DNA from: Nocardioides caldifontis | Lineage (GTDB): Bacteria > Actinomycetota > Actinomycetes > Propionibacteriales > Nocardioidaceae | Direction: 5' to 3' | DNA length: 64,000 nucleotides | Assembly (NCBI RefSeq): GCF_008087345.1 | Contig: NZ_VHIB01000012.1 | Span: 1-64,000, forward strand | In this document: positions 1 through 64,000 of the stretch, piece by piece | Layout: every line of letters starts with the position of its first letter | Numbering within the stretch: position 1 is the stretch's first letter | Notes under the pieces: model-generated | Databases searched by the model: none | Told to the model about the DNA's origin: nothing | Seen by the model: the letters and a program-made list of their open reading frames with translations, nothing else | Program-made: the position numbers and the translations under genes

Positions 1-7
1 CATCGAA

Positions 8-568
8 TCACGGACCACCACGAGAGGAGGAGGCAAAGAGAAGAAGCTCCTCATGCGCGGCGCCGCCAGCCAGCACTGGACCGCCGCGCTCAACCAGTTC
101 GAACTGCACTTCCCGGGGCGACTGCCCGCGGGAGCCTGAAACCCCGTCCGGCCGTTTACACAGCGAAGTTGACACGCTCTCCCAGCGCGGCTGGACGAAG
201 TCGGCGTCCGAGCCAACCAATGCGTTGATCGGCAGCAAGCCCTTCCGGAAACGGGACTGCTGCGCGAACGGACCCCATTCCCCCCTGCCAGCCCATGCCC
301 ACCCGGGCTCACGGAGAAAGTCGGCGAGCGGCCCCTCCACGTCTTCGGCATAAAGGGCATCCACGTCGTACAGCCGGCCTTGGCGTCGCAGTTCCTCGAC
401 TGGTGCGTTTCGATCCAGAATCGGCATGAACCGACCGCCCCACACGCTGCTGAGTGTCGCGATCGCTTCGCGAACCTCCGCGCGCGAGGTCGTGTCCACC
501 AACAGACCGACCCTCCACGGGCGCACCAGGGATTGACCGCGAGCACTCGCTACAGATCCAACCGCCAT
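8..568 (-). CDS. Hypothetical protein, possibly a decayed or truncated gene
   Basis: I do not recognise this 186-residue protein. The first 105 residues or so read like a genuine conserved domain (RPWRVGLLVDTTS near residue 16, then SVWGGRFMPILDRN). From about residue 110 the sequence turns low-complexity and basic and no longer looks like a folded protein. That suggests a frameshift or a recombination junction that left an N-terminal stub of a larger protein. The ATG at 568 has no clear Shine-Dalgarno sequence. It lies downstream of the integrase on the same strand, so it may be cargo of the same integrated element. Function unknown. Confidence 0.45.
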   Translation of the reverse strand: MAVGSVASARGQSLVRPWRVGLLVDTTSRAEVREAIATLSSVWGGRFMPILDRNAPVEELRRQGRLYDVDALYAEDVEGPLADFLREPGWAWAGRGEWGPFAQQSRFRKGLLPINALVGSDADFVQPRWESVSTSLCKRPDGVSGSRGQSPREVQFELVERGGPVLAGGAAHEELLLFASSSRGGP

Positions 569-749
569 GGCCCGAGCGTAAGGATTGCCCCCGACGATTT
601 TGCCTGAACCGCTGCGAGCGCAGGCACTTACGACCGAGGAACTGCCCGTCGGTAACGGCCGTTGGCCACCTTTCGCGCCACCATGCCGTCGCAGTGCAGA
701 CGACTCGTGCCTCCTGACAAGAGATTCATGAGTCGCGGACGGCTGGGGC
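569..749. other. Intergenic region between the hypothetical gene and the integrase
   Basis: About 180 bases with no convincing gene. Short ORFs here overlap in several frames and lack ribosome-binding sites. I saw no tRNA end, perfect repeat or att-like duplication that could be matched inside the window. Confidence 0.4.
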
Positions 750-2126
750 TCACCCTGAGTAGGTCCCCTCGATCCGTGTCGCCGACCGGCCCGAGAACAA
801 GCCCAGGCCGCTGAGCGTGTGCTCGAGGCCGCTCTCGTAGTACCGGTTGTCCACCGTGGCCTTGTTCTCCCAGCCGCCCAGTGCCATCAGCTCGCCGGAA
901 TCGCAGTGATAGGTGTCGATCGCGATGCGCGCGAAACGGTGGCGTAAGGAGTGCCAGGTGAGCTCGGCCATGGTGCGATTCCGCTCCAGCTGCGTGTAGC
1001 TGTGGGTCTGGGCGGACCATTCATCGCGTCGCTCGGTCCAGTCGGTGAGCGGCCAGCCCGCCTCGCGCATGGCCGGCAGCAGGTAGTCGCTTGCCCAAGC
1101 GGAGTGCCACAGTAGGCCGCCCCGGGGGGCCGGGAAGAGCAGCGCCTCTGGGTTGGTACCGGCGACCCTTTCTTCGTACGCGGCGGCAACCCGGTGCCTG
1201 AGTTGGTCCAACAGGGCGTAGCCGGTGAAGGACTGCGGTGCGATCGGTGCGAGCCGGGTCTTGTTGCCCTTGGGGGTGATGCGTCGGCTCGTGCCGGCCT
1301 TGGCGCCGGCGTCGATCTGCCAGTCGATGTGGAAGTGCGGGTCGGGGCGGCCCCCGCATCCGTCGAGGTGGACGTCGTCGGCGGTGAGCTGAAACTGCTC
1401 GCCCCAGCGAGGACCGCAGTTCGCGGCCAGCTCGGGTGCCAGCCTTCCCCAAGCCGGGAACCTGCGGGCCAGCGCGCGCCCCAGACGCATCACCTGGGGT
1501 GCGGACGGGGCGTCCTCGGGGCGGACGTAGTCCTCGTGCTCGCCGACCTGTCGGACGCGGTCGCGTCGTTCGGGCATCTCGGTGCCAACCAGGGCGGGGA
1601 GAGGGTTCACCGCGCCTTGGGGAAGCAGCTCGGATTGGGCTGCGGTGAAGTAGGGCTCCTTGCGGGCGTAGCCCCACTTGAGCAGCCCACGCCAGGCGGT
1701 GGTGTTCTGCTGCACCATGCGGGGCGTGCCGCCCTGGGCGCGCATCTGGTCCACTAGTTCGCGGGTGACGTCCATCGCGCGGTAGTGCTCGAAGCCCCGG
1801 ATGGTGCGCAGCAGCTGGTCCTCGGTCTGGTTGCGGTAGCTGGACCGCCAGGGCCGCTTCCTGCCGTAGGGGCTTCGTCCCTCGGCGAGGTAGGCAGTGA
1901 CCAGCATGTCCAGCCGGGTCACCGCGAGTGGGCCGGCGGCCGAGGACTCATAGGCGCTGACCTGGCTCGCCTTCCAGCGAGCCTGGTCGAGGGTGGTGCC
2001 GCCGGTGGTCTTGCCGCGGGTGCCATCGACGCGTTCCCAGCGCAGGTTGTAGTAGCGGCCGTTCTTCCCGATGCCGGTCGGCGCGTAGATCCGGATCCCG
2101 TCGTAGGTCTCCAGCGGGGGGCTCAT
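750..2126 (-). CDS. int: Tyrosine recombinase / phage-type integrase
   Basis: Site-specific recombinase of 458 residues expected to integrate and excise a mobile element. The catalytic set is visible: an arginine near residue 240 in GPRWGE, an H-x-x-R box near 391-394 in HSLRHRFA, a GGW segment, and the nucleophilic tyrosine near 428 in NRYYE. The N-terminal part (NGRYYNLRWERVDGTRGK) resembles an arm-binding domain, followed by a core-binding helical region. The ATG at 2126 overlaps the stop of the upstream excisionase-like gene in an ATGA arrangement, which fixes the start and implies translational coupling. The reading frame stays open further upstream, but that extension is out-of-frame shadow of the excisionase gene. 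Confidence 0.9.
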   Translation of the reverse strand: MSPPLETYDGIRIYAPTGIGKNGRYYNLRWERVDGTRGKTTGGTTLDQARWKASQVSAYESSAAGPLAVTRLDMLVTAYLAEGRSPYGRKRPWRSSYRNQTEDQLLRTIRGFEHYRAMDVTRELVDQMRAQGGTPRMVQQNTTAWRGLLKWGYARKEPYFTAAQSELLPQGAVNPLPALVGTEMPERRDRVRQVGEHEDYVRPEDAPSAPQVMRLGRALARRFPAWGRLAPELAANCGPRWGEQFQLTADDVHLDGCGGRPDPHFHIDWQIDAGAKAGTSRRITPKGNKTRLAPIAPQSFTGYALLDQLRHRVAAAYEERVAGTNPEALLFPAPRGGLLWHSAWASDYLLPAMREAGWPLTDWTERRDEWSAQTHSYTQLERNRTMAELTWHSLRHRFARIAIDTYHCDSGELMALGGWENKATVDNRYYESGLEHTLSGLGLFSGRSATRIEGTYSG

Positions 2127-2485
2127 GCCGCCCGCCTCGGCGCGTAGGGCTTCGGCTTGCGGGCGCCAGCGGGTGTGGCGGGGGTCGAGGCGAGGGGCGC
2201 GGCGCGCGTCGTGCGAGGCGTGCGAGGCTTCGGGGGACCGGAGGCGCTGCGTCGCACGCGGGCCGGGTCCTCCCCGGTGGCCTTGGGCTTCCGCGGGAGA
2301 GCGGCGAACCAGGCGAGCACCTCCTCCCGGAGCCACAGGTTGCTGGCGAAGGGCGCTCGGGGGGCAGGGAAGTCGGCGCGGTAGGTGTGCTCCCGGGCTG
2401 AGTCCACGCTGAGGTGGTCCAGCGCGGCGGCAACGTGACGGATCGTCCAGATCGGGTCGTTGAGGTCGATTTCGGTCGTGGGCAT
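2123..2485 (-). CDS. Excisionase-like / helix-turn-helix DNA-binding protein
   Basis: Small 120-residue protein. Residues 5-60 (DPIWTIRHVAAALDHLSVDSAR through LWLREEVLAWFAAL) resemble a MerR/AlpA-type winged helix as found in excisionases: an initial HTH, a FPAPRAP wing-like turn and a second helix. The C-terminal half is a basic Pro/Ala/Arg-rich tail likely to be disordered. It sits directly before the integrase with overlapping stop and start codons, the usual position of an xis gene. ATG at 2485 chosen; a GTG at 2530 is also possible. Neither has a strong Shine-Dalgarno, so this may be the first gene of a weakly expressed xis-int operon. It could instead be a regulator of the element. Confidence 0.7.
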   Translation of the reverse strand: MPTTEIDLNDPIWTIRHVAAALDHLSVDSAREHTYRADFPAPRAPFASNLWLREEVLAWFAALPRKPKATGEDPARVRRSASGPPKPRTPRTTRAAPLASTPATPAGARKPKPYAPRRAA

Positions 2486-2566
2486 GGACGGGTCGGTGCG
2501 GGGACTGCCCGCACGCGCATCGTCGACCACGCCCGCGCAACGGGCGATGCCCGGCCCCCGGATGCC

Positions 2567-2617
2567 GCACGGCCCCTGCCGGGGGGAATCTGGGGCGATT
2601 CCCGGCAGGGGCCGTGC
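2567..2617 (-). terminator. Long hairpin behind glnA, probable terminator
   Basis: Inverted repeat with arms 2567-2590 and 2597-2617. Twenty-one base pairs can form, interrupted only by a three-G bulge in the left arm, around a six-base loop (TGGGGC). It begins 36 bases past the glnA stop, in the right place for a glnA terminator. There is no T tract, which is common in high-GC actinobacteria. The long dyad also lies at the boundary between the glnA backbone and the xis-int genes. Confidence 0.75.
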
Positions 2618-2652
2618 GTTTGCGCAGGTCAGCGGTCCATTGACCGCACCTG

Positions 2653-4071
2653 TCAGATGTCGTAGTACATCTCGAACTCGTGCGGGTGGGGCCGCAGCTG
2701 CACCGGCAGGATCTCGTTCTGCCGCTTGTACTGGATCCAGGTCTCGATCAGGTCGGGGGTGAACACGCCGCCCTCGGTGAGGAAGTCGTGGTCACGCTCG
2801 AGGTTGTCCAGGACCGCGCCGAGCGACACCGGGACCTGGTCGATCTCGGCCATCTCGTCCGGCGGCAGCTCGTAGATGTCCTTGTCGACCGGGGCGGGCG
2901 GCTCGATCTTGTTCTTGATCCCGTCGAGCCCGGCGAGCAGCAGGGCCGAGAACGCGAGGTAGGGGTTCGCCGACGGGTCGGGGCAGCGGAACTCGATGCG
3001 CTTGGCCTTCGGGTTCGACCCGGTGATCGGGATCCGCACGCAGGCGGAGCGGTTGCGCTGGCTGTAGACCAGGCTGATCGGCGCCTCGAAGCCGGGCACC
3101 AGCCGGTGGTAGGAGTTCACCGTCGGGTTGGTGAACGCCAGCAGCGACGGGGCGTGCTTGAGCAGGCCGCCGATGTAGTAGCGGGCGGTGTCGGAGAGCC
3201 CGGCGTAGCCCGACTCGTCGTAGAAGAGCGGCTCGCCGTCGTTCCAGATCGACTGGTGGCAGTGCATCCCCGAGCCGTTGTCGCCGAAGATCGGCTTCGG
3301 CATGAAGGTCGCGGTCTTGCCGTTGCGCCAGGCGACGTTCTTCACCATGTACTTGAACTTCATCACCGAGTCGGCCGACGGCAGCAGCTCGTCGAAGCGC
3401 CAGTTGATCTCGGCCTGGCCGGCGGTGCCGACCTCGTGGTGGGCCCGCTCGACCACGAGCCCGGCCTTCTCCAGCTCGACGACGACCTCGTCGCGGAAGT
3501 CACCGAAGTGGTCGTACGGCGCCACGGGGAAGTAGCCGCCCTTGTACTTCACCTTGTAGCCGCGGTTGTTCTCCTCGGACCCGGTGTTCCAGGCGCCGGC
3601 CTCGGAGTCGATGTGGTAGAAACCCGCGTTCTGCGAGGTCTCGAACCGCACCGCGTCGAAGACGTAGAACTCGGCCTCGGGTGCGAAGTAGGCGGTGTCA
3701 CCGATGCCGGTGGACTTGAGGTAGGCCTGCGCCTTCCGCGCGATGTTGCGCGGGTCGCGGCTGTACGCCTCGCCGGTGAGCGGGTCGTGGATGAAGAAGT
3801 TCACGATCAGCGTCTTCCGCTCCCGGAACGGGTCCAGGTAGGCGGTCGTCGGGTCGGGGAACAGCGACATGTCGGACTCGTGGATCGCCTGGAACCCACG
3901 GATCGAGGAGCCGTCGAAGTTCAGCCCGTCGTCGAACACCGACTGGTCGAACGACGAGACCGGCACCGTGAAGTGCTGCATGACGCCGGGCAGGTCGCAG
4001 AACCGCACGTCGACCATCTCGACGCCTTCGTCCTTGATGTACTTCAGCAGCTCGTCGCTGTTCGCGAACAT
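2653..4071 (-). CDS. glnA: Type I glutamine synthetase
   Basis: ATP-dependent ligation of ammonia to glutamate, the central nitrogen-assimilation step, by a cytosolic dodecamer. The 472-residue length fits GSI-beta enzymes. The N-terminal beta-grasp domain (residues 1-100; [14 protein letters not shown]) is followed by the catalytic domain with [11 protein letters not shown], the GSGMHCHQS metal/ATP motif and the NRSACVRIP glutamate-binding stretch. The IYELPPDE segment contains the tyrosine position normally adenylylated by GlnE. The ATG at 4071 is preceded by a strong AAGGAGG, which sets the start; the longer upstream frame is not used. In mycobacteria the orthologous gene (glnA1) lies next to the same RDD and lipA/lipB neighbours as here. 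Confidence 0.97.
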
Positions 4072-4297
4072 TCGTCCTCCTTGACCGCGCCGCGGCCGTT
4101 TGCTCGGGCGTTCGTCGTGTGTGGTCACACGAACGATCAGTCGATGCCCCCGCGCATCTGCGTTCGAACGTAGGCGTGGCCAGTTTCTCCACCGTATCCC
4201 GATTGTTTCGCGGAGGTTACGGACCTCTCACGGCCGTCCGGTCCAGCCGACAGGTCCGCCGCCGGGCCGGCGGAGCCGCCCCGGTAGCGTGAGCGCC

Positions 4298-4720
4298 ATG
4301 GTCCCCGAGGTCTCCGGTGAGCAGGAGTACGCCGGTCAACGGCTGGGTCTCCCCGAGCAGGGACCACGTTCGGTGGCGAGCTGGGGACGTCGCATCGCCG
4401 CCCTCTTCGTCGACTGGGTCGCCTCGCTCCTCGTCGCCGCGCTGGTCGAGAGCTGGGGCGGGGTCCCGAACACCAACGGGTGGCTCACCCTGCTGGTCTT
4501 CCTCCTCGAGGCGACGGTGTTCACCGCGCTCGCCGGCGGCTCGTTCGGCCAGCTCGCCCTCCGGCTGGCGGTGGTACGGCTCGACGGCCGACCGGTCACG
4601 GTCCTCCACGCCTTCGTGCGCACCCTGCTGATCTGCCTCGTCGTCCCGCCGCTGGTCTTCAACCGTGACAACCGCGGCCTCCACGACCTCGCGGTCGGCA
4701 CCGTCACGCTCGTGCGGTGA
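4298..4720 (+). CDS. RDD family small membrane protein
   Basis: 140-residue integral membrane protein of the RDD family. The motif appears as SWGRRIAALFVDWVASLLV near residues 28-46. Two further hydrophobic segments follow (LTLLVFLLEATVFTALAGG and FVRTLLICLVVPPLVF), and the protein ends with NRDNRGLHDLAVGTVTLV, the usual RDD C-terminus. The role of stand-alone RDD proteins is poorly defined; transport or stress roles have been suggested. It is divergent from glnA, as in mycobacteria, where an RDD gene also lies beside glnA1. ATG at 4298 chosen because the family homology starts just after it. Confidence 0.85.
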   Translation: MVPEVSGEQEYAGQRLGLPEQGPRSVASWGRRIAALFVDWVASLLVAALVESWGGVPNTNGWLTLLVFLLEATVFTALAGGSFGQLALRLAVVRLDGRPVTVLHAFVRTLLICLVVPPLVFNRDNRGLHDLAVGTVTLVR

Positions 4721-4762
4721 GCGTCCGCCGGAGTTGTCCGGTCCGTCCGTAAGGTGGGCGGC

Positions 4763-5605
4763 ATGCTCCTGCGCCGCACCCAGACCAAGACCGCCGCCCT
4801 CGCTGCCGGTGCCCTGCTGACGCTCTCGCTCACCGCCTGCGGCGGCGACGAGGAGCCCACGGCGGCCGAGCCCACCCCGACGGAGTCGTCGAGCCCGACG
4901 GACGAGGCCAGCCCGAGCCCGTCGGAGAGCCCGTCGGAGAGCCCGACCGCCGACGCCCCGGCGGCCGGGGACGACGTGACCGCCTTCCTCGACCGGCTCA
5001 AGGCCGGCTTCGGTGACGAGGGGTCGGTCCACGTCTCGATGAGGATGACCGGGCCCCAGACGATCGAGGCCGAGGGCGACACGGCGTACGGCCCCGACGG
5101 CAGCGACCTGCGGATGACGATGCTGATGCCCGGCATGGGGGAGCAGGCGCTCACCATGATCGTCTCCGACCAGCGGATCTTCGCCTCGATCCCTGGAATG
5201 ACACCGGAGGGCAAGTTCTTCGAGATCGCCAAGGACGACCCGCTCTACTCCCAGTTCGGCAACACCGGCATGTCGCCGGCCGACTCCTTCGCCGGCTTCG
5301 AGGCCGGGCTCGAGAGGGTCGAGCCGGTCGGCCAGGAGAAGCTCGGCGGGGAGCAGACCGAGCACGTCAAGCTCCACGTCAACGCCGCTCGCGCGATGGA
5401 GGCGATGGAGATGGGCCAGGTGCCCGGGCTCCCGGAGACCCTCGTCTACGACGTGTGGCTCGACGGCCAGGACCGGATGCGGCGGATCCGCTACGCGCTG
5501 GCCGGCACCAAGGTCGTCATGGACATGACGCAGTGGGGGAGCGAGGTGCGGATCGACCCGCCGCCGGCGAGCGAGATCGTCGAGCCGCCTAACACGCAGG
5601 GCTGA
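4763..5605 (+). CDS. Secreted lipoprotein, LppX/LprG-like
   Basis: 280-residue predicted lipoprotein. Residues 1-27 form a signal peptide with a lipobox ending in LTAC, so the mature protein should be lipidated at that cysteine. A Glu/Pro/Ser/Thr-rich linker (about residues 30-70) follows. The folded part (DDVTAFLDRLKAGFGDEGSVHV onward, with strands such as TEHVKLHV and RMRRIRYALAG) resembles LppX/LprA/F/G or LolA-like lipid-binding half-barrels. A role in lipid carriage at the cell envelope is inferred, not shown. The ATG at 4763 is used rather than a GTG nine bases upstream because it starts the signal peptide. Confidence 0.75.
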   Translation: MLLRRTQTKTAALAAGALLTLSLTACGGDEEPTAAEPTPTESSSPTDEASPSPSESPSESPTADAPAAGDDVTAFLDRLKAGFGDEGSVHVSMRMTGPQTIEAEGDTAYGPDGSDLRMTMLMPGMGEQALTMIVSDQRIFASIPGMTPEGKFFEIAKDDPLYSQFGNTGMSPADSFAGFEAGLERVEPVGQEKLGGEQTEHVKLHVNAARAMEAMEMGQVPGLPETLVYDVWLDGQDRMRRIRYALAGTKVVMDMTQWGSEVRIDPPPASEIVEPPNTQG

Positions 5606-5635
5606 CCCGGCCGGGACGCCGGCGAGCGGAGGGGC

Positions 5636-6328
5636 TCAGCGGCCGCGCAGGTTGCCGCGGAGCCCCTTCATGCTGGTCGGGACCGGCCCCTTCGGGAGCG
5701 GGATGTTCGACCGGGTCGCGTCCATCGCCTTGAGCCGGGCGAGCAGCTCGGTCATCTGCGCCGGCTGGACCTCGCGCTTCATCTTGGTGACGGTGCGGGT
5801 CAGCTTCGGCAGGGGCACCTGGCCCTCGTCGTAGCCGATGACGATCTCGCGGATCGGCGCCTCGGCGGCCACCCGCTGGTGCTTGGCGCGCTCGGACGCG
5901 AGCAGGTTCTTCAGCCGGTTCGGGTTGCCCTCGCCGATCAGCACGATCCCGGGCGGGCCGACGAGCCGGTGCACGACGTCCTGCTGCCGGTTGAAGGCGA
6001 TCGCGGTGTCGGTCTTCCAACCGCGCTTGAGCATGCTGAGCACCGCCGCGGCCGCACCCGGCTTCCCCTCCATCTGCTTGAGCTGGGAGCGCGTCGCCCG
6101 CCGCCCGAAGACGATCAGCGTGCCGAGCACGCCGACCATCAGCGCGGTGATGACGTCGAGGATCCGCCAGTCCGGCGGGATCAGCACGTAGAACAGCGCC
6201 AGCCCGACGAGGAAGGAGAAGAGGAACGTCCCCAGCAGGATCCACCCGATCTTCGGGTCCGCCTGCTTGGTGATCTTGTAGGCCTGCCGCATCTGCGAGA
6301 TGCGTCCGGGCTTCCCGTCCTTGGCCAT
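5636..6328 (-). CDS. DUF4191 domain membrane protein
   Basis: 230-residue actinobacterial protein of unknown function (DUF4191). A basic N-terminus (KDGKPGRISQMRQAYKITKQADP) precedes two adjacent transmembrane helices (IGWILLGTFLFSFLVGLALF and ILDVITALMVGVLGTLIVFG). A cytosolic domain follows with GPPGIVLIGEGNPNRLKNLL and a conserved TRTVTKMKRE stretch. It lies immediately downstream of lipA on the same strand, the arrangement also seen in mycobacteria (Rv2219 beside lipA). The ATG at 6328 has GGAG about seven bases upstream. Confidence 0.85.
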   Translation of the reverse strand: MAKDGKPGRISQMRQAYKITKQADPKIGWILLGTFLFSFLVGLALFYVLIPPDWRILDVITALMVGVLGTLIVFGRRATRSQLKQMEGKPGAAAAVLSMLKRGWKTDTAIAFNRQQDVVHRLVGPPGIVLIGEGNPNRLKNLLASERAKHQRVAAEAPIREIVIGYDEGQVPLPKLTRTVTKMKREVQPAQMTELLARLKAMDATRSNIPLPKGPVPTSMKGLRGNLRGR

Positions 6329-6397
6329 GGTCACTCCGCCCTCAGTCGTGCTCGTCCGTGCGCCGGCCGGATGGTGCTCCGGAGCCGGAAGATTGTC

Positions 6398-7396
6398 TCA
6401 GACGCCGGCGGCAGCGGCCGGGGTGGTCGGGGCCGCCAGCGCCTCGCGGCCCTGGTGCGCCTCGCCCCGGTCGCCGCGGCTCTCGACCGCCTGGGCGTAG
6501 AGCCGGCCGGCGCGGTACGACGAGCGGACCAGCGGCCCCGAGAGGACCCCGGCGAAGCCGATCTCCTCGGCCTCCGCGGCCAGCTCGACGAACTCCTCCG
6601 GCCGGACCCACCGCTCGACGGGGTGGTGGCGCGGGGAGGGGCGGAGGTACTGCGTGATCGTCACCAGCTCGCACCCGGCCTCGTGCAGGTCGCGCAGCGC
6701 CTGCGAGACCTCCTCGCGCGTCTCGCCCATGCCGAGGATGAGGTTGGACTTGGTGACGAGCCCGAACGCCCGGGCCTGGGTCAGGACGTCCAGCGACCGC
6801 TCGTAGCGGAACGCGGGCCGGATCCGCTTGAAGATCCGCGGCACCGTCTCGACGTTGTGGGCGAGCACCTCGGGCCGCGACTCGAAGACCTCGGTCAGCA
6901 GGTCGGGCTTGCCGTTGAAGTCGGGGATGAGGTTCTCCACCCCGGTGCCCGGGTTGAGGTCGTGGATCGCGCGCACCGTCTCGGCGTACAGCCAGGCGCC
7001 GCCGTCGGGGAGGTCGTCGCGGGCGACGCCGGTGATGGTCGCGTAGCGCAGCCCCATCGTCCGCACGCTCTCGGCGACCCGACGCGGCTCGTCGCGGTCC
7101 AGCGGCTGCGGCTTGCCGGTGTCGATCTGGCAGAAGTCGCACCGCCGGGTGCACTGGTCGCCACCGATGAGGAACGTCGCCTCCCGGTCCTCCCAGCACT
7201 CGTAGATGTTGGGACAGCCGGCCTCCTGGCAGACCGTGTGGAGCCCCTCGGACTTCACCAGCCCTTGGAGGTGCTTGTACTCCGGCCCCATCCGGGCACG
7301 GGTCTTGATCCACTCCGGCTTGCGCTCGATCGGGGTCTGCGCGTTGCGGACCTCCAGGCGGAGCAGCTTTCGTCCGGCGGGCTCGACTGCAGTCAC
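6398..7396 (-). CDS. lipA: Lipoyl synthase
   Basis: Radical-SAM enzyme that inserts two sulfurs into octanoyl groups on lipoyl domains to make lipoate. Both iron-sulfur sites are visible: the auxiliary cluster motif [12 protein letters not shown] and the radical-SAM motif CTRRCDFC. The conserved C-terminal serine region ([11 protein letters not shown]) is present. About 332 residues from the GTG at 7396; the C-terminal tail is Ala/Pro-rich and variable. It acts after LipB, encoded upstream on the same strand, with an ABC transporter pair lying between the two. A likely substrate is the double lipoyl domain of SucB encoded at 11743-13683. Confidence 0.95.
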
Positions 7397-7438
7397 GGCG
7401 CCCACTCTACGTCGCGCCACCCAGTCCCTGGGGCGCCG

Positions 7439-8380
7439 TCAGGGGACGTCGCGGCGCAGGAACGACGCCACCGAGACGACCACGGCGAGGAGCAGCAGCG
7501 CCCCGAGGTACGCCGCGGCGTGGGTCGCGGTGAGGTCGTAGCGCGGGACGCACCCCCGCTCCCCGGGGCCGCACAGCGAGCGGTCCGCGAGCTCCACCCC
7601 GTCGAGGAGGAACGCCTGCACGTTGCGGGCCAGCGACCACTGGCTCATCCGCTCGAACGGCAGCGACGCGGCCAGCCCCTCGCCGACCACCGCGTAGCCG
7701 AGGAGCACCCCGAGGGTCCCCACGGTGTGGCGCAGCAGCATCGTCACCGCGTAGCTCCCGAGCGCAGCCGCGGCCACCAGCAGCAGCCCGCGGGCCGACC
7801 CCCGGAGCACCACCTCCCAGTCGGCGGCGCCGGGTGGGACGCCGCGGGCCACGGCGACGACCGCGAGCGAGCCCCAGAACAGCGACAGGAGGACGGCAGC
7901 GGCTCCGGTGGTGGCCAGCACGACCGCCAGCGCCTTCGCCAGCCAGACCGTCGTACGACGCGGGGCCTGGAGCAGCTGGTTGCCGATCGACCCGCTGCTC
8001 CAGTCGGGGCCGGTGAAGGTCGCCCCGAGCAGCACCGCCGCACCCACCAGCGTGAAGACCAGGACCTGGCCGCGGCCGTCGAGCTCGCCGGCGAGGTCGA
8101 GAGGTTCGCGGGGGAGGAACCACTCCAGCCGCGGCTGCGGCTGCTCGCAGGCGGAGTCGGAGGGCGAGGCCTCGAGGCACGCCTCGCGCTCCTGCTCGCC
8201 GAGGAGCTGGTCGCGGGCCAGCAGCTGCTCGGCCGCCGCGCGCTCGGTGTCGTCGGCCGGGCGGGTGGCGTAGGCGGCGGAGACCGCGAGGACAGCCGTC
8301 ACCGCGGCGGCGATCAGGAGGACGACGACCACGCCTCGCCGTAGCCCGAACCGCGTCAGCTCGACGCGCAGCAGCCTCAC
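7439..8380 (-). CDS. ABC transporter permease (ABC-2 type)
   Basis: 313-residue membrane protein. One N-terminal helix (GVVVVLLIAAAVTAVLAVSAAYA) is followed by a long extracytoplasmic loop with several cysteines and an acidic stretch. At least four more hydrophobic helices follow (VLVFTLVGAAVLLGATF, LAVVLATTGAAAVLLSLFWG, GLLLVAAAALGSYAVTMLL, AAAYLGALLLLAVVVSVASF). This matches ABC-2 family exporter permeases. The GTG start overlaps the stop of the ATPase gene (GTGA), so the two are translationally coupled and form one exporter. Substrate unknown. Confidence 0.85.
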   Translation of the reverse strand: MRLLRVELTRFGLRRGVVVVLLIAAAVTAVLAVSAAYATRPADDTERAAAEQLLARDQLLGEQEREACLEASPSDSACEQPQPRLEWFLPREPLDLAGELDGRGQVLVFTLVGAAVLLGATFTGPDWSSGSIGNQLLQAPRRTTVWLAKALAVVLATTGAAAVLLSLFWGSLAVVAVARGVPPGAADWEVVLRGSARGLLLVAAAALGSYAVTMLLRHTVGTLGVLLGYAVVGEGLAASLPFERMSQWSLARNVQAFLLDGVELADRSLCGPGERGCVPRYDLTATHAAAYLGALLLLAVVVSVASFLRRDVP

Positions 8381-9312
8381 CGGACCCCCTCCGGGGCCTC
8401 GGCGGTCGACAGCCGGCGGACGACGTCCTCGACGTCGGGCCGCTCGGGGATGAGCTCGCGGACGAAGTGGCCGTGCTCGGCCAGCACGCGGGTGACCACG
8501 GAGGGGTCGGGCGGGCCGGCCACGAACAGGTGGGTCCGGCTCTCCCGGGTGACCTCCAGCCCCGCCGCGCGCAGCAGCTCGGCGGCCTTGTCGAGCTCGG
8601 CGACGGCCACCCGGACGCCCGCGGGCTGGTAGCGGCCGACCAGCCCGGCGACCTCGCCGGAGCGCCGGACCTCGCCGCCGGACATGATCGTCACCGAGTC
8701 GCAGACCTGCTGCACCTCGGCGAGCAGGTGGGTGCTCAGCAGCACCGTCACCCCGGCGCGGCCGAGGTCGCGGACCAGGCCGCGCACCTCACGGATCCCC
8801 GACGGGTCGAGCCCGGCGGTCGGCTGATCGAGGACCACCAGCTCCGGCTCCTTCAGCAGCGCGGCGGCCAGCCCGAGCCGCTGGCGCATCGCGACGGAGT
8901 AGCCGCGGACCCGCTCCTCGCCGTGCCCCTGCAGACCCACCTGCTCCAGCACCTGGTCGACGCGCGACCGGCGGACCCCGGCCGCACGCCCCAGCAGCAG
9001 CAGGTTCTGCCGGGCGGTGAGCCCGCGGTGGAACGCCGGGTGGTACACGAGCCCGCCGACCCTGCCGACCACCCGCGGCAGCCGTCGGGGGACCGGCTCG
9101 CCGAACAGGGCGGCCGTGCCCGACGTGGGGCGGGCGAGCCCGAGCAGCATCCGGATCGCGGTGGTCTTGCCGGCACCGTCGGGGCCGAGCAGCCCGTGGA
9201 CCTCACCGCGGGCGACCGCGAGGTCGAGCCCCGCGACCGCCACCAGGGGGCCGCCACGCAGCCGCCGGTGCTCCTTGCGGAGCCCGTGCGTCTCGATGAC
9301 GAGGTCGGTCAC
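8377..9312 (-). CDS. ABC transporter ATP-binding protein
   Basis: 311-residue ATPase driving the permease encoded next to it. Walker A is GPDGAGKTT, the signature region is YSVAMRQRLGLAAALLKEP (a variant of LSGGQ), Walker B is ELVVLDQPTAGLDP, and the H-loop is LLSTHLLAEV. The C-terminal 90 residues form an extra domain typical of drug- or bacteriocin-export ATPases of the CcmA/DrrA type. It stands between lipB and lipA, which are usually adjacent; the insertion suggests the cassette was acquired but kept co-directional. Confidence 0.92.
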   Translation of the reverse strand: MTDLVIETHGLRKEHRRLRGGPLVAVAGLDLAVARGEVHGLLGPDGAGKTTAIRMLLGLARPTSGTAALFGEPVPRRLPRVVGRVGGLVYHPAFHRGLTARQNLLLLGRAAGVRRSRVDQVLEQVGLQGHGEERVRGYSVAMRQRLGLAAALLKEPELVVLDQPTAGLDPSGIREVRGLVRDLGRAGVTVLLSTHLLAEVQQVCDSVTIMSGGEVRRSGEVAGLVGRYQPAGVRVAVAELDKAAELLRAAGLEVTRESRTHLFVAGPPDPSVVTRVLAEHGHFVRELIPERPDVEDVVRRLSTAEAPEGVR

Positions 9313-9378
9313 GGCGCTCCCGGGGTCGACAGGGTCTCGGAGGGACGGGGTCCCGGCCCAGCCTGCCGCACCCGCGGG

Positions 9379-10239
9379 TCAGGACGACGGATTGACCACG
9401 GGGACACGCAAGGCCGGGACCAGGGCAGCCTCGCTGCGCGGTTCGTGGTCCGGGGTGCGCTCGTAGGGGCCCCACCCGAGCAGCTCCGTGAGGTGCCGCT
9501 GCACGGAGGGGAGGACCTCCTCGACGGTGACGTCCCGCCCGAGCTCCGCGCTCAACGAGGTCACGCCGGCATCGCTGATCCCGCAGGGCACGAAGCGGTC
9601 GTACCACGCGAGGTCCACGTCGCAGTTCAGCGCGAACCCGTGCATCGCCACACCCTGCGACACCCGGATCCCGATCGCCGCAATCTTCCGCTGCGCTGAT
9701 TGCGCGAGCGTGTCGGCTGCGCCGCCACGCTGCCGCTGTGCCGATTCCGCGAGCGTGTCGGTTGCGCCGCCACGCTGCCGCTGTGCCGATTCCGCGAGCG
9801 TGTCGGTTGCGCCGCCACGCTGCCGCGGGGGCGAGTGAGCGTCGTCGATCCAGACGCCGCTGCGGCCGGGGACGCGGGCGGTGGCGACGCCGAGGTCGGC
9901 GCAGACCGCGATCAGTGCCTCCTCGATCCGCCGCACGTAGTCGACGACCTTGACGTGGTCGGGGAGCCGGACGATCGGGTAGCCGACCAGCTGCCCGGGG
10001 CCGTGGAAGGTGATCTTGCCGCCGCGGTCGACGTCGATGACCGGGGTGCCGTCGAAGGGCCGCTCGTGCGGCTCGGTGCGCTTGCCGGCGGTGAACACCG
10101 GCGGGTGCTCGAGGAGCAGCACGGTGTCCGGCTCGCCGGCGACGACCCGGGCGTGCACGTCCCGCTGGAGCTCCCACGCCGCGAGGTACTCCACCGCCGA
10201 GGGCCCGAGGCCCGGGATCTCGAAACGCAGCTCGCTCAC
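9379..10239 (-). CDS. lipB: Octanoyltransferase with an in-frame tandem-repeat insertion
   Basis: Transfers octanoyl from acyl carrier protein to lipoyl domains; LipA then adds sulfur. Family motifs are present: [30 protein letters not shown], the catalytic lysine at 185 in RKIAAIG and the catalytic cysteine near 219 in [14 protein letters not shown]. The protein has 286 residues against about 230 for mycobacterial LipB. Part of the excess is residues 135-183: four residues (HSPP) plus three 15-residue repeats of the [15 protein letters not shown] type, placed directly before the catalytic lysine. There is also a variable 30-residue C-terminal extension. GTG at 10239 chosen because homology begins there. 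The frame is intact, so a working enzyme with a surface loop is possible. Confidence 0.93.
9690..9824. repeat. 45-bp tandem repeat, three units, inside lipB
   Basis: Three head-to-tail 45-bp units start at 9690, 9735 and 9780. The second and third are essentially identical over their length; the first differs at a few positions. The unit length is a multiple of three, so the lipB frame is kept and each unit adds 15 residues. The encoded peptide is Gln/Arg/Gly/Ala/Ser/Thr-rich. The same unit was not seen elsewhere in the window. Confidence 0.95.
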
Positions 10240-10304
10240 GGCGTCGAGCGTACGCCTGTGGATGACGGGGGCAGCCGGTCGGCGTCCGGTGCCACCATGC
10301 GGCC

Positions 10305-10838
10305 ATGCCTCTGCCACCCGCGCTCCGTCCCGTCCTCGGCTGGGGTGCTCTCACCGTCCTCGCGGTCCTCGTCTCGCTGGCCGTGGTGCGGCTGCTCGAG
10401 CCGGGTGCCGGTCCTGGTCACGCCGCGGAGCCGACGGCCCGGCCGCCGGCCCCCGAGCAGGTCGCGGTCGCCCTGCTGCGGGAGTGGGACGAGCGGCGAG
10501 CCGCGGCGTACGCACGGGGGGACGTGCCGGCGCTCCGGGCGCTGTACGCCGACGGCTCCGGTGCCGGGTCGCGGGACGTGCGGCTCCTCGAGGCGTACGT
10601 CGACCGGGGGCTCGTCGTGGAGGGGCTCCACCAGCAGCTTCTCGAGGTCGAGATCGTGGACACTGCCCCGCACCGGCTGACCCTGCGGGTGCGGGACCGG
10701 CTCGCCGGGGGCACCGCGGTCTCCGCCGCGGGCCGCGTCGCGCTGCCGCGGGACCGGCCGTCGACGAGCGACGTCGTGCTCGTGCGGCAGGCGGGCCAGT
10801 GGCAGGTGTGGTCGGTCGACCCGGTGCGCAGGGGGTGA
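10305..10838 (+). CDS. Hypothetical membrane-anchored protein, NTF2/SnoaL-like
   Basis: 177 residues. An N-terminal hydrophobic helix (residues 10-30) acts as signal anchor; a Pro-rich linker follows. The domain from about residue 50 ([35 protein letters not shown]) has the helix-rich start and later curved-sheet pattern ([20 protein letters not shown]) of NTF2-like proteins. It would lie outside the membrane. No catalytic residues can be named. Divergent from lipB. Confidence 0.65.
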
Positions 10839-10849
10839 GCGCGACCGGG

Positions 10850-11743
10850 CTAGCGCAGCGCGGCCGCGAGCCGGTCGGTGATGTCGTTGTGCGCGAACGC
10901 GTAGCCCGCCTCGAGCAGCCGCTTGGGCTCGAGCCGCTGCGAGGCCAGGATCTCGCCGCCGATCGGCCCGACCAGCGCCGTCGCCCGCAGCGGCAGGGAG
11001 GGCACCCGGAGGACGGTGGGCCGGCCGAGCGCCTTCCCGAGGGCCTCGGTGAACTCCGCGTTGGTCGACGGTTCGGGCCCGGTGAGGTTGAACGGCCCCG
11101 AGAGCTCGTTGTGCGCCAGGAAGGTCGCCGCGGTGAGCCAGTCGTGCAGCGAGATCGTCGCGAAGAACTGCTCGCCGTTGCCGATCCTCCCGCCGAGCCC
11201 GAGCCGGAACGGCAGGAGCATGGCGGGGAGCGCGCCGCCCCGGCGGTCGAGGACGACCGAGGTCCGCATCAGCGCGACCCGCGCCCCGGCCTCGCGGGCG
11301 GGCTCCGTCGCCGCCTCCCACCGGCGCACGACGTCACCCATGAACGTGCGCGCGTCGACCGGGCTGTCCTCGGTGATGACCGTGCTGCCGCGGTCGCCGT
11401 ACGCCGCCACGCCGCTCTGGGCGAGGAACGCCGGCATCCGGTCGCTGCCGGCGATCGCCTGGGCGAGCGTCCGGGTGGTGTCCACCCGCGAGGCCGTGAA
11501 GGTGCGCCGGTAGCGCTCGTTCCACGGCACGTGCACCAGCGGCGCGCCTGCGAGGTTGGCCACCACGTCGGCACGCTCGACGACCGCGCGGTCGACCGTG
11601 CCGCTCGCCGGGTCCCACCGCACCTCGTCGGCGGCGGTGGGTTCCCGACGGACCAGCCGGACGACCTCGTGGCCGTGCTCGACGAGCGCCTGCGTCCAGG
11701 CGCCGCCGAGGAACCCCGAGGCGCCCGCGACGACGAACCGCAT
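10850..11743 (-). CDS. TIGR01777-family NAD-dependent epimerase/dehydratase
   Basis: 297-residue SDR-type protein. The Rossmann motif is [16 protein letters not shown] at the N-terminus. NLAGAPL is typical of the TIGR01777 (YfcH/SDR39U1) group, and the C-terminal DUF1731 region is visible as VLRVPSLPLRATAL through KRLLEAGYAFAHNDI. The substrate is unknown. The ATG overlaps the sucB stop (ATGA), so the two are coupled; mycobacteria have the same neighbour beside their E2 gene. Confidence 0.9.
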   Translation of the reverse strand: MRFVVAGASGFLGGAWTQALVEHGHEVVRLVRREPTAADEVRWDPASGTVDRAVVERADVVANLAGAPLVHVPWNERYRRTFTASRVDTTRTLAQAIAGSDRMPAFLAQSGVAAYGDRGSTVITEDSPVDARTFMGDVVRRWEAATEPAREAGARVALMRTSVVLDRRGGALPAMLLPFRLGLGGRIGNGEQFFATISLHDWLTAATFLAHNELSGPFNLTGPEPSTNAEFTEALGKALGRPTVLRVPSLPLRATALVGPIGGEILASQRLEPKRLLEAGYAFAHNDITDRLAAALR

Positions 11744-13683
11744 CAGACCTCGAAGTGCCCGGCCTCGAGCCGCTCCTTGACGTCGGACAGGAACCGTGCG
11801 GCGTCCGCGCCGTCGACCAGCCGGTGGTCGTAGGTGAGCGCCAGGTAGACCATGTGCCGGATCGCGATCGTCTCGCCGAGGTTCGGGTCGTCGATCACCA
11901 CGGGCCGCTTGACGACGCTCCCCGTGCCGAGGATCGCGACCTGCGGCTGGTTGATGATCGGGGTGTCGAACAGCGCACCGCGGCTCCCGGTGTTGGTCAC
12001 CGTGAACGTGCCGCCGGCCAGCTCGTCGGGGCCGATCTTGTTCGAGCGTGTGCGCTCGGCGAGGTCGGCGATGTGGCGCGCCAGCCCGGCGACGTTGAGG
12101 TCGCCGGCGTTCTTGATGACCGGGGTGAGGAGCCCCTTCTCGGTGTCGACCGCGATCGCGATGTTCTCGTGGTCGTAGTAGGTGACCTCACCCTTCTCGG
12201 TGTCGATCCCGGCGTTGAGCGATGGGTGCACCTTGAGCGCGTCGATGGCCGCCTTGACGAAGAACGGCAGGAACGACAGCTTCACGCCCTCGCGCTCGGC
12301 GAACTCGGCCTTCTTGGCGTCCCGCAGCCGCGAGATTGCGGTGATGTCCACCTCGACAACCGTCGTGAGCTGGGCCGAGACCTGGAGCGACTCGACCATC
12401 CGCTTGGCGATGACCTTGCGCAGCCGGCTCATCTTCTCGGTCCGGCCGCGCAGCGGGCTCGGCGCCTTCTCGGCCGGCTTCGCGGCCGGCGCCGCCCCCT
12501 GGTCGGCCGCGGGCGCGCTCGGCGCGGGCGCCTCCTGGGCGGCCCGGGCCGCCTCGAGGACGTCCTGCTTGCGGATCCGCCCGCCGACACCGGTGCCCTT
12601 GACCTTCGCGAGGTCGACGCCGTGCTCGGCGGCCAGCTTGCGCACCAGCGGGGTCACGTAGCCCTGCGAGTCGCCCTGGCTCTCGGTGGTCGCGGCCGGC
12701 GTCGGGGCGGACTCCGCCTTGATGTTGCCGGCCTGCGCCTTGTCCTCGGTGCGGGGCTGCTCCTCGGTGCGGGGCTGCTCGGCCTTCGCCGGGGCGTCGG
12801 CCTCCTTGTTCTCCGGCTCCTCGGCCTTCTCGGGCTCGGGCTCCTGCTCGACGGCCTCCTCGGCCTGGGCGGCCTCCTGCTCGTCGGCCGCGTCCTGGTC
12901 GTCGGTCTCGGCGACCGGGGAGGGCTTCTCGGCCTGGTCGGAGCGGCCGCCACCGGAGCCGCCCGAGGGCTGGCCGGACCCGACCAGGGCCAGCTCGGCG
13001 CCGACCTCGACGGTCTCGTCCTCCTGGACCTTGATCTCCAGCAGCGTGCCGGCAACGGGGGAGGGGATCTCGGTGTCGACCTTGTCGGTGGAGACCTCGA
13101 GGAGCGGCTCGTCGACGGCGACCTCGTCACCGACCTGCTTGAGCCAGCGGGTGACGGTGCCCTCGGTCACCGACTCGCCGAGCGCCGGGAGGGTGACCGG
13201 GGTGGACTCGCCGGAGCCGGACCCGCCGCCGTCGCCGCCGCCGTCGCCGGAGCCGGACGAGGGCTGCGCCTCCGCGGCGGCCTCCTCCTTCTCGGAGCCC
13301 CGTTCCTCGGCCTCCTCCTCGAGCGGCGTCTCGTCCTCGCCGGAGTCGCCGGAGTCGCCGGAGTCGCCCGCGTCGGACTGGTCGGAGTCCTCGCTCTCCT
13401 CGGCCTGCGCGGAGCTGTCGCCGCCGCCCGAGCCACCGCCCTCGCCGGCGTCGCCGATCACGGCGAGCTCGGCGCCGACCTCGACCGTCTCGTCCTCCTC
13501 GGCCTTGATCTCCAGCAGCGTGCCGGCGACGGGGGAGGGGATCTCGGTGTCGACCTTGTCGGTGGAGACCTCGAGGAGCGGCTCGTCGACGGCGACCTCG
13601 TCACCGACCTGCTTGAGCCAGCGGGTGACGGTGCCTTCGGTGACGGACTCGCCAAGTGCTGGGAGGGTGACTGGTGTCGCCAT
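11743..13683 (-). CDS. sucB: Dihydrolipoamide acyltransferase (E2) with two lipoyl domains
   Basis: E2 core of a 2-oxoacid dehydrogenase complex, in actinobacteria shared between pyruvate and 2-oxoglutarate oxidation. Order: lipoyl domain 1 (2-76, lysine in STDKVDTE), acidic Ser/Gly/Asp linker (77-158), lipoyl domain 2 (160-233, nearly identical to the first), Ala/Pro/Glu/Lys linker to about 340, E3-binding domain (341-377; [21 protein letters not shown]), Ala/Pro linker, catalytic domain (about 405-646) with the DHRLVDG active-site motif near 617. Total 646 residues. GGAG lies about 13 bases before the ATG. Its lipoyl lysines are the expected LipB/LipA substrates. Confidence 0.95.
12985..13680. 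repeat. Duplicated lipoyl-domain coding segment within sucB
   Basis: The two lipoyl domains (about 13459-13680 and 12985-13206) are almost identical at both protein and DNA level over roughly 200 bases, separated by a low-complexity linker of about 250 bases. High nucleotide identity suggests recent duplication or ongoing gene conversion. Confidence 0.85.
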
Positions 13684-13783
13684 GCGCTGTGATCGCTCCT
13701 TCAAGGTCCGAAAGGTGCCCTCGTGGGGCGGCGGGGGACGCGCCCATCCTTGCACTTACCCCGTTTACGTCACACTGGTCCCC

Positions 13784-14146
13784 ATGGGAATGCTCGACCG
13801 CTTCCGCGTGTCACGGCGTCGCGGTCGTCCGCGCCGGTCGAACGGCGGATTCACGACAGTCCGGCCCTCCGACGAGGCCGACCAACGCCACCTCCGCGAG
13901 TTCGTGCAGAGCCGGCGGGGAGTCGAGGGGTTCGTCGAGCCGCGCACCGCGGTCAGCGACGTGACGCTCCTGCTGGTCGCCCACGACGGCGAGTGGACCC
14001 GCCGGCGGGTGCCGTCGACCGAGTGGGCCCACCGGTTCGCCAACGACGCGGGCATCCCGTCGTACGACGCGTCGGTGGTGGGCTACCCCGACCGGATGCG
14101 GGACTTCAACCGCCGGCGGAAGGCCGGGCGGGGGGACACCGGCTGA
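13784..14146 (+). CDS. Conserved hypothetical protein (small, basic N-terminus)
   Basis: 120 residues with an Arg-rich start ([20 protein letters not shown]) and a compact second half (FVEPRTAVSDVTLLLVAHDGEWTRRRVPSTEWAHRFANDAGIPSYDASVVGYP). The phase of base composition and the length suggest a real gene. I do not recognise a domain; the pattern recalls small actinobacterial proteins of unknown function found beside E2 or aminopeptidase genes. Divergent from sucB and convergent with pepA. Confidence 0.7.
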   Translation: MGMLDRFRVSRRRGRPRRSNGGFTTVRPSDEADQRHLREFVQSRRGVEGFVEPRTAVSDVTLLLVAHDGEWTRRRVPSTEWAHRFANDAGIPSYDASVVGYPDRMRDFNRRRKAGRGDTG

Positions 14147-14167
14147 GCCGGCGCCCCGCTCAGCCGG
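14139..14167. terminator. Bidirectional hairpin carrying both stop codons
   Basis: Perfect 10-bp arms 14139-14148 and 14158-14167 (CCGGCTGAGC paired with GCTCAGCCGG). The TGA of the plus-strand gene lies in the left arm and the TCA (TGA on the minus strand) of pepA in the right arm. It likely terminates both converging transcripts. Confidence 0.7.
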
Positions 14168-15737
14168 CCTGCTCGAGCTCCTCCTCGTCCGCGGAATCCG
14201 CCCGGAACGGCCGCTCGCCGAGGTCGCGGGCGAGCTCGACCAGCGTCGCGACGGCGACGCCGGTGCCGCCGGTCGGGACGTGGCCGTACGCCCCCTTCTC
14301 GTTGTACGCCGGCCCCGCGATGTCGAGGTGGGCCCACGGGAGGTCGTCCACGAACTCACGGAGGAACGCCGCGGCGTAGGACGCCCCGCCCCACCGCTCG
14401 GAGTTGTGCTGGGCCAGGTCGGCGATCTTGGAGTTGCCGCGGACCTTCTCGCCCATCTCCTCGGGGATCGGCATCGGCCACAGCGCCTCGCCGGCCCGCT
14501 CGCCGACCTCGCGGATCCGGGCGACCAGCCCGTCGTCGTTGCCGAAGAGCCCGGTCACCCGGTCGCCGAGCGCGACCATGCAGGCGCCGGTCAGGGTCGC
14601 CACGTCGACGACCACGTCGGGCTTCGCCTCGCGGGCGTGGACCAGGGCGTCGGCGAGGACCAGCCGCCCCTCGGCGTCGGTGTTGAGGACCTCGACGGTC
14701 TTGCCGCCGTACATCGTCAGCACGTCGCCGGGCCTGGTGGCCGAGCCGGAGATCATGTTCTCGGCCATCGGTGCGAACGTGGTGACGCGGACGGGCAGCC
14801 CGAGCTCGGCGATCGCGAAGGTCGCGTTGACGACCGCGGCGGCGCCGGCCATGTCCATCTTCATGGTGGTCATCGACGAGCCCGGCTTGATCGAGAGGCC
14901 GCCGGAGTCGTAGGTGATGCCCTTGCCGACCAGCGCGAGGTGCGCCGTCGCGCCGGCCGGCTCGTAGCTGAGCTGGACGAGCCGCGGGGGGTTGTCCGAC
15001 CCGCGGCCCACCCCGAGGATGCCGCCGCAGCCGCGCGCCTCGAGCTCCTGCTCGTCGAGGACGGTGACCTTGACGCCCTTCACGCCCTTGGCCGGCTTCT
15101 CGGTGGCCGTCAGCGCCTTCTTGCGGGCCTTGCCGAGCGCCGCGACGGCCTCGGCGAACGCGGTGGGCCGCAGGTCCCCGGGCGGGGTGTTGACCCAGTC
15201 GCGGGTGCGGGTGATGGCGTCGACGACGACCTGCGCCTCGGTGAGGGCCTGGGTGAACTCCGCCTTGCGGGCGTCCTCGCAGAGCACCACGACCTCGCCG
15301 GGGCGGTCGTCGGAGCGGCGGGTGCGGTAGGTGTCGAAGGAGTAGCCGCCCAGGCTCCACCCTTCGACCGCGGCCCGGACCAGCGCCGGGTCGCCGCTCG
15401 GCAGGGCGAGCGCGACGGACGCGGCGTTGCTGACCGAGCGGGCGGCGACGCCGGCCGCCCGGCGGACCGAGGTGCCGGTGACCTCGGGGCCCATGCCGAC
15501 GAGCACGAGGACGGCGGCCTTGAGCGTGCCGCCGGTCGGGACGGTGGCGGCCTGGCCGGGCTTGCCGGAGAGGTCGAGCATCGACAGCAGCGGCTTGAGC
15601 TTGCGCCCGTAGGCCTCGGTGACCCCCTCGGCACCCGGGGCGAGCCGCGGGCCCTTGTCGGTGGAGAGGACGCCGACCACGACGGCGTCGGTACCGGTGC
15701 GCTCGACGGCGCCCTTGCGCAGGATGAAGGAGGTCAC
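14160..15737 (-). CDS. pepA: Leucyl aminopeptidase (M17)
   Basis: Cytosolic hexameric zinc/manganese aminopeptidase removing N-terminal residues from peptides. The C-terminal catalytic domain shows the metal and substrate ligands: [16 protein letters not shown] (lysine and aspartate), [11 protein letters not shown], and [14 protein letters not shown]. The N-terminal macro-like domain covers about residues 1-170. 525 residues, normal for the family. The start is a GTG at 15737. The order sucB, pepA, gcvT parallels mycobacteria. Confidence 0.95.
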
Positions 15738-15775
15738 CGGGCAATGGTAGGAGGGCCGCTTGTAGGTTCGGCCGC

Positions 15776-16861
15776 ATGAGGCGTTCCCCGCTGCACGACC
15801 GGCACGTCGCCCTCGGCGCGAAGCTCTCGGAGTTCGGTGGCTGGGAGATGCCGCTGGAGTACCCCGGGGGTGTCCTGAAGGAGCACGCCGCGGTCCGCGA
15901 GGCGGTCGGCGCCTTCGACGTCAGCCACCTCGGCAAGGTGCGGCTCCGGGGTCCTGGGGCCGCCGAGCTGGTGAACCGCACGCTGACCAACGACCTCGGC
16001 CGGATCGAGCCCGGACAGGCGCAGTACACCTTGTGCTGCGACGCCTCCGGCGGGATCGTCGACGACCTCATCGCCTACCTGCACGGCGACGACCACGTGC
16101 TGCTCGTGCCCAACGCCGCCAACGCCGCCGAGGTGGCCCGGCGGCTCGCCGAGGCGGCACCGGCGGAGGTCGAGGTCACCGACGAGCACGAGGAGTGGGC
16201 GGTGCTCGCGGTGCAGGGCCCGCGCTCGGACGCCGTCCTGGAGCGGTTGGGGCTCCCGACCGGCCACGGCTACATGTCGTTCGCCACCCCGTCGTACGAC
16301 GGGGCCGAGGTGGTGGTCTGCCGCACCGGCTACACGGGGGAGCGCGGCTACGAGCTGCTCGTCTCCTCGGCCGGCGCGGGGCCGCTCTGGGACGCGTTGC
16401 TCGCGGCCGGTGAGGAGGTGCGCCCGTGTGGGCTGGGAGCCCGGGACACGCTGCGCACCGAGATGGGCTACCCGCTGCACGGCCAGGACATCTCCCTCGA
16501 CGTCACCCCCGTCCAGGCCCGGCTCGGCTGGGCCGTCGGCTGGTCGAAGGAGGCGTTCTGGGGCAAGGAGGCGCTGACCGCCGAGCGGGCCGAGGGGCCG
16601 GCCCGGGTGCTGCGCGGCCTCGTCGCCCAGGGGCGCGGGATCCCGCGGCCCGGGATGCGGGTGCTACTCACCGCGGACGTCCCGGTCGGGGAGGTCACCT
16701 CCGGCACCTTCGCCCCGACCCTCCGCAAGGGCGTCGGGCTGGCGCTGCTCGCCGAACAGGTCGCCGAGGGCGCCGAGGTCACGGTGGACGTGCGGGGCCG
16801 GCGCGAGGTCTTCGTCGTCACCCGGCCGCCGTTCGTCCCCGCCCACGTCCGCGAGGGGTGA
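15776..16861 (+). CDS. gcvT: Aminomethyltransferase (glycine cleavage T protein)
   Basis: Transfers the methylene group from aminomethyl-H protein to tetrahydrofolate and releases ammonia. 361 residues. Typical features: [21 protein letters not shown] at the N-terminus, [26 protein letters not shown] and the C-terminal GCV_T_C barrel ([22 protein letters not shown]). Only 38 bases separate it from the divergent pepA, leaving no room for a glycine riboswitch. The other glycine-cleavage genes are not in the window. Confidence 0.93.
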
Positions 16862-16892
16862 GCCCGTCGAAGCGAACACCTAGGGTGACGCC

Positions 16893-17159
16893 ATGACGCA
16901 CTCCACGGAGCCCTCAGGTTTTCTCAGCGAGCGTCCGGCGCCCGGCGCGGTGTGGGCGTGGCGGCTCCTCGACGCCGACGGCAAGGAGGTCAGCGCCGAG
17001 GACGCCGGGCTGGGCCGCGGTCCGCGGTTCACCTCCCAGGGCGACGCCGAGTCGTGGCTGGGCGAGAGCTGGCGCGAGCTGGCCGACGAGGGGGTCGACG
17101 CGGTGACCCTGCTCGAGGGCGACCGCGAGGTCTACGGCCCCATGAGCCTGCACGCCTGA
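16893..17159 (+). CDS. Conserved hypothetical protein, 88 residues
   Basis: Short acidic protein with APGAVWAWRLLDADGKEV followed by GPRFTSQGDAESWLGESWRELADEGVDAVTLLEGDREVYGPMSL. It looks like a single alpha/beta domain. It resembles small conserved actinobacterial proteins of unknown function. It lies 31 bases after gcvT in the same direction and may share its transcript. Confidence 0.75.
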   Translation: MTHSTEPSGFLSERPAPGAVWAWRLLDADGKEVSAEDAGLGRGPRFTSQGDAESWLGESWRELADEGVDAVTLLEGDREVYGPMSLHA

Positions 17160-17181
17160 GGGCGGCGCGGCTCCGCCTCAG
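17156..17181. terminator. Bidirectional hairpin carrying both stop codons
   Basis: Arms CTGAGGGCGG (17156-17165) and CCGCCTCAG (17173-17181) pair with a single-base bulge. The two convergent stop codons lie in opposite arms, as at 14139 and 39450. Confidence 0.6.
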
Positions 17182-17765
17182 CGGTAGTGCTCGGGGAGCG
17201 GCTCGCCGAGCTTGCGCTGCGGCTTAGGCAGCCGGAGGAACCGCATCTGCAGGGTGCGCATGAAGGCGTAGGTCGTCGTGCCCTTCAGGCTGTCGTCGGG
17301 GAAGCGCCGCTTCAGCTCCTTGCGCATCCGCCAGCGGAGGAACAGCGAGTCGACGACCACGATGATCAGCGTGCCCTGCATGATCGCCGAGCCCAGCACC
17401 GTGGCGTTGGCCGAGGTGAGCAGCAGGCTGGCGAAGAGCAGCGGCAGGGCGAACTCCGCCATGGAGAGCCGGGTGTCGACGTAGTCACGGACGAACCGGC
17501 GCACCGGCCCCTGGTCGCGCTTCGGCAGGTAGCGCTCGTCGCCGTCCTTGATCGCCTGGCGGATCGTGCGGCTGCGCTCCGCGCGGTACTGCCGCTGCTG
17601 CTTCTTCGAGGCGCGGGGGTCCAGCGCCGCCTTCGCCCGGGCCCGGGCCGCTGCCTCGGCCTCGCGGCGGGACGGCGTCGGACGCCCCTTGCCGCCCGGC
17701 TTGGTGGTCGCCGGCTGCTCGGCGACGGCGGCGGGGGCGGCCTCGGACTTCTGGCGACGGAACAA
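17178..17765 (-). CDS. DUF3043 domain membrane protein
   Basis: About 195 residues from a TTG at 17765 that starts the conserved LFRRQKSE segment; an AGG-containing stretch lies eight bases before it. The start is uncertain because the frame stays open further upstream. A basic region (GKGRPTPSRREAEAAARARAK, then RQYRAERSRTIRQAIKDGDERYLPKRDQGPVRRFVRDYVDTR) precedes two membrane helices (MAEFALPLLFASLLLTSANA and AIMQGTLIIVVVDSLFLRW). Function unknown; the family is actinobacterial. Divergent from pspA. Confidence 0.85.
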   Translation of the reverse strand: MFRRQKSEAAPAAVAEQPATTKPGGKGRPTPSRREAEAAARARAKAALDPRASKKQQRQYRAERSRTIRQAIKDGDERYLPKRDQGPVRRFVRDYVDTRLSMAEFALPLLFASLLLTSANATVLGSAIMQGTLIIVVVDSLFLRWRMRKELKRRFPDDSLKGTTTYAFMRTLQMRFLRLPKPQRKLGEPLPEHYR

Positions 17766-17934
17766 CGCGGACCTATCGTCGAGCTCGGGTGGCGGGGACG
17801 AGGGGAGCGGCCCTCGACCTCCCCGCCGATGACGAACCCCAGGGTAGCGGCCGGAACTTCCTGTCGGTCCCGTGCGTTCCCCTCGTAGGCTGGCGCTTGA
17901 CGAGCCTGCCCGACGACCTGGAAGGGGCCTCCCG

Positions 17935-18750
17935 ATGAGCCTCATGAAGCGCATCCGGCTGATCTTCAGCGCCAAGGCGAACAAGGCGCTGGACCGCGCG
18001 GAGGACCCCAACGAGACCCTCGACTACAGCTACACCAAGATGCTCGAGATGCAGCAGAAGGTCCGCCGCGGCGTGGCCGACGTCGCCACCAGCCGCAAGC
18101 GGCTCGAGCTGCAGATGAAGCAGCTCCAGCAGGGGGCCGACAAGCTCACCAACCAGGCGCAGGCCGCGCTCGCGCAAGGTCGCGAGGACCTCGCCCGCGA
18201 GGCGCTGACCCGCAAGAGCGGCATCGCCCAGCAGCTCACCGACCTGCAGGCGCAGCACGCCCAGCTCCAGGGCGAGGAGGAGAAGCTCACGCTCGCCTCC
18301 CAGCGGCTGCAGTCGAAGATCGAGGCGTTCCGCACCAAGAAGGAGACCCTCAAGGCGACCTACACCGCCGCCCAGGCCCAGACCCGGGTGAGCGAGGCGT
18401 TCTCCGGGATCTCGGAGGAGATGGGCGACGTCGGGCTCGCCGTCCAGCGCGCCGAGGACAAGACCGCGCAGATGCAGGCTCGCGCCGGCGCCATCGACGA
18501 GCTGATCGCCTCCGGTGCCCTCGACGACCAGATCTCGATCGGTGGCGGCGACGACATCGACCGCGAGCTCGCCGCGCTCTCCTCGACCTCGTCGGTCGAG
18601 GCCGAGCTCGCCCAGCTCAAGGCTGCTCAGAGCGGCGGGGCGATCAGCGCCGGTGAGGAGCCCAAGGCGATCGACGCCCAGGGCCCCGCCTCGACGGAGG
18701 CGCAGTCCCAGCCGGCGGCCGAACCCGTCGAGCGGAAGGACGAGTCGTGA
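17935..18750 (+). CDS. pspA: PspA/IM30 family membrane-stress protein
   Basis: 271-residue coiled-coil protein of the PspA/Vipp1 (ESCRT-III-like) family that binds and protects stressed membranes. The N-terminal amphipathic helix (SLMKRIRLIFSAKANKALD) is followed by the hairpin of long helices (residues 25-190) rich in Lys, Glu and Gln. A C-terminal tail (GGDDIDRELAALSSTSSVEAELAQLKAAQ) follows, then a disordered Ala/Glu/Pro end. GAAGGGG lies upstream of the ATG. First gene of a four-gene operon; its stop overlaps the start of the next gene (GTGA). Confidence 0.92.
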   Translation: MSLMKRIRLIFSAKANKALDRAEDPNETLDYSYTKMLEMQQKVRRGVADVATSRKRLELQMKQLQQGADKLTNQAQAALAQGREDLAREALTRKSGIAQQLTDLQAQHAQLQGEEEKLTLASQRLQSKIEAFRTKKETLKATYTAAQAQTRVSEAFSGISEEMGDVGLAVQRAEDKTAQMQARAGAIDELIASGALDDQISIGGGDDIDRELAALSSTSSVEAELAQLKAAQSGGAISAGEEPKAIDAQGPASTEAQSQPAAEPVERKDES

Positions 18751-19025
18751 TCATCCGGATCATGGGCGAGGGCCAGTGGGACCTCGACGACTCCCACATG
18801 GAGGCGCTCAACCGGCTCGACGCCGCGGTGGAGGACGCCGTCCAGGCGGGTGACGAGGTGCAGTTCAGCCAGGGGATGGCCGCGCTGCTCCACGCCGTAC
18901 GCACGGAGGGGACGCGGCTCGAGGACGACTCCCTCGAGGACTCCGACCTGATCCTGCCGCCGTCCGACGCGACCATGGAGGAGGTGCGGGCCCTCCTCGG
19001 CGACGAGGGGCTGGTGCCCGACTAG
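18747..19025 (+). CDS. pspAA: PspA-associated protein PspAA
   Basis: 92-residue acidic protein with the conserved start MIIRIMGEGQWDLDD and the end DSDLILPPSDATMEEVRALLGDEGLVPD, matching the PspAA partner of actinobacterial PspA. It is translated from a GTG overlapping the pspA stop and abuts the htpX ATG. It is thought to act with PspA in envelope stress; its biochemical role is not established. Confidence 0.88.
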   Translation: MIIRIMGEGQWDLDDSHMEALNRLDAAVEDAVQAGDEVQFSQGMAALLHAVRTEGTRLEDDSLEDSDLILPPSDATMEEVRALLGDEGLVPD

Positions 19026-19979
19026 ATGAGCAACCGCTTCGTCAAGGACCACGGGCTGACCGCCCGGATGACGCTCACGATGTTCGTGCTGGGCGCGCTG
19101 TTCGTCGCGGTCGTCGTCGGGCTGATGTTCGCCGTCCAGAACGCCGGGCTGGCGATGATCATCGGGGTCGTCGGGCTGGGCATCGCCTGGTTCCAGTACT
19201 ACAACTCGGACAAGATCGCGCTGAAGGCGATGCGGGCCCGGGTCGTGGCCCCGCACGAGGCGCCCGAGCTGCACGCGATGATCGACCGGCTCTGCGCGAT
19301 GGGTGACCTCCCGAAGCCGACCGTCGCGATCGCCTACACCGACATGCCCAACGCGTTCGCGACGGGCCGCTCCCCGCAGCACGCCGCCGTCTGCGTCACC
19401 ACCGGGATCCTCGACCGGCTCACGCTCGAGGAGCTCGAAGGGGTCCTCGCCCACGAGCTCTCGCACGTCGCGCACCGCGACGTCATGGTCATGACGCTCG
19501 CCTCGTCGGCGGCGATCATCACCGGGATGGTGCTCCGCGGCGCCCAGTACGGCGGTCTCGGGCTGCTCAGTGGCGGGCGGCGCGACAACAACAACAACGG
19601 GCTGCCCATCTGGCTGCTGGTCCTCCTGGTCAGCATCGTCGTCTACGCGGTCAGCTTCCTGGCGATCAAGCTGCTCTCCCGCTACCGCGAGCTGGCCGCG
19701 GACCGGGCCGGCGCCTACCTGACCGGCAACCCGTCGGCCTTGGCGAGCGCGCTGACCAAGATCACCGGCCAGATCGCCCAGATCCCGCAGCGCGACCTCC
19801 GGTCCTCGCAGCCGATGAACGCCTTCTTCATCGCCCCGGCGGTGAGTGGGATGTCGTGGCGCACCCTCACCGCGACCCACCCGACGCTGGAGCAGCGGCT
19901 CGAGCAGCTGGCGAAGGTGGCCACCGAGCTGGGCCGCCCCCTCGACGGCGGGTTCCCGACCCGCGGCCCGGGGCACTGA
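19026..19979 (+). CDS. htpX: M48 family membrane zinc protease, HtpX-like
   Basis: 317-residue integral membrane metalloprotease for quality control of membrane proteins. Two N-terminal helices (LTMFVLGALFVAVVVGLMFAV and LAMIIGVVGLGIAWFQYY) precede the HEXXH zinc motif in LAHELSHVAHRD. The third ligand is the glutamate in SRYRELAADRAGAYL. Two further hydrophobic segments flank an unusual DNNNNG loop. The ATG follows the pspAA stop with no gap, so expression is coupled to the psp operon. Confidence 0.92.
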   Translation: MSNRFVKDHGLTARMTLTMFVLGALFVAVVVGLMFAVQNAGLAMIIGVVGLGIAWFQYYNSDKIALKAMRARVVAPHEAPELHAMIDRLCAMGDLPKPTVAIAYTDMPNAFATGRSPQHAAVCVTTGILDRLTLEELEGVLAHELSHVAHRDVMVMTLASSAAIITGMVLRGAQYGGLGLLSGGRRDNNNNGLPIWLLVLLVSIVVYAVSFLAIKLLSRYRELAADRAGAYLTGNPSALASALTKITGQIAQIPQRDLRSSQPMNAFFIAPAVSGMSWRTLTATHPTLEQRLEQLAKVATELGRPLDGGFPTRGPGH

Positions 19980-19984
19980 CGCCC

Positions 19985-20548
19985 GTGGGGTTCTGGCAGA
20001 CCATCACCGGGCGGAGCAAGCCCAAGCCACCGAAGATGGACGCGCTGTTCGCGCTGCCCGCGGCGTCGCTGACGCTGCAGACGTCGGCGGACTTCGTGAT
20101 GACCGGTCGTGGGGCGATCTGCTTCCGCGCCGCCGAGGGACCGGCCTTCGCCCAGACGCTCGCCGACACGGTCGCGCTGCTCGACGCCGACGACGACCCC
20201 GACGTCGAGCAGGTCACCGACCAGTTCGGGTTCACGTGGCTGGTGGCCCGGCAGGAGGACATGGGGGCGCTCGCCACCGACCTGCACGCGGTGGTCACCC
20301 AGCTCGAGCTGCAGGGGTTCGCGCACACCGTGCTCTGCGCGCTGGTGTCGTTCACCGACCCCAGCGGGCGGAGCCTCGCGCTGGTCTACCTCTACAAGCA
20401 GGGCACCTTCTACCCGTTCGCGCCGACCGGGCACCAGCAGCGCGACAACGTGCTGGAGCTCCAGGTGCGCGACCTGGTGAAGACCGACCTCCCGGTCGAG
20501 CCCGACCTGTCCCGCTGGATGCCGCTGTGGGGCGCTCCCGGGCTCTGA
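19985..20548 (+). CDS. pspAB: PspA-associated protein PspAB
   Basis: 187 residues from a GTG five bases after htpX. The sequence GFWQTITGRSKPK then MDALFALPAASLTLQTSADF, GRGAICFRAAEGPAF, DQFGFTWLV and YKQGTFYPFAPTG fits the PspAB family, found with PspA and HtpX in actinobacteria. Role in envelope stress inferred from this conserved neighbourhood. It is the last gene of the operon and converges on nadA. Confidence 0.85.
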   Translation: MGFWQTITGRSKPKPPKMDALFALPAASLTLQTSADFVMTGRGAICFRAAEGPAFAQTLADTVALLDADDDPDVEQVTDQFGFTWLVARQEDMGALATDLHAVVTQLELQGFAHTVLCALVSFTDPSGRSLALVYLYKQGTFYPFAPTGHQQRDNVLELQVRDLVKTDLPVEPDLSRWMPLWGAPGL

Positions 20549-20575
20549 CCCCGCGCCTCCCGGTCAGCCCGGGAG
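20535..20575. terminator. Bidirectional hairpin at the pspAB/nadA junction
   Basis: Arms 20535-20550 and 20562-20575 share CTCCCGGGCT and GACC, with a two-base bulge and an 11-base loop. It overlaps the last codons and stops of both convergent genes, so it can terminate either transcript. Confidence 0.7.
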
Positions 20576-21745
20576 GTCGAGCATCCGTTGGAGGGCGACC
20601 TGCGCCCAGCGCTGCGTCTCGGGGTCGACCTCGATGACGTTGACCGCCTGGCCCGCCACCAGGCTCTCCAGCGCCCAGACGAAGTGCGGCAGGTCGATCC
20701 GGTTCATCGTCGCGCAGTAGCAGACCGTCTTGTCGAGGAAGACGATGTTCTTGTCCGGGTGCGCGTCGGCGAGCCGCTGGACGAGGTTGAGCTCGGTGCC
20801 GACCGCCCACGACGAGCCGGCCGGGGCCGCCTCGATGGTGCGGATGATGAACTCGGTCGACCCGACGAGGTCGGCCTTGGTGACGACGTCGTGGGTGCAC
20901 TCGGGGTGCACCAGCACCTGGACGCCCGGGATCCGCTCGCGGACCTGGTCGACGCAGTCGGCGGTGAACCGGCCGTGCACCGAGCAGTGGCCCCGCCAGA
21001 GGATGATCCGCGCGGCCTCGAGCTCCTCGCGGGTCAGCCCGCCGTTCGCCTTGCGCGGGTCCCACACCACGCAGTCGTCGAGCGAGAGCCCGAGCTTGAG
21101 CACCGCGGTGTTGCGGCCGAGGTGCTGGTCGGGGAGGAAGAGCACCTTGGTGGCCGGTCCACGCTGCTCGAAGGCCCAGCGCAGCGCCACCTCGGCGTTG
21201 CTCGAGGTGCACACCGCACCGCCGTTGCGGCCGCAGAACGCCTTGATGTCGGCCGAGGAGTTCATGTAGGTCACCGGCACCACGACGTCCGCGACCCCGG
21301 CGTCCTCCAGCGCGTCCCAGGCGTCCTCGACCTGGGCGAGCCTCGCCATGTCGGCCATCGAGCAGCCGGCGGCCAGGTCGGGGAGCACGACCTTCTGGTG
21401 GTCGGCGGTGAGGATGTCGGCGGACTCGGCCATGAAGTGCACCCCGCAGAACACGATGTGCTCGGCCTCGGGTCGGGCGGCCGCGTCACGCGCCAGCTTG
21501 AAGCTGTCGCCGGTGACGTCGGCGAACTGGATGACCTCGTCGCGCTGGTAGTGGTGGCCCAGCACGAAGACGCTGGACCCCAGCGCCTCCTTGGCGGCCC
21601 GCGCGCGGGCGACGAGGTCCGGGTCCGAGGCCGGGGGCAGGGCGCCCGGGCAGTCGACCCCGCGCTCGGAGTCCGGGTCGACGCCGCGGCCCAGGACCAG
21701 CAGCGGGAGGTCGATCGGCTTGCCGGTGGGCTCGGTCACAGTCAT
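20564..21745 (-). CDS. nadA: Quinolinate synthase
   Basis: Condenses iminoaspartate with dihydroxyacetone phosphate to quinolinate in de novo NAD synthesis; a [4Fe-4S] enzyme. 393 residues. Visible motifs: VFVLGHHYQRDEVIQFAD, FCGVHFMAESADIL, YMNSSADIKAFCG, FLPDQHLGRN, HPECTHDVV and CYCATMNRIDL, including the cluster-ligand cysteines. nadB and nadC are not in the window. The ATG at 21745 starts MTVTEP; the Shine-Dalgarno is weak. Confidence 0.95.
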   Translation of the reverse strand: MTVTEPTGKPIDLPLLVLGRGVDPDSERGVDCPGALPPASDPDLVARARAAKEALGSSVFVLGHHYQRDEVIQFADVTGDSFKLARDAAARPEAEHIVFCGVHFMAESADILTADHQKVVLPDLAAGCSMADMARLAQVEDAWDALEDAGVADVVVPVTYMNSSADIKAFCGRNGGAVCTSSNAEVALRWAFEQRGPATKVLFLPDQHLGRNTAVLKLGLSLDDCVVWDPRKANGGLTREELEAARIILWRGHCSVHGRFTADCVDQVRERIPGVQVLVHPECTHDVVTKADLVGSTEFIIRTIEAAPAGSSWAVGTELNLVQRLADAHPDKNIVFLDKTVCYCATMNRIDLPHFVWALESLVAGQAVNVIEVDPETQRWAQVALQRMLDLPG

Positions 21746-21835
21746 GACGCGTATCCTCCCATCGCCGCCGTCTCGCACGCGCGCGAGTTCCACGAGTCGG
21801 CACCGGAGCAACACCTGGCCCGGAGGGGGCATTCC

Positions 21836-22936
21836 GTGCGGATCCTGGTCGCGCCGGACAAGTTCGCCGGCACGCTGACCGCTGTCGAGGCGGCCGAGGC
21901 GATCGCGGAGGGGTGGCGTCGCCGCGCCCCGGGCGACGAGCTCGACCTGGCGCCGATGTCCGACGGCGGCCCCGGCTTCGTCGACGTGCTGCACACCGCG
22001 CTGGGCGGCGAGCTCCTCGCGGTCACGGTCACCGGCCCGTACGGCACGCCGACACCGGCCACCGTGCTCGTCGACGGCACCACGGCGTACGTCGAGGCGG
22101 CGCAGGCGTGCGGGCTGCACCTCGTGCCGCCCGACGAGCGCGACCCCGAGCGGGCCACCACCCGCGGCGTGGGGGAGCTCCTCGACGCCGCCGTCGCCGC
22201 GGGCGCGCGCACCGTCGTGGTCGGGCTCGGCGGCTCGGGGACCAACGACGGGGGAGCCGGGCTGCTCTCCGCCCTGGGCGCGACGGCGGTGCCGGCGGAG
22301 GCCCTGGACGGCGGTCCGGCGGCCCTGGCCACGCTCGAGGAGGTTGGGCTGGCGGCCCCCCGCGAGCGGGTGGCCGGCGTCGAGCTCGTCGCCGCCTCGG
22401 ACGTCGACAACCCGCTGCTCGGCCTCACCGGCGCGACCAACGTGTACGGCCCCCAGAAGGGGGTCGCGGAGGACCGGTTGCAGACCGTCGACGCCATGGT
22501 GGAGAGGCTGGCGGAGGCCACCGACAAGTCGGTCGCGAAGGTGCGCGGGGCCGGTGCCGCCGGCGGGCTGGGGTTCGCCCTGCTGCTCCTCGGAGGGCGG
22601 CGGGTCCCGGGGATCGACCTGGTCGCGGACGCCGTACGGCTGGGGGAGCGGGCGGCGCAGGCCGACCTCGTGGTCACCGGTGAGGGCGCCTTCGACTTCT
22701 CCTCCCGCTCCGGGAAGGTGCCCTACGGCGTGGCCTCGGTGGCCGCCCAGGCGGTCCGCCCGTGCGTGGCGCTCGCCGGGAAGGTGCTGGTGGGGTCGCG
22801 GGAGATGCGTGCCCTCGGCGTGGAGTCGGCGTACTCCACCAGCGACCTGGTCGGCGAGGAGGCCTCCTTCGCGGACCCCGCGGGGAGCCTCGCGGCGCTG
22901 GCCGAGCGCGTGGCGCGCAGCTGGTCGACCGGGTGA
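21836..22936 (+). CDS. Glycerate kinase
   Basis: Phosphorylates glycerate (GarK/GlxK family). 366 residues starting at a GTG with GGAGGGGG upstream. Motifs: RILVAPDKFAGTLTAVEAAEAI, APMSDGGPGFVDVL, GLGGSGTNDGGAGLLSALG, DVDNPLLG and GEGAFDFSSRSGKVPYG. Its position beside the HesB/ErpA gene matches mycobacteria. Divergent from nadA. Confidence 0.92.
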   Translation: MRILVAPDKFAGTLTAVEAAEAIAEGWRRRAPGDELDLAPMSDGGPGFVDVLHTALGGELLAVTVTGPYGTPTPATVLVDGTTAYVEAAQACGLHLVPPDERDPERATTRGVGELLDAAVAAGARTVVVGLGGSGTNDGGAGLLSALGATAVPAEALDGGPAALATLEEVGLAAPRERVAGVELVAASDVDNPLLGLTGATNVYGPQKGVAEDRLQTVDAMVERLAEATDKSVAKVRGAGAAGGLGFALLLLGGRRVPGIDLVADAVRLGERAAQADLVVTGEGAFDFSSRSGKVPYGVASVAAQAVRPCVALAGKVLVGSREMRALGVESAYSTSDLVGEEASFADPAGSLAALAERVARSWSTG

Positions 22937-23002
22937 AGGAATAACCATCGATGTGCGAGCATTGACGAGGCAGTCACCCACGTCGACCCAGGGAGCCACC
23001 GC

Positions 23003-23365
23003 ATGACCGAGCAGGTCGAGACCCAGCCCGAACTCCGCACCGACGGCATCAACCTGTCGTCCGCGGCTGCCGCGAAGGTGAAGAGCCTCCTCGACCAGGA
23101 GGGCCGCAACGACCTCAAGCTGCGCATCGCCGTCCAGCCCGGCGGGTGCTCCGGCATGCGCTACCAGCTGTTCTTCGACGAGCGCGACCTCGACGGCGAC
23201 ATCGTCACCGACTTCGACGGCGTCGAGGTCGTCGTCGACCGGATGAGCAGCCCTTACCTCAACGGCGCGCTCATCGACTTCGTCGACACCATCGAGAAGC
23301 AGGGGTTCACGATCGACAACCCCAACGCCTCCGGCTCCTGTGCCTGCGGCGACAGCTTCCACTGA
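23003..23365 (+). CDS. erpA: Iron-sulfur cluster insertion protein (A-type carrier)
   Basis: 120-residue HesB/IscA-type carrier that delivers Fe-S clusters to apoproteins. The three ligand cysteines are in GGCSGMRYQ and SCACGDSFH. A 16-residue N-terminal extension precedes the conserved domain. Plausible clients encoded in the window include NadA, LipA and the Rieske protein QcrA. Confidence 0.93.
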   Translation: MTEQVETQPELRTDGINLSSAAAAKVKSLLDQEGRNDLKLRIAVQPGGCSGMRYQLFFDERDLDGDIVTDFDGVEVVVDRMSSPYLNGALIDFVDTIEKQGFTIDNPNASGSCACGDSFH

Positions 23366-23407
23366 CGCAGCCGCACGGCCACACGCTTCCGAGCGGGTGG
23401 CGGGGTC

Positions 23408-23962
23408 CTACTCGTAGGGCTTCGCCATCCGCTCGACGCGTACCCGGGGGGTCGCCGAGCCGTCGAGCACCCCGCGCCCCCCGAGCGGGGACTCCAACGT
23501 GACCCGGACGGTCTTCCGCACCGCGATCTCGATGCAGGTGTCCGCGGGCTCTGCAGGCGGCACCGTCGAGAGCGTGATCGTGACGCCGCCCGCGTCCTCC
23601 ACCACCGACGGTGTGTCGAGCCGGCCGTGGCACGCGGGCACGCCCGTGGTGTAGTTCAGCGCCAGCCGGTCGGGGGCCTCGAGGACGTAGCCGTCGATCC
23701 GGACGCCGCGATCGGAGCGCTGCGGCTCCTCGACGGAGCCGTCCTCGTCCGGTGACGGCTGCTCGTCCGCCCCCTTGGAGGGTGCGGACCCGCCGCCTGA
23801 CGGCTCCTGGGGAGCGGTGGCGTCGTCGGCGACCCCCAACTGGTCGGCGCTGCCGTCCGGTCCCTGCGGGCCGTTGCCGGAGAGCAGCCACCAGACCAGC
23901 ACGGTGACGAGCACGACGGCGAACGCCGCCGCGCCGCTGCTCACGGCCCCCTTCTTCCTCAT
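23408..23962 (-). CDS. Hypothetical membrane-anchored protein
   Basis: 184 residues: one N-terminal membrane helix (AAAFAVVLVTVLVWWLLSG), a Gly/Ser/Pro/Glu-rich linker to about residue 80, and a beta-rich extracytoplasmic domain (VRIDGYVLEAPDRLALNYTTGVPACHGRLDTP through VRVERMAKPYE). Two cysteines (PACHG and DTCIE) could form a disulfide. Mycobacteria have a membrane protein in the same position between the erpA and adenosine kinase genes. Function unknown. Confidence 0.75.
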   Translation of the reverse strand: MRKKGAVSSGAAAFAVVLVTVLVWWLLSGNGPQGPDGSADQLGVADDATAPQEPSGGGSAPSKGADEQPSPDEDGSVEEPQRSDRGVRIDGYVLEAPDRLALNYTTGVPACHGRLDTPSVVEDAGGVTITLSTVPPAEPADTCIEIAVRKTVRVTLESPLGGRGVLDGSATPRVRVERMAKPYE

Positions 23963-24046
23963 GGCTCTGAGACGTCCACGGGGTGGGTTCGGTTCCCGTC
24001 GGCCCGCGGACGGGGCGCCGTGGCGGTCAGTCCGGTGCGGGTCGGG

Positions 24047-24265
24047 CTAGTCGAAGTGCAGCTCGAGCCCCGCGGCCATCTCCGCGAGCGAGGGCGGGAC
24101 GTCCAGCGCGGTGCCGGCCGACCGGTCCGTCGTACGGGAGGAGAGCGGGTCGGCCCCGGTCGGGGGGAACGGAGGGAGCCGCAGCTCGCGGCCGACCTCG
24201 GCGCAGTCGGCAGCCATCTCGGGGGTGCTCGCAGCGTCGTCGTAAGCCAGCCTCTGGTAGGTCAT
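24047..24265 (-). CDS. Small hypothetical protein
   Basis: 72 residues, acidic, no recognisable domain (MTYQRLAYDDAASTPEMAADCAEVG at the start, SLAEMAAGLELHFD at the end). It starts at an ATG 62 bases from the divergent adoK start, has no strong Shine-Dalgarno, and could be a chance ORF. A 10-bp palindrome (CGACCGGTCG, 24286-24295) lies in the divergent gap. Confidence 0.45.
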   Translation of the reverse strand: MTYQRLAYDDAASTPEMAADCAEVGRELRLPPFPPTGADPLSSRTTDRSAGTALDVPPSLAEMAAGLELHFD

Positions 24266-24327
24266 GGCTCGACGCTAGGGGTTACCGACCGGTCGCCCAA
24301 CGAGTACCGATCAGTAGTGTGCGGCCC

Positions 24328-25314
24328 ATGTCGTTGCTGATCACGGGCTCCATCGCCACCGACCACCTGATGACCTTCCCCGGCCGGTTCCGGGACTCCC
24401 TGGTCGTCGACCAGCTCGACAAGCTCGCGCTGTCGTTCCTCGTCGAGGACCTCGAGGTGCGTCGCGGGGGGTGTGCCGCGAACATCTGCTTCGGGCTGGG
24501 CAGCCTCGGGCTGCGCCCGGTGCTGGTCGGGGCGGTCGGCGCGGACTTCGTGGAGTACCGCTCCTGGCTGGAGCGCCACAACGTCGACTGCAGCAGCGTG
24601 CACGTCTCGGAGACCAAGCACACCGCCCGCTTCGTGTGCACCAACGACTCCACGATGGCGCAGATCGCGTCGTTCTACGCAGGCGCGATGTCGGAGGCCC
24701 GCGAGATCGAGCTGACCCCGGTCGTGCAGCGGCTCGGCGGCGTCGACTACGTGCACATCGGCCCGAACGACCCCGAGGGGATGCTCCGCCACACCCAGGA
24801 GTGCCGCGACCGGGGCTACAAGTTCCTCGCCGACCCCTCCCAGCAGCTCGCCTTCGGCGACGGGGAGATGATCCGCGACCTCATCGACGGCGCGGAGATC
24901 CTGTTCTCCAACGAGTACGAGGCGGCCCTCATCACCCAGAAGACCGGCTGGAGCGAGGAGGAGGTGCTCAGCCGGGTCGGCACCTGGGTCGTCACCCTCG
25001 GCGCAGAGGGGGTCCGCATCGACAGCAAGGGCAAGGAGTCGATCCGCGTCCCCGCGGTGCCGGAGACCGAGAAGGTGGAGCCGACCGGGGTGGGCGACGC
25101 GTTCCGCGCCGGCTTCCTCGCCGCGCTCGGGTGGGGGCTCTCCTTCGTGCGCGCCGGCCAGCTGGGCTGCCTGCTCGCCGTGTACGTCGTCGAGCGGGTC
25201 GGCACCCAGGAGTACACCCTCCACCAGCGCCAGTTCCTCCAGCGCTTCGAGCAGACGTACGGCGCCGAGGCGGCCGCCGAGATCGCCGAGCACGTCCGGA
25301 CCGCCCGCCCCTGA
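24328..25314 (+). CDS. adoK: Adenosine kinase, PfkB family
   Basis: 328-residue PfkB-fold kinase. The sequence closely follows mycobacterial adenosine kinase: GSIATDHLMTFPGRFRDSL, RRGGCAANICFGLG, SETKHTARFVCTNDSTMAQIASFYAGAMSEA, ADPSQQLA, and the catalytic TGVGDAFRAGF near residue 260. It salvages adenosine to AMP. The position between erpA and the cox genes is also as in mycobacteria. A ribokinase-type sugar kinase is the alternative. Confidence 0.85.
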   Translation: MSLLITGSIATDHLMTFPGRFRDSLVVDQLDKLALSFLVEDLEVRRGGCAANICFGLGSLGLRPVLVGAVGADFVEYRSWLERHNVDCSSVHVSETKHTARFVCTNDSTMAQIASFYAGAMSEAREIELTPVVQRLGGVDYVHIGPNDPEGMLRHTQECRDRGYKFLADPSQQLAFGDGEMIRDLIDGAEILFSNEYEAALITQKTGWSEEEVLSRVGTWVVTLGAEGVRIDSKGKESIRVPAVPETEKVEPTGVGDAFRAGFLAALGWGLSFVRAGQLGCLLAVYVVERVGTQEYTLHQRQFLQRFEQTYGAEAAAEIAEHVRTARP

Positions 25315-25326
25315 CGCGTCCCGGTC

Positions 25327-25572
25327 TCAGACCAGCCGGCGCACCAGGAACGTCGGGACGCCGTCCTCGGCGGCGGTCTCGCCGAGGTGCTCCTGCCCCC
25401 GCATCCGGCACCACGCCGCGATGTCCGGCCGGGCGGCGGGGTCGTCGGCGGTGACCGCGACCACCGCGCCGACGGGCACCTCGTCGATGCGGTTGGCCAG
25501 CTTGATCACCGGCAGCGGGCAGCGCATCCCCCGGCAGTCGAGCTCGAGGGCCGGCGTCACGGCGTCGCTCAC
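25327..25572 (-). CDS. TusA-family sulfur-transfer protein
   Basis: 81-residue sulfur carrier. The signature is LDCRGMRCPLPVIKLA, with the persulfide cysteine in the CPxP motif, followed by VVAVTADDPAARPDIAAWCRMRG, the usual second half. It starts at a GTG overlapping the stop of the cysteine desulfurase gene (GTGA), so it probably accepts sulfur directly from that enzyme. Confidence 0.88.
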   Translation of the reverse strand: MSDAVTPALELDCRGMRCPLPVIKLANRIDEVPVGAVVAVTADDPAARPDIAAWCRMRGQEHLGETAAEDGVPTFLVRRLV

Positions 25573-26702
25573 CGGTCCACCCTCGCGCGCAGCTCGGCGA
25601 CGACCTCCGGGAGGACCGCCGCGAGCGCGTCCACGTCGGCCTCGGTGGTGGCCGGGGAGAAGGTGACCCGCGCGTTGCCGTGGGTCAGCGCCCCCATCGC
25701 CACCAGCACGTGGGAGGGCTCGAGGGCGCTCGCCGTGCACGCCGAGCCGCTGGCCACCGCGAACCCCCTCCGGTCGAGCTCGGTGACCAGGGCCTCCCCG
25801 TCGACGTACAGGCAGGAGAACGAGACCAGGTGCGGGAGCCGCTTCTCGGGATGGCCGTGGAGCTCGACGTCGGGGATGGTCGCCAGGCAGCGGCGCAGCC
25901 GGTCGGCGAAGGTGCGGTGGCGGCGGGCCAGCTCCTCGCGCTCCGCGACCCGGACCTGGAGGGCGGCGGCGGCGGCGAGCGCCGCCGGGACGTTCTCGAA
26001 GCCGGCCGACCGGAGGTCGACCCGTTCGTCGGTGGGGAACGGCGGTCGCCAGCGCGTCCCCTTGCGGACCAGGAGGACACCGACGCCGGCCGGGCCGCCC
26101 CACTTGTGGGCCGAAAGCGCGGCGGCCGCCCAGTGCTCGGGCAGCGGCAGCCGGGCGCCGACCGCGCAGGCGTCGACGAAGAGGGGCACGTCCCGGAACG
26201 CGGCGGCCACCGCGTCGAGCGGCTGCACCGTCCCGACCTCCGGGTTGGCCTGCTGGACGGCGACCACGGCCGGCTCGTCGGCCGCGGCAGGCGGCACGAC
26301 CTGACCGGTGCGGTCCACGGGGAGCACCTGGGTGCGCGCGCCACCGTGCTCCTCCCACCACCGTGCGGCGGCGAAGACCGAGGAGTGCTCGACCGCCGAG
26401 TGCACGAGGGTGCGGCTGGTCCTGGATTGTCCCTTGAGCAGCCCCAGGACGCCCAGGTGGACCGCGGCCGTGCCGGAGGCGGTGAAGGTGACCTCGTCCT
26501 CGCGCACCCCGAGCGCCTCGGCCACCGCGGCGCGGGCGTTGTCGAGGAGGAGGCGGGCCTGGCGGGCGGGGGAGTGCAGCCTCAGGGGGTCTGCGTACCC
26601 CGCTCCCGAGCCGGCGTCGTACGCCGCGACCAGGGCCTCCCGGGCACGGGGGTCGAGGGGCTCCGACGAACCGCTGTCGAGGTACCGGGACAATGGCTGC
26701 AC
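25569..26702 (-). CDS. Cysteine desulfurase family aminotransferase (class V)
   Basis: 377-residue PLP enzyme of the NifS/IscS fold, releasing sulfur from cysteine. The PLP lysine is in SAHKWGGP and the persulfide cysteine in ASGSACTAS. Other marks are SAVEHSSV and VQQANPEVGTVQPL (compare NNEIG/NETG of IscS). It departs from IscS in the substrate-binding part and belongs to the shorter actinobacterial branch paired with TusA-like carriers. Likely role: sulfur supply for tRNA thiolation or cofactors. Confidence 0.85.
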   Translation of the reverse strand: MQPLSRYLDSGSSEPLDPRAREALVAAYDAGSGAGYADPLRLHSPARQARLLLDNARAAVAEALGVREDEVTFTASGTAAVHLGVLGLLKGQSRTSRTLVHSAVEHSSVFAAARWWEEHGGARTQVLPVDRTGQVVPPAAADEPAVVAVQQANPEVGTVQPLDAVAAAFRDVPLFVDACAVGARLPLPEHWAAAALSAHKWGGPAGVGVLLVRKGTRWRPPFPTDERVDLRSAGFENVPAALAAAAALQVRVAEREELARRHRTFADRLRRCLATIPDVELHGHPEKRLPHLVSFSCLYVDGEALVTELDRRGFAVASGSACTASALEPSHVLVAMGALTHGNARVTFSPATTEADVDALAAVLPEVVAELRARVDR

Positions 26703-26798
26703 GGCACAAGCGTAGGCAGCGCGCCCTGGGGCACCTGTGTCCGTGTCGCAGTAGTAGGGTTCGGTTCGTCCGTCATTCCTGAGAGGAAGGCCTTCTCC

Positions 26799-27710
26799 GT
26801 GGGTCTGCAGCTCCCCAAGCGGGCGCGGAAGGCGAGTGTGTGGGCCTTGGTCGCCCCCGCCGTCCTGGCGCTGAGTGCTTGCTCAGACGAAGCGCAGGGT
26901 GAGTGGTCGCGGATCGCGATGCCCGAGGGGGCGTCGGACCGGTCCGAGCACATCATCGACTTCTGGCAGTGGACGTGGTTGGCGGCGATCCTCGTCGGGA
27001 TCCTGACCTGGGGGCTGATCCTCTACGCGGCGTTCAAGTTCCGCCGGCGCAGCGACGACGAGGTCCCCGTCCAGACCCGCTACAACCTGCCGATGGAGAT
27101 CCTCTACACCATCGCGCCGGTGATCGTGGTGCTGGTCTTCTTCAAGTTCGTCATCGACACCCAGAACGAGGTCGACGCCGCGAGCGACCAGCCCGACCAC
27201 GTCGTCAAGGTCGTCGGCCAGCAGTGGTCGTGGACCTTCAACTACGTCGACGACCCGGCGCTCGGGGGCTCGAGCGAGCAGGACGTCTGCGAGGACCAGA
27301 CGGACGCCGAGAGCGCGACCTGCGTCTACAACGTGGGCACCCCCGCCGAGGTCCCGACCATGTACCTCCCCGTCGACGAGACGGTGCGGTTCGAGCTGGT
27401 CAGCCCGGATGTCGTGCACTCCTTCTGGGTGCCTGCCTTCAACTACAAGCTCGACGTGATCCCCGGGCGTGAGAACGCCTTCGAGATCACGCCGACCCGC
27501 GAGGGCACGTTCGTCGGCCGGTGCGCGGAGCTGTGCGGCACCTACCACTCGCGGATGCTGTTCAACGTGGAGATCGTGAGCGCCGAGGAGTACGAGCAGC
27601 ACCTGCGCGACCTCGCCGACGCCGGCAACGTCGGCATCGCGCTCGGTGGCTCGGAGGCCATCACGCAGGACGGCCTGGACGCAGAGGAAGAGACGGAGGC
27701 AGGCGAGTGA
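26799..27710 (+). CDS. ctaC: Cytochrome c oxidase subunit II
   Basis: 303 residues. A lipoprotein-type signal (LALSACSDE) is followed by two membrane helices ([25 protein letters not shown] and [21 protein letters not shown]). The periplasmic cupredoxin domain carries the CuA ligands: histidine in DVVHSFWVP near 205 and [12 protein letters not shown] near 240-252. An extra loop with two cysteines ([17 protein letters not shown]) is typical of actinobacteria. GTG start at 26799 with GAGAGGAAGG upstream. The stop overlaps the ctaD start. Confidence 0.95.
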
Positions 27711-29377
27711 CCGCCGAGGGAATGGCCGCACGGACGGCCGAGACCGGGGTCCGGCAGGCGACCATCGGCCAGCAGGTCGTCCGCGTCCTCACCACCACCG
27801 ACCACAAGCTGATCGGCAAGCTCTACCTCGGGACCTCGTTCGCGTGGTTCCTCATCGGCGGCGTGATGGCGCTGGTCATCCGCTCCGAGCTGGCGGTCCC
27901 GGGGCAGCAGGTCGTCAACGACGAGCTGTACAACCAGCTCTTCACGATGCACGGCACGATCATGCTGCTGCTGTTCGCGACGCCGCTGTTCTTCGGCTTC
28001 TCGAACGTGATCATGCCGCTGCAGATCGGTGCGCCCGACGTGGCGTTCCCGCGGCTGAACATGCTCAGCTACTGGTTCTTCCTCTTCGGCGGCCTCATCG
28101 CGGCCTCCGGCTTCTTCACGCCGTCCGGTGCGGCAGGCTTCGGCTGGTACGCCTACGCCCCGCTCTCCGACGCGGTCCGCAGCCCCGGTGTCGGCGGTGA
28201 CCTCTGGATCATGGGGCTCTACCTCGCCGGTCTGGGCTCGATCCTCGGCGCGGTCAACTTCGTCACCACGATCATCTGCATGCGGGCGCCCGGCATGACG
28301 ATGTTCCGGATGCCGATCTTCACCTGGAACACCCTGATCACGAGCATGCTCGTGCTGATCGTGTTCCCGATCCTGGCCGGCACGCTGCTCATGCTCGAGG
28401 CCGACCGGATGTTCGGCGCGCACGTCTTCGACCCGGCGCACGGCGGCCCGGTGCTGTGGCAGCACCTGTTCTGGTTCTTCGGCATCATCACCGAGGTCCT
28501 CCCGGCGTTCAGCCGCAAGCCGATCTTCGGCTACGTCGGCCTCGTCGGCGCGACCCTGGCGATCGCGTTCCTCTCGGTCGCGGTGTGGGCCCACCACATG
28601 TTCGCCACCGGCGCCGTCGACCTGGCGTTCTTCTCCGGCATGACGCTGCTGATCGCGGTCCCGACCGGTGTGAAGTTCTTCAACTGGATCGGCACGATGT
28701 GGGGCGGCTCGATCAGCTTCGAGACCCCGATGCTGTGGTCGCTCGGCTTCCTCGTGACCTTCCTCTTCGGCGGGCTCACCGGCGTGATCCTGGCGGCGCC
28801 GCCGCTGGACTTCCACCTCAACGACTCCTACTTCGTGGTGGCGCACTTCCACTACGTGGTGTTCGGCACGGTGGTCTTCGCGATGTTCGCCGGATTCTTC
28901 TTCTGGTGGCCGAAGATGACCGGGAAGATGCTCGACGAGCGGCTCGGCAAGCTGCACTTCTGGATGCTCTTCGTCGGCTTCCACACCACGTTCCTGGTGC
29001 AGCACTGGCTCGGTGTCGACGGGTTCCCCCGGCGCTACGCCGACTACCTCCCGGGCGACGGCTTCACCGTCCTCAACCAGGTCTCGACCATCGGGTCGTT
29101 CATCCTGGGCGCGTCGATGATCCCGTTCTTCCTCAACGTCTACAAGTCGGCGCGAGGGCCCAAGGTGCTCGTCGACGACCCGTGGGGCTGGGGCCGCTCG
29201 CTGGAGTGGGCGACCTCCTGCCCGCCGCCACGCCACAACTTCGTCACGCTGCCCCGGATCCGCTCCGAGTCGCCGGCGTTCGACCTGCACCACCCCGAGA
29301 TCGCGGCGCTCGAGCTCGAGGAGCAGGACGAGCGGAGCACGCGGGTCGAGGCCGGGACCCACGGGGGTGACCGCTGA
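27707..29377 (+). CDS. ctaD: Cytochrome c oxidase subunit I with an internal deletion
   Basis: Catalytic heme-copper subunit, 556 residues, about 12 membrane helices. Heme a and a3 ligands ([22 protein letters not shown]), the CuB pair WAHHMFATG and the proton-channel stretch [14 protein letters not shown] are intact. At residues 257-262 the sequence reads WFFG then IITEVLPAF. The family reads WFFG-HPEVY...PFFG-I there, so about 13 residues including the third CuB histidine and the tyrosine cross-linked to a CuB histidine are absent. The frame is kept. As written the protein should not assemble a normal active site. GTG start overlaps the ctaC stop; a Met five codons later is an alternative. 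Confidence 0.93.
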
Positions 29378-29775
29378 TGCGGATGGAAGCTTGGATCTTC
29401 GGGATGTGCACGGCGTTCTTCGTGCTCGTCACCCCGTCGTACTGGTTCATCACGGGTGACCCGACCGGCACCTCCGCGCTGGTCATGACCACGCTGCTCG
29501 CGGCGCTGATCGCGTTCTACCTCGGGTTCCACGCCTCGAAGATGGACGCCCGGCCGGAGGACCGCATCGACGCGGAGATCGCCGAGGGGGCGGGGGAGCT
29601 CGGCTTCTTCCCGCCGTACTCCTGGTGGCCGCTGTGGTGCGCCTCGACCGCCGCGGTGATCGTGTTCGGCATGGCGATGGGCCAGTGGTGGTTGGCGATC
29701 ATCGGCACCGCCTTCGGCTTCGTGGCCCTGACCCAGTGGGTGTTCGAGTACTACAAGGGCGACCACGCGCACTGA
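29377..29775 (+). CDS. ctaF: Cytochrome c oxidase subunit IV, actinobacterial type
   Basis: 132 residues with four hydrophobic helices (AWIFGMCTAFFVLVTPSYWFI; SALVMTTLLAALIAFYLGF; LWCASTAAVIVFGMAMGQWW; AIIGTAFGFVALTQWVFEY). The FYLGFHASKM motif is characteristic of CtaF of the aa3 oxidase in the bcc-aa3 supercomplex. The ATG overlaps the ctaD stop (TGATG). A 12-bp perfect palindrome (CGGACCGGTCCG, 29778-29789) follows the stop. Confidence 0.92.
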   Translation: MRMEAWIFGMCTAFFVLVTPSYWFITGDPTGTSALVMTTLLAALIAFYLGFHASKMDARPEDRIDAEIAEGAGELGFFPPYSWWPLWCASTAAVIVFGMAMGQWWLAIIGTAFGFVALTQWVFEYYKGDHAH

Positions 29776-29900
29776 ACCGGACCGGTCCGCCTCGGTTTCG
29801 TGATCGGAGCGTGACCCTTTCCACGCGCCTTCTGTTCGGAGCGACGGGGGAGCGGTCGTTACGCTGGGGAGGTCTGTCGTCTCGAGGGGGGACCCCGCTC

Positions 29901-31121
29901 ATGATCCGCCGCGCCCACCGCCGCCCGGCTGCCGCACTGACCGGGCTCGCGCTGGTCGCGACCGCGGCGCTGGCCGGCTGCTCCGGCGACTCGACCGGCG
30001 GCACAACCGGCGGCAGCGGCTCCGAGGAGGCCCCGCAGGCGTCCGCCCCGGAGAAGACCGTCTCCGACGCCAGGTTTCAGCTCAACGTGCCCCGCAAGGG
30101 AACGGTCGCCGTGGACACGCTCGTCGAGGTCGCCGCCGAGAACGGCACCCTCCGCAAGGTCGTGGTGAAGGCCGGCGGGAAGCGGCTTCCCGGCGCGGTC
30201 TCCGAGGACGGCGCGACGTGGACCGCGGACGAGCGGCTCGAGCCGGGCACGAAGTACCACGTCACCGGCGTGGCGGTGGACGACGACGGCCTGGCACGCA
30301 AGCTCGACCGTTCGTTCCGCACCGACGACCTGACGCTGGACGAGCAGACCTACCCGAGCCTCGCGCCGCTCGCCGGCGAGACGGTCGGCGTCGGGATGCC
30401 GGTCATCCTCACCTTCGACATCCCGGTGACCGACCGCAAGGAGGTCGAGAAGCACCTCTCCGTCGAGGCGAAGCCGGCCCAGCCGGGCACCTGGCACTGG
30501 ATCTCCGACACCGAGGTGCACTACCGGCCCAAGCGGTACTGGAAGCCCGGCACCGAGGTCACCGTCGACGCCGACCTCAACGGCGTGAACGCCGGCAACG
30601 GCATCTTCGGCCAGGAGGACCGCCGCGCCTCGTTCAACGTCGGCGACGCGGTGATCATGAAGATCGACGCGGCCGCGCACCAGATGCGGGTGCTCCGCAA
30701 CGGCGAGCTGCTCCGCACGATCCCGATCAGCGCCGGCAAGCCTGGCTTCGAGTCCCGGTCGGGGATCAAGGTGATCATCGAGAAGTTCCGGTACAAGGAC
30801 ATGGACGCCGCGACGACCGGGATCTCCGAGGACGACGCGGAGTACTACAACATCGAGAACGTCGAGTACGCCCAGCGCGTCACCTACTCCGGCGAGTTCA
30901 TCCACGCGGCGCCGTGGTCCGTCGGCTCCCAGGGGTACGCCAACGTCAGCCACGGCTGCATCGGGCTCAGCACCGAGGCCGCCGGGTGGCTCTACTCGAT
31001 CACCAAGCGCGGTGACGTCGTCGACGTGGTCGGCACCGACCGGCCGATGGAGGCCACCAACGGCTACGGCGACTGGAACGTCTCCTGGCCCGAGTACAAG
31101 TCCGGCTCCGCCCTCTCCTGA
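29901..31121 (+). CDS. L,D-transpeptidase lipoprotein
   Basis: 406-residue cell-wall enzyme forming 3-3 cross-links in peptidoglycan. Signal peptide with lipobox LAGC (residues 22-25), Gly/Ser linker, an Ig-like domain (about 55-145), a second Ig-like domain (about 150-245; VGVGMPVILTFDIPVTDRKEVEKHL), then the YkuD catalytic domain with HAAPWS and SHGCIGLS carrying the catalytic cysteine near residue 353. The architecture matches actinobacterial Ldt enzymes. From memory, cox clusters of Streptomyces carry the same gene. Confidence 0.93.
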   Translation: MIRRAHRRPAAALTGLALVATAALAGCSGDSTGGTTGGSGSEEAPQASAPEKTVSDARFQLNVPRKGTVAVDTLVEVAAENGTLRKVVVKAGGKRLPGAVSEDGATWTADERLEPGTKYHVTGVAVDDDGLARKLDRSFRTDDLTLDEQTYPSLAPLAGETVGVGMPVILTFDIPVTDRKEVEKHLSVEAKPAQPGTWHWISDTEVHYRPKRYWKPGTEVTVDADLNGVNAGNGIFGQEDRRASFNVGDAVIMKIDAAAHQMRVLRNGELLRTIPISAGKPGFESRSGIKVIIEKFRYKDMDAATTGISEDDAEYYNIENVEYAQRVTYSGEFIHAAPWSVGSQGYANVSHGCIGLSTEAAGWLYSITKRGDVVDVVGTDRPMEATNGYGDWNVSWPEYKSGSALS

Positions 31122-31131
31122 CCCCGTTCTG

Positions 31132-31253
31132 TGTTGAGCCGCCCCTTGTGGCGCGCTGGGGTGGTGTTGAGCCGCCCCTTGTGGCGCGCTGGGGTGGTGT
31201 TGAGCCGCCCCTTGTGGCGCGCTGGGGTGGTGTTGAGCCGCCCCTCGTGGCAC
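31132..31253. repeat. 33-bp tandem repeat array, left of the AbiEi/DUF559 gene
   Basis: Three full 33-bp units start at 31132, 31165 and 31198, and a degenerate partial unit starts at 31231. The conserved core reads GAGCCGCCCCTTGTGGCG and is followed by CGCTGGGGTGGTGTT. Units are nearly identical, with no variable spacers, so this is not a CRISPR. The core reappears in inverted orientation at 32282-32373. Confidence 0.95.
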
Positions 31254-31354
31254 GGTCCGGCCGCTGGAGCCACACAGCCGCGTGAGCCCGTGACCTCTCC
31301 ACAGCGACTGCCACACGGGGCCTCTCGACGGCCCGAGCCGCTCACCCTGTCGGG

Positions 31355-32281
31355 ATGTCGAACGCGCTCAACCACCTTCCTGCCTCCTTCGCCGGCACGC
31401 CGTTCACCGCCCAGCAGCTCGTCGAGGCGGGCGTCTCCCGTCATCAGCTGCGACAGTGGCTCCGGGACGGCTCGGTCCGTCGGGTGCTACGCGGCGTCTA
31501 CGGCGTTGCGACACTCGAGGACTCACTGCTCCTCCGATGTACGGCGGCCGCGCTCGTCGTACCTGATCACGCCGTCGCCGTCGACCGGACCGCCGCCTGG
31601 ATGTGGGGCGTCGACACCTACCGGCTGGACGAGCTCGTCACCGTGCCGCCTCTCGACATCTTCGTGCTCCGCGGCGAGAAGCGGATCACTCGCGCGGAGG
31701 TCGGTGGGGGAGAGCGCGACCTGTCGCCGGAGGACGTGACGTCGCTCCACGGCGTCCGGCTGACCGTACCCGTGCGTACCAGCCTGGACCTCGCGTGCCG
31801 ACTCCCTGCCTACGAGGCGATGGCCACGATGGACGCGTTCGCCAGGCTCCACGGTGTGGACAGAGTCGCGCTGGATGCGCTGTTGCCGCGGTACCGCCGG
31901 CGTCGCGGCGTCGTCCAAGCGCGGGGGCTCGTGCCGTTGGTCGACGGGCGCTCGGAGTCGACGGGGGAGTCGATGACCAAGCTCGCCATCGTCGGCTATG
32001 GGCTGCCCGCACCACAGCCGCAGTTCTGGGTGGTGCACCGCGGGCGCGCGCTGTTCCGGCTCGACCTTGCCTATCCCGAGCGGAAGATCGCCATCGAGTA
32101 CGACGGCAGGCAGCACCACAGCTCGCAGGCCGATCGTGAGCGCGACCGCCGCCGGCGGAGGTGGCTCCGGGAGCACGGGTGGATCGTCATCGTCGTGACC
32201 AAGGAGTCGTTCTCGGGGGCGGCCCTGGAGGAGTGGCTGCACGACCTGCGCGCCGCTCTGGAGCTGCGCCAGGCAGCCTGA
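31355..32281 (+). CDS. AbiEi-type winged-helix protein with DUF559 nuclease-like domain
   Basis: 308 residues. Residues 10-55 (TPFTAQQLVEAGVSRHQLRQW then GSVRRVLRGVYGV) form the winged helix-turn-helix of AbiEi-type antitoxins. The middle is poorly conserved. Residues 220-300 form a DUF559/Vsr-like fold with PD-(D/E)xK-style residues in LFRLDLAYPERKIAIEYDG, then HH and WIVIVVTKESF. No nucleotidyltransferase toxin (AbiEii) gene is adjacent. The gene lies in the respiratory cluster between the L,D-transpeptidase and qcrB genes and is bounded by 33-bp repeat arrays in opposite orientation. Function unknown; a solitary DNA-binding nuclease or a selfish element are both possible. Confidence 0.8.
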   Translation: MSNALNHLPASFAGTPFTAQQLVEAGVSRHQLRQWLRDGSVRRVLRGVYGVATLEDSLLLRCTAAALVVPDHAVAVDRTAAWMWGVDTYRLDELVTVPPLDIFVLRGEKRITRAEVGGGERDLSPEDVTSLHGVRLTVPVRTSLDLACRLPAYEAMATMDAFARLHGVDRVALDALLPRYRRRRGVVQARGLVPLVDGRSESTGESMTKLAIVGYGLPAPQPQFWVVHRGRALFRLDLAYPERKIAIEYDGRQHHSSQADRERDRRRRRWLREHGWIVIVVTKESFSGAALEEWLHDLRAALELRQAA

Positions 32282-32373
32282 CGCGCGCCACGAGGGGCGG
32301 CTCGACACGACAGGCGCGCGCCACGAGGGGCGGCTCGACACGACAGGCGCGCCCCACGAGGGGCGGCTCAACA
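32282..32373. repeat. 33-bp tandem repeat array, right of the AbiEi/DUF559 gene
   Basis: Three units start at 32282, 32315 and 32348, beginning one base after the stop codon. Each contains CGCCACGAGGGGCGGCTC, the reverse complement of the core of the left array. The remaining part of the unit (GACACGACAGG) differs from the left array. Same 33-bp period on both sides. Confidence 0.95.
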
Positions 32374-32398
32374 CCGGCTGCGCGCGTGAGGAGGAACG

Positions 32399-32440
32399 GC
32401 GAAGGCCCGGCACCACGGGGCGTGGTGGCCGGGCCTTCGC
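32399..32440 (-). terminator. Terminator hairpin of the qcr operon
   Basis: Arms 32399-32416 and 32422-32440 pair over 18 bases (GCGAAGGCCCGG with its complement, then CACCAC) with one bulge and a five-base loop. It lies 38 bases past the qcrB stop and separates the repeat array from the operon. Confidence 0.8.
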
Positions 32441-32477
32441 TCGGTGCTGGACCGGGTCGGCGCGGGTTCCGGACCGA

Positions 32478-34250
32478 TCAGTGCTTCCGGAGCTCCTCGC
32501 CCTCCACGGAGTGACGGCCGTCGAACTGGTGGCCGTCGACCGGGTGGCCGTCGAGCTCGTGGCTGCCGGTGTAGCCGCCCGCCGGGAGGTGCTGGTGGCC
32601 ATCCGGGTCGTGCTGCGCGAGCTCGTGCTCGGCGTGCAGTCGGGCGGCCTCGAGCTCCTCGCGGGTCGGACGCGGCACGTTGTCGCCGAACCAGTACTTC
32701 GACATCCGGGCCCGGAGCTTCATCGCCCGTGCCTTCCGGTTCGCGACACCGTTCATGTCGGTCTCGGCCGGCAGCTCGTAGACCTTCTCGGGCTCCTGCG
32801 CGGTGATGTAGTAGGCCTCCGCCTCGCTGATCGGCAGGTGACGCTCCGAGTAGGCGCCCTCGGGGGAGCGCATGATGACGCCGGTCTCGTAGCCGTGCAG
32901 CAGCTTCTCGTGGTCGTGCCGCTGCAGCGAGATGCACCAGCGACGCGTCAACCAGAACACGATCGGCGGGATGACGAAGACCGCGACCCGCATGAAGTAC
33001 GTGATGTGGTTGAGGTTGAGGTTGAACAGGATCGCGAGGATGTCGTTGCCGCCGGCGGCCCAGAGCAGGCCGTAGAGGGACATCATCGCGGCGAGGAACG
33101 CCGTCCGGTTCGGAGCGTTGCGAGGCCGCTGGAGCAGGTGGTGCTCCCGCTTGTCGCCGGTGATCCACTGCTCGATGAACGGGTAGAGGAGCGTCCCGCC
33201 CAGGATCAGCATCGGGAAGATCTGGCCCGGGAGCATGACGTTCCAGCTGATCGTGACCCCGAAGATCTCGGTCTCCCAGCCGGGGAAGATGCGGAGCAAC
33301 CCCTCGGCGACGCCCATGTACCAGTCTGGCTGGGAGCCGGCGGTGACCTCGGCGGGGTTGTAGGGACCGTAGCGCCAGACCGGGTTGATCGAGACGAGGC
33401 CGCCGAGCAGGGCGGTCACGCCGAAGACGATGAAGAAGTAGCCGCCCGCCTTCGCCGCGTAGATCGGCAGCATCGGGTAACCGACGACGTTCTCCTCGGT
33501 CTTGCCGGGGCCGGGCCACTGGGTGTGCTTCTGGTAGACGAGCAGCATCATGTGCGCGCCGATCAGCGCGAGCAGGAGCCCCGGGATCAGGAGCACGTGG
33601 ACGATGTAGAGCCGCGGGACGATCACGTCACCCGGGAACTCACCGCCGAACATGAAGAACGACATGTAGGTGCCGACGATCGGCGTCGCCTTCACCAGGC
33701 CGTCCGCGATCCGGAGCCCGGTGCCCGAGAGCAGGTCGTCGGGGAGCGAGTAGCCCGCGAACCCCTCGAGGATGCCGAGGAGCAGCAGCACGCCACCGAT
33801 CATCCAGTTGAGCTCACGCGGCTTGCGGAACGCACCGGTGAGGAAGACCCGCATGAGGTGGACGAACATCGCGGCGATGAAGAGCATCGCGGCCCAGTGG
33901 TGCATCTGCCGCATCAGCAGGCCGCCACGGACGTCGAAGGAGATCTCCAGCGTCGAGGCGTACGCCTCGGACATGTGGAGGCCGCGGAGCTGCTCGTAGG
34001 AGCCGTCGTAGATGACCTCGCCCATCCCCGGCTTGAACCACAGGGAGAGGAAGACACCGGTGAGGAGCAGGACGACGAAGCTCCACAGCGCGATCTCGCC
34101 GAGCATGAAGGACCAGTGGTCGGGGAAGACCTTGCGGACCTGCTTCTTCGCCGCGGTCGCGATGCCGGCGCGCTCGTCGACCCAGTTGGCGACGGCTCCG
34201 ACCCGGGAAGGCTTCGCCGGCTTGGCGGCGGTCTTGGCGTGGGTGCTCAT
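32478..34250 (-). CDS. qcrB: Cytochrome bc1 complex cytochrome b subunit
   Basis: 590-residue quinol-oxidising membrane subunit of the bcc-aa3 supercomplex. Heme-b histidines are in MRQMHHWAAMLF, FVHLMRV, YIVHVLL and IGAHMMLL. The quinol-site motif appears as PDWY (near residue 305) instead of PEWY, as in other actinobacteria. After the last helix there is a C-terminal extension ending in a His/Asp/Gly-rich tail (GHQHLPAGGYTGSHELDGHP and on). The ATG lies three bases after the qcrA stop. Confidence 0.95.
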   Translation of the reverse strand: MSTHAKTAAKPAKPSRVGAVANWVDERAGIATAAKKQVRKVFPDHWSFMLGEIALWSFVVLLLTGVFLSLWFKPGMGEVIYDGSYEQLRGLHMSEAYASTLEISFDVRGGLLMRQMHHWAAMLFIAAMFVHLMRVFLTGAFRKPRELNWMIGGVLLLLGILEGFAGYSLPDDLLSGTGLRIADGLVKATPIVGTYMSFFMFGGEFPGDVIVPRLYIVHVLLIPGLLLALIGAHMMLLVYQKHTQWPGPGKTEENVVGYPMLPIYAAKAGGYFFIVFGVTALLGGLVSINPVWRYGPYNPAEVTAGSQPDWYMGVAEGLLRIFPGWETEIFGVTISWNVMLPGQIFPMLILGGTLLYPFIEQWITGDKREHHLLQRPRNAPNRTAFLAAMMSLYGLLWAAGGNDILAILFNLNLNHITYFMRVAVFVIPPIVFWLTRRWCISLQRHDHEKLLHGYETGVIMRSPEGAYSERHLPISEAEAYYITAQEPEKVYELPAETDMNGVANRKARAMKLRARMSKYWFGDNVPRPTREELEAARLHAEHELAQHDPDGHQHLPAGGYTGSHELDGHPVDGHQFDGRHSVEGEELRKH

Positions 34251-34253
34251 GGA

Positions 34254-35315
34254 TCAGCCTCGTTCCCAGAAGCTCGGGCCCACCGGCTCGGTGAAGTCGC
34301 TGGTGGCGATGAGGTAGCCCTCGTCGTCGACGGCGAGCGGCAGCTGCGGCAGGGCGCGGGCCGCAGGGCCGAAGATCACCTTGCCGTTGTCGGCGAGGTC
34401 GAAGGTCGACTGGTGGCAGGGGCACAGCAGGTGGTGCGTCTGCTGCTCCCACAGGGAGATCGGGCAACCGACGTGGGTGCAGATCTTCGAGTAGGCGAGG
34501 ATCCCGTCGACTCCCCAGTTCTCGCGGCCTTCCGCGGGGGTGATGTCGTCGGGCTGCATCCGGACGAGGATCAGCGCCGCCTTCGCCTTCTCGGCGAGCA
34601 GGTGGTGCCCCTCGATCGGCTCGGAGTCGTAGGGCTCGGGGTTGTAGAAGACCTCGGGCTCGGCGTTGACCAGCTGACCGATGCGGACCCACTCCGGGCG
34701 GATGGGGGAGCCGGAGACGTCGTTGACGACGCGCATCCCTTCCTTCCACACCGTGTGGTACAGCGCGTCACCCGGGAGCGGGCCGAGGTCGCGCAGCGCC
34801 ACGATCACCGGCAGCAGGAGCGTGCCGGCGGCGCCGAGCAGCGAGTTGCGGATCAGCGGGCGGCGGGCGATGCCGGAATCCTCGACGCCGGTGTTGAAGG
34901 CGGTGATCGCCTCCTCGCGGTCCTCGTCCGGGGAGCGGAGCGCGTGGCGCATCTCCACGATCTCGGTGTCGCTCATCAGCTTGCGCGACCACTGGATCGC
35001 GCCGATGCCGATGAAGAGCAGCGCAAGGCCGAGGGTGAGGCCGAGGGTGACGTTGGACGCACCCATCCCGAGGATCGTGTCGGGGTCGTCGCCGATGTCG
35101 AAGGTGAAGTAGGCGACGCAGAACAGGATCGCCATCAGGCTCGAGAGCCCGAAGAACGTGGCGATCTGACGCTCGGCCCGCTTCTCGGCGGCGGGGTCGA
35201 CGTCGGTGGGACGCGGACGGTGCTCGGCGAACCCCGGGTCACCGACCGGGTGGGCGACCGCGTCCGGGTTCCCGGCCGTGGTCGGGTTGTTCGGGTCGTG
35301 GACGAGGTCGGTCAC
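34254..35315 (-). CDS. qcrA: Rieske iron-sulfur subunit of the bc1 complex
   Basis: 353 residues. Three membrane helices, as in actinobacterial QcrA (FFGLSSLMAILFCVAYFTF; NVTLGLTLGLALLFIGIGAIQW; SLLGAAGTLLLPVIVAL), then the [2Fe-2S] domain with ligands in CTHVGCPI and CPCHQSTF. Accepts an electron from quinol at QcrB and passes it to QcrC. GTG start at 35315 overlaps the qcrC stop. Confidence 0.95.
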   Translation of the reverse strand: MTDLVHDPNNPTTAGNPDAVAHPVGDPGFAEHRPRPTDVDPAAEKRAERQIATFFGLSSLMAILFCVAYFTFDIGDDPDTILGMGASNVTLGLTLGLALLFIGIGAIQWSRKLMSDTEIVEMRHALRSPDEDREEAITAFNTGVEDSGIARRPLIRNSLLGAAGTLLLPVIVALRDLGPLPGDALYHTVWKEGMRVVNDVSGSPIRPEWVRIGQLVNAEPEVFYNPEPYDSEPIEGHHLLAEKAKAALILVRMQPDDITPAEGRENWGVDGILAYSKICTHVGCPISLWEQQTHHLLCPCHQSTFDLADNGKVIFGPAARALPQLPLAVDDEGYLIATSDFTEPVGPSFWERG

Positions 35316-36172
35316 GCCTTGGTTCCCTTCCTGGAAGAGCGTGCGGTGTGGGAGGCGATCCAGACCGCGAACCCCACGAGGACCCCGATTCCCCCGATCC
35401 AGGCCACCATTCCTTCGGCGACCGGCCCGTAGGAGCCGAGCGTGGTGCCGCCGTACTTCGGCTGCTCCTCGATGCTCTGGAGGTAGGCGATGATGTCGCG
35501 CTTCTGCTCGGGCTCGAGGACGTCGTCGGAGAACACCGGCATCTGCTGGGGGCCGGTCAGCATGGCCTCGTAGACGTGCCGGGGCTCGACGCCGAGCAGC
35601 GACGGGGCGTACTTGCCGTCGGGCAGGGCGCCGCCGGACGCGGCGAAGTTGTGGCATGCGGTGCAGTTGGTGCGGAAGAACTCACCACCGCGGACGATCG
35701 CCTCCTGGCGCTCGTCCTCGGGGATCGACTCGGGGTCGTACTTCTCGGCGTCGGGGATCGCGGGGCCGGGGCCGAGGCTGGCGACGAACGCGGCGAGCTG
35801 CGAGATCTCCTCGTCGTTGTAGGCCACCCGCTTCACCGGTGCCTGCTGGCTCGGGTTCGCCATCGGCATCCGGCCGGTGCCCACCTGGAAGTCGACGGCG
35901 GCGGCGCCCACGCCGACCAGTGACGGGCCGTAGTTGTCGCCGTTCTTGTCGACGACACCCTCGCCGTTCTTGCCGTGGCACGAGGAGCAACCGACGAGGA
36001 ACAGCTCGCGGCCCTTGGCGACGTCGTCGGTGTCGCTGCCGGTGCTCTCCGCCTGCGCCGGCGACAGCAGCGCGTAGGCGCCACCGGTCAGCAGCAGACC
36101 GAGCAGCAGCACGATCGGGCCGGCCAGGCGGCTGCGGCGCCGGGCGGCGAGTCGAGCGGTCAGGAGTCGCAC
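35312..36172 (-). CDS. qcrC: Diheme cytochrome c subunit of the bc1 complex
   Basis: 286 residues. An N-terminal signal/anchor helix, two class I cytochrome c domains with CSSCH (near 62-66) and CTACH (near 169-173), methionines in GRMPMANPS and PQQMPVFSD as axial ligand candidates, and a C-terminal anchor helix. It links the Rieske protein to CuA of CtaC without soluble cytochrome c. First gene of qcrC-qcrA-qcrB; GTG start. Confidence 0.95.
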   Translation of the reverse strand: MRLLTARLAARRRSRLAGPIVLLLGLLLTGGAYALLSPAQAESTGSDTDDVAKGRELFLVGCSSCHGKNGEGVVDKNGDNYGPSLVGVGAAAVDFQVGTGRMPMANPSQQAPVKRVAYNDEEISQLAAFVASLGPGPAIPDAEKYDPESIPEDERQEAIVRGGEFFRTNCTACHNFAASGGALPDGKYAPSLLGVEPRHVYEAMLTGPQQMPVFSDDVLEPEQKRDIIAYLQSIEEQPKYGGTTLGSYGPVAEGMVAWIGGIGVLVGFAVWIASHTARSSRKGTKA

Positions 36173-36229
36173 GTGGGGGTCCTCGTCATCCTCGTGAAGG
36201 AGTTCGGCGGGCGGCGGGGGTCGGATGGG

Positions 36230-36880
36230 TCACTTGAGCAGGTAGATCGTCGCGAACAGCCCGATCCAGACGACGTCGACGAAGTGCCAGTAGTACGACA
36301 CCACGATCGCCGTCACGGCCTGCTCGTGCGTGAACTTGCGGGCCAGGTAGGTGCGGCCGAGGACGTAGAGGAAGGCGATGAGCCCGCCGGTCACGTGGAG
36401 GCCGTGGAACCCGGTGGTCAGGTAGAACATCGAGCCGTACGCCGAGGAGGCGAGCGTCACGCCTTCGTGCACCAGCTCGGCGTACTCCAGCGCCTGGCCG
36501 CCGATGAAGACCGCACCCATGACGTAGGTGAGGATGAACCACTCGCGCAGCCCCCAGCCCCCCACGTTCAGCACGCTGCCCGTGCGACCCACCTGACCGC
36601 GCTCGGCGGCGAAGACGCCGAGCTGGCAGGTCACCGAGCTGAGCACGAGGATGATCGTGTTGCCGGTGGCGAACGGCACGTTGAGCAGCGCGGTGTCCTG
36701 GGCCCACAGCTCGGGCGACACGGAGCGGATCGTGAAGTACGCCGCGAAGAGCGCCGCGAAGAACATCAGCTCCGAGGCCAGCCAGACGATCGTCCCCACG
36801 CTGACCATGCTGGGACGGTCGTGGTGCCCGTGCAGCCGGGACGCAGGGATGACAGCAGTTGAGGTCGCCACGGGCGCCAT
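36230..36880 (-). CDS. ctaE: Cytochrome c oxidase subunit III
   Basis: 216 residues, five hydrophobic helices, including [61 protein letters not shown] and [23 protein letters not shown]. The five-helix short form is typical of actinobacteria. It lies upstream of qcrC, as in mycobacteria and streptomycetes. ATG at 36880 chosen; a GTG nine bases downstream is possible. Confidence 0.94.
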
Positions 36881-36993
36881 TATGTCTGCATCCCCCCGGA
36901 TCGGCACCCCGACCCCCTGGCAACGGCAGTCATGTCGTTCACCATACGTCGCAGGCCCCCTGACGCCTCACAGCCGCGACCTACCCTGGGGCC

Positions 36994-37986
36994 GTGCTGC
37001 TGCGTACGGCGGACGGCTCCACGCCCGCCCTTCCCCCCTTCGACCTCGGCCGGATCGTCACCGAGGCCGGCATCGACCCGGTCGCCACGATCCTGACGAT
37101 CTGGGTCGCCGGCGCCTACCTCGTCGGGGTCCGCGTGCTTCGCGCCCGCGGGGACCGGTGGCCCGTTGGCCGCACGATCAGCTTCGTGGTGCTCGGCATG
37201 GGCTCCTTCGCGTTCGCCACCATGTCGGGGCTCGGTGCCTACGACAACGTGATGCTGAGCGTCCACATGGTGCAGCACATGATCCTGACGATGGTCACGC
37301 CGCTGGCGCTGGCGCTCGGGGCCCCGGTGACGCTGGCGCTGCGCACCCTCCCCGCGCGCCCCCGGCGGTGGCTGCTGGCCGTGGTGCACTCCACACCGGT
37401 GAAGGTGCTCTCGTTCCCACCGTTGGCCTTCCTGCTCTTCGTGCTCAGCCCGTGGGTGCTCTACTTCAGCGCCTGGTACCCGGCGTCCGCGGAGTCGACG
37501 TACGTCCACGAGATGACCCACCTGCACCTGGTCGCCACCGGCGCGCTCTTCCTGTGGCCGCTCGTGGGGGTCGACCCGGTGCCCGGGCGCGTCGCCTACC
37601 CGTTCCGGATGCTGCTGATGGTGCTGACGCTGCCGTTCCACGCATTCCTGGGCGTGACGATCATGAACCAGGACGCGTTGATCGCCGAGGACCACTTCCG
37701 GGGGCTGGGGCTGGACTGGCTCCCGGACCCGATGGACGACCAGCACCTCGCCGGCGGGATCCTGTGGGGCACCGGTGACGTGGTCGGGCTGATCTTCTTC
37801 ATGGCGCTCTTCGCGCAGTGGGTCCGCTCCTCCATGCGGGAGGCCGAGCGCGAGGACCGCCGGCTCGACCGCCTCGAGCGCCAGGAGCGGCAGGACCGTC
37901 AGAACCGGCTGGGTGGCCCCGAGCCCGACCCGGACCGTTCCGCGCAGGCCGACGCCGGAGGCCGCCGGGTGCCGGCAGCCGAGTAA
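36994..37986 (+). CDS. ctaG: Cytochrome c oxidase assembly protein, CtaG (caa3) type
   Basis: 330-residue polytopic membrane protein with about seven helices. The conserved histidine patches HMVQHMILTMVTPL and HEMTHLHLVATGALFLWPL may bind copper for CuB insertion. HAFLGVTIMNQDALIAEDHF is also typical. The C-terminal 55 residues are a charged Arg/Asp/Gln-rich tail. GTG start at 36994; divergent from ctaE. Confidence 0.85.
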   Translation: MLLRTADGSTPALPPFDLGRIVTEAGIDPVATILTIWVAGAYLVGVRVLRARGDRWPVGRTISFVVLGMGSFAFATMSGLGAYDNVMLSVHMVQHMILTMVTPLALALGAPVTLALRTLPARPRRWLLAVVHSTPVKVLSFPPLAFLLFVLSPWVLYFSAWYPASAESTYVHEMTHLHLVATGALFLWPLVGVDPVPGRVAYPFRMLLMVLTLPFHAFLGVTIMNQDALIAEDHFRGLGLDWLPDPMDDQHLAGGILWGTGDVVGLIFFMALFAQWVRSSMREAEREDRRLDRLERQERQDRQNRLGGPEPDPDRSAQADAGGRRVPAAE

Positions 37987-37987
37987 C

Positions 37988-38413
37988 ATGCGGCCCGTGA
38001 CCGAGGCCAACCGCTCCCCGAAGCCCCTGACGGTGCTCGTCTACAGCGACGACGCCCGTGTCCGCAGCGACGTGATGACGGCGCTCGGGCGGCGGCCGCA
38101 CCCCGACTTCCCGACGGTGGAGTACGTCGAGGTGGCCACCGAGCCGATGGTGATCCAGCACATGGACACCGGCTCCATCGACCTCGCGATCCTCGACGGC
38201 GAGGCGGTCCCCGCCGGCGGGATGGGCATCGCCCGTCAGCTCAAGGACGAGGTCTACGACTGCCCGCCGCTGCTGGTGCTCACCGGGCGGCCGCAGGACG
38301 CCTGGCTGGCGACCTGGTCGCGGGCCGACGCCGCGGTGATGCACCCGATCGACCCGATGCAGATCGCCGAGGTGGTCGTCCGGCTGCTGCGCGAGCGCGT
38401 GCCCACGAGCTGA
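37988..38413 (+). CDS. Receiver-like domain protein (atypical)
   Basis: 141-residue CheY-like domain without an output domain. [13 protein letters not shown] matches the acidic pair, [10 protein letters not shown] the phosphoacceptor aspartate, and [12 protein letters not shown] the conserved threonine. The lysine normally before the last proline loop is replaced (MHPIDP), so phosphorylation may be lost or altered. It overlaps trpD (TGATG), which suggests co-expression; role unknown. Confidence 0.75.
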
Positions 38414-39453
38414 TGGCGGCCAGCTGGCCGGAGGTCCTCGCCGCCCTGACCGCCCGCGCGGACCTGACCGACGCGCAGGCCGCCTGGGCGATGGGGCAGA
38501 TCCTCGGCGGCGAGGCCACCCCCTCGCAGATCGCCGGCTTCGCGGTCGCGCTGAGGACCAAGGGCGAGACCACCGAGGAGCTCGCGGGGCTCGTGGACGC
38601 GATGTACGCGCACGCGCTGCCGCTGCCGCTCGAGGGCCGGTGGCTCGACATCGTCGGCACCGGTGGCGACCGCTCGATGTCGGTCAACATCTCGACGATG
38701 TCGGCGCTGGTGGCCGCCGGCGCCGGTGCCCGGGTGGCCAAGCACGGCAACCGCTCGGCGAGCTCGAAGTCCGGTTCTGCCGACGTCCTGGAGGCGCTCG
38801 GTGTGCGGCTCGACCTCCCCGTGGCCAAGGTCGGAGAGCTGGCGGCCCGGACCGGGGTCACGTTCGCGTTCGCCCCGGTGTTCCACCCCGCGCTCCGGCA
38901 CGCCGCGGTGCCGCGGCGGGAGCTGGGGATCGGCACGACGTTCAACTTCCTCGGACCGCTGGCCAACCCGGCTCGTCCGGAGGCGCAGGCGATCGGCTGC
39001 GCCGACCTCCGGATGGCGCCCACGATGGCCGGCGTGTTCGCCCGCCGCGGGGCGGACGCCTGGGTCTTCCGCGGCGACGACGGGCTCGACGAGCTCACGA
39101 CGACCACCACGTCGCGCGTCTGGGTGGTCCGTGGTGGGGAGGTGACCGAGGCCCTGGTCGCCCCCGAGGAGGTCGGCCTGATGCGGTCGCATCCCGGTGA
39201 CCTGACCGGCGGCGACGCCGCGCACAACGCCGACGTCGTCCGGCGGGTCCTCGCCGGCGAGCCGGGGCGGGTGCGAGAGGCGGTGCTGCTCAACACCGGC
39301 GCCGCGCTGGCGGTCTACGACGGCGGCGAGGGTGACCCCGTCGAGCTGCTCCGGGCAGGCATCGAGCGCGCCGAGGCGGCGATCGACAGCGGTGCGGCCA
39401 AGGCCGTGCTCGAGCGGCTCGTCTCGGTGAGCGCGGAGCTGGCGGCGGGCTGA
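38413..39453 (+). CDS. trpD: Anthranilate phosphoribosyltransferase
   Basis: Second step of tryptophan synthesis, joining PRPP to anthranilate. 346 residues. Motifs: [38 protein letters not shown] and [18 protein letters not shown]. The other trp genes are absent; trpD stands alone beside the respiratory genes, as in mycobacteria. Confidence 0.95.
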
Positions 39454-39467
39454 GCCGGAGGGCTCAG
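39450..39467. terminator. Short hairpin carrying both stop codons (trpD/glycosyltransferase)
   Basis: Perfect 7-bp arms CTGAGCC (39450-39456) and GGCTCAG (39461-39467) around a four-base loop. The trpD TGA is in the left arm and the TCA of the minus-strand gene in the right arm. Confidence 0.55.
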
Positions 39468-40363
39468 GCGGGGATCGCGAAGGCGTGGCGCAGCAGCGCC
39501 CGGGCGGGGGCGTGCTGCCCTGCCTGCAGCGCGCGCGGCACCATCCCGACGGCGTGCAGCCGTGAGGTGAGGTGGAGCCGGGCCGCGCGGGCGGCACGGG
39601 GCCAGCCACGGTCGCGGCAGGCGTCGGCCATCACCCCGAAGAGCGCGGCCTCCTCGGCGAAGCGGTAGCCGGTCACCGACTTCAGGCTGGAGTCGCTCGA
39701 GCGGTGCCGGCGGTACTGGAACGCGACCTCGGGCGCGAACACCAGGACGCCACCGTCGAGCACGATGTCCATCAGCAGCGCGAGGTCCTGGACGACGTGG
39801 AAGTCGGGGCGGAAGCCGATCCGGCGGATCACGTCGGTGCGCCAGCACAGCGAGGGGAAGTAGGTCCAGTTCCCGAGCAGCAGGCTGGCGGCGAGCGCCT
39901 CGCCGGCCATCGCGACCGGGGCGGCCCCCTTGGGCTGCAGGCGCCGCTTCACGAGATCGCCGAGCGGGCGGCTGACGCGGCCGTCCTCGTCGACCACCTC
40001 GACCCCGGGCTGGACGACCGAGGCCTCCGGGTACTGCTCGAGGACCGCGAGGACGCTCCGCACGTACCCGGGCAGCATGACGTCGTCGGCGCCCATCATC
40101 ACGACGTGGCTGCCCTGGGCGAGGCCGAGCGCCTTGCGGTAGTTGGCGTTCGCCCCGAGGTTCGTCTCGTTGCGGAGGTAGGTGACGCGCTCGTCGTCGA
40201 GGGAGCCGAACCACTCGGCCACCGGGCCGGGGGTCCCGTCGTCGACGACCGTGAGCCGCCAACCCTCGTGGTCCTGGGCGAGGATGCTCCGCACCGCCTC
40301 CTGCATCAGCCCGATCTCGCCGTAGAACGGCATGAGGATGTCGAGCGGCTGACCGGCGGTCAT
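39464..40363 (-). CDS. Glycosyltransferase family 2
   Basis: 299-residue GT-A enzyme. LDILMPFYGEIGLMQEAVRSIL starts the fold; LTVVDDGTPGPV, then VVMMGADDVMLPGYV (D-x-D region) bind nucleotide sugar, and FQYRRHRSSDSSLKS lies in the C-terminal part. Only an Ala/Arg-rich tail follows, with no membrane helix. The gene converges on trpD and overlaps the DUF2304 gene upstream (ATGA), forming a small polysaccharide or glycolipid cluster with the next two genes. Confidence 0.88.
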   Translation of the reverse strand: MTAGQPLDILMPFYGEIGLMQEAVRSILAQDHEGWRLTVVDDGTPGPVAEWFGSLDDERVTYLRNETNLGANANYRKALGLAQGSHVVMMGADDVMLPGYVRSVLAVLEQYPEASVVQPGVEVVDEDGRVSRPLGDLVKRRLQPKGAAPVAMAGEALAASLLLGNWTYFPSLCWRTDVIRRIGFRPDFHVVQDLALLMDIVLDGGVLVFAPEVAFQYRRHRSSDSSLKSVTGYRFAEEAALFGVMADACRDRGWPRAARAARLHLTSRLHAVGMVPRALQAGQHAPARALLRHAFAIPA

Positions 40364-40737
40364 CGGCGCTCCGGGGCGGTCTCGGTGGGCGCCGGTGCGT
40401 CCTGGAGGTCGAGCCGCAGGTGCAGCAGGGCGACCTCCTCGGCGAGGGTGCGGGTGCGCTCCTCGAGCCGGCCGAGCTCGTGGCTGTGCTGGATGGAGAC
40501 CACCATCAGCACCATGCTCGCGACGAAGAAGAGCAGGTTCGAGGGCACCTCGACGCCGAGCAGGTCGGCCGCGGTGTGGAGGAGCACGGGGAAGGCGGCG
40601 ACGAGGATGGTGAGGAGCGCCACCACGACCCAGAACAGCGCGTACTTCTCGCGGAGCCGACGGCGGCGCAGCAGCTCGAGCAGCACGCCGAGGGTCACCG
40701 CACCGCCGAGGAGCCCGAGCACGACCTCGGCGTTCAC
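40360..40737 (-). CDS. DUF2304 membrane protein
   Basis: 125 residues, three hydrophobic helices (VVLGLLGGAVTLGVLLELL; ALFWVVVALLTILVAAFPVLL; LLFFVASMVLMVVSIQHS) and a C-terminal coiled coil (ELGRLEERTRTLAEEVALLHLRL). DUF2304 proteins commonly accompany GT2 dolichyl-phosphate-type transferases. GTG start overlaps the stop of the next GT2 gene. Confidence 0.85.
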   Translation of the reverse strand: MNAEVVLGLLGGAVTLGVLLELLRRRRLREKYALFWVVVALLTILVAAFPVLLHTAADLLGVEVPSNLLFFVASMVLMVVSIQHSHELGRLEERTRTLAEEVALLHLRLDLQDAPAPTETAPERR

Positions 40738-41477
40738 GCCGTCGCCTCCGCCGTCGCCGGCAGCGGCCAGGGGCGCACCAGGGCGAGCAGGAGCGCGGAG
40801 ACGACCCTGACGAGGTACGCCGAGGCGCGCAGCGGGTTCTGGCTGGGCGAGCCGTGGGTGCGGAGCCGCATCTCGACCGGCACCTGCCGGATCGTGCACC
40901 CGGTCCGCAACGCGATCACCAGCGACTCGACCGTGTCGCCGAGGTACTCGGTGGGGTAGTGGGTGGCGAACACCTGGAGCGCCCGCCGGTTCGCCGCGCG
41001 GTAGCCGCTGGTCACGTCGGTGAGCCGGGTCCCGGCCAGCCAGCTGAGCACCGGGGCGAGCAGGGCCATCGCCCAGCGCCGGGGGCCGCGCACCTCGTAC
41101 TGCCCCACCCCCGCGAAGCGGGCGCCGATGACCACGTCGGCGGTGTCGAGCCGGGAGACCAGCGTCGAGAGGTACGCCGGGTCGTGCTGGCCGTCCGCGT
41201 CAACCTGCACCGCGACGTCGTACCCCTGCTCGAGCGCCCACCGGTAGCCGGTGCGCATCGCACCGCCGACGCCGAGGTTGAAGGGGAGCCGGCAGACGGC
41301 GGCGCCCGCCGCGCGGGCCACCTCTCCGGTGGCGTCCACCGACCCGTCGTCGACGACGAGCACGTCGACGCCGGGATTCGTCCGCCGGATCTCGGTGACG
41401 ACGGCGCCGACCGAGGCGCCCTCGTTGAGCGCCGGGACGATCACCAGCACCCGGGGCGGGACACGGTCAGCGGTCAC
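40734..41477 (-). CDS. Glycosyltransferase family 2, polyprenyl-phosphate sugar transferase-like
   Basis: 247 residues. VLVIVPALNEGASVGAVV, VDVLVVDDGSVDATGEVA, FNLGVGGAMRTGYRWAL and VQVDADGQHDP (DxD) are typical of DPM1/GtrB-like GT2 enzymes that load sugars on polyprenyl phosphate. DVTSGYRAANRRAL is also conserved. It overlaps the DUF2142 gene by 11 bases and the DUF2304 gene by GTGA, so the set should work together in envelope glycan assembly. Confidence 0.88.
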   Translation of the reverse strand: MTADRVPPRVLVIVPALNEGASVGAVVTEIRRTNPGVDVLVVDDGSVDATGEVARAAGAAVCRLPFNLGVGGAMRTGYRWALEQGYDVAVQVDADGQHDPAYLSTLVSRLDTADVVIGARFAGVGQYEVRGPRRWAMALLAPVLSWLAGTRLTDVTSGYRAANRRALQVFATHYPTEYLGDTVESLVIALRTGCTIRQVPVEMRLRTHGSPSQNPLRASAYLVRVVSALLLALVRPWPLPATAEATA

Positions 41478-42951
41478 CTGTCGAGAGTAAAGCGAGCGTT
41501 TGTCCGCTGTGGGCGATTCGAGAAGATTCGTTGGGGAGCTCCGCGGTAGCGGCGCGCCACCAGCAGGCCAGCCCTGCCACCGTGAGCGCGGCCAGCGTCC
41601 ACGGAGGGAGCGTCCACCATGCCGGGTGGTCGCCCAGGACTCCCTTCCCCTCATCGATCGCGAGGTCGGTCACGGAGACGACGTGGGCCACGCCCCACAT
41701 CACCGCGCCGGTCACCAGCCCGGGCACCACGAGCGGGTGTGCGGGCGGACGGCGGTCGAGGAGCGCGCCGGCGAGCAGCACGACCCCCATCGACAGCGGC
41801 CAGCCGTAGCGGCCCTGCCAGATCACGCCCGCCGTCTCGTAGGTCAGCACGGTGAGGAGCACCGGCACGGTCAGCGCCGACGCGAAGGCGAACAGCAGCT
41901 CGAGGCGCCCGCGCCGGTCGGCCTGGCGCACCGCGAGCCCGAGGAGCCCGAGGAGGGCGAGGCCGGCCGTCGCGTAGACGACCATCGGGGCCGCCTCGTT
42001 GCGCAGCGGGAACGCCGCCAGCGACTGCAGGAACCACGCGGGCACCTGGCGCAGCGTCTCCACCACCGGGTTCCCTCCCGGGGCCGCGTTCTCCGGGGCG
42101 AGGGAGTCGACACCGACGATCCAGCCGACGGCTGCGACACCCACGGCGGCCAGCGCCAGCACGCAGCCCAGGGCGGTGCGGGGCACCTCGCGCAGGAGCG
42201 TGAAGGTGCGTCGCGGCCCGACGTGGACCCACGCCACGATGACGACCGTGGCCAGCCAGAGCGGGCCGAGCCCGCGCACCAGGGTCAGCGGGACGGCGCA
42301 GGCGGCGCCCACGACGAGCAGGCGCCGGCGGGTCGCCGCGTCGACGCGGCCCATCCCGAGCAGGCAGGTCCAGAGCCCGACCGCGCCGCACATCTCGACG
42401 CCGTTCGGCCCCGGGACGGAGGTGGAGTACACGGCGACCGGCGTGACGACGCCGAGGAGCGCCACGAGCGGCCACCGGGTGCGGGCCCAGCGGCTCGTGG
42501 CCCAGACGCCGGCCGCGAGCAGCAGGGAGCAGAGGAGTGCGTTGACCGCGCGCATCACGTACATCGCCGGGGCGCCGTCGAACGGCTGGGCGGCGAAGCC
42601 GACGACGAAGTAGAAGGCCGGGTTGTAGCGAGCGGCACCGCTGCCGACGCTCACGACCCCTTGGTCGAGCACCTCTGCCGGGTTGCAGTTGTCGGGCCCG
42701 GTGTACTGCAGCGCAGAGCAGGCGGGGCCGGCGTCCCGCACGATGCCGGGGGAGACGTACACCAGCTCACCGCGACCGTCGTCCGGCACCTCTCCCGAGG
42801 GCATCCAGTGGCCGTCGGCGACCGACGCGGCGCGGTAGACGTGGTCGAACTCGTCGATGCCCCGGAACGGCGGCACCGCGAGGACCCAGGCCGCCTGCAC
42901 GAGCATCGTGCCGAGGAAGACCCACGCCGCGAGGCGGAACGACCTGCTCAC
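41467..42951 (-). CDS. DUF2142 family polytopic membrane protein
   Basis: 494 residues with about ten helices. FRGIDEFDHVYRAASVADGHWMP near the N-terminus is the DUF2142 signature, with acidic residues in the first extracytoplasmic loop as in GT-C glycosyltransferases. Tentatively a polyprenyl-linked sugar transferase using the product of the adjacent GT2. GTG at 42951 has GGAAGGAAG upstream; the frame stays open far upstream but that is out-of-frame shadow. Confidence 0.85.
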   Translation of the reverse strand: MSRSFRLAAWVFLGTMLVQAAWVLAVPPFRGIDEFDHVYRAASVADGHWMPSGEVPDDGRGELVYVSPGIVRDAGPACSALQYTGPDNCNPAEVLDQGVVSVGSGAARYNPAFYFVVGFAAQPFDGAPAMYVMRAVNALLCSLLLAAGVWATSRWARTRWPLVALLGVVTPVAVYSTSVPGPNGVEMCGAVGLWTCLLGMGRVDAATRRRLLVVGAACAVPLTLVRGLGPLWLATVVIVAWVHVGPRRTFTLLREVPRTALGCVLALAAVGVAAVGWIVGVDSLAPENAAPGGNPVVETLRQVPAWFLQSLAAFPLRNEAAPMVVYATAGLALLGLLGLAVRQADRRGRLELLFAFASALTVPVLLTVLTYETAGVIWQGRYGWPLSMGVVLLAGALLDRRPPAHPLVVPGLVTGAVMWGVAHVVSVTDLAIDEGKGVLGDHPAWWTLPPWTLAALTVAGLACWWRAATAELPNESSRIAHSGQTLALLSTGDR

Positions 42952-43031
42952 CGACGCGCTTCCTTCCCGACGACCGACCTCTCGAATGTAAGCGAGAAAG
43001 GCGGACGGATCGGGCGGAACGGTCGAGATCG

Positions 43032-43310
43032 TCAGTCGAGCCCCAGCGAGAAGGCGGCCTCCAGGTCGTGGCGGGAGTGGGTGCGGAACGCGATGTGGGT
43101 CTCGGTCTCGGTCACGCCGGGCACCTTGTTGATCCGGTCGGCGACGACCGAGGCGATCTCCTCGTGGCGGTGGACGCGGACCATCGCGATGAGGTCGATC
43201 TGGCCGGTGACGCTGTAGACCTCGCTGACGCCCTCGAGCCCGGCGATCTCCTCCGCCACCTCGGGGATCCGGGCAACCTCGGCGTTGACGAAGACGATGG
43301 CGGTGATCAT
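43032..43310 (-). CDS. Stand-alone Lrp/AsnC ligand-binding (RAM) domain protein
   Basis: 92 residues: ITAIVFVNAEVARIPEVAEEIAGLEGVSEVYSVTGQIDLIAMVRV and VPGVTETETHIAFR match the alpha/beta RAM domain of Lrp/AsnC regulators. There is no DNA-binding helix-turn-helix. Such proteins may sense amino acids and pair with full-length Lrp proteins, but no partner is seen here. Confidence 0.88.
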   Translation of the reverse strand: MITAIVFVNAEVARIPEVAEEIAGLEGVSEVYSVTGQIDLIAMVRVHRHEEIASVVADRINKVPGVTETETHIAFRTHSRHDLEAAFSLGLD

Positions 43311-43346
43311 GGCGCCAACCTAATCGACCGCCGCAGGGCACGCGGC

Positions 43347-45119
43347 TCAGCCGTCGAACTGCACGAGGGTGCGCCGACTGGCCTCGACGGCGTCGTGGAG
43401 CGCGAGCTGACGCGTGGCGCCGCCGACCGGGCAGCTCCACTCGCCGTCGACGTGGACCAGCCGGACGCCGTCGGACTCCAACCACCGGAGCAGCAGCTCG
43501 GCCTCCTCCGCGGTCGACGCCGGGAGCGGTCCCGGGGTGGGCACGACGGTCTCCGCCTGGGCGCGCAGCTCGAGGACCCACAGCGACGCGTCGGCGCCGG
43601 GCGGGATGGTCCCGGCCGCGGCGAGCCGGCCGTGGCGGATGACGTGGACCGCCCACCGGCCGTCCTCCTTCCGCGCCGCGACCAGCTCGGGGCAGCGGGT
43701 CAGCCCCACCAGCCGCTGGGTGCGGGCCGCCCCGCGGAGGAAGGCGGACAGCCGGTCGCGGTGGCGCCCGGCGTCCTCGTAGCGCTCCTCGGCGGCCAGC
43801 GCGTCCATCCGCCGCTGGAGCGCCTCGACGACCGGGGCCGGTGACCCGGTGGCGGCGGAGCGGACCCGGTCGACGAGGGCGGCGTACGCCTCCGGGGTGG
43901 CGCTCGCGTCGCACGGCGACAGGCAGCGCCCCATCTCGGCGAGGGCGCAGGCGGTCATCCGCGGGGTGCGCGGCATCCGGCCGCCGCACTGCCGGACCGG
44001 GAAGGTCTCGTGGAGCGCGGCTACGGCACGCTCGGCGACCGTGCGCGAGCCGAAGGGGCCGAGGTAGTCGGCACCGTCGTCCAGGACGCGGCGCACCAGC
44101 GCGAGCCGGGGCCACGGCTCCCGCGTGAGCTTGACCCAGTGGACGCGCTCCGGGAACCGCGAGCGCCGGTTGAACTTCGGCTTGTGCTCCGCGATCAGCC
44201 GCAGCTCCCGCACGCCGGCCTCGAGCGGTGTCGCGCACTCGATCCCCTCGACCCGGTCGGCCAGCGTCACCATGTGGCCCATCCGGGAGCGGGTCTCCGA
44301 GGCGGTGAAGTAGGTCCGCACCCGGGTGCGGAGATCCTTGGAGGTGCCGACGTAGAGCACCCGCGACTGGGCGTCGCGGAAGAGGTAGACGCCAGGCGCA
44401 TGGGGGAGGTGCTCGGCCAGGTGGCGCTTGCGGCGCTGAGCCTGCGACACCCGGGCGCTGAAGGTCTGGAGCTCCTCCAGGGTGTGCACCCCGAGGTTGC
44501 CGAGCCGCTCGATCATCCCGTGGAGGACGTCGACCGTCGCCCGCGCGTCGGAGAGCGCGCGGTGGTTGGGCACGGTCGTCGAGCCGAACACGCGGGCCAG
44601 GGAGGCGAGCTTGTGGTTGGGCGACTCGTCGCGCGTGACCAGGCGGCGGGCGAGCACGGCGGTGTCGAGCACCTCGAACCGGGGCCACGGCCGCCCCTGC
44701 TCGGCGGCGAAGTGCTTGAGGAACCCCACGTCGAAAGGGGCGTTGTGGGCGACCAGCACGCTGCCCGCGGCGAACTCCAGGAGCTGGGGGAGCACCTGCT
44801 CGATCGGCGGGGCCGCCGCCACCATCGAGTCGGTGATGCCGGTGAGGACGGCGATGAAGGCCGGGATCGCCCGGTGGGGGTTCACCAGGGTCTGGAACTC
44901 CCCGAGCACCTCGCCCCCGCGGACCTTCACCGCGCCGACCTCGGTGATCATCGAGCCGCCCGCGGCCGAGCCGCCGGTGGTCTCCAGGTCGAGGACGCAG
45001 AAGGTCGTGTCGCGCAGCGGCCGGCCGAGCTCGTCGAAGCTCCGCTGGCTCTCCCAGCGGGCGTCGTGGAGGGCTGCCTGCGCCGGCTCCCGGGGCGGCG
45101 CACTCGACGTCTGCGTCAT
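43347..45119 (-). CDS. DEDD exonuclease fused to GIY-YIG (UvrC-like) nuclease
   Basis: 590 residues. Residues 35-205 are a DnaQ-type 3'-5' exonuclease: FCVLDLETTG (first acidic pair), VLVAHNAPFDVGFLK, and HRALSDARATVDVL. Residues 240-320 are a GIY-YIG nuclease (APGVYLFRDAQSRVLYVGTSKDLRTRVRTYF) with the UvrC-like continuation ELRLIAEHKPKFN. A cysteine set (CGGRM..CALAEMGRCLSPCD) could bind metal. UvrB-binding-like EERYEDAGRHRDRL follows. It lacks the RNase H-like and HhH domains of UvrC. Probably DNA repair; mycobacteria have the same fusion (Rv2191) near trpD. Confidence 0.9.
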   Translation of the reverse strand: MTQTSSAPPREPAQAALHDARWESQRSFDELGRPLRDTTFCVLDLETTGGSAAGGSMITEVGAVKVRGGEVLGEFQTLVNPHRAIPAFIAVLTGITDSMVAAAPPIEQVLPQLLEFAAGSVLVAHNAPFDVGFLKHFAAEQGRPWPRFEVLDTAVLARRLVTRDESPNHKLASLARVFGSTTVPNHRALSDARATVDVLHGMIERLGNLGVHTLEELQTFSARVSQAQRRKRHLAEHLPHAPGVYLFRDAQSRVLYVGTSKDLRTRVRTYFTASETRSRMGHMVTLADRVEGIECATPLEAGVRELRLIAEHKPKFNRRSRFPERVHWVKLTREPWPRLALVRRVLDDGADYLGPFGSRTVAERAVAALHETFPVRQCGGRMPRTPRMTACALAEMGRCLSPCDASATPEAYAALVDRVRSAATGSPAPVVEALQRRMDALAAEERYEDAGRHRDRLSAFLRGAARTQRLVGLTRCPELVAARKEDGRWAVHVIRHGRLAAAGTIPPGADASLWVLELRAQAETVVPTPGPLPASTAEEAELLLRWLESDGVRLVHVDGEWSCPVGGATRQLALHDAVEASRRTLVQFDG

Positions 45120-45250
45120 GCCCCGAGACGCTAGAGGCGCGCACCGACAAGGCGGCTCCGCCACGCGGGGCGGCACTGGGGGCCTCGCACTAGGGTGTGG
45201 CTGACAGCAGCCCCCCGGGGTGGTGACCGAGCGAGCGAGGAGTGGTGTCG

Positions 45251-45499
45251 GTGGCGGTGTCCCTGCCCGACGCGAGCTCGCGGTGGCGCTGCGGCGGCTG
45301 CGGCAACCTGACCCGGTTCGACGTCACGCGCCACCGCAGGACCACCGAGTTCTGGCACTTCGACCTGGCCGGCGGCCACACCGTCGAGGACACCAAGGTG
45401 GAGGCCGAGGTCGTCGAGCAGGTGACCTGCCGGTGGTGCGGCCGCTCCGACGCCATCGAGGTGGTCTCGCGGGCGGACCCTGATCCGTCCGGCCCGTGA
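45251..45499 (+). CDS. Small zinc-ribbon protein
   Basis: 82 residues. Two CxxC pairs (CGGC and CRWC) 47 residues apart form a probable zinc ribbon. GAGGAG lies eight bases before the GTG at 45251, which is preferred over the GTG at 45242. It overlaps the NYN-domain gene (GTGA), suggesting a joint role in nucleic-acid handling. Confidence 0.75.
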   Translation: MAVSLPDASSRWRCGGCGNLTRFDVTRHRRTTEFWHFDLAGGHTVEDTKVEAEVVEQVTCRWCGRSDAIEVVSRADPDPSGP

Positions 45500-46899
45500 G
45501 CGGCCCCTCCGACGGCACCGACGACGGTGCCGTGGACGGTGCCGTGGACGGTGCCGTGGACGGTGCCGTGGACGGTGCCGTGGACGGTGCCGTGGACGGT
45601 GCCGTGCTCCCCGAAGCGGTCCGCGCCCGGGTGACGGCGCTCGCCGCCCAGGCCCTCGGCCAGGTCCCCGTGGAGCACCTGCCCCCGCCGTTGAAGAAGG
45701 TGGCGACGTTCGCCCCGGCGAGGCGGGCGCGGCTGGCGGGGAACCAGATCATCGCCGTCGTCGAGAGCGACGAGGAGTTCCGGGAGCGGCTCGCGGTGCA
45801 GGTCGAGGCGCTGGTGCCCGAGCTCGCGTCCGCGCTCTCCGGCGGTGGTTCGACGGGCCCGGACGCCCTGGCGACCGCCGCGGCGGCCTACCTCCTCCGC
45901 CCGCCGGGCTGGAGGGCGCTGGTCGCCGCCCTGGGCGCGGTCGCGGAGGAGCAGGCCGGCCGCGGTGCCGGCGCGGGCCCCGACAGGGAGGCCGCCGACC
46001 GCGCCCGACGGCGGCTGGAGGCCGCGGACGAGGAGCTCCGCGAGCTTCGCCGCCGGCACAAGGAGGAGGTCCAGCGGCTCAAGACGGAGAACGCCGAGGT
46101 CCGCCGCAAGCTGGGCGACGCCCGGGTCCGGGTGCGGGAGGCCCAGGAGCAGCACGCCGCGCTCAAGGGGGAGGTCGAGGAGGCGGTCGCGGCGGCCGAG
46201 CGCCGGCAGGCGGACGCGGCGGCCGAGCTGCGGCGGCTCCGGGCGAGGGTGGTCGAGCTCGAGCAGCAGCTCGGATCGGTACGCCGCACCGAGCGGGCCG
46301 GCAAGGCCACCGAGAACCAGCGGGCCCGGCTCCTCCTCGACGCCCTCGTGGACAGCGCGCTCGGGCTCCGGCGCGAGCTCGGGCTCCCCGCGATCGACCG
46401 GCTGCCGGCCGACACGGTGGCCGCCGTGCACGCGGAGGAGGGCACCCGGGTCTCCTCCGGACGGGGGTCGTTGCCGGTGGAGGACCCCGCCCTGCTCGAG
46501 GAGCTGCTGCGGCTGCCCCGGGCGCACCTGGTCGTCGACGGCTACAACGTCACGAAGCAGTCCTGGCCCGACCTCTCGCTCGCCCGGCAGCGGGAGCGGC
46601 TGCTCTCGGGGGCGGCCGCCCTGCGGTCGCGCACCGGCTGCGAGCTGACGCTGGTCTTCGACGCCGCGGAGAGCGCCAGCCGGCCGCCGGTGGCCGCCCC
46701 ACGGGGGGTGCGCGTGCTGTTCAGCCCGTTCGGCGTGATCGCCGACGACGTGATCCGCGACATCGTCGCCGCCGAACCCCGGGGGCGGGCCGTGGTGGTC
46801 GCGTCGAGCGACCAGGCAGTGGCCCGGGACGTCGAGGCCGCCGGGTTCCGGGTGGTCGCCTCCGCGGCCCTCGCGGCGCTGCTCGCCCGCCGCGGCTGA
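45496..46899 (+). CDS. NYN-domain putative ribonuclease with N-terminal DGAV repeats
   Basis: 467 residues. Residues 10-37 are seven perfect DGAV repeats. Residues 40-160 form a helical domain (PPPLKKVATFAPARRARLAGNQII). Residues 170-275 form a charged coiled coil. Residues 342-467 are a NYN/YacP-type PIN-like nuclease domain with LVVDGYNVTKQSWP, LTLVFDAAES, SPFGVIADDVIRDIV and VVVASSDQAVARDVE, which supply the acidic residues of the active site. Likely RNA processing or decay. Confidence 0.88.
   Translation: MSGPSDGTDDGAVDGAVDGAVDGAVDGAVDGAVDGAVLPEAVRARVTALAAQALGQVPVEHLPPPLKKVATFAPARRARLAGNQIIAVVESDEEFRERLAVQVEALVPELASALSGGGSTGPDALATAAAAYLLRPPGWRALVAALGAVAEEQAGRGAGAGPDREAADRARRRLEAADEELRELRRRHKEEVQRLKTENAEVRRKLGDARVRVREAQEQHAALKGEVEEAVAAAERRQADAAAELRRLRARVVELEQQLGSVRRTERAGKATENQRARLLLDALVDSALGLRRELGLPAIDRLPADTVAAVHAEEGTRVSSGRGSLPVEDPALLEELLRLPRAHLVVDGYNVTKQSWPDLSLARQRERLLSGAAALRSRTGCELTLVFDAAESASRPPVAAPRGVRVLFSPFGVIADDVIRDIVAAEPRGRAVVVASSDQAVARDVEAAGFRVVASAALAALLARRG
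45523..45606. repeat. 12-bp coding minisatellite, seven perfect units
   Basis: Seven exact copies of GACGGTGCCGTG, in frame, encode (DGAV)7 at residues 10-37 of the NYN protein. Perfect identity implies recent expansion and probably variable copy number between strains without loss of frame. Confidence 0.97.
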
Positions 46900-46965
46900 G
46901 CCGCCCTCGCGGTTTTGTCGGCGGCGCCCGGCAGCATCCGGGGCACCGACCTGATGGAGGGCCAA

Positions 46966-47181
46966 GTGAGCATGATCATCGACTGTGACAGCTGCGCGGT
47001 GCGCGGTCTCGCCTGCCACGACTGCGTGGTGACCGTGCTGCTCGGACCGCCGCCGGACACCGGGTTCGACGACGAGGAGCAGCGCGCGCTGGACGTCCTC
47101 GCGAGCTCCGGGCTGGTGCCCCGGCTGCGGATGGTGGCGCCGGTGGACAGCGCCACGCCGCCCGACTCCGCCACCGCGTGA
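46966..47181 (+). CDS. Small cysteine-rich protein
   Basis: 71 residues. MIIDCDSCAVRGLACHDCVV carries two CxxC pairs six residues apart, a possible zinc or Fe-S site, followed by a helical acidic part (DEEQRALDVLASSGLVPRLRMV). It resembles a conserved small actinobacterial protein of unknown function. GGAGG lies six bases before the GTG at 46966, which sets the start. Confidence 0.75.
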   Translation: MSMIIDCDSCAVRGLACHDCVVTVLLGPPPDTGFDDEEQRALDVLASSGLVPRLRMVAPVDSATPPDSATA

Positions 47182-47349
47182 ACGGGTCCGACGTGAACGG
47201 GTCCGACGTGGGCGGGGACGGAGGAGGAGGGTCGGGAGTGTGGCGATCTGCACACGACGCGCCGCTCTAGGCGGGTTTGGCTTCCGCCGATGCTCTCCTT
47301 AACCTGTCGGAGGTGGTTGTCGCAGTCGGCCAACGGGTCGGCGCAGCCA
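47182..47349. other. Leader and promoter region before the riboswitch
   Basis: First part of a 346-base gene-free stretch. It opens with a 15-base direct repeat (AACGGGTCCGACGTG, twice, 47182-47211). The promoter of the NlpC/P60 gene should lie here, but I cannot assign -35 and -10 boxes with confidence. Confidence 0.4.
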
Positions 47350-47506
47350 CCACGCCGAGTTCACGTGTCCGTCCAGGGCCGTGGAGCCGGGGACCCACCT
47401 TTCCCCGGGGTGAATCGTGCCAACCCGTCCGACCGACCGGTCGGACGCGAGGTGCGTAGGGCGTCCCTTTGCCGCCCGAACCCGTCAGCTAACCCGGTAG
47501 GCGTCG
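47350..47506 (+). promoter_or_regulatory. Cyclic di-AMP riboswitch (ydaO/yuaA class)
   Basis: The region contains the class consensus in order: ACGCCGAG, CCGGGGACCCACC, GGGGTGAATC, GTAGGGCG, then CCCGAACCCGTCAGCTAACC and CGGTAGGCGT. The outer stem pairs ACGCC (47352-47356) with GGCGT (47500-47504). The aptamer ends just before AAAGGAG (47510-47516) and the GTG start of the NlpC/P60 gene, so ligand-controlled access or attenuation is likely. In actinobacteria this class often governs cell-wall hydrolases; c-di-AMP binding generally lowers expression. Confidence 0.92.
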
Positions 47507-47527
47507 GACAAAGGAGCACGACCGCTC

Positions 47528-48505
47528 GTGACGAACGGCCGGAAGCGCACTGCCGCTGCCCTCACGACCCTCTGCATCGCCCTGGTGGGCGGTTCCGTGG
47601 TCACCGCCAGCCCCAGCGTGGCGGACCCTGACATCGACGACGTCCGCGCACGCGCGGACGACCTCTACCACCGTGCGGAGAAGGCGTCGGAGCGGTTCAA
47701 CACCGCCAAGCTGCGGCTCCAGAAGGCGGAGAAGCGGCTCGACCGGCTGCAGCACGACATCGAGGAGCGCGAGGAGCGCGTCGAGGAGCTGCGCGGCGTG
47801 GTGGCGACCCAGGTCGTCTCCTACTACCAGGGCGACTCGATCTCGATGGCCGGCCAGCTGGCCACCGCCGAGGACCCCGACGCCTTCATCGGCCAGATGC
47901 AGACGATCAGCGAGTACACCTCCCAGCAGGCCGCCGTCATCGACGAGCTGACCGCCGAGGTCGACACCCTCGGGGAGCGCGAGCAGGACGCCGAGGAGCA
48001 GGCGAAGGAGATCGCCGCGACCAAGGAGCAGCTCGCCGGGGAGAAGCAGCTGATCGACCGCCGCGCCGACGAGGCCGAGGCGCTCCTCGAGCGGCTCGAG
48101 GAGAAGCAGCGCGAGAGCCGCAGCGCGTCGCCAGTCGTCGGTGAGGTCGCGGCCTCGGGGTCGGCGGGCGCCGCGGTCCAGCAGGCGCTGGCCCAGGTCG
48201 GCGACGCCTACGTCTACGGCGCGACCGGTCCCGACGCCTTCGACTGCTCGGGGCTGACGATGTTCGCCTGGGCCGCCGCCGGTGTCTCGCTGCCGCACTC
48301 GAGCTCGGCCCAGATGGGGTCGGGCACGCCGGTCTCGATCGACGCGCTCCAGCCCGGAGACCTGGTCTTCTACTACAGCCCGGTCAGCCACGTCGGGATG
48401 TACATCGGCAACGGCCAGCTGGTCCACGCCGCCAACCCCTCGACCGGCGTCCAGGTGACCTCGGTCGACTCGATGCCGATCTCGGGAGCCGTCCGACCCG
48501 GCTGA
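47528..48505 (+). CDS. NlpC/P60 peptidoglycan endopeptidase
   Basis: 325 residues. Signal peptide (to about residue 33, SPSVADP), a long coiled coil (residues 36-200; HRAEKASERFNTAKLRLQKAEKRLDRLQHDIEE), then the NlpC/P60 catalytic domain with cysteine in DAFDCSGLTMFAWAAAG, histidine in SHVGMYIGNG and a third polar residue in HAANPS. It cleaves stem peptides; RipC-like organisation, matching Rv2190c in position. Expression is controlled by the c-di-AMP riboswitch directly upstream. Confidence 0.94.
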   Translation: MTNGRKRTAAALTTLCIALVGGSVVTASPSVADPDIDDVRARADDLYHRAEKASERFNTAKLRLQKAEKRLDRLQHDIEEREERVEELRGVVATQVVSYYQGDSISMAGQLATAEDPDAFIGQMQTISEYTSQQAAVIDELTAEVDTLGEREQDAEEQAKEIAATKEQLAGEKQLIDRRADEAEALLERLEEKQRESRSASPVVGEVAASGSAGAAVQQALAQVGDAYVYGATGPDAFDCSGLTMFAWAAAGVSLPHSSSAQMGSGTPVSIDALQPGDLVFYYSPVSHVGMYIGNGQLVHAANPSTGVQVTSVDSMPISGAVRPG

Positions 48506-48530
48506 GCACCCCATCGGTGAAGATGGGGCG

Positions 48531-49802
48531 GTGACCTCGACCGCACGTCCCCGCCAGGGGTCGCTCCTCCTGGCGGGGCTGGTGCTCCTCGCCGTGGTCG
48601 CCGCGGTCGCGGTGGTCCTCGTCCGCGACGAGCCGCGCCAGGCGGAGCTCGGCCGGTCACGGTCCACGGGCTCGAGCCAGGACCGGGACGCCGCCACAGG
48701 AGTCCTGGTCACCGAGCTCGAGCGTGCCCTCCGCCGGGGCGCGCCGGCACGCGCCGAGGCGCTCGCCGCGCCCGACGACGCGCGGGCCCGCCGGGAGTTG
48801 CGGGTGCTGGTCGGCACCGTCGACGCGCTGGGGCTCGACGACGTCGAGCTGCGTCACCTGTCCCGGGCCGACCGCGACCTCGACCGGGCGGAGGAGCGGC
48901 GCTACGGCGACGACGCCTGGGTCTCCGACGTGCAGGTCTCCTGGCGGCAGCCTGGGAGCGGCACGACCCTCTCGACGGTCGACGTCCCGCTGGTGACGAG
49001 CTGGAGCGAGGGTCGGGTGGTCTTCGAGACCGCGCGGCTCGGCGGCGACGGCCGGGTGCCGATGTGGCTGCTCGGCCCCCTTGACCGCCGCACCGCCGGT
49101 GACGTCACGGTCGTCGGCCCCCGCGGGCAGCTGCCCAGGCTGGTCCGCCAGGCAACCCGCGCGGTCCGCACCGTCCGGCGCACCGTCCCGACGTGGGAGG
49201 GGCCGCTGGTGGTCGAGGCAGCGCCGGCGGTCGGCGCGTTCCGGCTCGCCTCGGGGCTCGACCAGGCCGCGGCCGAGCAGATCGCGGCGGTCACCGCGAC
49301 CAGCGACGGCTCGACCGGCGCGGAGGCCTCCGTGCACGTCTTCGTCAACCCCGGCGTCTACGGCTCCCTCGGCCCGCGCGGCCAGCAGATCGTGCTCAGC
49401 CACGAGGCCGCGCACGTCGCGCTCGGAGCGGTGCGGACGGACGCGCCGCTGTGGCTCTCCGAGGGCGTGGCCGACTACGTCGCGCTGGTCGACAGCCCTC
49501 TGTCCGTCGACGTGCTCGCCGCCCAGATCCTCGGCCGCGTGCGGGCACAGGGCGCGCCCGAGCGGCTGCCGGGGCCGGCGGAGTTCGAGGCCGGGGACGA
49601 CGCGCTCGGGGCGTGGTACGAGGCGGCATGGCTGGCGGCCAGGCTCGTCGCGGAGGAGCACGGCGAGGCCGCCCTCCTCGAGCTCTACCGCCGGGCGGAC
49701 CGCGACGGGGACGTGGGCGCGGCGTTCCGCGAGGTGCTCGGGACGACCGAGCGGGCGTTCGAGCGTCGGTGGAGCAGCTACCTCGACGAGCTGGCCGGAT
49801 GA
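48531..49802 (+). CDS. Membrane-anchored zinc metallopeptidase, MA-like (gluzincin)
   Basis: 423 residues. Signal anchor (SLLLAGLVLLAVVAAVAVVLV), an NTF2-like region (about 60-200), and a peptidase MA-like domain with HExxH in VLSHEAAHVALG (near 290) and the third ligand in LWLSEGVADYVA. It should work outside the membrane. It lies 25 bases after the NlpC/P60 gene and overlaps the next protease gene, so it may share control by the riboswitch. Confidence 0.85.
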   Translation: MTSTARPRQGSLLLAGLVLLAVVAAVAVVLVRDEPRQAELGRSRSTGSSQDRDAATGVLVTELERALRRGAPARAEALAAPDDARARRELRVLVGTVDALGLDDVELRHLSRADRDLDRAEERRYGDDAWVSDVQVSWRQPGSGTTLSTVDVPLVTSWSEGRVVFETARLGGDGRVPMWLLGPLDRRTAGDVTVVGPRGQLPRLVRQATRAVRTVRRTVPTWEGPLVVEAAPAVGAFRLASGLDQAAAEQIAAVTATSDGSTGAEASVHVFVNPGVYGSLGPRGQQIVLSHEAAHVALGAVRTDAPLWLSEGVADYVALVDSPLSVDVLAAQILGRVRAQGAPERLPGPAEFEAGDDALGAWYEAAWLAARLVAEEHGEAALLELYRRADRDGDVGAAFREVLGTTERAFERRWSSYLDELAG

Positions 49803-51088
49803 CCCGCGAGAGCAGGGCCCGGCGGGAGGACGTGCGGCTCGACCGGCGTACGGCCTGGGTGGCGGCGGGCGTCTCCGGGCTGGTGCTGATCGTGGCGGCC
49901 GCCGTGCTGGTGCCGTGGGACTGGCTCCCGGGCGCGGAGCTGCGCCCCGTGGACGCCACGGACGTCTTCAGCGCGGAGGAGCTCGCCCGGGCCGAGGACC
50001 ACGCCTCGGTGGTCCGCCCCCTCGGGCTGGCGTCGACCGCCCTCTCGCTACTGGTGCTCGGCGCCCTTGCGTTGACGCCCTGGGGCCGTCGGCTCGCCAC
50101 GGCGGTCGCGCGCCGGCTCCCGTGGTGGCTGGCGGCCCCGGTCGTGGTGCTGGTCGCGCTCACCGCGGCCCGGCTGGCGACGACGCCGCTGGCCTACCTG
50201 GTCCGGCGTCGCAACCTCGAGGCCGGGCTCACCGACCAGCCGACCGGTGCCTGGCTGGTCGACCGGGCGCTCGGGCTGGGCGTCTCGGTGGTCACCACGT
50301 CGCTGCTGGTGCTGCTGGTCGTCGCCACGGCCCGCAGGTTCCCACGACGGTGGTTCCTGCCCGCCGGCGCGCTGGCGGCCGCGCTGGTCATGGGCGGTTC
50401 GTTCGCCTACCCGCTGCTGGTCGAGCCGCTGTTCAACCGGTTCACCCCGGTGCCCGACGGCCCCTTCCGCACCGCGGCGCTCGAGCTCGCCGAGCGTGAG
50501 GGCGTCGAGGTCGAGGACGTGCTGGTCGCCGACGCCTCGCGGCGCACCACCACGCTCAACGCCTACGTCTCCGGGCTCGGCGGCACGCGCCGCATCGTGG
50601 TCTACGACAACCTGCTCGACGGGGTGCCGCTGGACCAGGCGATGTCGGTGGTGGCCCACGAGCTCGCCCACGTGCGCCACCAGGACGTGCTCGTGGGGAC
50701 GACCCTCGGCGCCGCAGGGGCGGTGCTCGCGGTCTGCGCCCTGGCGCTGCTGCTCGACACGGGGGCGGTGCGGAGCCGGGCCGGTCCCGCCGGAGGCCCG
50801 GCCGTGGCCGGCGTGCTGGTGGCGGTCCTCGCCGTGGGCACCTTCCTGTCCGGCCCGGTCGAGAACGTCGTCAGCCGGGCGATCGAGGCACGTGCCGACC
50901 GCACCGCGCTGGTGGCGACCGGCGACCCGGACGCCTTCGAGGCGGTCCAGCGCCAGCTGTCGATCCGGTCGCTCGCCGACCCGACGCCGCCGGAGTGGGC
51001 CCGGATCTGGTTCTCCAGCCATCCGACGGTGCTCCAGCGGCTCGGGCTGGCCGAGGCCTTCCGCGAAGGGCGGGGGGAGTGGGGGTGA
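49799..51088 (+). CDS. M48 family integral membrane metallopeptidase (Ste24-like)
   Basis: 429 residues. Several helices in the first half, LLVEPLFNRFTPVPDG as in Ste24/CAAX proteases, then VVAHELAHVRHQDV (HEXXH) and the third ligand in SRAIEARADRTAL. C-terminal FSSHPTVLQRLGLAE is the M48 signature end. It overlaps the preceding gene (ATGA) and the next (GTGA). Possible roles in membrane-protein quality control or peptide maturation. Confidence 0.9.
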   Translation: MTRESRARREDVRLDRRTAWVAAGVSGLVLIVAAAVLVPWDWLPGAELRPVDATDVFSAEELARAEDHASVVRPLGLASTALSLLVLGALALTPWGRRLATAVARRLPWWLAAPVVVLVALTAARLATTPLAYLVRRRNLEAGLTDQPTGAWLVDRALGLGVSVVTTSLLVLLVVATARRFPRRWFLPAGALAAALVMGGSFAYPLLVEPLFNRFTPVPDGPFRTAALELAEREGVEVEDVLVADASRRTTTLNAYVSGLGGTRRIVVYDNLLDGVPLDQAMSVVAHELAHVRHQDVLVGTTLGAAGAVLAVCALALLLDTGAVRSRAGPAGGPAVAGVLVAVLAVGTFLSGPVENVVSRAIEARADRTALVATGDPDAFEAVQRQLSIRSLADPTPPEWARIWFSSHPTVLQRLGLAEAFREGRGEWG

Positions 51089-52047
51089 CCCGCACGCTGG
51101 TGGTCACCAACGACTTCCCCCCGCGCATCGGCGGCATCCAGAGCTTCGTCCGGGACCTCTGCGCCCAGGTGCCGCCGGACGAGGTGGTCGTGCACGCGTC
51201 CACCTCCGACAGCGCCGCTGAGTACGACGCCCAGCAGCCGTTCCCGGTGGTCCGCGACCCCGCCCGGGTCCTGCTGCCGACTCCGGCCGCCGGTGAACGG
51301 ATCGCCACCACGCTCCGGGCCTACGGGTGTGACCGGGTGCTGTTCGGTGCGAGCGCGCCGCTCGGGTTGCTCGCACCACGGCTCCGCCGGGCCGGCGCCC
51401 GCCAGGTCGTCGCGCTCACCCACGGCCACGAGGTGTGGTGGGCGGCCCTGCCGGGCTTCCGCGGGCTGCTGCGGCGGATCGGCGACGAGGTCGACGAGCT
51501 CACCTACGTCAGCGACTACTGCCGCGAGCGGATCGCCAGAGCGCTCTCGCCCGGGGCCGTCGCACGGATGCGGCGGCTGAGCCCGACGGTGGACCGGGAG
51601 CGGTTCCGGCCGGGAGCGGGGGGCGCGGAGGTGCGCGCGGCCTGGGGCATCGACCCCGCCGCGCCGGTGGTCGTCTGCGTCTCGCGGCTGGTCCGGCGCA
51701 AGGGGCAGGACACGCTCGTGCGGATCTGGCCGGAGCTGCTCGAACGGTTCCCCGGCGCGGTGCTGCTGCTCGTGGGCGACGGCCCCGACCGGCGGAGGAT
51801 CGAGCGGATGGTCGCCCGCCGGGGGTTGCAAGGCTCGGTGGTCCTGACCGGCGAGGTGCCGGACGACGAGCTCCCGGCCCACCTCGACGCGGGCGACGTC
51901 TTCGCGATGCCCAGCCGGAGCCGGTGGTTCGGGCTGGAGGTCGAGGCGTTCGGGATCGTCTACCTCGAGGCGGCCGCCTGCGGGCTCCGGGTCGTCGGCG
52001 GGCGGTCGGGCGGGGTGGCCGAGGCGCTCGCCGCGGGCGGCAAGTGA
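51085..52047 (+). CDS. GT4 mannosyltransferase, PimB'-like, C-terminally truncated
   Basis: GT-B enzyme resembling PimB', which adds the second mannose to phosphatidylinositol mannosides. LVVTNDFPPRIGGIQSFV, LTHGHEVWWAALPG, VSRLVRRKGQDTLV, LLLVGDGPDRRRIE and the EX7E-type region VEAFGIVYLEAAACG are present. It has 320 residues against about 380 for the family and stops at SGGVAEALAAGGK. The last 55-60 residues, including the helix that packs back on the N-terminal domain, are missing. Downstream sequence does not encode them in any frame. GTG start overlaps the protease stop. Confidence 0.85.
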   Translation: MTRTLVVTNDFPPRIGGIQSFVRDLCAQVPPDEVVVHASTSDSAAEYDAQQPFPVVRDPARVLLPTPAAGERIATTLRAYGCDRVLFGASAPLGLLAPRLRRAGARQVVALTHGHEVWWAALPGFRGLLRRIGDEVDELTYVSDYCRERIARALSPGAVARMRRLSPTVDRERFRPGAGGAEVRAAWGIDPAAPVVVCVSRLVRRKGQDTLVRIWPELLERFPGAVLLLVGDGPDRRRIERMVARRGLQGSVVLTGEVPDDELPAHLDAGDVFAMPSRSRWFGLEVEAFGIVYLEAAACGLRVVGGRSGGVAEALAAGGK

Positions 52048-52062
52048 GCCGCACCCGAGGAA

Positions 52063-52106
52063 CGACACAAGACCCCTGCACCCGGAGGGGCAGGGGTCTC
52101 GTGTCG
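52063..52106. terminator. Strong bidirectional terminator
   Basis: Arms 52063-52079 and 52090-52106 are complementary over 17 bases with one mismatch (CGACACAAGACCCCTGC and its partner) around a ten-base loop. It lies 16 bases after the glycosyltransferase stop and 13 before the end of the second pilin gene on the other strand. Confidence 0.85.
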
Positions 52107-52118
52107 GTCGGCTCGACC

Positions 52119-52325
52119 TCAGGTGGTGCAGCTCTTCGCGGTCGAGGCTTGGGCCTCGATCTCGGCGCACGAGCTGCTGAAGAGGTCTTGGACCACTCCT
52201 CCGAGTGCGAAGACCACCGCGGTGACGAGAGCGGCGACCGCGACGGCGATCAACCCGTACTCGACCGAGGAGGCGCCGCGCTCGTTCCTGGCCGGGGCCC
52301 GCCGGTGCTGACGTGAATCGGTCAC
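52119..52325 (-). CDS. flp: Flp/Fap type IVb pilin, second copy
   Basis: 68 residues. NERGASSVEYGLIAVAVAALVTAVVFALGG is the prepilin motif: cleavage after the glycine before ASSVEY and one hydrophobic helix. Two cysteines (SSCAE, KSCTT) follow. GTG at 52325; 25 bases behind the first pilin gene. Confidence 0.9.
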   Translation of the reverse strand: MTDSRQHRRAPARNERGASSVEYGLIAVAVAALVTAVVFALGGVVQDLFSSSCAEIEAQASTAKSCTT

Positions 52326-52350
52326 GGCGCTGCCTCGAGGAGGAACCGGC

Positions 52351-52566
52351 TCAGCTGCAGGTCTTGGAGATGCTCGCACCGCCGGCGGCGCCCTCGGTCT
52401 TGATGGTGTCGCAGGTGTCCTGGAACACCTCCTTCACGATGCCGCCGAGGGCGAAGACGATGATGACGATCAGCGCGGCGATCGCAGCCACGAGCAGGCC
52501 GTACTCGACGGCGGACGCGCCGTTCTCGTCCTTACGGTTGATCAGGCGCTGGATGAGGTGCTGCAT
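52351..52566 (-). CDS. flp: Flp/Fap type IVb pilin, major copy
   Basis: 71 residues. A basic leader (MQHLIQRLINRKDENG) precedes the processing site and ASAVEYGLLVAAIAALIVIIVFALGG; two cysteines (DTCDT, KTCS) may form a disulfide. AGGGAG lies seven bases before the ATG. Assembled into thin adhesive pili by the Tad machinery encoded upstream. Confidence 0.92.
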   Translation of the reverse strand: MQHLIQRLINRKDENGASAVEYGLLVAAIAALIVIIVFALGGIVKEVFQDTCDTIKTEGAAGGASISKTCS

Positions 52567-52758
52567 GACGGTTCTCCCTGTGTGTCTGAGGGTCGAGACG
52601 TAACCCCGGTGTGAAAAAAGTTCATCACGGGCAGATCGGACATTCAGGAGAATCGGGAAATGAAGCCCCAGATTGGATGTTTCGCCAGGGACTGATAGCC
52701 CGAAGTGACTAGGGCCTGCACGCCTTGCGGACGGGGTGTGGCGGAGGTCCTGCGCCCG
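52567..52758 (-). promoter_or_regulatory. Pilin promoter/leader region
   Basis: About 190 bases of lower-GC sequence between the response regulator and the first pilin gene, unusual in this window. It includes an A-rich run (52613-52620) and an AT-richer stretch around 52640-52690. A separate promoter for the abundant pilin is inferred; no boxes can be named. Confidence 0.45.
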
Positions 52759-53406
52759 TCAGAGCGGCTCGTCGCTGAGCAGCCCCGACCGGATCGCGAT
52801 CATGATCGCCTGGGCGCGGTTGGCAGCGCCGAGCTTCTCGTAGATCTTGGAGATGTGCGTCTTCGCCGTTGACTCCGAGACGAAGAGCTGGCGCGAGATC
52901 GCGGCCACCCCCAGCCCCTCGGCGAGGAGCTTGAGGACCTCGGTCTCGCGGGCCGAGAGCTGCGGCCCGCTGGGGCTGAGCCGCCGGCGCATGGCACCGG
53001 CGAGGTCCGCGGCGGCGAAGGAGCGCGGGGAGACGCTGGCGTGCCGGGCCGCGGCGATCACGTCGTCGCTGGGGGAGTCCTTGGCCACGAATGCCGAGGC
53101 GCCGGCCTCGAGGGCACCGAACAGCTGGTCGTCGCCGGCGTACATGGTGAGGACCACGATCCCCACGGTGTCGCTGGCCTGGCGCAGGTGGCGCACCAGG
53201 TCGAGCCCGGTGCCGTCGGGGAGCCGGACGTCGGTCACGACGACGGCGGGGTCGAGCTCCTCGGCGAGTGCGATGCCCTCCTTGACCGAGCCGGCCTCGC
53301 CCACGACGGAGAATCCCTCGCTGCGCTCGAACGCCCGCGCCAGCCCCTGCCGGATGAGCTCGTGGTCGTCGACGAGCAGGACCGACAGCGGTTCCGGTGC
53401 GCTCAT
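52759..53406 (-). CDS. NarL/LuxR-family response regulator
   Basis: 215 residues. Receiver domain with LLVDDHELIRQGL, phosphoacceptor in VVVTDVRLPDG, LTMY and a lysine in FVAKDSP; then a LuxR-type HTH (LSARETEVLKLLAEGLGVAAISRQLFVSESTAKTHISKIYEKL). Cognate of the kinase encoded just upstream. Likely controls the adjacent pilus genes. Confidence 0.92.
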   Translation of the reverse strand: MSAPEPLSVLLVDDHELIRQGLARAFERSEGFSVVGEAGSVKEGIALAEELDPAVVVTDVRLPDGTGLDLVRHLRQASDTVGIVVLTMYAGDDQLFGALEAGASAFVAKDSPSDDVIAAARHASVSPRSFAAADLAGAMRRRLSPSGPQLSARETEVLKLLAEGLGVAAISRQLFVSESTAKTHISKIYEKLGAANRAQAIMIAIRSGLLSDEPL

Positions 53407-53422
53407 TCTGACCTCGCTTCCG

Positions 53423-55018
53423 TCACGACCCTCGGGTCGGCTCGGCACCCACCGTCACCGCGACCTTAGTCCCTTGCGTCCCGTGCGTCCCGTTGCGTGG
53501 CCCGATCTCCAGCCGGGCATCGATCCGCTCGGCGCGCTCGCGCATGATCTTCATGCCGTAGGAGTCCTCGCGCGGCGGCCCCAGGCCGCCGCCGTCGTCC
53601 TCGACCGAGATCCGGGCGTACGGCGGCTGGATCCGGCAGTCCACCCAGAGGTTGCGGGCGTTGGCGTGCTTCCGCGCGTTGGTGACCGCTTCCTGGGTGA
53701 TCCGCAGCAGCTCCATCTCCACCTCGCCGCGCAGCCGGGTCGGAGCCTCGTCGAGGGTGAGGTGGACGGTGAGCCCGGAGCGGGCGCCGACGGCCCGCAC
53801 GTAGTCCGAGAGGGCGGAGCCGAGGCCGGCGGCGGGGGAGATCTCGCTGCGCAGGTCGAAGATCGAGAGCCGCAGCTCGCTGACCACCCGGCTGATCTCC
53901 CCGCGCAGCGAGTGCAGCCGGCCGCGGTGCTCCTCGCCGGCCGAGGTCGCGGCCAGGTCGTCGACGAGGTAGCCCAGCGAGGCGATCTCCTGGGCGACCC
54001 CGTCGTGGATCTCGCGGGCCAGCCGCTGCCGCTCCTCCATGGTCGCCAGCGACCGGACCTCGTCGAAGACCAGGGCGGCGTCGAGCCGCACCGCCTGCTC
54101 GTCGAGCTCGGCCATCAGCCGGACGACGGTCTCGTGGGAGGGCGGCTCGTCGAGGTCGACGACCACCACGCCGATCATCCGCGCGGAGTTCCGCAGGGGG
54201 AGGACCGTGTGCGGGTGGGCGGCGACCGGCCCGTGGCCGTTGCCCCCGTGCCCGTTGCCCGGTACGGCGACCACCGGCTCCATCTCCGCCCAGCAGGTGT
54301 CGACCGCGGGGCCCTCGGGGAGCAGGACTCCCTGGGCGTCCACACCGCGGTAGCCGAGGGGGGCCAGCACGCCGCCCTCGGTGCGGACGAAGACCGCGGC
54401 CCTCGTGGCGCCGAGCCGTTCGTGGACGGCGGCGAGGATCGCGTCGGCCATCGAGACCGGGTCGAGCCCGGAGGAGAGCCGCCTGGCGACCGTGCGGAGC
54501 TGGGAGAGGAGCCGGCGCGCCGACTCGTAGGAGACCTCGTCGCCGGCCACCCGGGTGCCTCGCAGCTGCACCAGCCACACGCCGACCAGCCCGGCGCCGA
54601 GGCTGGCCACCGCCCACGGCGCGGCGAGCTCGATCCCCTCCTGGGTGGGGGTCTCGACGCCGCCCACGAGGAGCGCGAGCAGGAGGGCCAGCATCTCCAG
54701 CCCCGAGACGACCACGACCGGGACGATCTTGCCGCCGACGCCGGTCAGCAGCGCCGGGACCATGAGGTAGGGCAGCAGCATCGCGCCCTCGGGGAGGGTC
54801 GCTCCGATGACCAGGGCGGCCAGGAACCCCTCGACCAGGTAGACCCACCGCGGCGGGATGACCGTGAATTGCGTCGACGCCAGCGCCAGGGCACCGAGCG
54901 CCAGGATCACCAGGGTGGCCTGGAAGACCCGTGGCTCCCGGAACGCCGCGGCCAGCCCGACGACCGTCGCCAGGAAGAAGGCGCGGGTCGCCAGCCCGAG
55001 GCGCTCGCTGGGCGTCAC
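53423..55018 (-). CDS. Sensor histidine kinase (NarL-type, with GAF domain)
   Basis: 531 residues. About six N-terminal helices (to about 145), a GAF-like domain (about 185-335; MADAILAAVHERLGATRAAVFV), the HisKA_3 dimerisation helix with the phosphorylated histidine in LAREIHDGVAQEIASL, and a HATPase domain (ITQEAVTNARKHANA, VEDDGGGLGPP). A His/Gly/Asn loop (GNGHGGNGHG) sits in the GAF region. GTG start overlaps the tadC stop, so the kinase is co-translated with pilus genes. Confidence 0.92.
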   Translation of the reverse strand: MTPSERLGLATRAFFLATVVGLAAAFREPRVFQATLVILALGALALASTQFTVIPPRWVYLVEGFLAALVIGATLPEGAMLLPYLMVPALLTGVGGKIVPVVVVSGLEMLALLLALLVGGVETPTQEGIELAAPWAVASLGAGLVGVWLVQLRGTRVAGDEVSYESARRLLSQLRTVARRLSSGLDPVSMADAILAAVHERLGATRAAVFVRTEGGVLAPLGYRGVDAQGVLLPEGPAVDTCWAEMEPVVAVPGNGHGGNGHGPVAAHPHTVLPLRNSARMIGVVVVDLDEPPSHETVVRLMAELDEQAVRLDAALVFDEVRSLATMEERQRLAREIHDGVAQEIASLGYLVDDLAATSAGEEHRGRLHSLRGEISRVVSELRLSIFDLRSEISPAAGLGSALSDYVRAVGARSGLTVHLTLDEAPTRLRGEVEMELLRITQEAVTNARKHANARNLWVDCRIQPPYARISVEDDGGGLGPPREDSYGMKIMRERAERIDARLEIGPRNGTHGTQGTKVAVTVGAEPTRGS

Positions 55019-55953
55019 AGGCGGCCCGAGAACGCCTCGAACATCGTGATGCCGGCCGGCCCGAGGACGGCGATGAACAGGCAAGGGAGGATGCAGAAGA
55101 TCAGCGGGATCAGGATCTTGATCGCGACCTTCTGGGCGGCCTCCTCGGCCTTCTGGCGCCGCTTGGTCCGGATCTCCTTCGACTGCACCCGGAGCACCTG
55201 GGCGATCGGGATGCCGAGGGCGTCCGCCTGCACCATCGCGCCGACGAAGCCACGGACGTCCGGCACGTGCGTGCGGTCCGCGAGCGCGCGGAGCGCGGCG
55301 CCCCGGCCGAGGCCGATCTGCATCTCCTGCAGGACGCGGGCGAACTCGTCGGCCAGCGGACCGTCGGTGTTGCGGGCCACCTGGGCCAGCGCCGCGTCGA
55401 ACCCGAGGCCGGACTCGACGGAGATCGTCAGAAGGTCGAGGGCGTCCGGCAGCGCCCGCTCCATCTTCTGGGTGCGGTCGTAGCCGAGCTGGTAGAGGTA
55501 CATGTTCGGAGCCATGTAGCCCGCCACCGCGATCAGCATGCAGACGGCGAGGCTGGGCAGCAGCGACAGCCCGAAGAGCATCGTGGCAACCAGTCCGATG
55601 ACGAGCGCCACCACGAACCCGATGAACTTCAGCGACGTGACACGGTCGGTCGTCCAGCCGCGCGGGTTGCCGGCGAGCTCCAGCTTGTGCCGGATCCGCT
55701 CGCTGAAGTCGGCCGGCGTCAGCTTCTTGCCCACTCCTAGGGTGCGGTCCATGAGGGGCGTCAGGACGCGGTCGTGGAAGGAGGGCTGGAGCTCGTCGCG
55801 CATCTCCTGCGGCGCCGCGGAGAACGCCTGCATGACCGCGAGCGACTTGCTGATGCCGCGGGCACTGTTGTCGGACAGCGTGACCGCCGCCATGCAGAGG
55901 AAGAGGGCGGCGAAGATGCCGGCGATGCCGACCACGAGGTAGACGGTGCTCAT
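55015..55953 (-). CDS. tadC: Tad pilus inner-membrane protein TadC (GspF domain)
   Basis: 312 residues, with an N-terminal helix, two central helices (SLKFIGFVVALVIGLVATMLFG, LAVCMLIAVAGYMAPNMYLY), the T2SSF domain (ALPDALDLLTISVESGLGFDAALAQVA) and a C-terminal helix (IKILIPLIFCILPCLFIAVLG). Forms the platform for the CpaF ATPase with TadB. Two bases separate it from the TadB gene. Confidence 0.92.
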   Translation of the reverse strand: MSTVYLVVGIAGIFAALFLCMAAVTLSDNSARGISKSLAVMQAFSAAPQEMRDELQPSFHDRVLTPLMDRTLGVGKKLTPADFSERIRHKLELAGNPRGWTTDRVTSLKFIGFVVALVIGLVATMLFGLSLLPSLAVCMLIAVAGYMAPNMYLYQLGYDRTQKMERALPDALDLLTISVESGLGFDAALAQVARNTDGPLADEFARVLQEMQIGLGRGAALRALADRTHVPDVRGFVGAMVQADALGIPIAQVLRVQSKEIRTKRRQKAEEAAQKVAIKILIPLIFCILPCLFIAVLGPAGITMFEAFSGRL

Positions 55954-55954
55954 C

Positions 55955-57898
55955 TCAGACCTCCACCTTGACGACCCTCTTCATCCAGAAGATCCCTCCA
56001 CTCAGCAGGATGCCCATCAAGATCAGCATGGCCCACCCCAAAGGGCTCGACCACATGGGTGAGACGTAGCCCGGATTGAACGCGACCAGGTAGGCGAGGA
56101 ACGCCGGCGGGAGGCCGCCCAGGATCCACACCGACATCCGACCCTCAGCCGACAACGTCTTGACCTGGCGCTCGAGGTACTCGCGCTCGCGGATGGTGTC
56201 CGCGACCTTGTTGAGCAGCTCCGACAGGTTGCCGCCGACCTCGCGCTGGATCCGGATGGCCATCACGACCCACTCGAAGTCGACGCTCTCCATCCGCTCG
56301 CCGACGCCGGCGAGGGCTTCCTCGATCTCGACGCCGAGGCGGGTCTCGATCAGCGCCCGCCGGAACTCGGCCGCCATCGGGTCGCTGCCCTCCCGTACGA
56401 CGGTGTCGACCGACTGGGCGAGGGAGAGGCCGGCGGAGAGCGATCCGGCCATCAGCTGGAGGGTGTCGGCGAGCTGTGCCTTGAAGGCGGCCAGGCGTCG
56501 GGACTTCTTCAGCGACAGGAAGAGCCAGGGGCCTCCGGCGCCGAGCAGCAGCCCGACGAGCATGAACAACGCGCTTCCGCCACCCAGCAGGATCGCGACC
56601 ACCCCGAGCCCGAGCGTGAGCCCGGCGTGGATCAGCAGCCACTCGGCCGGGCGCAGGGCCAGGCCGGCGCTCTCGAGCCGGGACTCGAGGGCAGCCTGGA
56701 GGCCGCGCTGGCCCTCGAGGACGTTCTCCGCCACGGCGACGGCCTGCTGGGTCACCGATGCGGGCTCGGCGCGGCCGGCCTCGGCCAGCTTGCGGGCTCC
56801 CTTGCGGGTGTAGGCCTCGATGCGCCGGTCGACGGCATCCCGCTTCCGGTCACGGGTGCCGCCGAAAGCGAGGAAGAGAATGACCACCAGAGCGACCGCC
56901 GTCGCGGCGAGCCCGGCGAGCATCCACTCCTCGGGGATCACCGGACCGCGCTCGGCCGCGAGCACCTCCTCGGTCGGCTCTTCGGGCTGCGGGGCTGCTT
57001 GCGGCAGCTGCACGAAGGCGCCGTCGGTGACGGTGGTGCCGTCGACGTGGAAGGAGACCGACAGGGTTCCCTCGGCGCCGCTGGTCGCCTCGGTCGGGGT
57101 AACAGTCACCAGCACCTGCTGGGCCAGCGCCTCGGCTTCCTGGGCGAAGACGTCGCTGAGGGCGGCGGGGTCGCTCGCGCTGAGCAGCTTGCCCCCGCCC
57201 GCGTCGGTGAGCTGCTGGAGCAGCGCCATGTTCTTCGTGCTCTGGGCCAGCGCCACGACGTCGAGCTTGACCTCGGCACCTTTGACCGCAGCGGTGACGT
57301 CGGCGATGGCCGTGGTGGAGGTGTCGGCTCCGTCGGAGAGCACCAGCACGCTGCGCGCGCCGTCCTCTCCGGTTGCCGCGACCGCCTCCGTGACGCCGTC
57401 GTAGAGCCGGGTCTGGCGGCTCAGCGCGAGGCCGGCAAGCGCATCCCGCACGGCGTCGTGGTCGTCGGTCGGAGCCTGCACCTCGACCACGTCGGCGGCG
57501 AAGGTCACCAGCCCGACCCGAACGTCGGCGGGCACGGTGTCCAGGAAGACCTCGGCCGCCTGCTTGGCCTCGGCGAACTTGTCGCCACGCATGCTGTTGC
57601 TCACATCCATCGCAAGCACGGTGGTCCGCTGGATCTCCCGGCCGCCGTCGTCGAGGACGTGGGCCTCGGCGGGCAGCGGCTCGCCGTCGAAGGTGACGGC
57701 GACCGACGCGAGATCGGGGGTGGCGCCACCAGTCTCGCCCTGGAGGGAGACGAGCACCTGGAGCTCCTCGCCGTCGCCCTCGACGTGGTCGATGGTGCTC
57801 TCGACCGCCCATGCGGGCGCGCTCCCGCCGAGCACCAGCGCGAACGGCGCGGCGCAGAGCAGGGCGGAGGCGGCGAGCGTCCTGCGGGTGCGGTTCAT
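55955..57898 (-). CDS. tadB: TadB-like GspF protein fused to a secreted vWA domain
   Basis: 647 residues. Signal peptide (LCAAPFALVLGGSAPAWA), a von Willebrand A domain (about 85-260) with the MIDAS start DVSNSMRG and LVLSDGADTS, a beta-rich domain to about 305, a membrane helix (MLAGLAATAVALVVILFLAFGG), then two helices and the T2SSF domain (LADTLQLMAGSLSAGLSLAQSVD), and a final pair of helices. TadB proteins usually lack the vWA part. The outward-facing vWA domain may touch the growing pilus or a surface ligand. Confidence 0.92.
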   Translation of the reverse strand: MNRTRRTLAASALLCAAPFALVLGGSAPAWAVESTIDHVEGDGEELQVLVSLQGETGGATPDLASVAVTFDGEPLPAEAHVLDDGGREIQRTTVLAMDVSNSMRGDKFAEAKQAAEVFLDTVPADVRVGLVTFAADVVEVQAPTDDHDAVRDALAGLALSRQTRLYDGVTEAVAATGEDGARSVLVLSDGADTSTTAIADVTAAVKGAEVKLDVVALAQSTKNMALLQQLTDAGGGKLLSASDPAALSDVFAQEAEALAQQVLVTVTPTEATSGAEGTLSVSFHVDGTTVTDGAFVQLPQAAPQPEEPTEEVLAAERGPVIPEEWMLAGLAATAVALVVILFLAFGGTRDRKRDAVDRRIEAYTRKGARKLAEAGRAEPASVTQQAVAVAENVLEGQRGLQAALESRLESAGLALRPAEWLLIHAGLTLGLGVVAILLGGGSALFMLVGLLLGAGGPWLFLSLKKSRRLAAFKAQLADTLQLMAGSLSAGLSLAQSVDTVVREGSDPMAAEFRRALIETRLGVEIEEALAGVGERMESVDFEWVVMAIRIQREVGGNLSELLNKVADTIREREYLERQVKTLSAEGRMSVWILGGLPPAFLAYLVAFNPGYVSPMWSSPLGWAMLILMGILLSGGIFWMKRVVKVEV

Positions 57899-57901
57899 CG
57901 G

Positions 57902-59293
57902 TCAGCCACCGTCCCGGGCGAAGACCATCGGGTCGACGTGCACGTTGTTGTGCGCGAGCTTCTCCAGGAACTTCGGGCGGAGCCCGGTTGCGCGCAGCGA
58001 GCCGAGGCTGCGCCCGTTGGCGTCGAACCCCTTGGTGTGGTCGAAGAGGAAGACGTCCTGGAGGGTGATCACGTCGCCCTCCATCCGCTCCACCTCGGTC
58101 ACGTGGGTGATCCGGCGCGAGCCGTCGCGGAGCCGGGCCTGGTGCACGATCAGGTCGACGGCGGACGCCACCTGCTCGCGGATCGCCTTGATCGGCAGGT
58201 CCATGCCGGCCATCAGCACCATCGTCTCGATGCGGGCGAGGGTGTCGCGGGGGCCGTTGGAGTGGACGGTGCAGATCGAGCCGTCGTGGCCGGTGTTCAT
58301 CGCCTGGAGCATGTCGAGGGCTGCGGAGTCACGGACCTCACCGACGACGATGCGGTCCGGCCGCATGCGCAGCGAGTTCTTGACCAGGTCGCGGATGTCG
58401 ATCGCGCCCTTGCCCTCGATGTTGGCCGGACGGGACTCGAGCCGGAGCACGTGGTCCTGGTGGAGCTGGAGCTCCGCGGCGTCCTCGATCGTGATGATCC
58501 GCTCGTCGCTCGGGATGAACGAGGACAGCACGTTGAGGGTCGTCGTCTTGCCGGCGCCTGTGCTTCCGGAGACGATGATGTTCAGCTTGCCGCGCACGCA
58601 CGCCGAGAGGAACTCTGACGTCTTCTGCGACATCGTGCCGAAGGCGACCAGGTCGTCGGCCATGTACGGGTCGGCGGAGAACTTCCGGATCGTGAGCAAG
58701 GACCCGTCGATGGCGAGGGGTGGGATCACCGCGTTGACGCGCGAGCCGTCGGGGAGCCGGGCGTCGACCATCGGGCTCGACTCGTCCACGCGGCGGCCGA
58801 TGCGGGAGACGATCTTGTCGATCGTGCGGCGCAGGTGCTGCTCGTCGTTGAAGCGCCCCTCGGCGCGCTGCAACTTGCCGCTGCGCTCGATCCAGATGTC
58901 GTCGCAGCCGTTGACCATGACCTCGGTGAGGTCGGGGTCTCGCAGGAACGGCTCGATCGGCCCGTAGCCGAGGATGTCGTCGGCGATCTCCTGCGCGATG
59001 CGGGTCCGGTCGGCCGGGGTGAGGATGATGTCCTCGTCGTGCATGGCCTCCTGGAGGGCGCCTCGGACCATCCGCTCGAGCTCGGCCTGCGTCAGGTTCG
59101 CGTCGTACAGCTTGGGACCGAGCTCTTGGAGGAGCCGGTTGTGCACCGTCGACTTCAGCTCGCGGAAGGAATCGTGGGCCTCGGCCTTCTTCGGGCGCCC
59201 ACCCGGCCCCTTGGTCTCCAGCTCGCTGCTGGACTGGTTGGCGACGGCCCTGTCACGCGATGCGGCGGCGAGCCGGTCGGCGAGGCTGCTCAT
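57902..59293 (-). CDS. cpaF: Tad secretion ATPase CpaF/TadA
   Basis: 463 residues. N-terminal helical domain, then the GspE-family ATPase core with ISIRKF-like LLTIRKFSADP, Walker A VSGSTGAGKTTTLNVL (near 235-250), the Asp box ERIITIEDAAEL, Walker B-like RMRPDRIVVGEVRD, and the His box GHDGSICTVHSN. Hexamer that powers pilus assembly. It lies three bases upstream of the TadB gene. Confidence 0.94.
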   Translation of the reverse strand: MSSLADRLAAASRDRAVANQSSSELETKGPGGRPKKAEAHDSFRELKSTVHNRLLQELGPKLYDANLTQAELERMVRGALQEAMHDEDIILTPADRTRIAQEIADDILGYGPIEPFLRDPDLTEVMVNGCDDIWIERSGKLQRAEGRFNDEQHLRRTIDKIVSRIGRRVDESSPMVDARLPDGSRVNAVIPPLAIDGSLLTIRKFSADPYMADDLVAFGTMSQKTSEFLSACVRGKLNIIVSGSTGAGKTTTLNVLSSFIPSDERIITIEDAAELQLHQDHVLRLESRPANIEGKGAIDIRDLVKNSLRMRPDRIVVGEVRDSAALDMLQAMNTGHDGSICTVHSNGPRDTLARIETMVLMAGMDLPIKAIREQVASAVDLIVHQARLRDGSRRITHVTEVERMEGDVITLQDVFLFDHTKGFDANGRSLGSLRATGLRPKFLEKLAHNNVHVDPMVFARDGG

Positions 59294-59301
59294 CGTTCCT
59301 C

Positions 59302-60510
59302 CTACCTGGCCTGACGGCGGAGCAGCCCGCGCTTGGGTGCGGTGCTGCGGGACTTCGCGCGGGCGGCGTCGTCCGCCTCCGGCACCGCGGCGGCTGCAGG
59401 AGCCCCGGTGACGGCGTCGGCGAGGCGGAACAACGCCTGGCTCGCACTGTGCTTAGGGTGTGAAGCGGTGATCGGCTCGCCGGCGTTGGTGGCGTTCGCG
59501 ACCTCGGCCGAGGTCGGGATCGCCTGGTCGATCTTCATGTCGAGGGTGCTCTCGACCTTCTCCGGTGCGAGCCCGACCTTGTCGTCGGCACGGTTGAGCA
59601 CCAGGTGACGGCGAGCCTTCGGGAAGTTGAGCAGGTCAAGGGTCTCGCAAGCGATCTTGACGTTCTTGAGGGTGGGCACGTCGAGCGTCGTCACCAGAAG
59701 CAGGTTGTCGGTCTCGTCGAAGGCCTGCAGGACGTGCTCGTCGAACGCCGGGGAGGTGTCGACGATGACGAACTCGAAGTTGGCCTTGAGGATCGCCAGG
59801 ACGCGCGAGACCAGCGAGGCCGGGATCGAGTCCTTGGCGTCGGGCTGCACGGGTGCTACGAGCGTCGAGAACCCGCGGCGGTGGGGGGTGAGCAGCGGCT
59901 CGAGGGCGGCGAAGTCGAGGTCGCTCTCGAGAGCCACCGCGTCCGCGATCGTGCGGGCCGGGAACAGCTGGAGCGTGATCGCGACGTCGCCGAACCCGAG
60001 GTCGAGGTCAACCAGGCAGACCCGGGTCTTGTCGCGGGTCGCCAGTGCCACCGCCAGGTTCGCCGCGATCGTCGTCTTGCCCACGCCTCCCTTCGGCGAG
60101 AAGACGGTCACGACGCGGCCGACCGGGTGCTCGTCGAGCCGGCTGCTCGGCCCGGTCACTGCCCGGTAGACCTGGAAGGCCCGTTTGATGGCGTCGCTGA
60201 GGCCGCTGAGGTCGCGCTCCTCGACCACCTCACGCATCCCCGACCGGAGTGCTTCGGCGAGCACGGCGGTGTCCACGCGGCGGCGCATCAGGATGACGCT
60301 GACCGCCGGGCGGGTGATCCGGAGGTTGTCCGCGAGCGCGGCCGCGGCCTCGAGGTCGACGGCGGGGCCGAGGACGACGGCGTGCTCCTCCGGGGTCTCG
60401 GCCAGGGCGCGGCGGAGCTCCTCCAACGTGGGGACGACCTTGGCGCCGGCCCCCGCCACCGAGAGGAACAGCTCGGCGTTGGTGGTGTTCTGCTCGACGA
60501 TGAGGGGCAT
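59302..60510 (-). CDS. cpaE: Pilus localisation ATPase CpaE/TadZ
   Basis: 402 residues. N-terminal atypical receiver-like domain (residues 1-115), then a MinD/ParA ATPase with deviant Walker A FSPKGGVGKTTIAANLAVAL (near 130), VCLVDLDLGFGDVAITLQL and FVIVDTSPAFDE. Disordered basic C-terminal tail. It positions the Tad machine in the cell. Confidence 0.92.
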   Translation of the reverse strand: MPLIVEQNTTNAELFLSVAGAGAKVVPTLEELRRALAETPEEHAVVLGPAVDLEAAAALADNLRITRPAVSVILMRRRVDTAVLAEALRSGMREVVEERDLSGLSDAIKRAFQVYRAVTGPSSRLDEHPVGRVVTVFSPKGGVGKTTIAANLAVALATRDKTRVCLVDLDLGFGDVAITLQLFPARTIADAVALESDLDFAALEPLLTPHRRGFSTLVAPVQPDAKDSIPASLVSRVLAILKANFEFVIVDTSPAFDEHVLQAFDETDNLLLVTTLDVPTLKNVKIACETLDLLNFPKARRHLVLNRADDKVGLAPEKVESTLDMKIDQAIPTSAEVANATNAGEPITASHPKHSASQALFRLADAVTGAPAAAAVPEADDAARAKSRSTAPKRGLLRRQAR

Positions 60511-60514
60511 CAGG

Positions 60515-61246
60515 TCACCGGAAAAGGTTGGACAGGGAGACGCCGGGACCGGGCTTGACCTTCGAGTCCTCGTCGAGGAGCCCGAAGGACAGCTCGCCGT
60601 GGGTCGAGGCGTAGAGGATCTTCTCGGCCTGGTCCTGGGTGACCGCCAGGGTGAAGAGCGTGCGCGGCAGGCTCTCGACCGTCTGGTCGCCTGTCTGGGT
60701 GGTCGTGGTGGACGTGGTCATCGTGGTCTGGGCGACGGCGATGACCTGCACCTTGGGGAGCAGCAGCCGCGTACCGTCCTCGCCGCCGGGCCCGATGGGG
60801 CCGTTCAGGAAGATCGCCACCTCGGAGCCGGGGGAGACGAAGCCGGCGACACGGCCGGTGTCGGAGAGGTTCACGGAGATCGCGAAGGAGCCCTCCGGGA
60901 CGGTCAGCGCCTGCTGCTCGCCGGGCGTGCCGAACTTGGAGGTGGTGACCTGCTCGTTGGGGTAGATCGTGCTGAGCGCGACGAGGCTGCCGTTCTCGCC
61001 GATCGAGACCAGCGCGCCGTCGAGCCGCTCCTCGGCGGGGACGTCGTCGAGCTCGATCTTGCCGGCGGCCGAGGCGTCGGCCAGCGTCTCGCCGGGCTCG
61101 ATCTGGGCCACGGCCTTCAGCACCTGCACCGGCGCCTGGGCCTCCTTGGCGCGGTCGTCGGCGCCCTTGACGTAGAGGTACACCATGCCGGAGCCGAGCA
61201 CCGCGATCAGTGCGGCGACGATCAGCAAGATCGTTCTGCGTCCCAT
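60515..61246 (-). CDS. cpaB: Flp pilus assembly protein CpaB/RcpC
   Basis: 243 residues. One N-terminal membrane helix (TILLIVAALIAVLGSGMVYLYV), then the SAF domain (APVQVLKAVAQIEPGETLADAS) and RcpC-like beta domain (SFAISVNLSDTGRVAGFVSPGSEVAIFL). First gene of the Tad operon on this strand. ATG at 61246. Confidence 0.9.
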   Translation of the reverse strand: MGRRTILLIVAALIAVLGSGMVYLYVKGADDRAKEAQAPVQVLKAVAQIEPGETLADASAAGKIELDDVPAEERLDGALVSIGENGSLVALSTIYPNEQVTTSKFGTPGEQQALTVPEGSFAISVNLSDTGRVAGFVSPGSEVAIFLNGPIGPGGEDGTRLLLPKVQVIAVAQTTMTTSTTTTQTGDQTVESLPRTLFTLAVTQDQAEKILYASTHGELSFGLLDEDSKVKPGPGVSLSNLFR

Positions 61247-61405
61247 GCCGAATCCTGGTCCTTGTGCGTCGTCCCGGGAGCCTCCCGGGCCGTCGACCGA
61301 CGTCCACGCGTCGGGGCTCACCGGTGGAGAGCCGAAACAAACGATCCCGTACGAAACGGACATCCGTCCCCGGAATGCAAAATTTCGTCCGGCCCCTCGT
61401 GACGG
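61247..61405 (-). promoter_or_regulatory. Probable Tad operon promoter region
   Basis: 159 bases between the FadD15-like gene and cpaB. It contains a near-perfect palindrome CCCGGGAG/CTCCCGGG (61273-61289), and the motif CGAAAC twice 23 bases apart (61333 and 61352), plus a lower-GC stretch (61371-61388). These are candidates for regulator binding or for a terminator of the upstream gene; I cannot assign a sigma-factor site. Confidence 0.4.
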
Positions 61406-63226
61406 TCAGTCGTAGAGCCTCTCGACGGCGTCCCGGTAGCGCCGGTGGACGACGTTGCGGCGGAGCTTCAGGCTCGCCGTGAGCTCGCCGGTCTCCTCGC
61501 TCCAGGTGTCGGGCAGCACCTCGAACCTCCGGATCGCCTCGGCCTGCGAGACCGTGGCGTTGGCGGCGTCGACCGCGGCCTGCACCTCGGCCCGGAGCGC
61601 CTCCTCGTCGGTGTGCGCGGAGAGCGGCCCGCGCAGCCCCCGGTCGGCGGCCCACCCGGCGTACGCCTCGGGGTCGAGGGTGACCAGGGCGGCGACGTAC
61701 GGGCGGCCGTCGCCGACGACCAGGCACTGGTCGACCAGGGGGTGGTCCCGCACCCGCTCCTCGAGGGCGCCCGCCGCGACGTTCTTGCCGCTGGTGGTGA
61801 CCAGGATCTCCTTCTTGCGGCCGGTGACGCGGACGAACCCCTCGTCGTCGATCTCGCCGACGTCGCCGGTCCGCAGCCAGCCGTCGCCGGGCAGGGCCTG
61901 GGCGGTCGAGACCTCGTCCTGCCAGTACTCCCGCATCACCTGGGCGCCCCGGACCAGGAGCTCGCCGTCGTCCGCGACCCGCACCGAGGTGCCGGGCAGG
62001 GGGCGGCCCACCGTGCCGATGCGCAGCGTGTCCGGCAGGTTGACGGTCACCGCGGCCGTGGTCTCGGTCAGGCCGTACCCCTCGAGGATCGGGACCCCGA
62101 TGCCGCGGAAGTAGTGGCCGAGCCGCTCGCCGAGCGGGGCGCCGCCCGAGACGACGAACCGGCACCGCCCGCCGAGCAGCTCCCGGACCCGTGCGTGGAC
62201 CAGCCGGTCGTGCAGCGTGTGCCGCGCGCGGAGCACCGGGCCGACCCGGCCCCGGTCGAGCGCCTGGCTCCACCGGATCGCGGTCTCGGTGGCCGCGTCG
62301 AAGAGCCGCCCCCGCCCCTCGGACGCGGCCTGCTGGCTCGCGGCGTTGACCAGCCGCTCGAAGACCCGCGGCACGCCGAGCAGGAACGTGGGGCGGAAGG
62401 TCGCGAGGTCGGCGGGGAGCGTCCGCACGTCGGGGGTGTGGCCGAGCGTCACGCGTGCCTTGACCGCGCCGAGCTGCACGACCCGGGCGAACACGTGCGC
62501 CATCGGGAGCACCATCAGCGTCGAGGCGTCCTCGTCGGCGAACAGCTCGTGCAGCTCCGCCAGCGTCGCGCCGAGCCCCCGGTGGAAGTTGGCGTGGGTG
62601 AGCACGCACCCCTTGGGATGGGCGGTGGTGCCGGAGGTGTAGATGATCGTCGCGACGTCCTCGGCCTGCACCGACGTGCGCCGGCGCTCGAGCCGCTCGT
62701 CGTCGACCTCCCGGCCCAGCTCGGTGAGCGCGGCGACCGCACCGGGGCCGTCGGCGTCGTCGAGCACCCACAGGTGCCGCTCCCCGTCGGGCCAGCCCGA
62801 CTCGCGGACCCGCGCCCCCAGCGCCGGGGTCTCCACGACGGCCGCGACAGCGTCGCTGTCCTCGAGGATCCACCGGAGCTGGTCGACGGGTGCGGTGGCG
62901 TAGACCGGGACGCCGACCGCGCCGGCGTGCCAGATCGCGTAGTCCAGGAGGGTCCACTCGTAGCGCGTGCGGCTCATCAGCGCCACACGGTCGCCCGGGC
63001 GGACGCCGGCGGCGACCAGACCGCGGGCCACCTGCCGCACCTCGGCGAGGAACGTGGCCGCGGTGACGTCGCTCCACCCCGGGCCGTCGGCGCCGGGGGA
63101 GCGGCGGCGGAAGGCCACCCGGTCCGGCTGCTCCGCGGCGTACTCCACGACGTCGTCGGCGAGCCCCCCGCGGCGGTCCGTGTCGGGACCGGCGGCGGCC
63201 GTCGACGGGCTGGTGTACTCGCGCAC
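61406..63226 (-). CDS. Long-chain fatty acid-CoA ligase, FadD15-like
   Basis: 606-residue adenylate-forming enzyme. AMP-binding motif IIYTSGTTAHPKGCVLTH near 180, GYGLTETTAAVTVN, LRTGDVGEIDDEGFVRVTGRKKEILVTTSGKNVAA and the C-terminal lysine region. Activates fatty acids to acyl-CoA. GTG at 63226 with AGGAGG upstream. Same gene and orientation next to TB16.3 and PimB' genes in mycobacteria; here the Tad locus lies between it and the PimB'-like gene. Confidence 0.92.
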   Translation of the reverse strand: MREYTSPSTAAAGPDTDRRGGLADDVVEYAAEQPDRVAFRRRSPGADGPGWSDVTAATFLAEVRQVARGLVAAGVRPGDRVALMSRTRYEWTLLDYAIWHAGAVGVPVYATAPVDQLRWILEDSDAVAAVVETPALGARVRESGWPDGERHLWVLDDADGPGAVAALTELGREVDDERLERRRTSVQAEDVATIIYTSGTTAHPKGCVLTHANFHRGLGATLAELHELFADEDASTLMVLPMAHVFARVVQLGAVKARVTLGHTPDVRTLPADLATFRPTFLLGVPRVFERLVNAASQQAASEGRGRLFDAATETAIRWSQALDRGRVGPVLRARHTLHDRLVHARVRELLGGRCRFVVSGGAPLGERLGHYFRGIGVPILEGYGLTETTAAVTVNLPDTLRIGTVGRPLPGTSVRVADDGELLVRGAQVMREYWQDEVSTAQALPGDGWLRTGDVGEIDDEGFVRVTGRKKEILVTTSGKNVAAGALEERVRDHPLVDQCLVVGDGRPYVAALVTLDPEAYAGWAADRGLRGPLSAHTDEEALRAEVQAAVDAANATVSQAEAIRRFEVLPDTWSEETGELTASLKLRRNVVHRRYRDAVERLYD

Positions 63227-63294
63227 CGGAGCCTCCTGTCCTGTCGGTAGTCTCAGCGGCACCGTATTGCAGGAGACGCAGGAGGCCCGGCTCC

Positions 63295-63735
63295 ATGGCC
63301 GACCAGACCAGCTCGAGCATCGTCATCGCCGCGCCACCGGCCGCGGTGATGGAGGCGATCGCGGACTTCGAGGCCTACCCGGAGTGGGCGCAGGGGGTGC
63401 ACACCGCCGAGGTGCGCGAGACGTTGCCGGACGGTCGCGCGAAGGAGGTCTACTTCGAGATCGAGGCCACCCCGATCAAGGACTCCTACACGCTGGGCTA
63501 CGACTGGCACGGGGACGAGTCGGTCACCTGGTCGCTGGTCTCCGGCAAGATGATGAAGAAGCTCGACGGCGCCTACGTGCTGCGGCCGACCGGGTCGGGC
63601 ACCGAGGTCACCTACCGGCTCGCGGTGGAGGTCGGCATCCCGATGATCGGGATGCTCAAGCGCAAGGCCGAGAAGGTCATCGTCGACACCGCTCTCAAGG
63701 GGCTGAAGAAGCGCGTCGAGTCGCAGGTCGGCTGA
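63295..63735 (+). CDS. SRPBCC (polyketide cyclase-like) family protein
   Basis: 146 residues of START/Bet v1-like fold: SIVIAAPPAAVMEAIADFEAYPEWAQGVHTAEV, then TYRLAVEVGIPMIGMLKRKAEKVIVDTALKGLKKRVES. Resembles mycobacterial TB16.3 (Rv2185c). Probably binds a hydrophobic ligand; function unknown. Divergent from the ligase. Confidence 0.88.
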   Translation: MADQTSSSIVIAAPPAAVMEAIADFEAYPEWAQGVHTAEVRETLPDGRAKEVYFEIEATPIKDSYTLGYDWHGDESVTWSLVSGKMMKKLDGAYVLRPTGSGTEVTYRLAVEVGIPMIGMLKRKAEKVIVDTALKGLKKRVESQVG

Positions 63736-63743
63736 GCTCGCCC

Positions 63744-64000
63744 GTGCGCATCATCCTCTTCACCGGCAAGGGCGGGGTCGGCAAGACCACCGCCGCCGCC
63801 GGCACCGCGGCCGTCGCGGCGGCCCGCGGGCGGCGCACCCTGGTGATGTCGACCGACACCGCGCACTCGCTCGCCGACGCGTTCGCGGTGCCCATCGGTT
63901 CGGAGCCGACACCGGTGGCCCCGGACCTCTACGTGCAGCAGGTCGACCCCCAGCGTCGGTTCGAGCAGTCGTGGTCGGAGGTGCAGCAGTACCTCCTGTC
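63744..64000 (+). CDS. ArsA/GET3-like ATPase (partial, runs off the window)
   Basis: First 85 residues only. IILFTGKGGVGKTTAAAGTAAVAAARGRRTLVMSTDTAHSLADAF is the deviant Walker A and switch I of the ArsA/GET3 family. GTG at 63744, eight bases after the SRPBCC gene. In mycobacteria the same pair (Rv2185c, Rv2184c) is adjacent. Function in actinobacteria is not established; arsenite transport is unlikely without ArsB. Confidence 0.88.
   Translation, partial: MRIILFTGKGGVGKTTAAAGTAAVAAARGRRTLVMSTDTAHSLADAFAVPIGSEPTPVAPDLYVQQVDPQRRFEQSWSEVQQYLL

Follow-up and report, generated by a model that had tools for sequence, protein, structure and literature searches.

A 39-bp in-frame deletion in the assembled ctaD gene of Nocardioides caldifontis, in a genome with two cytochrome bd gene sets

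The assembled ctaD gene of Nocardioides caldifontis, which encodes subunit I of an aa3-type cytochrome c oxidase, carries a 39-bp deletion that takes the HPEVY segment out of the protein. We consider it likely that the deletion is really in the DNA and that it killed the enzyme. With similar, fairly good confidence we think that the sequenced cell carries in ctaD, the gene of the one heme-copper oxidase detected, a loss-of-function allele of recent origin for which cytochrome bd compensates. The gene lies in the window, i.e. the whole stretch of 64,000 nucleotides that was analysed, which is part of contig 7 of a 4.81 Mb genome (33 contigs, 99.65% complete). A search of the open-licence PMC literature found no earlier report of this deletion.

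The deletion and its flanking repeat

The gene and the deletion junction have the following positions in the window:

27707-29377, + strand: ctaD, subunit I of the aa3-type cytochrome c oxidase; 556 aa, with 13 aa missing after G259; PF00115, 492 bits
28474-28483, + strand: the single surviving direct-repeat copy GTTCTTCGGC, i.e. the deletion junction; the boundary between G259 and I260 is at 28483/28484

Translation of 27707-29377 gives a protein without an internal stop in which residues 256-260 read WFFG-I. The segment gone from the assembled sequence is HPEVYIIALPFFG, 13 residues or 39 bp, and with it the HPEVY motif of A-type subunit I is missing at the junction. The protein covers the PF00115 (COX1) profile over positions 2-436 of 436; since the full profile is matched and there is no stop, the defect is easy to miss. 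Histidines H82, H296, H297, H380 and H382 are kept and are invariant across a 38-row alignment; we take them to be the ligands of haem a and haem a3 and two of the three CuB ligands. A second GTTCTTCGGC word is found earlier in ctaD, at 27988, and plays no part in the deletion.

The intact form of the segment was seen in every related gene. W-FFG-HPEVY...FFG is present in 113/113 related ctaD loci, among which some species are possibly counted twice, with the FFG-encoding words exactly 39 bp apart; in 84 aligned relatives another seven or eight residues, the last three being FFG, come after WFFG-HPEVY. Because the relatives hold both FFG words at this spacing, the gap amounts to exactly 13 codons. 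The earlier note had put the in-frame loss at about 13 residues, and the translation together with the segment in all 113 relatives bears this out. The 113-locus set, on which the counts, the conservation and the pN/pS values are based, excluded the window duplicates L001, L004 and L131, the G004 duplicate L114, and also L002, L003 and L133-L142 (L139 being the frameshifted gene of G036); L046, L074 and L075 were kept although the matched stretch contains a stop. The closest named ctaD relatives among the matches returned, from which very near records were possibly excluded, are Nocardioides species, the best at 83% identity.

Of the 113 relatives, 48 have 10 bp as the longest exact run shared at the 39-bp spacing, 57 have 9 bp and 8 have less; the run is thus at least 9 bp long in 105/113, and both 9-mers are identical in 59/113. 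In other words, the flanking direct repeat TTCTTCGGC that the earlier note had expected is found as two copies at the spacing of the deleted length in relatives and as one copy here, which is the pattern of a deletion between short direct repeats. Since this repeat bounds the segment at exactly 39 bp, one slip accounts for the deletion. The slip would have joined two copies of GTTCTTCGG(C), each 9-10 bp long, each encoding FFG and set 39 bp apart, and would have removed one copy plus the intervening bases. At the level of sequence, the comparison demonstrates the loss of one repeat copy with the bases between; the slip itself is the probable route. The spacing of the repeats is divisible by three, so the reading frame was preserved; as the repeats are in frame, the intact frame of ctaD is no evidence of retained function. 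According to PMC2884548, slippage at short repeats does not need repeats long enough for RecA.

When the exact junction was searched as a degenerate DNA pattern, this genome alone matched among 391 genomes of the order (0/390 others), whereby genomes were counted with or without ctaD and the pattern, which catches only the exact junction, misses other lesions. A recurrent deletion at the repeat was rejected on this count. Across 396 genomes of the phylum there were two matches, this genome and G364. The latter (L132, G364:C1) was rejected as an oxidase junction: its translation, which is not a family search, reads as a PTS sugar permease. The junction peptide HLFWFFGI occurs in this permease too, so that the DNA pattern alone is no proof of an oxidase. 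We note separately that the ctaD gene of one single-contig relative (L139, G036:C1:325000-328500, around 2169-2172) is frameshifted near residue 139 in query numbering, with HPEVY intact; this is either a lesion or a sequencing error.

Predicted effect on the oxidase and state of its partner genes

We take HPEVY to contribute three functional residues: the third histidine of CuB, the glutamate of the D-channel and a tyrosine that forms a cross-link with this histidine. The shortened CtaD would lose these residues and about half of their helix and, by established oxidase chemistry, would therefore have no working heme a3-CuB centre. The earlier note was right about the lost active site and the lost tyrosine; its cross-link partner is the histidine of the same motif and not another CuB histidine as stated there, and the glutamate that gates the D-channel, which that note did not name, would go as well. 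PMC8079940 describes a tyrosine joined by a cross-link to one of the CuB histidines and places a glutamic acid where the D-channel reaches the binuclear centre. The aa3 oxidase should be dead, i.e. oxygen reduction and proton pumping by the shortened CtaD should, judging from its sequence, be lost.

Structure prediction points in the same direction. In the model of the intact homologue from Nocardioides flavus, the deleted residues 245-257 overlap 10 of the 19 residues of helix 248-266. AlphaFold2 gave 10-residue block means of 34-50 over residues 251-350 of the short protein, compared with 50-84 over the matching residues (about 236-348) of the intact homologue, predicted with the same 34 rows; the mean pLDDT is 63.0 and 71.7, respectively, and both models are of modest quality. 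The models thus give mild support to the view that the predicted fold suffers at and after the junction.

The other bcc-aa3 genes and a ctaG-like gene are nearby, and all seven have open frames:

26799-27710, + strand: ctaC, subunit II; named from position and sibling homology, with no Pfam basis, start codon chosen
29377-29775, + strand: ctaF, subunit IV; PF12270, 168 bits
32478-34250, - strand: qcrB, cytochrome b of the bcc complex; PF13631 and PF00033, near full-length match in G001 and G002
34254-35315, - strand: qcrA, Rieske subunit; named from position and homology, with no Pfam basis, start approximate
35312-36172, - strand: qcrC, cytochrome c with two c-type domains; PF13442 (2 stretches) and PF00034
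36230-36907, - strand: ctaE, subunit III; PF00510, 89% identity with G001 and G002 across residues 8-225
36994-37986, + strand: ctaG-like oxidase assembly factor; PF09678, 277 bits

Other terminal oxidases in the genome

PF00115 has one match in the whole genome, namely ctaD, and DNA matching the HPEVY pattern has no match elsewhere in it, so a second ctaD, raised as a possibility in the earlier note, was rejected. Cytochrome bd, raised there as well, was found in two gene sets. PF01654 (CydA) matches twice, and in both loci (L133 and L134) CydA and CydB (PF01654, PF02322) lie side by side. No alternative oxidase was matched in the genome, a result that carries no weight because the control genomes also gave none. 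The suggestion that the main aa3 oxidase is inactive and that the cell needs another oxidase is supported: electrons would leave via the quinol pool to cytochrome bd, and the redundancy of two bd sets would make the loss of aa3 tolerable.

The chromosomal set, on contig 2 (L133), consists of cydA and cydB and, after them, a gene for a cydDC-like ABC-transporter fusion of 1125 aa. The 8-kb block (L133:3082-11055, G000:C2) also holds a penicillinase-repressor-type regulator and an M48 peptidase. The two genes that flank this block are separated by about 8.0 kb in this genome, and the distance between their matches is 33 bp in G001 and 139 bp in G004; the same flank genes are far apart in G002 and on different contigs in G003. 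Contig 9, 136 kb long, carries the second cydAB (L134, G000:C9:48000-64000) along with a TrwC relaxase and a TraG-type coupling protein (L134, L140, L142), a CopD-CtaG fusion and ResB. The GC content of contig 9 is 0.67-0.69 in the four pieces measured, compared with 0.72 in the window, and the contig is probably a mobile element whose cargo serves respiration and copper handling. The best identity of the second CydA to the plasmid collection was 49.8%, i.e. no close source was found in that collection.

CydA was found in 0/4 genus mates (two of them single-contig and 100% complete, one 96% and one 82% complete), which leaves this genome as the one genus member searched that has cytochrome bd genes. 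In a tree of ctaC, ctaD and ctaF with 10 taxa it is nearest to G003 and G004, with support of 69 and 54. As this support is low, the case for a gain of bd here, and not a loss in the relatives, comes mainly from the flanks that adjoin in G001 and G004. In the family, CydA is present in 107/149 genomes and a COX1 match in 142/149; of the 128 genomes at least 90% complete and with at most 5% contamination, 127 have COX1. The exception, G085, is a 99% complete genome without a COX1 match and with CydA, a possible natural aa3-negative relative.

A link between the possession of bd and the loss of aa3 is plausible and, coming from one genome and set against these family counts, suggestive at most; that one of five genus members has both features could be coincidence.

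Age of the lesion and competing explanations

At 219 columns conserved to at least 98%, the ctaD product deviates once (V267A), and the relatives deviate on average 1.3 times (median 0; at least once in 51/113). V267A (window 28505-28507) is the 8th residue past the junction; alanine is also found there in L023 and L077 among the 84 relatives, and its place beside the junction is probably chance. The pN of ctaD against genus mates is 0.081-0.098, compared with 0.077-0.107 among the mates, and pS is 0.27-0.31, compared with 0.29-0.34. An old pseudogene under relaxed selection is unsupported, given conserved columns and pN/pS values like those of the siblings. As ctaD shows little decay elsewhere and the partner frames are open, the lesion is young, and this holds for a natural, a culture and a computational origin alike. 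Going by the sequence, it would be a recent deletion or an artefact of assembly or culture.

The genes of the window were also compared with the 200 kb around ctaD in G001 and G002, two single-contig genus mates. For this, 42 frames were chosen from 48 codon-bias calls (8 omitted, some starts altered, qcrA and one other added), of which 38 matched at least one mate and 34 matched both. The frames at 26855 and 29957 were off, held stops and were not counted, which left 32 usable genes; ctaC was compared separately in the right frame. Among the 32, only ctaD has a gap of at least 5 aa whose position agrees between the two mates. Another seven genes have, between them, 9 gaps of 5-10 aa, which either appear with one mate only or differ in position between the two and lie mostly in poorly conserved stretches; a general gap problem across the window is unsupported by this comparison.

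These results bear directly on whether the living strain has an intact ctaD and the record an artefact of assembly or consensus, i.e. of gap-closing, of contig merging via the 10-bp repeat or of a chimeric consensus. The lack of decay in the rest of ctaD suits this explanation just as well as it suits a recent loss; the assembly is, moreover, a draft of 33 contigs, and the repeat gives a join point. On the other hand, the junction sits 28 kb inside the contig, the window has zero N, and ctaD is the exception in the gap survey. A 10-bp repeat is far below the usual word lengths of assemblers, and 39 bp fit inside a short read. Misassembly at the same repeat, which the earlier note had offered beside slippage, would therefore need a gap-closing or merging step; slippage is the part of that proposal which found support, and we regard an artefact as unlikely. 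A mutation during cultivation of the sequenced clone, instead of a species trait, would be the same molecular event and a sub-case of the reading we prefer. The absence of decay in ctaD and the open bcc-aa3 frames speak for a young event, and the bd oxidases would allow such a mutant to persist; as the data fit a laboratory and a natural origin alike, we hold a culture origin to be quite possible without favouring it.

It could also be asked whether the shortened CtaD has been retained to serve as a scaffold, or as an electron relay from CuA to haem a, in a bcc-aa3 supercomplex that has stopped reducing oxygen, with the electrons passing to another acceptor. In favour of this, ctaD is still in frame, its product still has the remaining five ligand histidines, and the partner genes have open frames; in Streptomyces coelicolor, nitrate reductase 1 is reported to rely on, and to co-purify with, the bcc-aa3 supercomplex (PMC7931247). 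However, the in-frame survival stems from the spacing of the repeats and not from selection, the helix is missing about half of its residues, the predicted fold would suffer, and the lesion is too young to show selection. We find this idea barely credible. The broader scenario, in which a horizontally gained and partly conjugative bd runs respiration and bcc-aa3 survives as a catalytically blind scaffold or relay, caught just after inactivation, seems to us slightly less far-fetched and still very improbable. The preferred reading therefore stays a recent loss-of-function allele with bd compensation. If reads support the deletion, the strain would be a natural aa3-null actinobacterium on cytochrome bd, with the lesion and the bd sets visible against close relatives, and it could be tested how far bd carries such a cell and whether the gain of bd precedes the loss of the pumping oxidase. 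If reads contradict it, the database record needs correcting.

Compared with known systems, CtaD resembles the subunit of actinobacterial bcc-aa3 supercomplexes. PDB chains 6adq_F and 7q21_D, presumably the Mycobacterium smegmatis and Corynebacterium glutamicum CtaD, are matched by phmmer over query residues 17-533 of 556 (E 4.3e-255 and 5.3e-233). Five of the six metal-ligand histidines are present here, and the same set of partner genes is nearby; the difference is that chains 6adq_F and 7rh5_R carry 13 residues at the junction and the CtaD described here is without them. Like the deletions between short direct repeats treated in PMC2884548, this one has a repeat below the RecA threshold cited there and keeps one copy; what sets it apart is not its kind but its place in the active site of the main oxidase. 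As an event it is ordinary; its site is not, since the only heme-copper oxidase found loses its catalytic core.

Life without aa3 on cytochrome bd is established in actinobacteria, and by analogy it may apply here. In M. tuberculosis, mutants deleted for ctaD, ctaC or ctaE-qcrCAB are slow to grow, and silencing of ctaE-qcrCAB stops the growth of a strain that lacks cydABDC (PMC6823465); an aa3 mutant of M. smegmatis has impaired growth and 50% less respiration (PMC11345224). Like these mutants, our genome has aa3 inactivated, as predicted, and bd available; unlike them, it has its lesion, a 39-bp in-frame deletion, in the sequenced genome itself and has two bd sets. In Bordetella pertussis, terminal oxidase genes are likewise lost or broken where others suffice (PMC11257404), but there several losses are common to many strains, whereas here a single young lesion affects one genome, in its sole heme-copper oxidase: an ordinary mechanism and a useful natural knockout.
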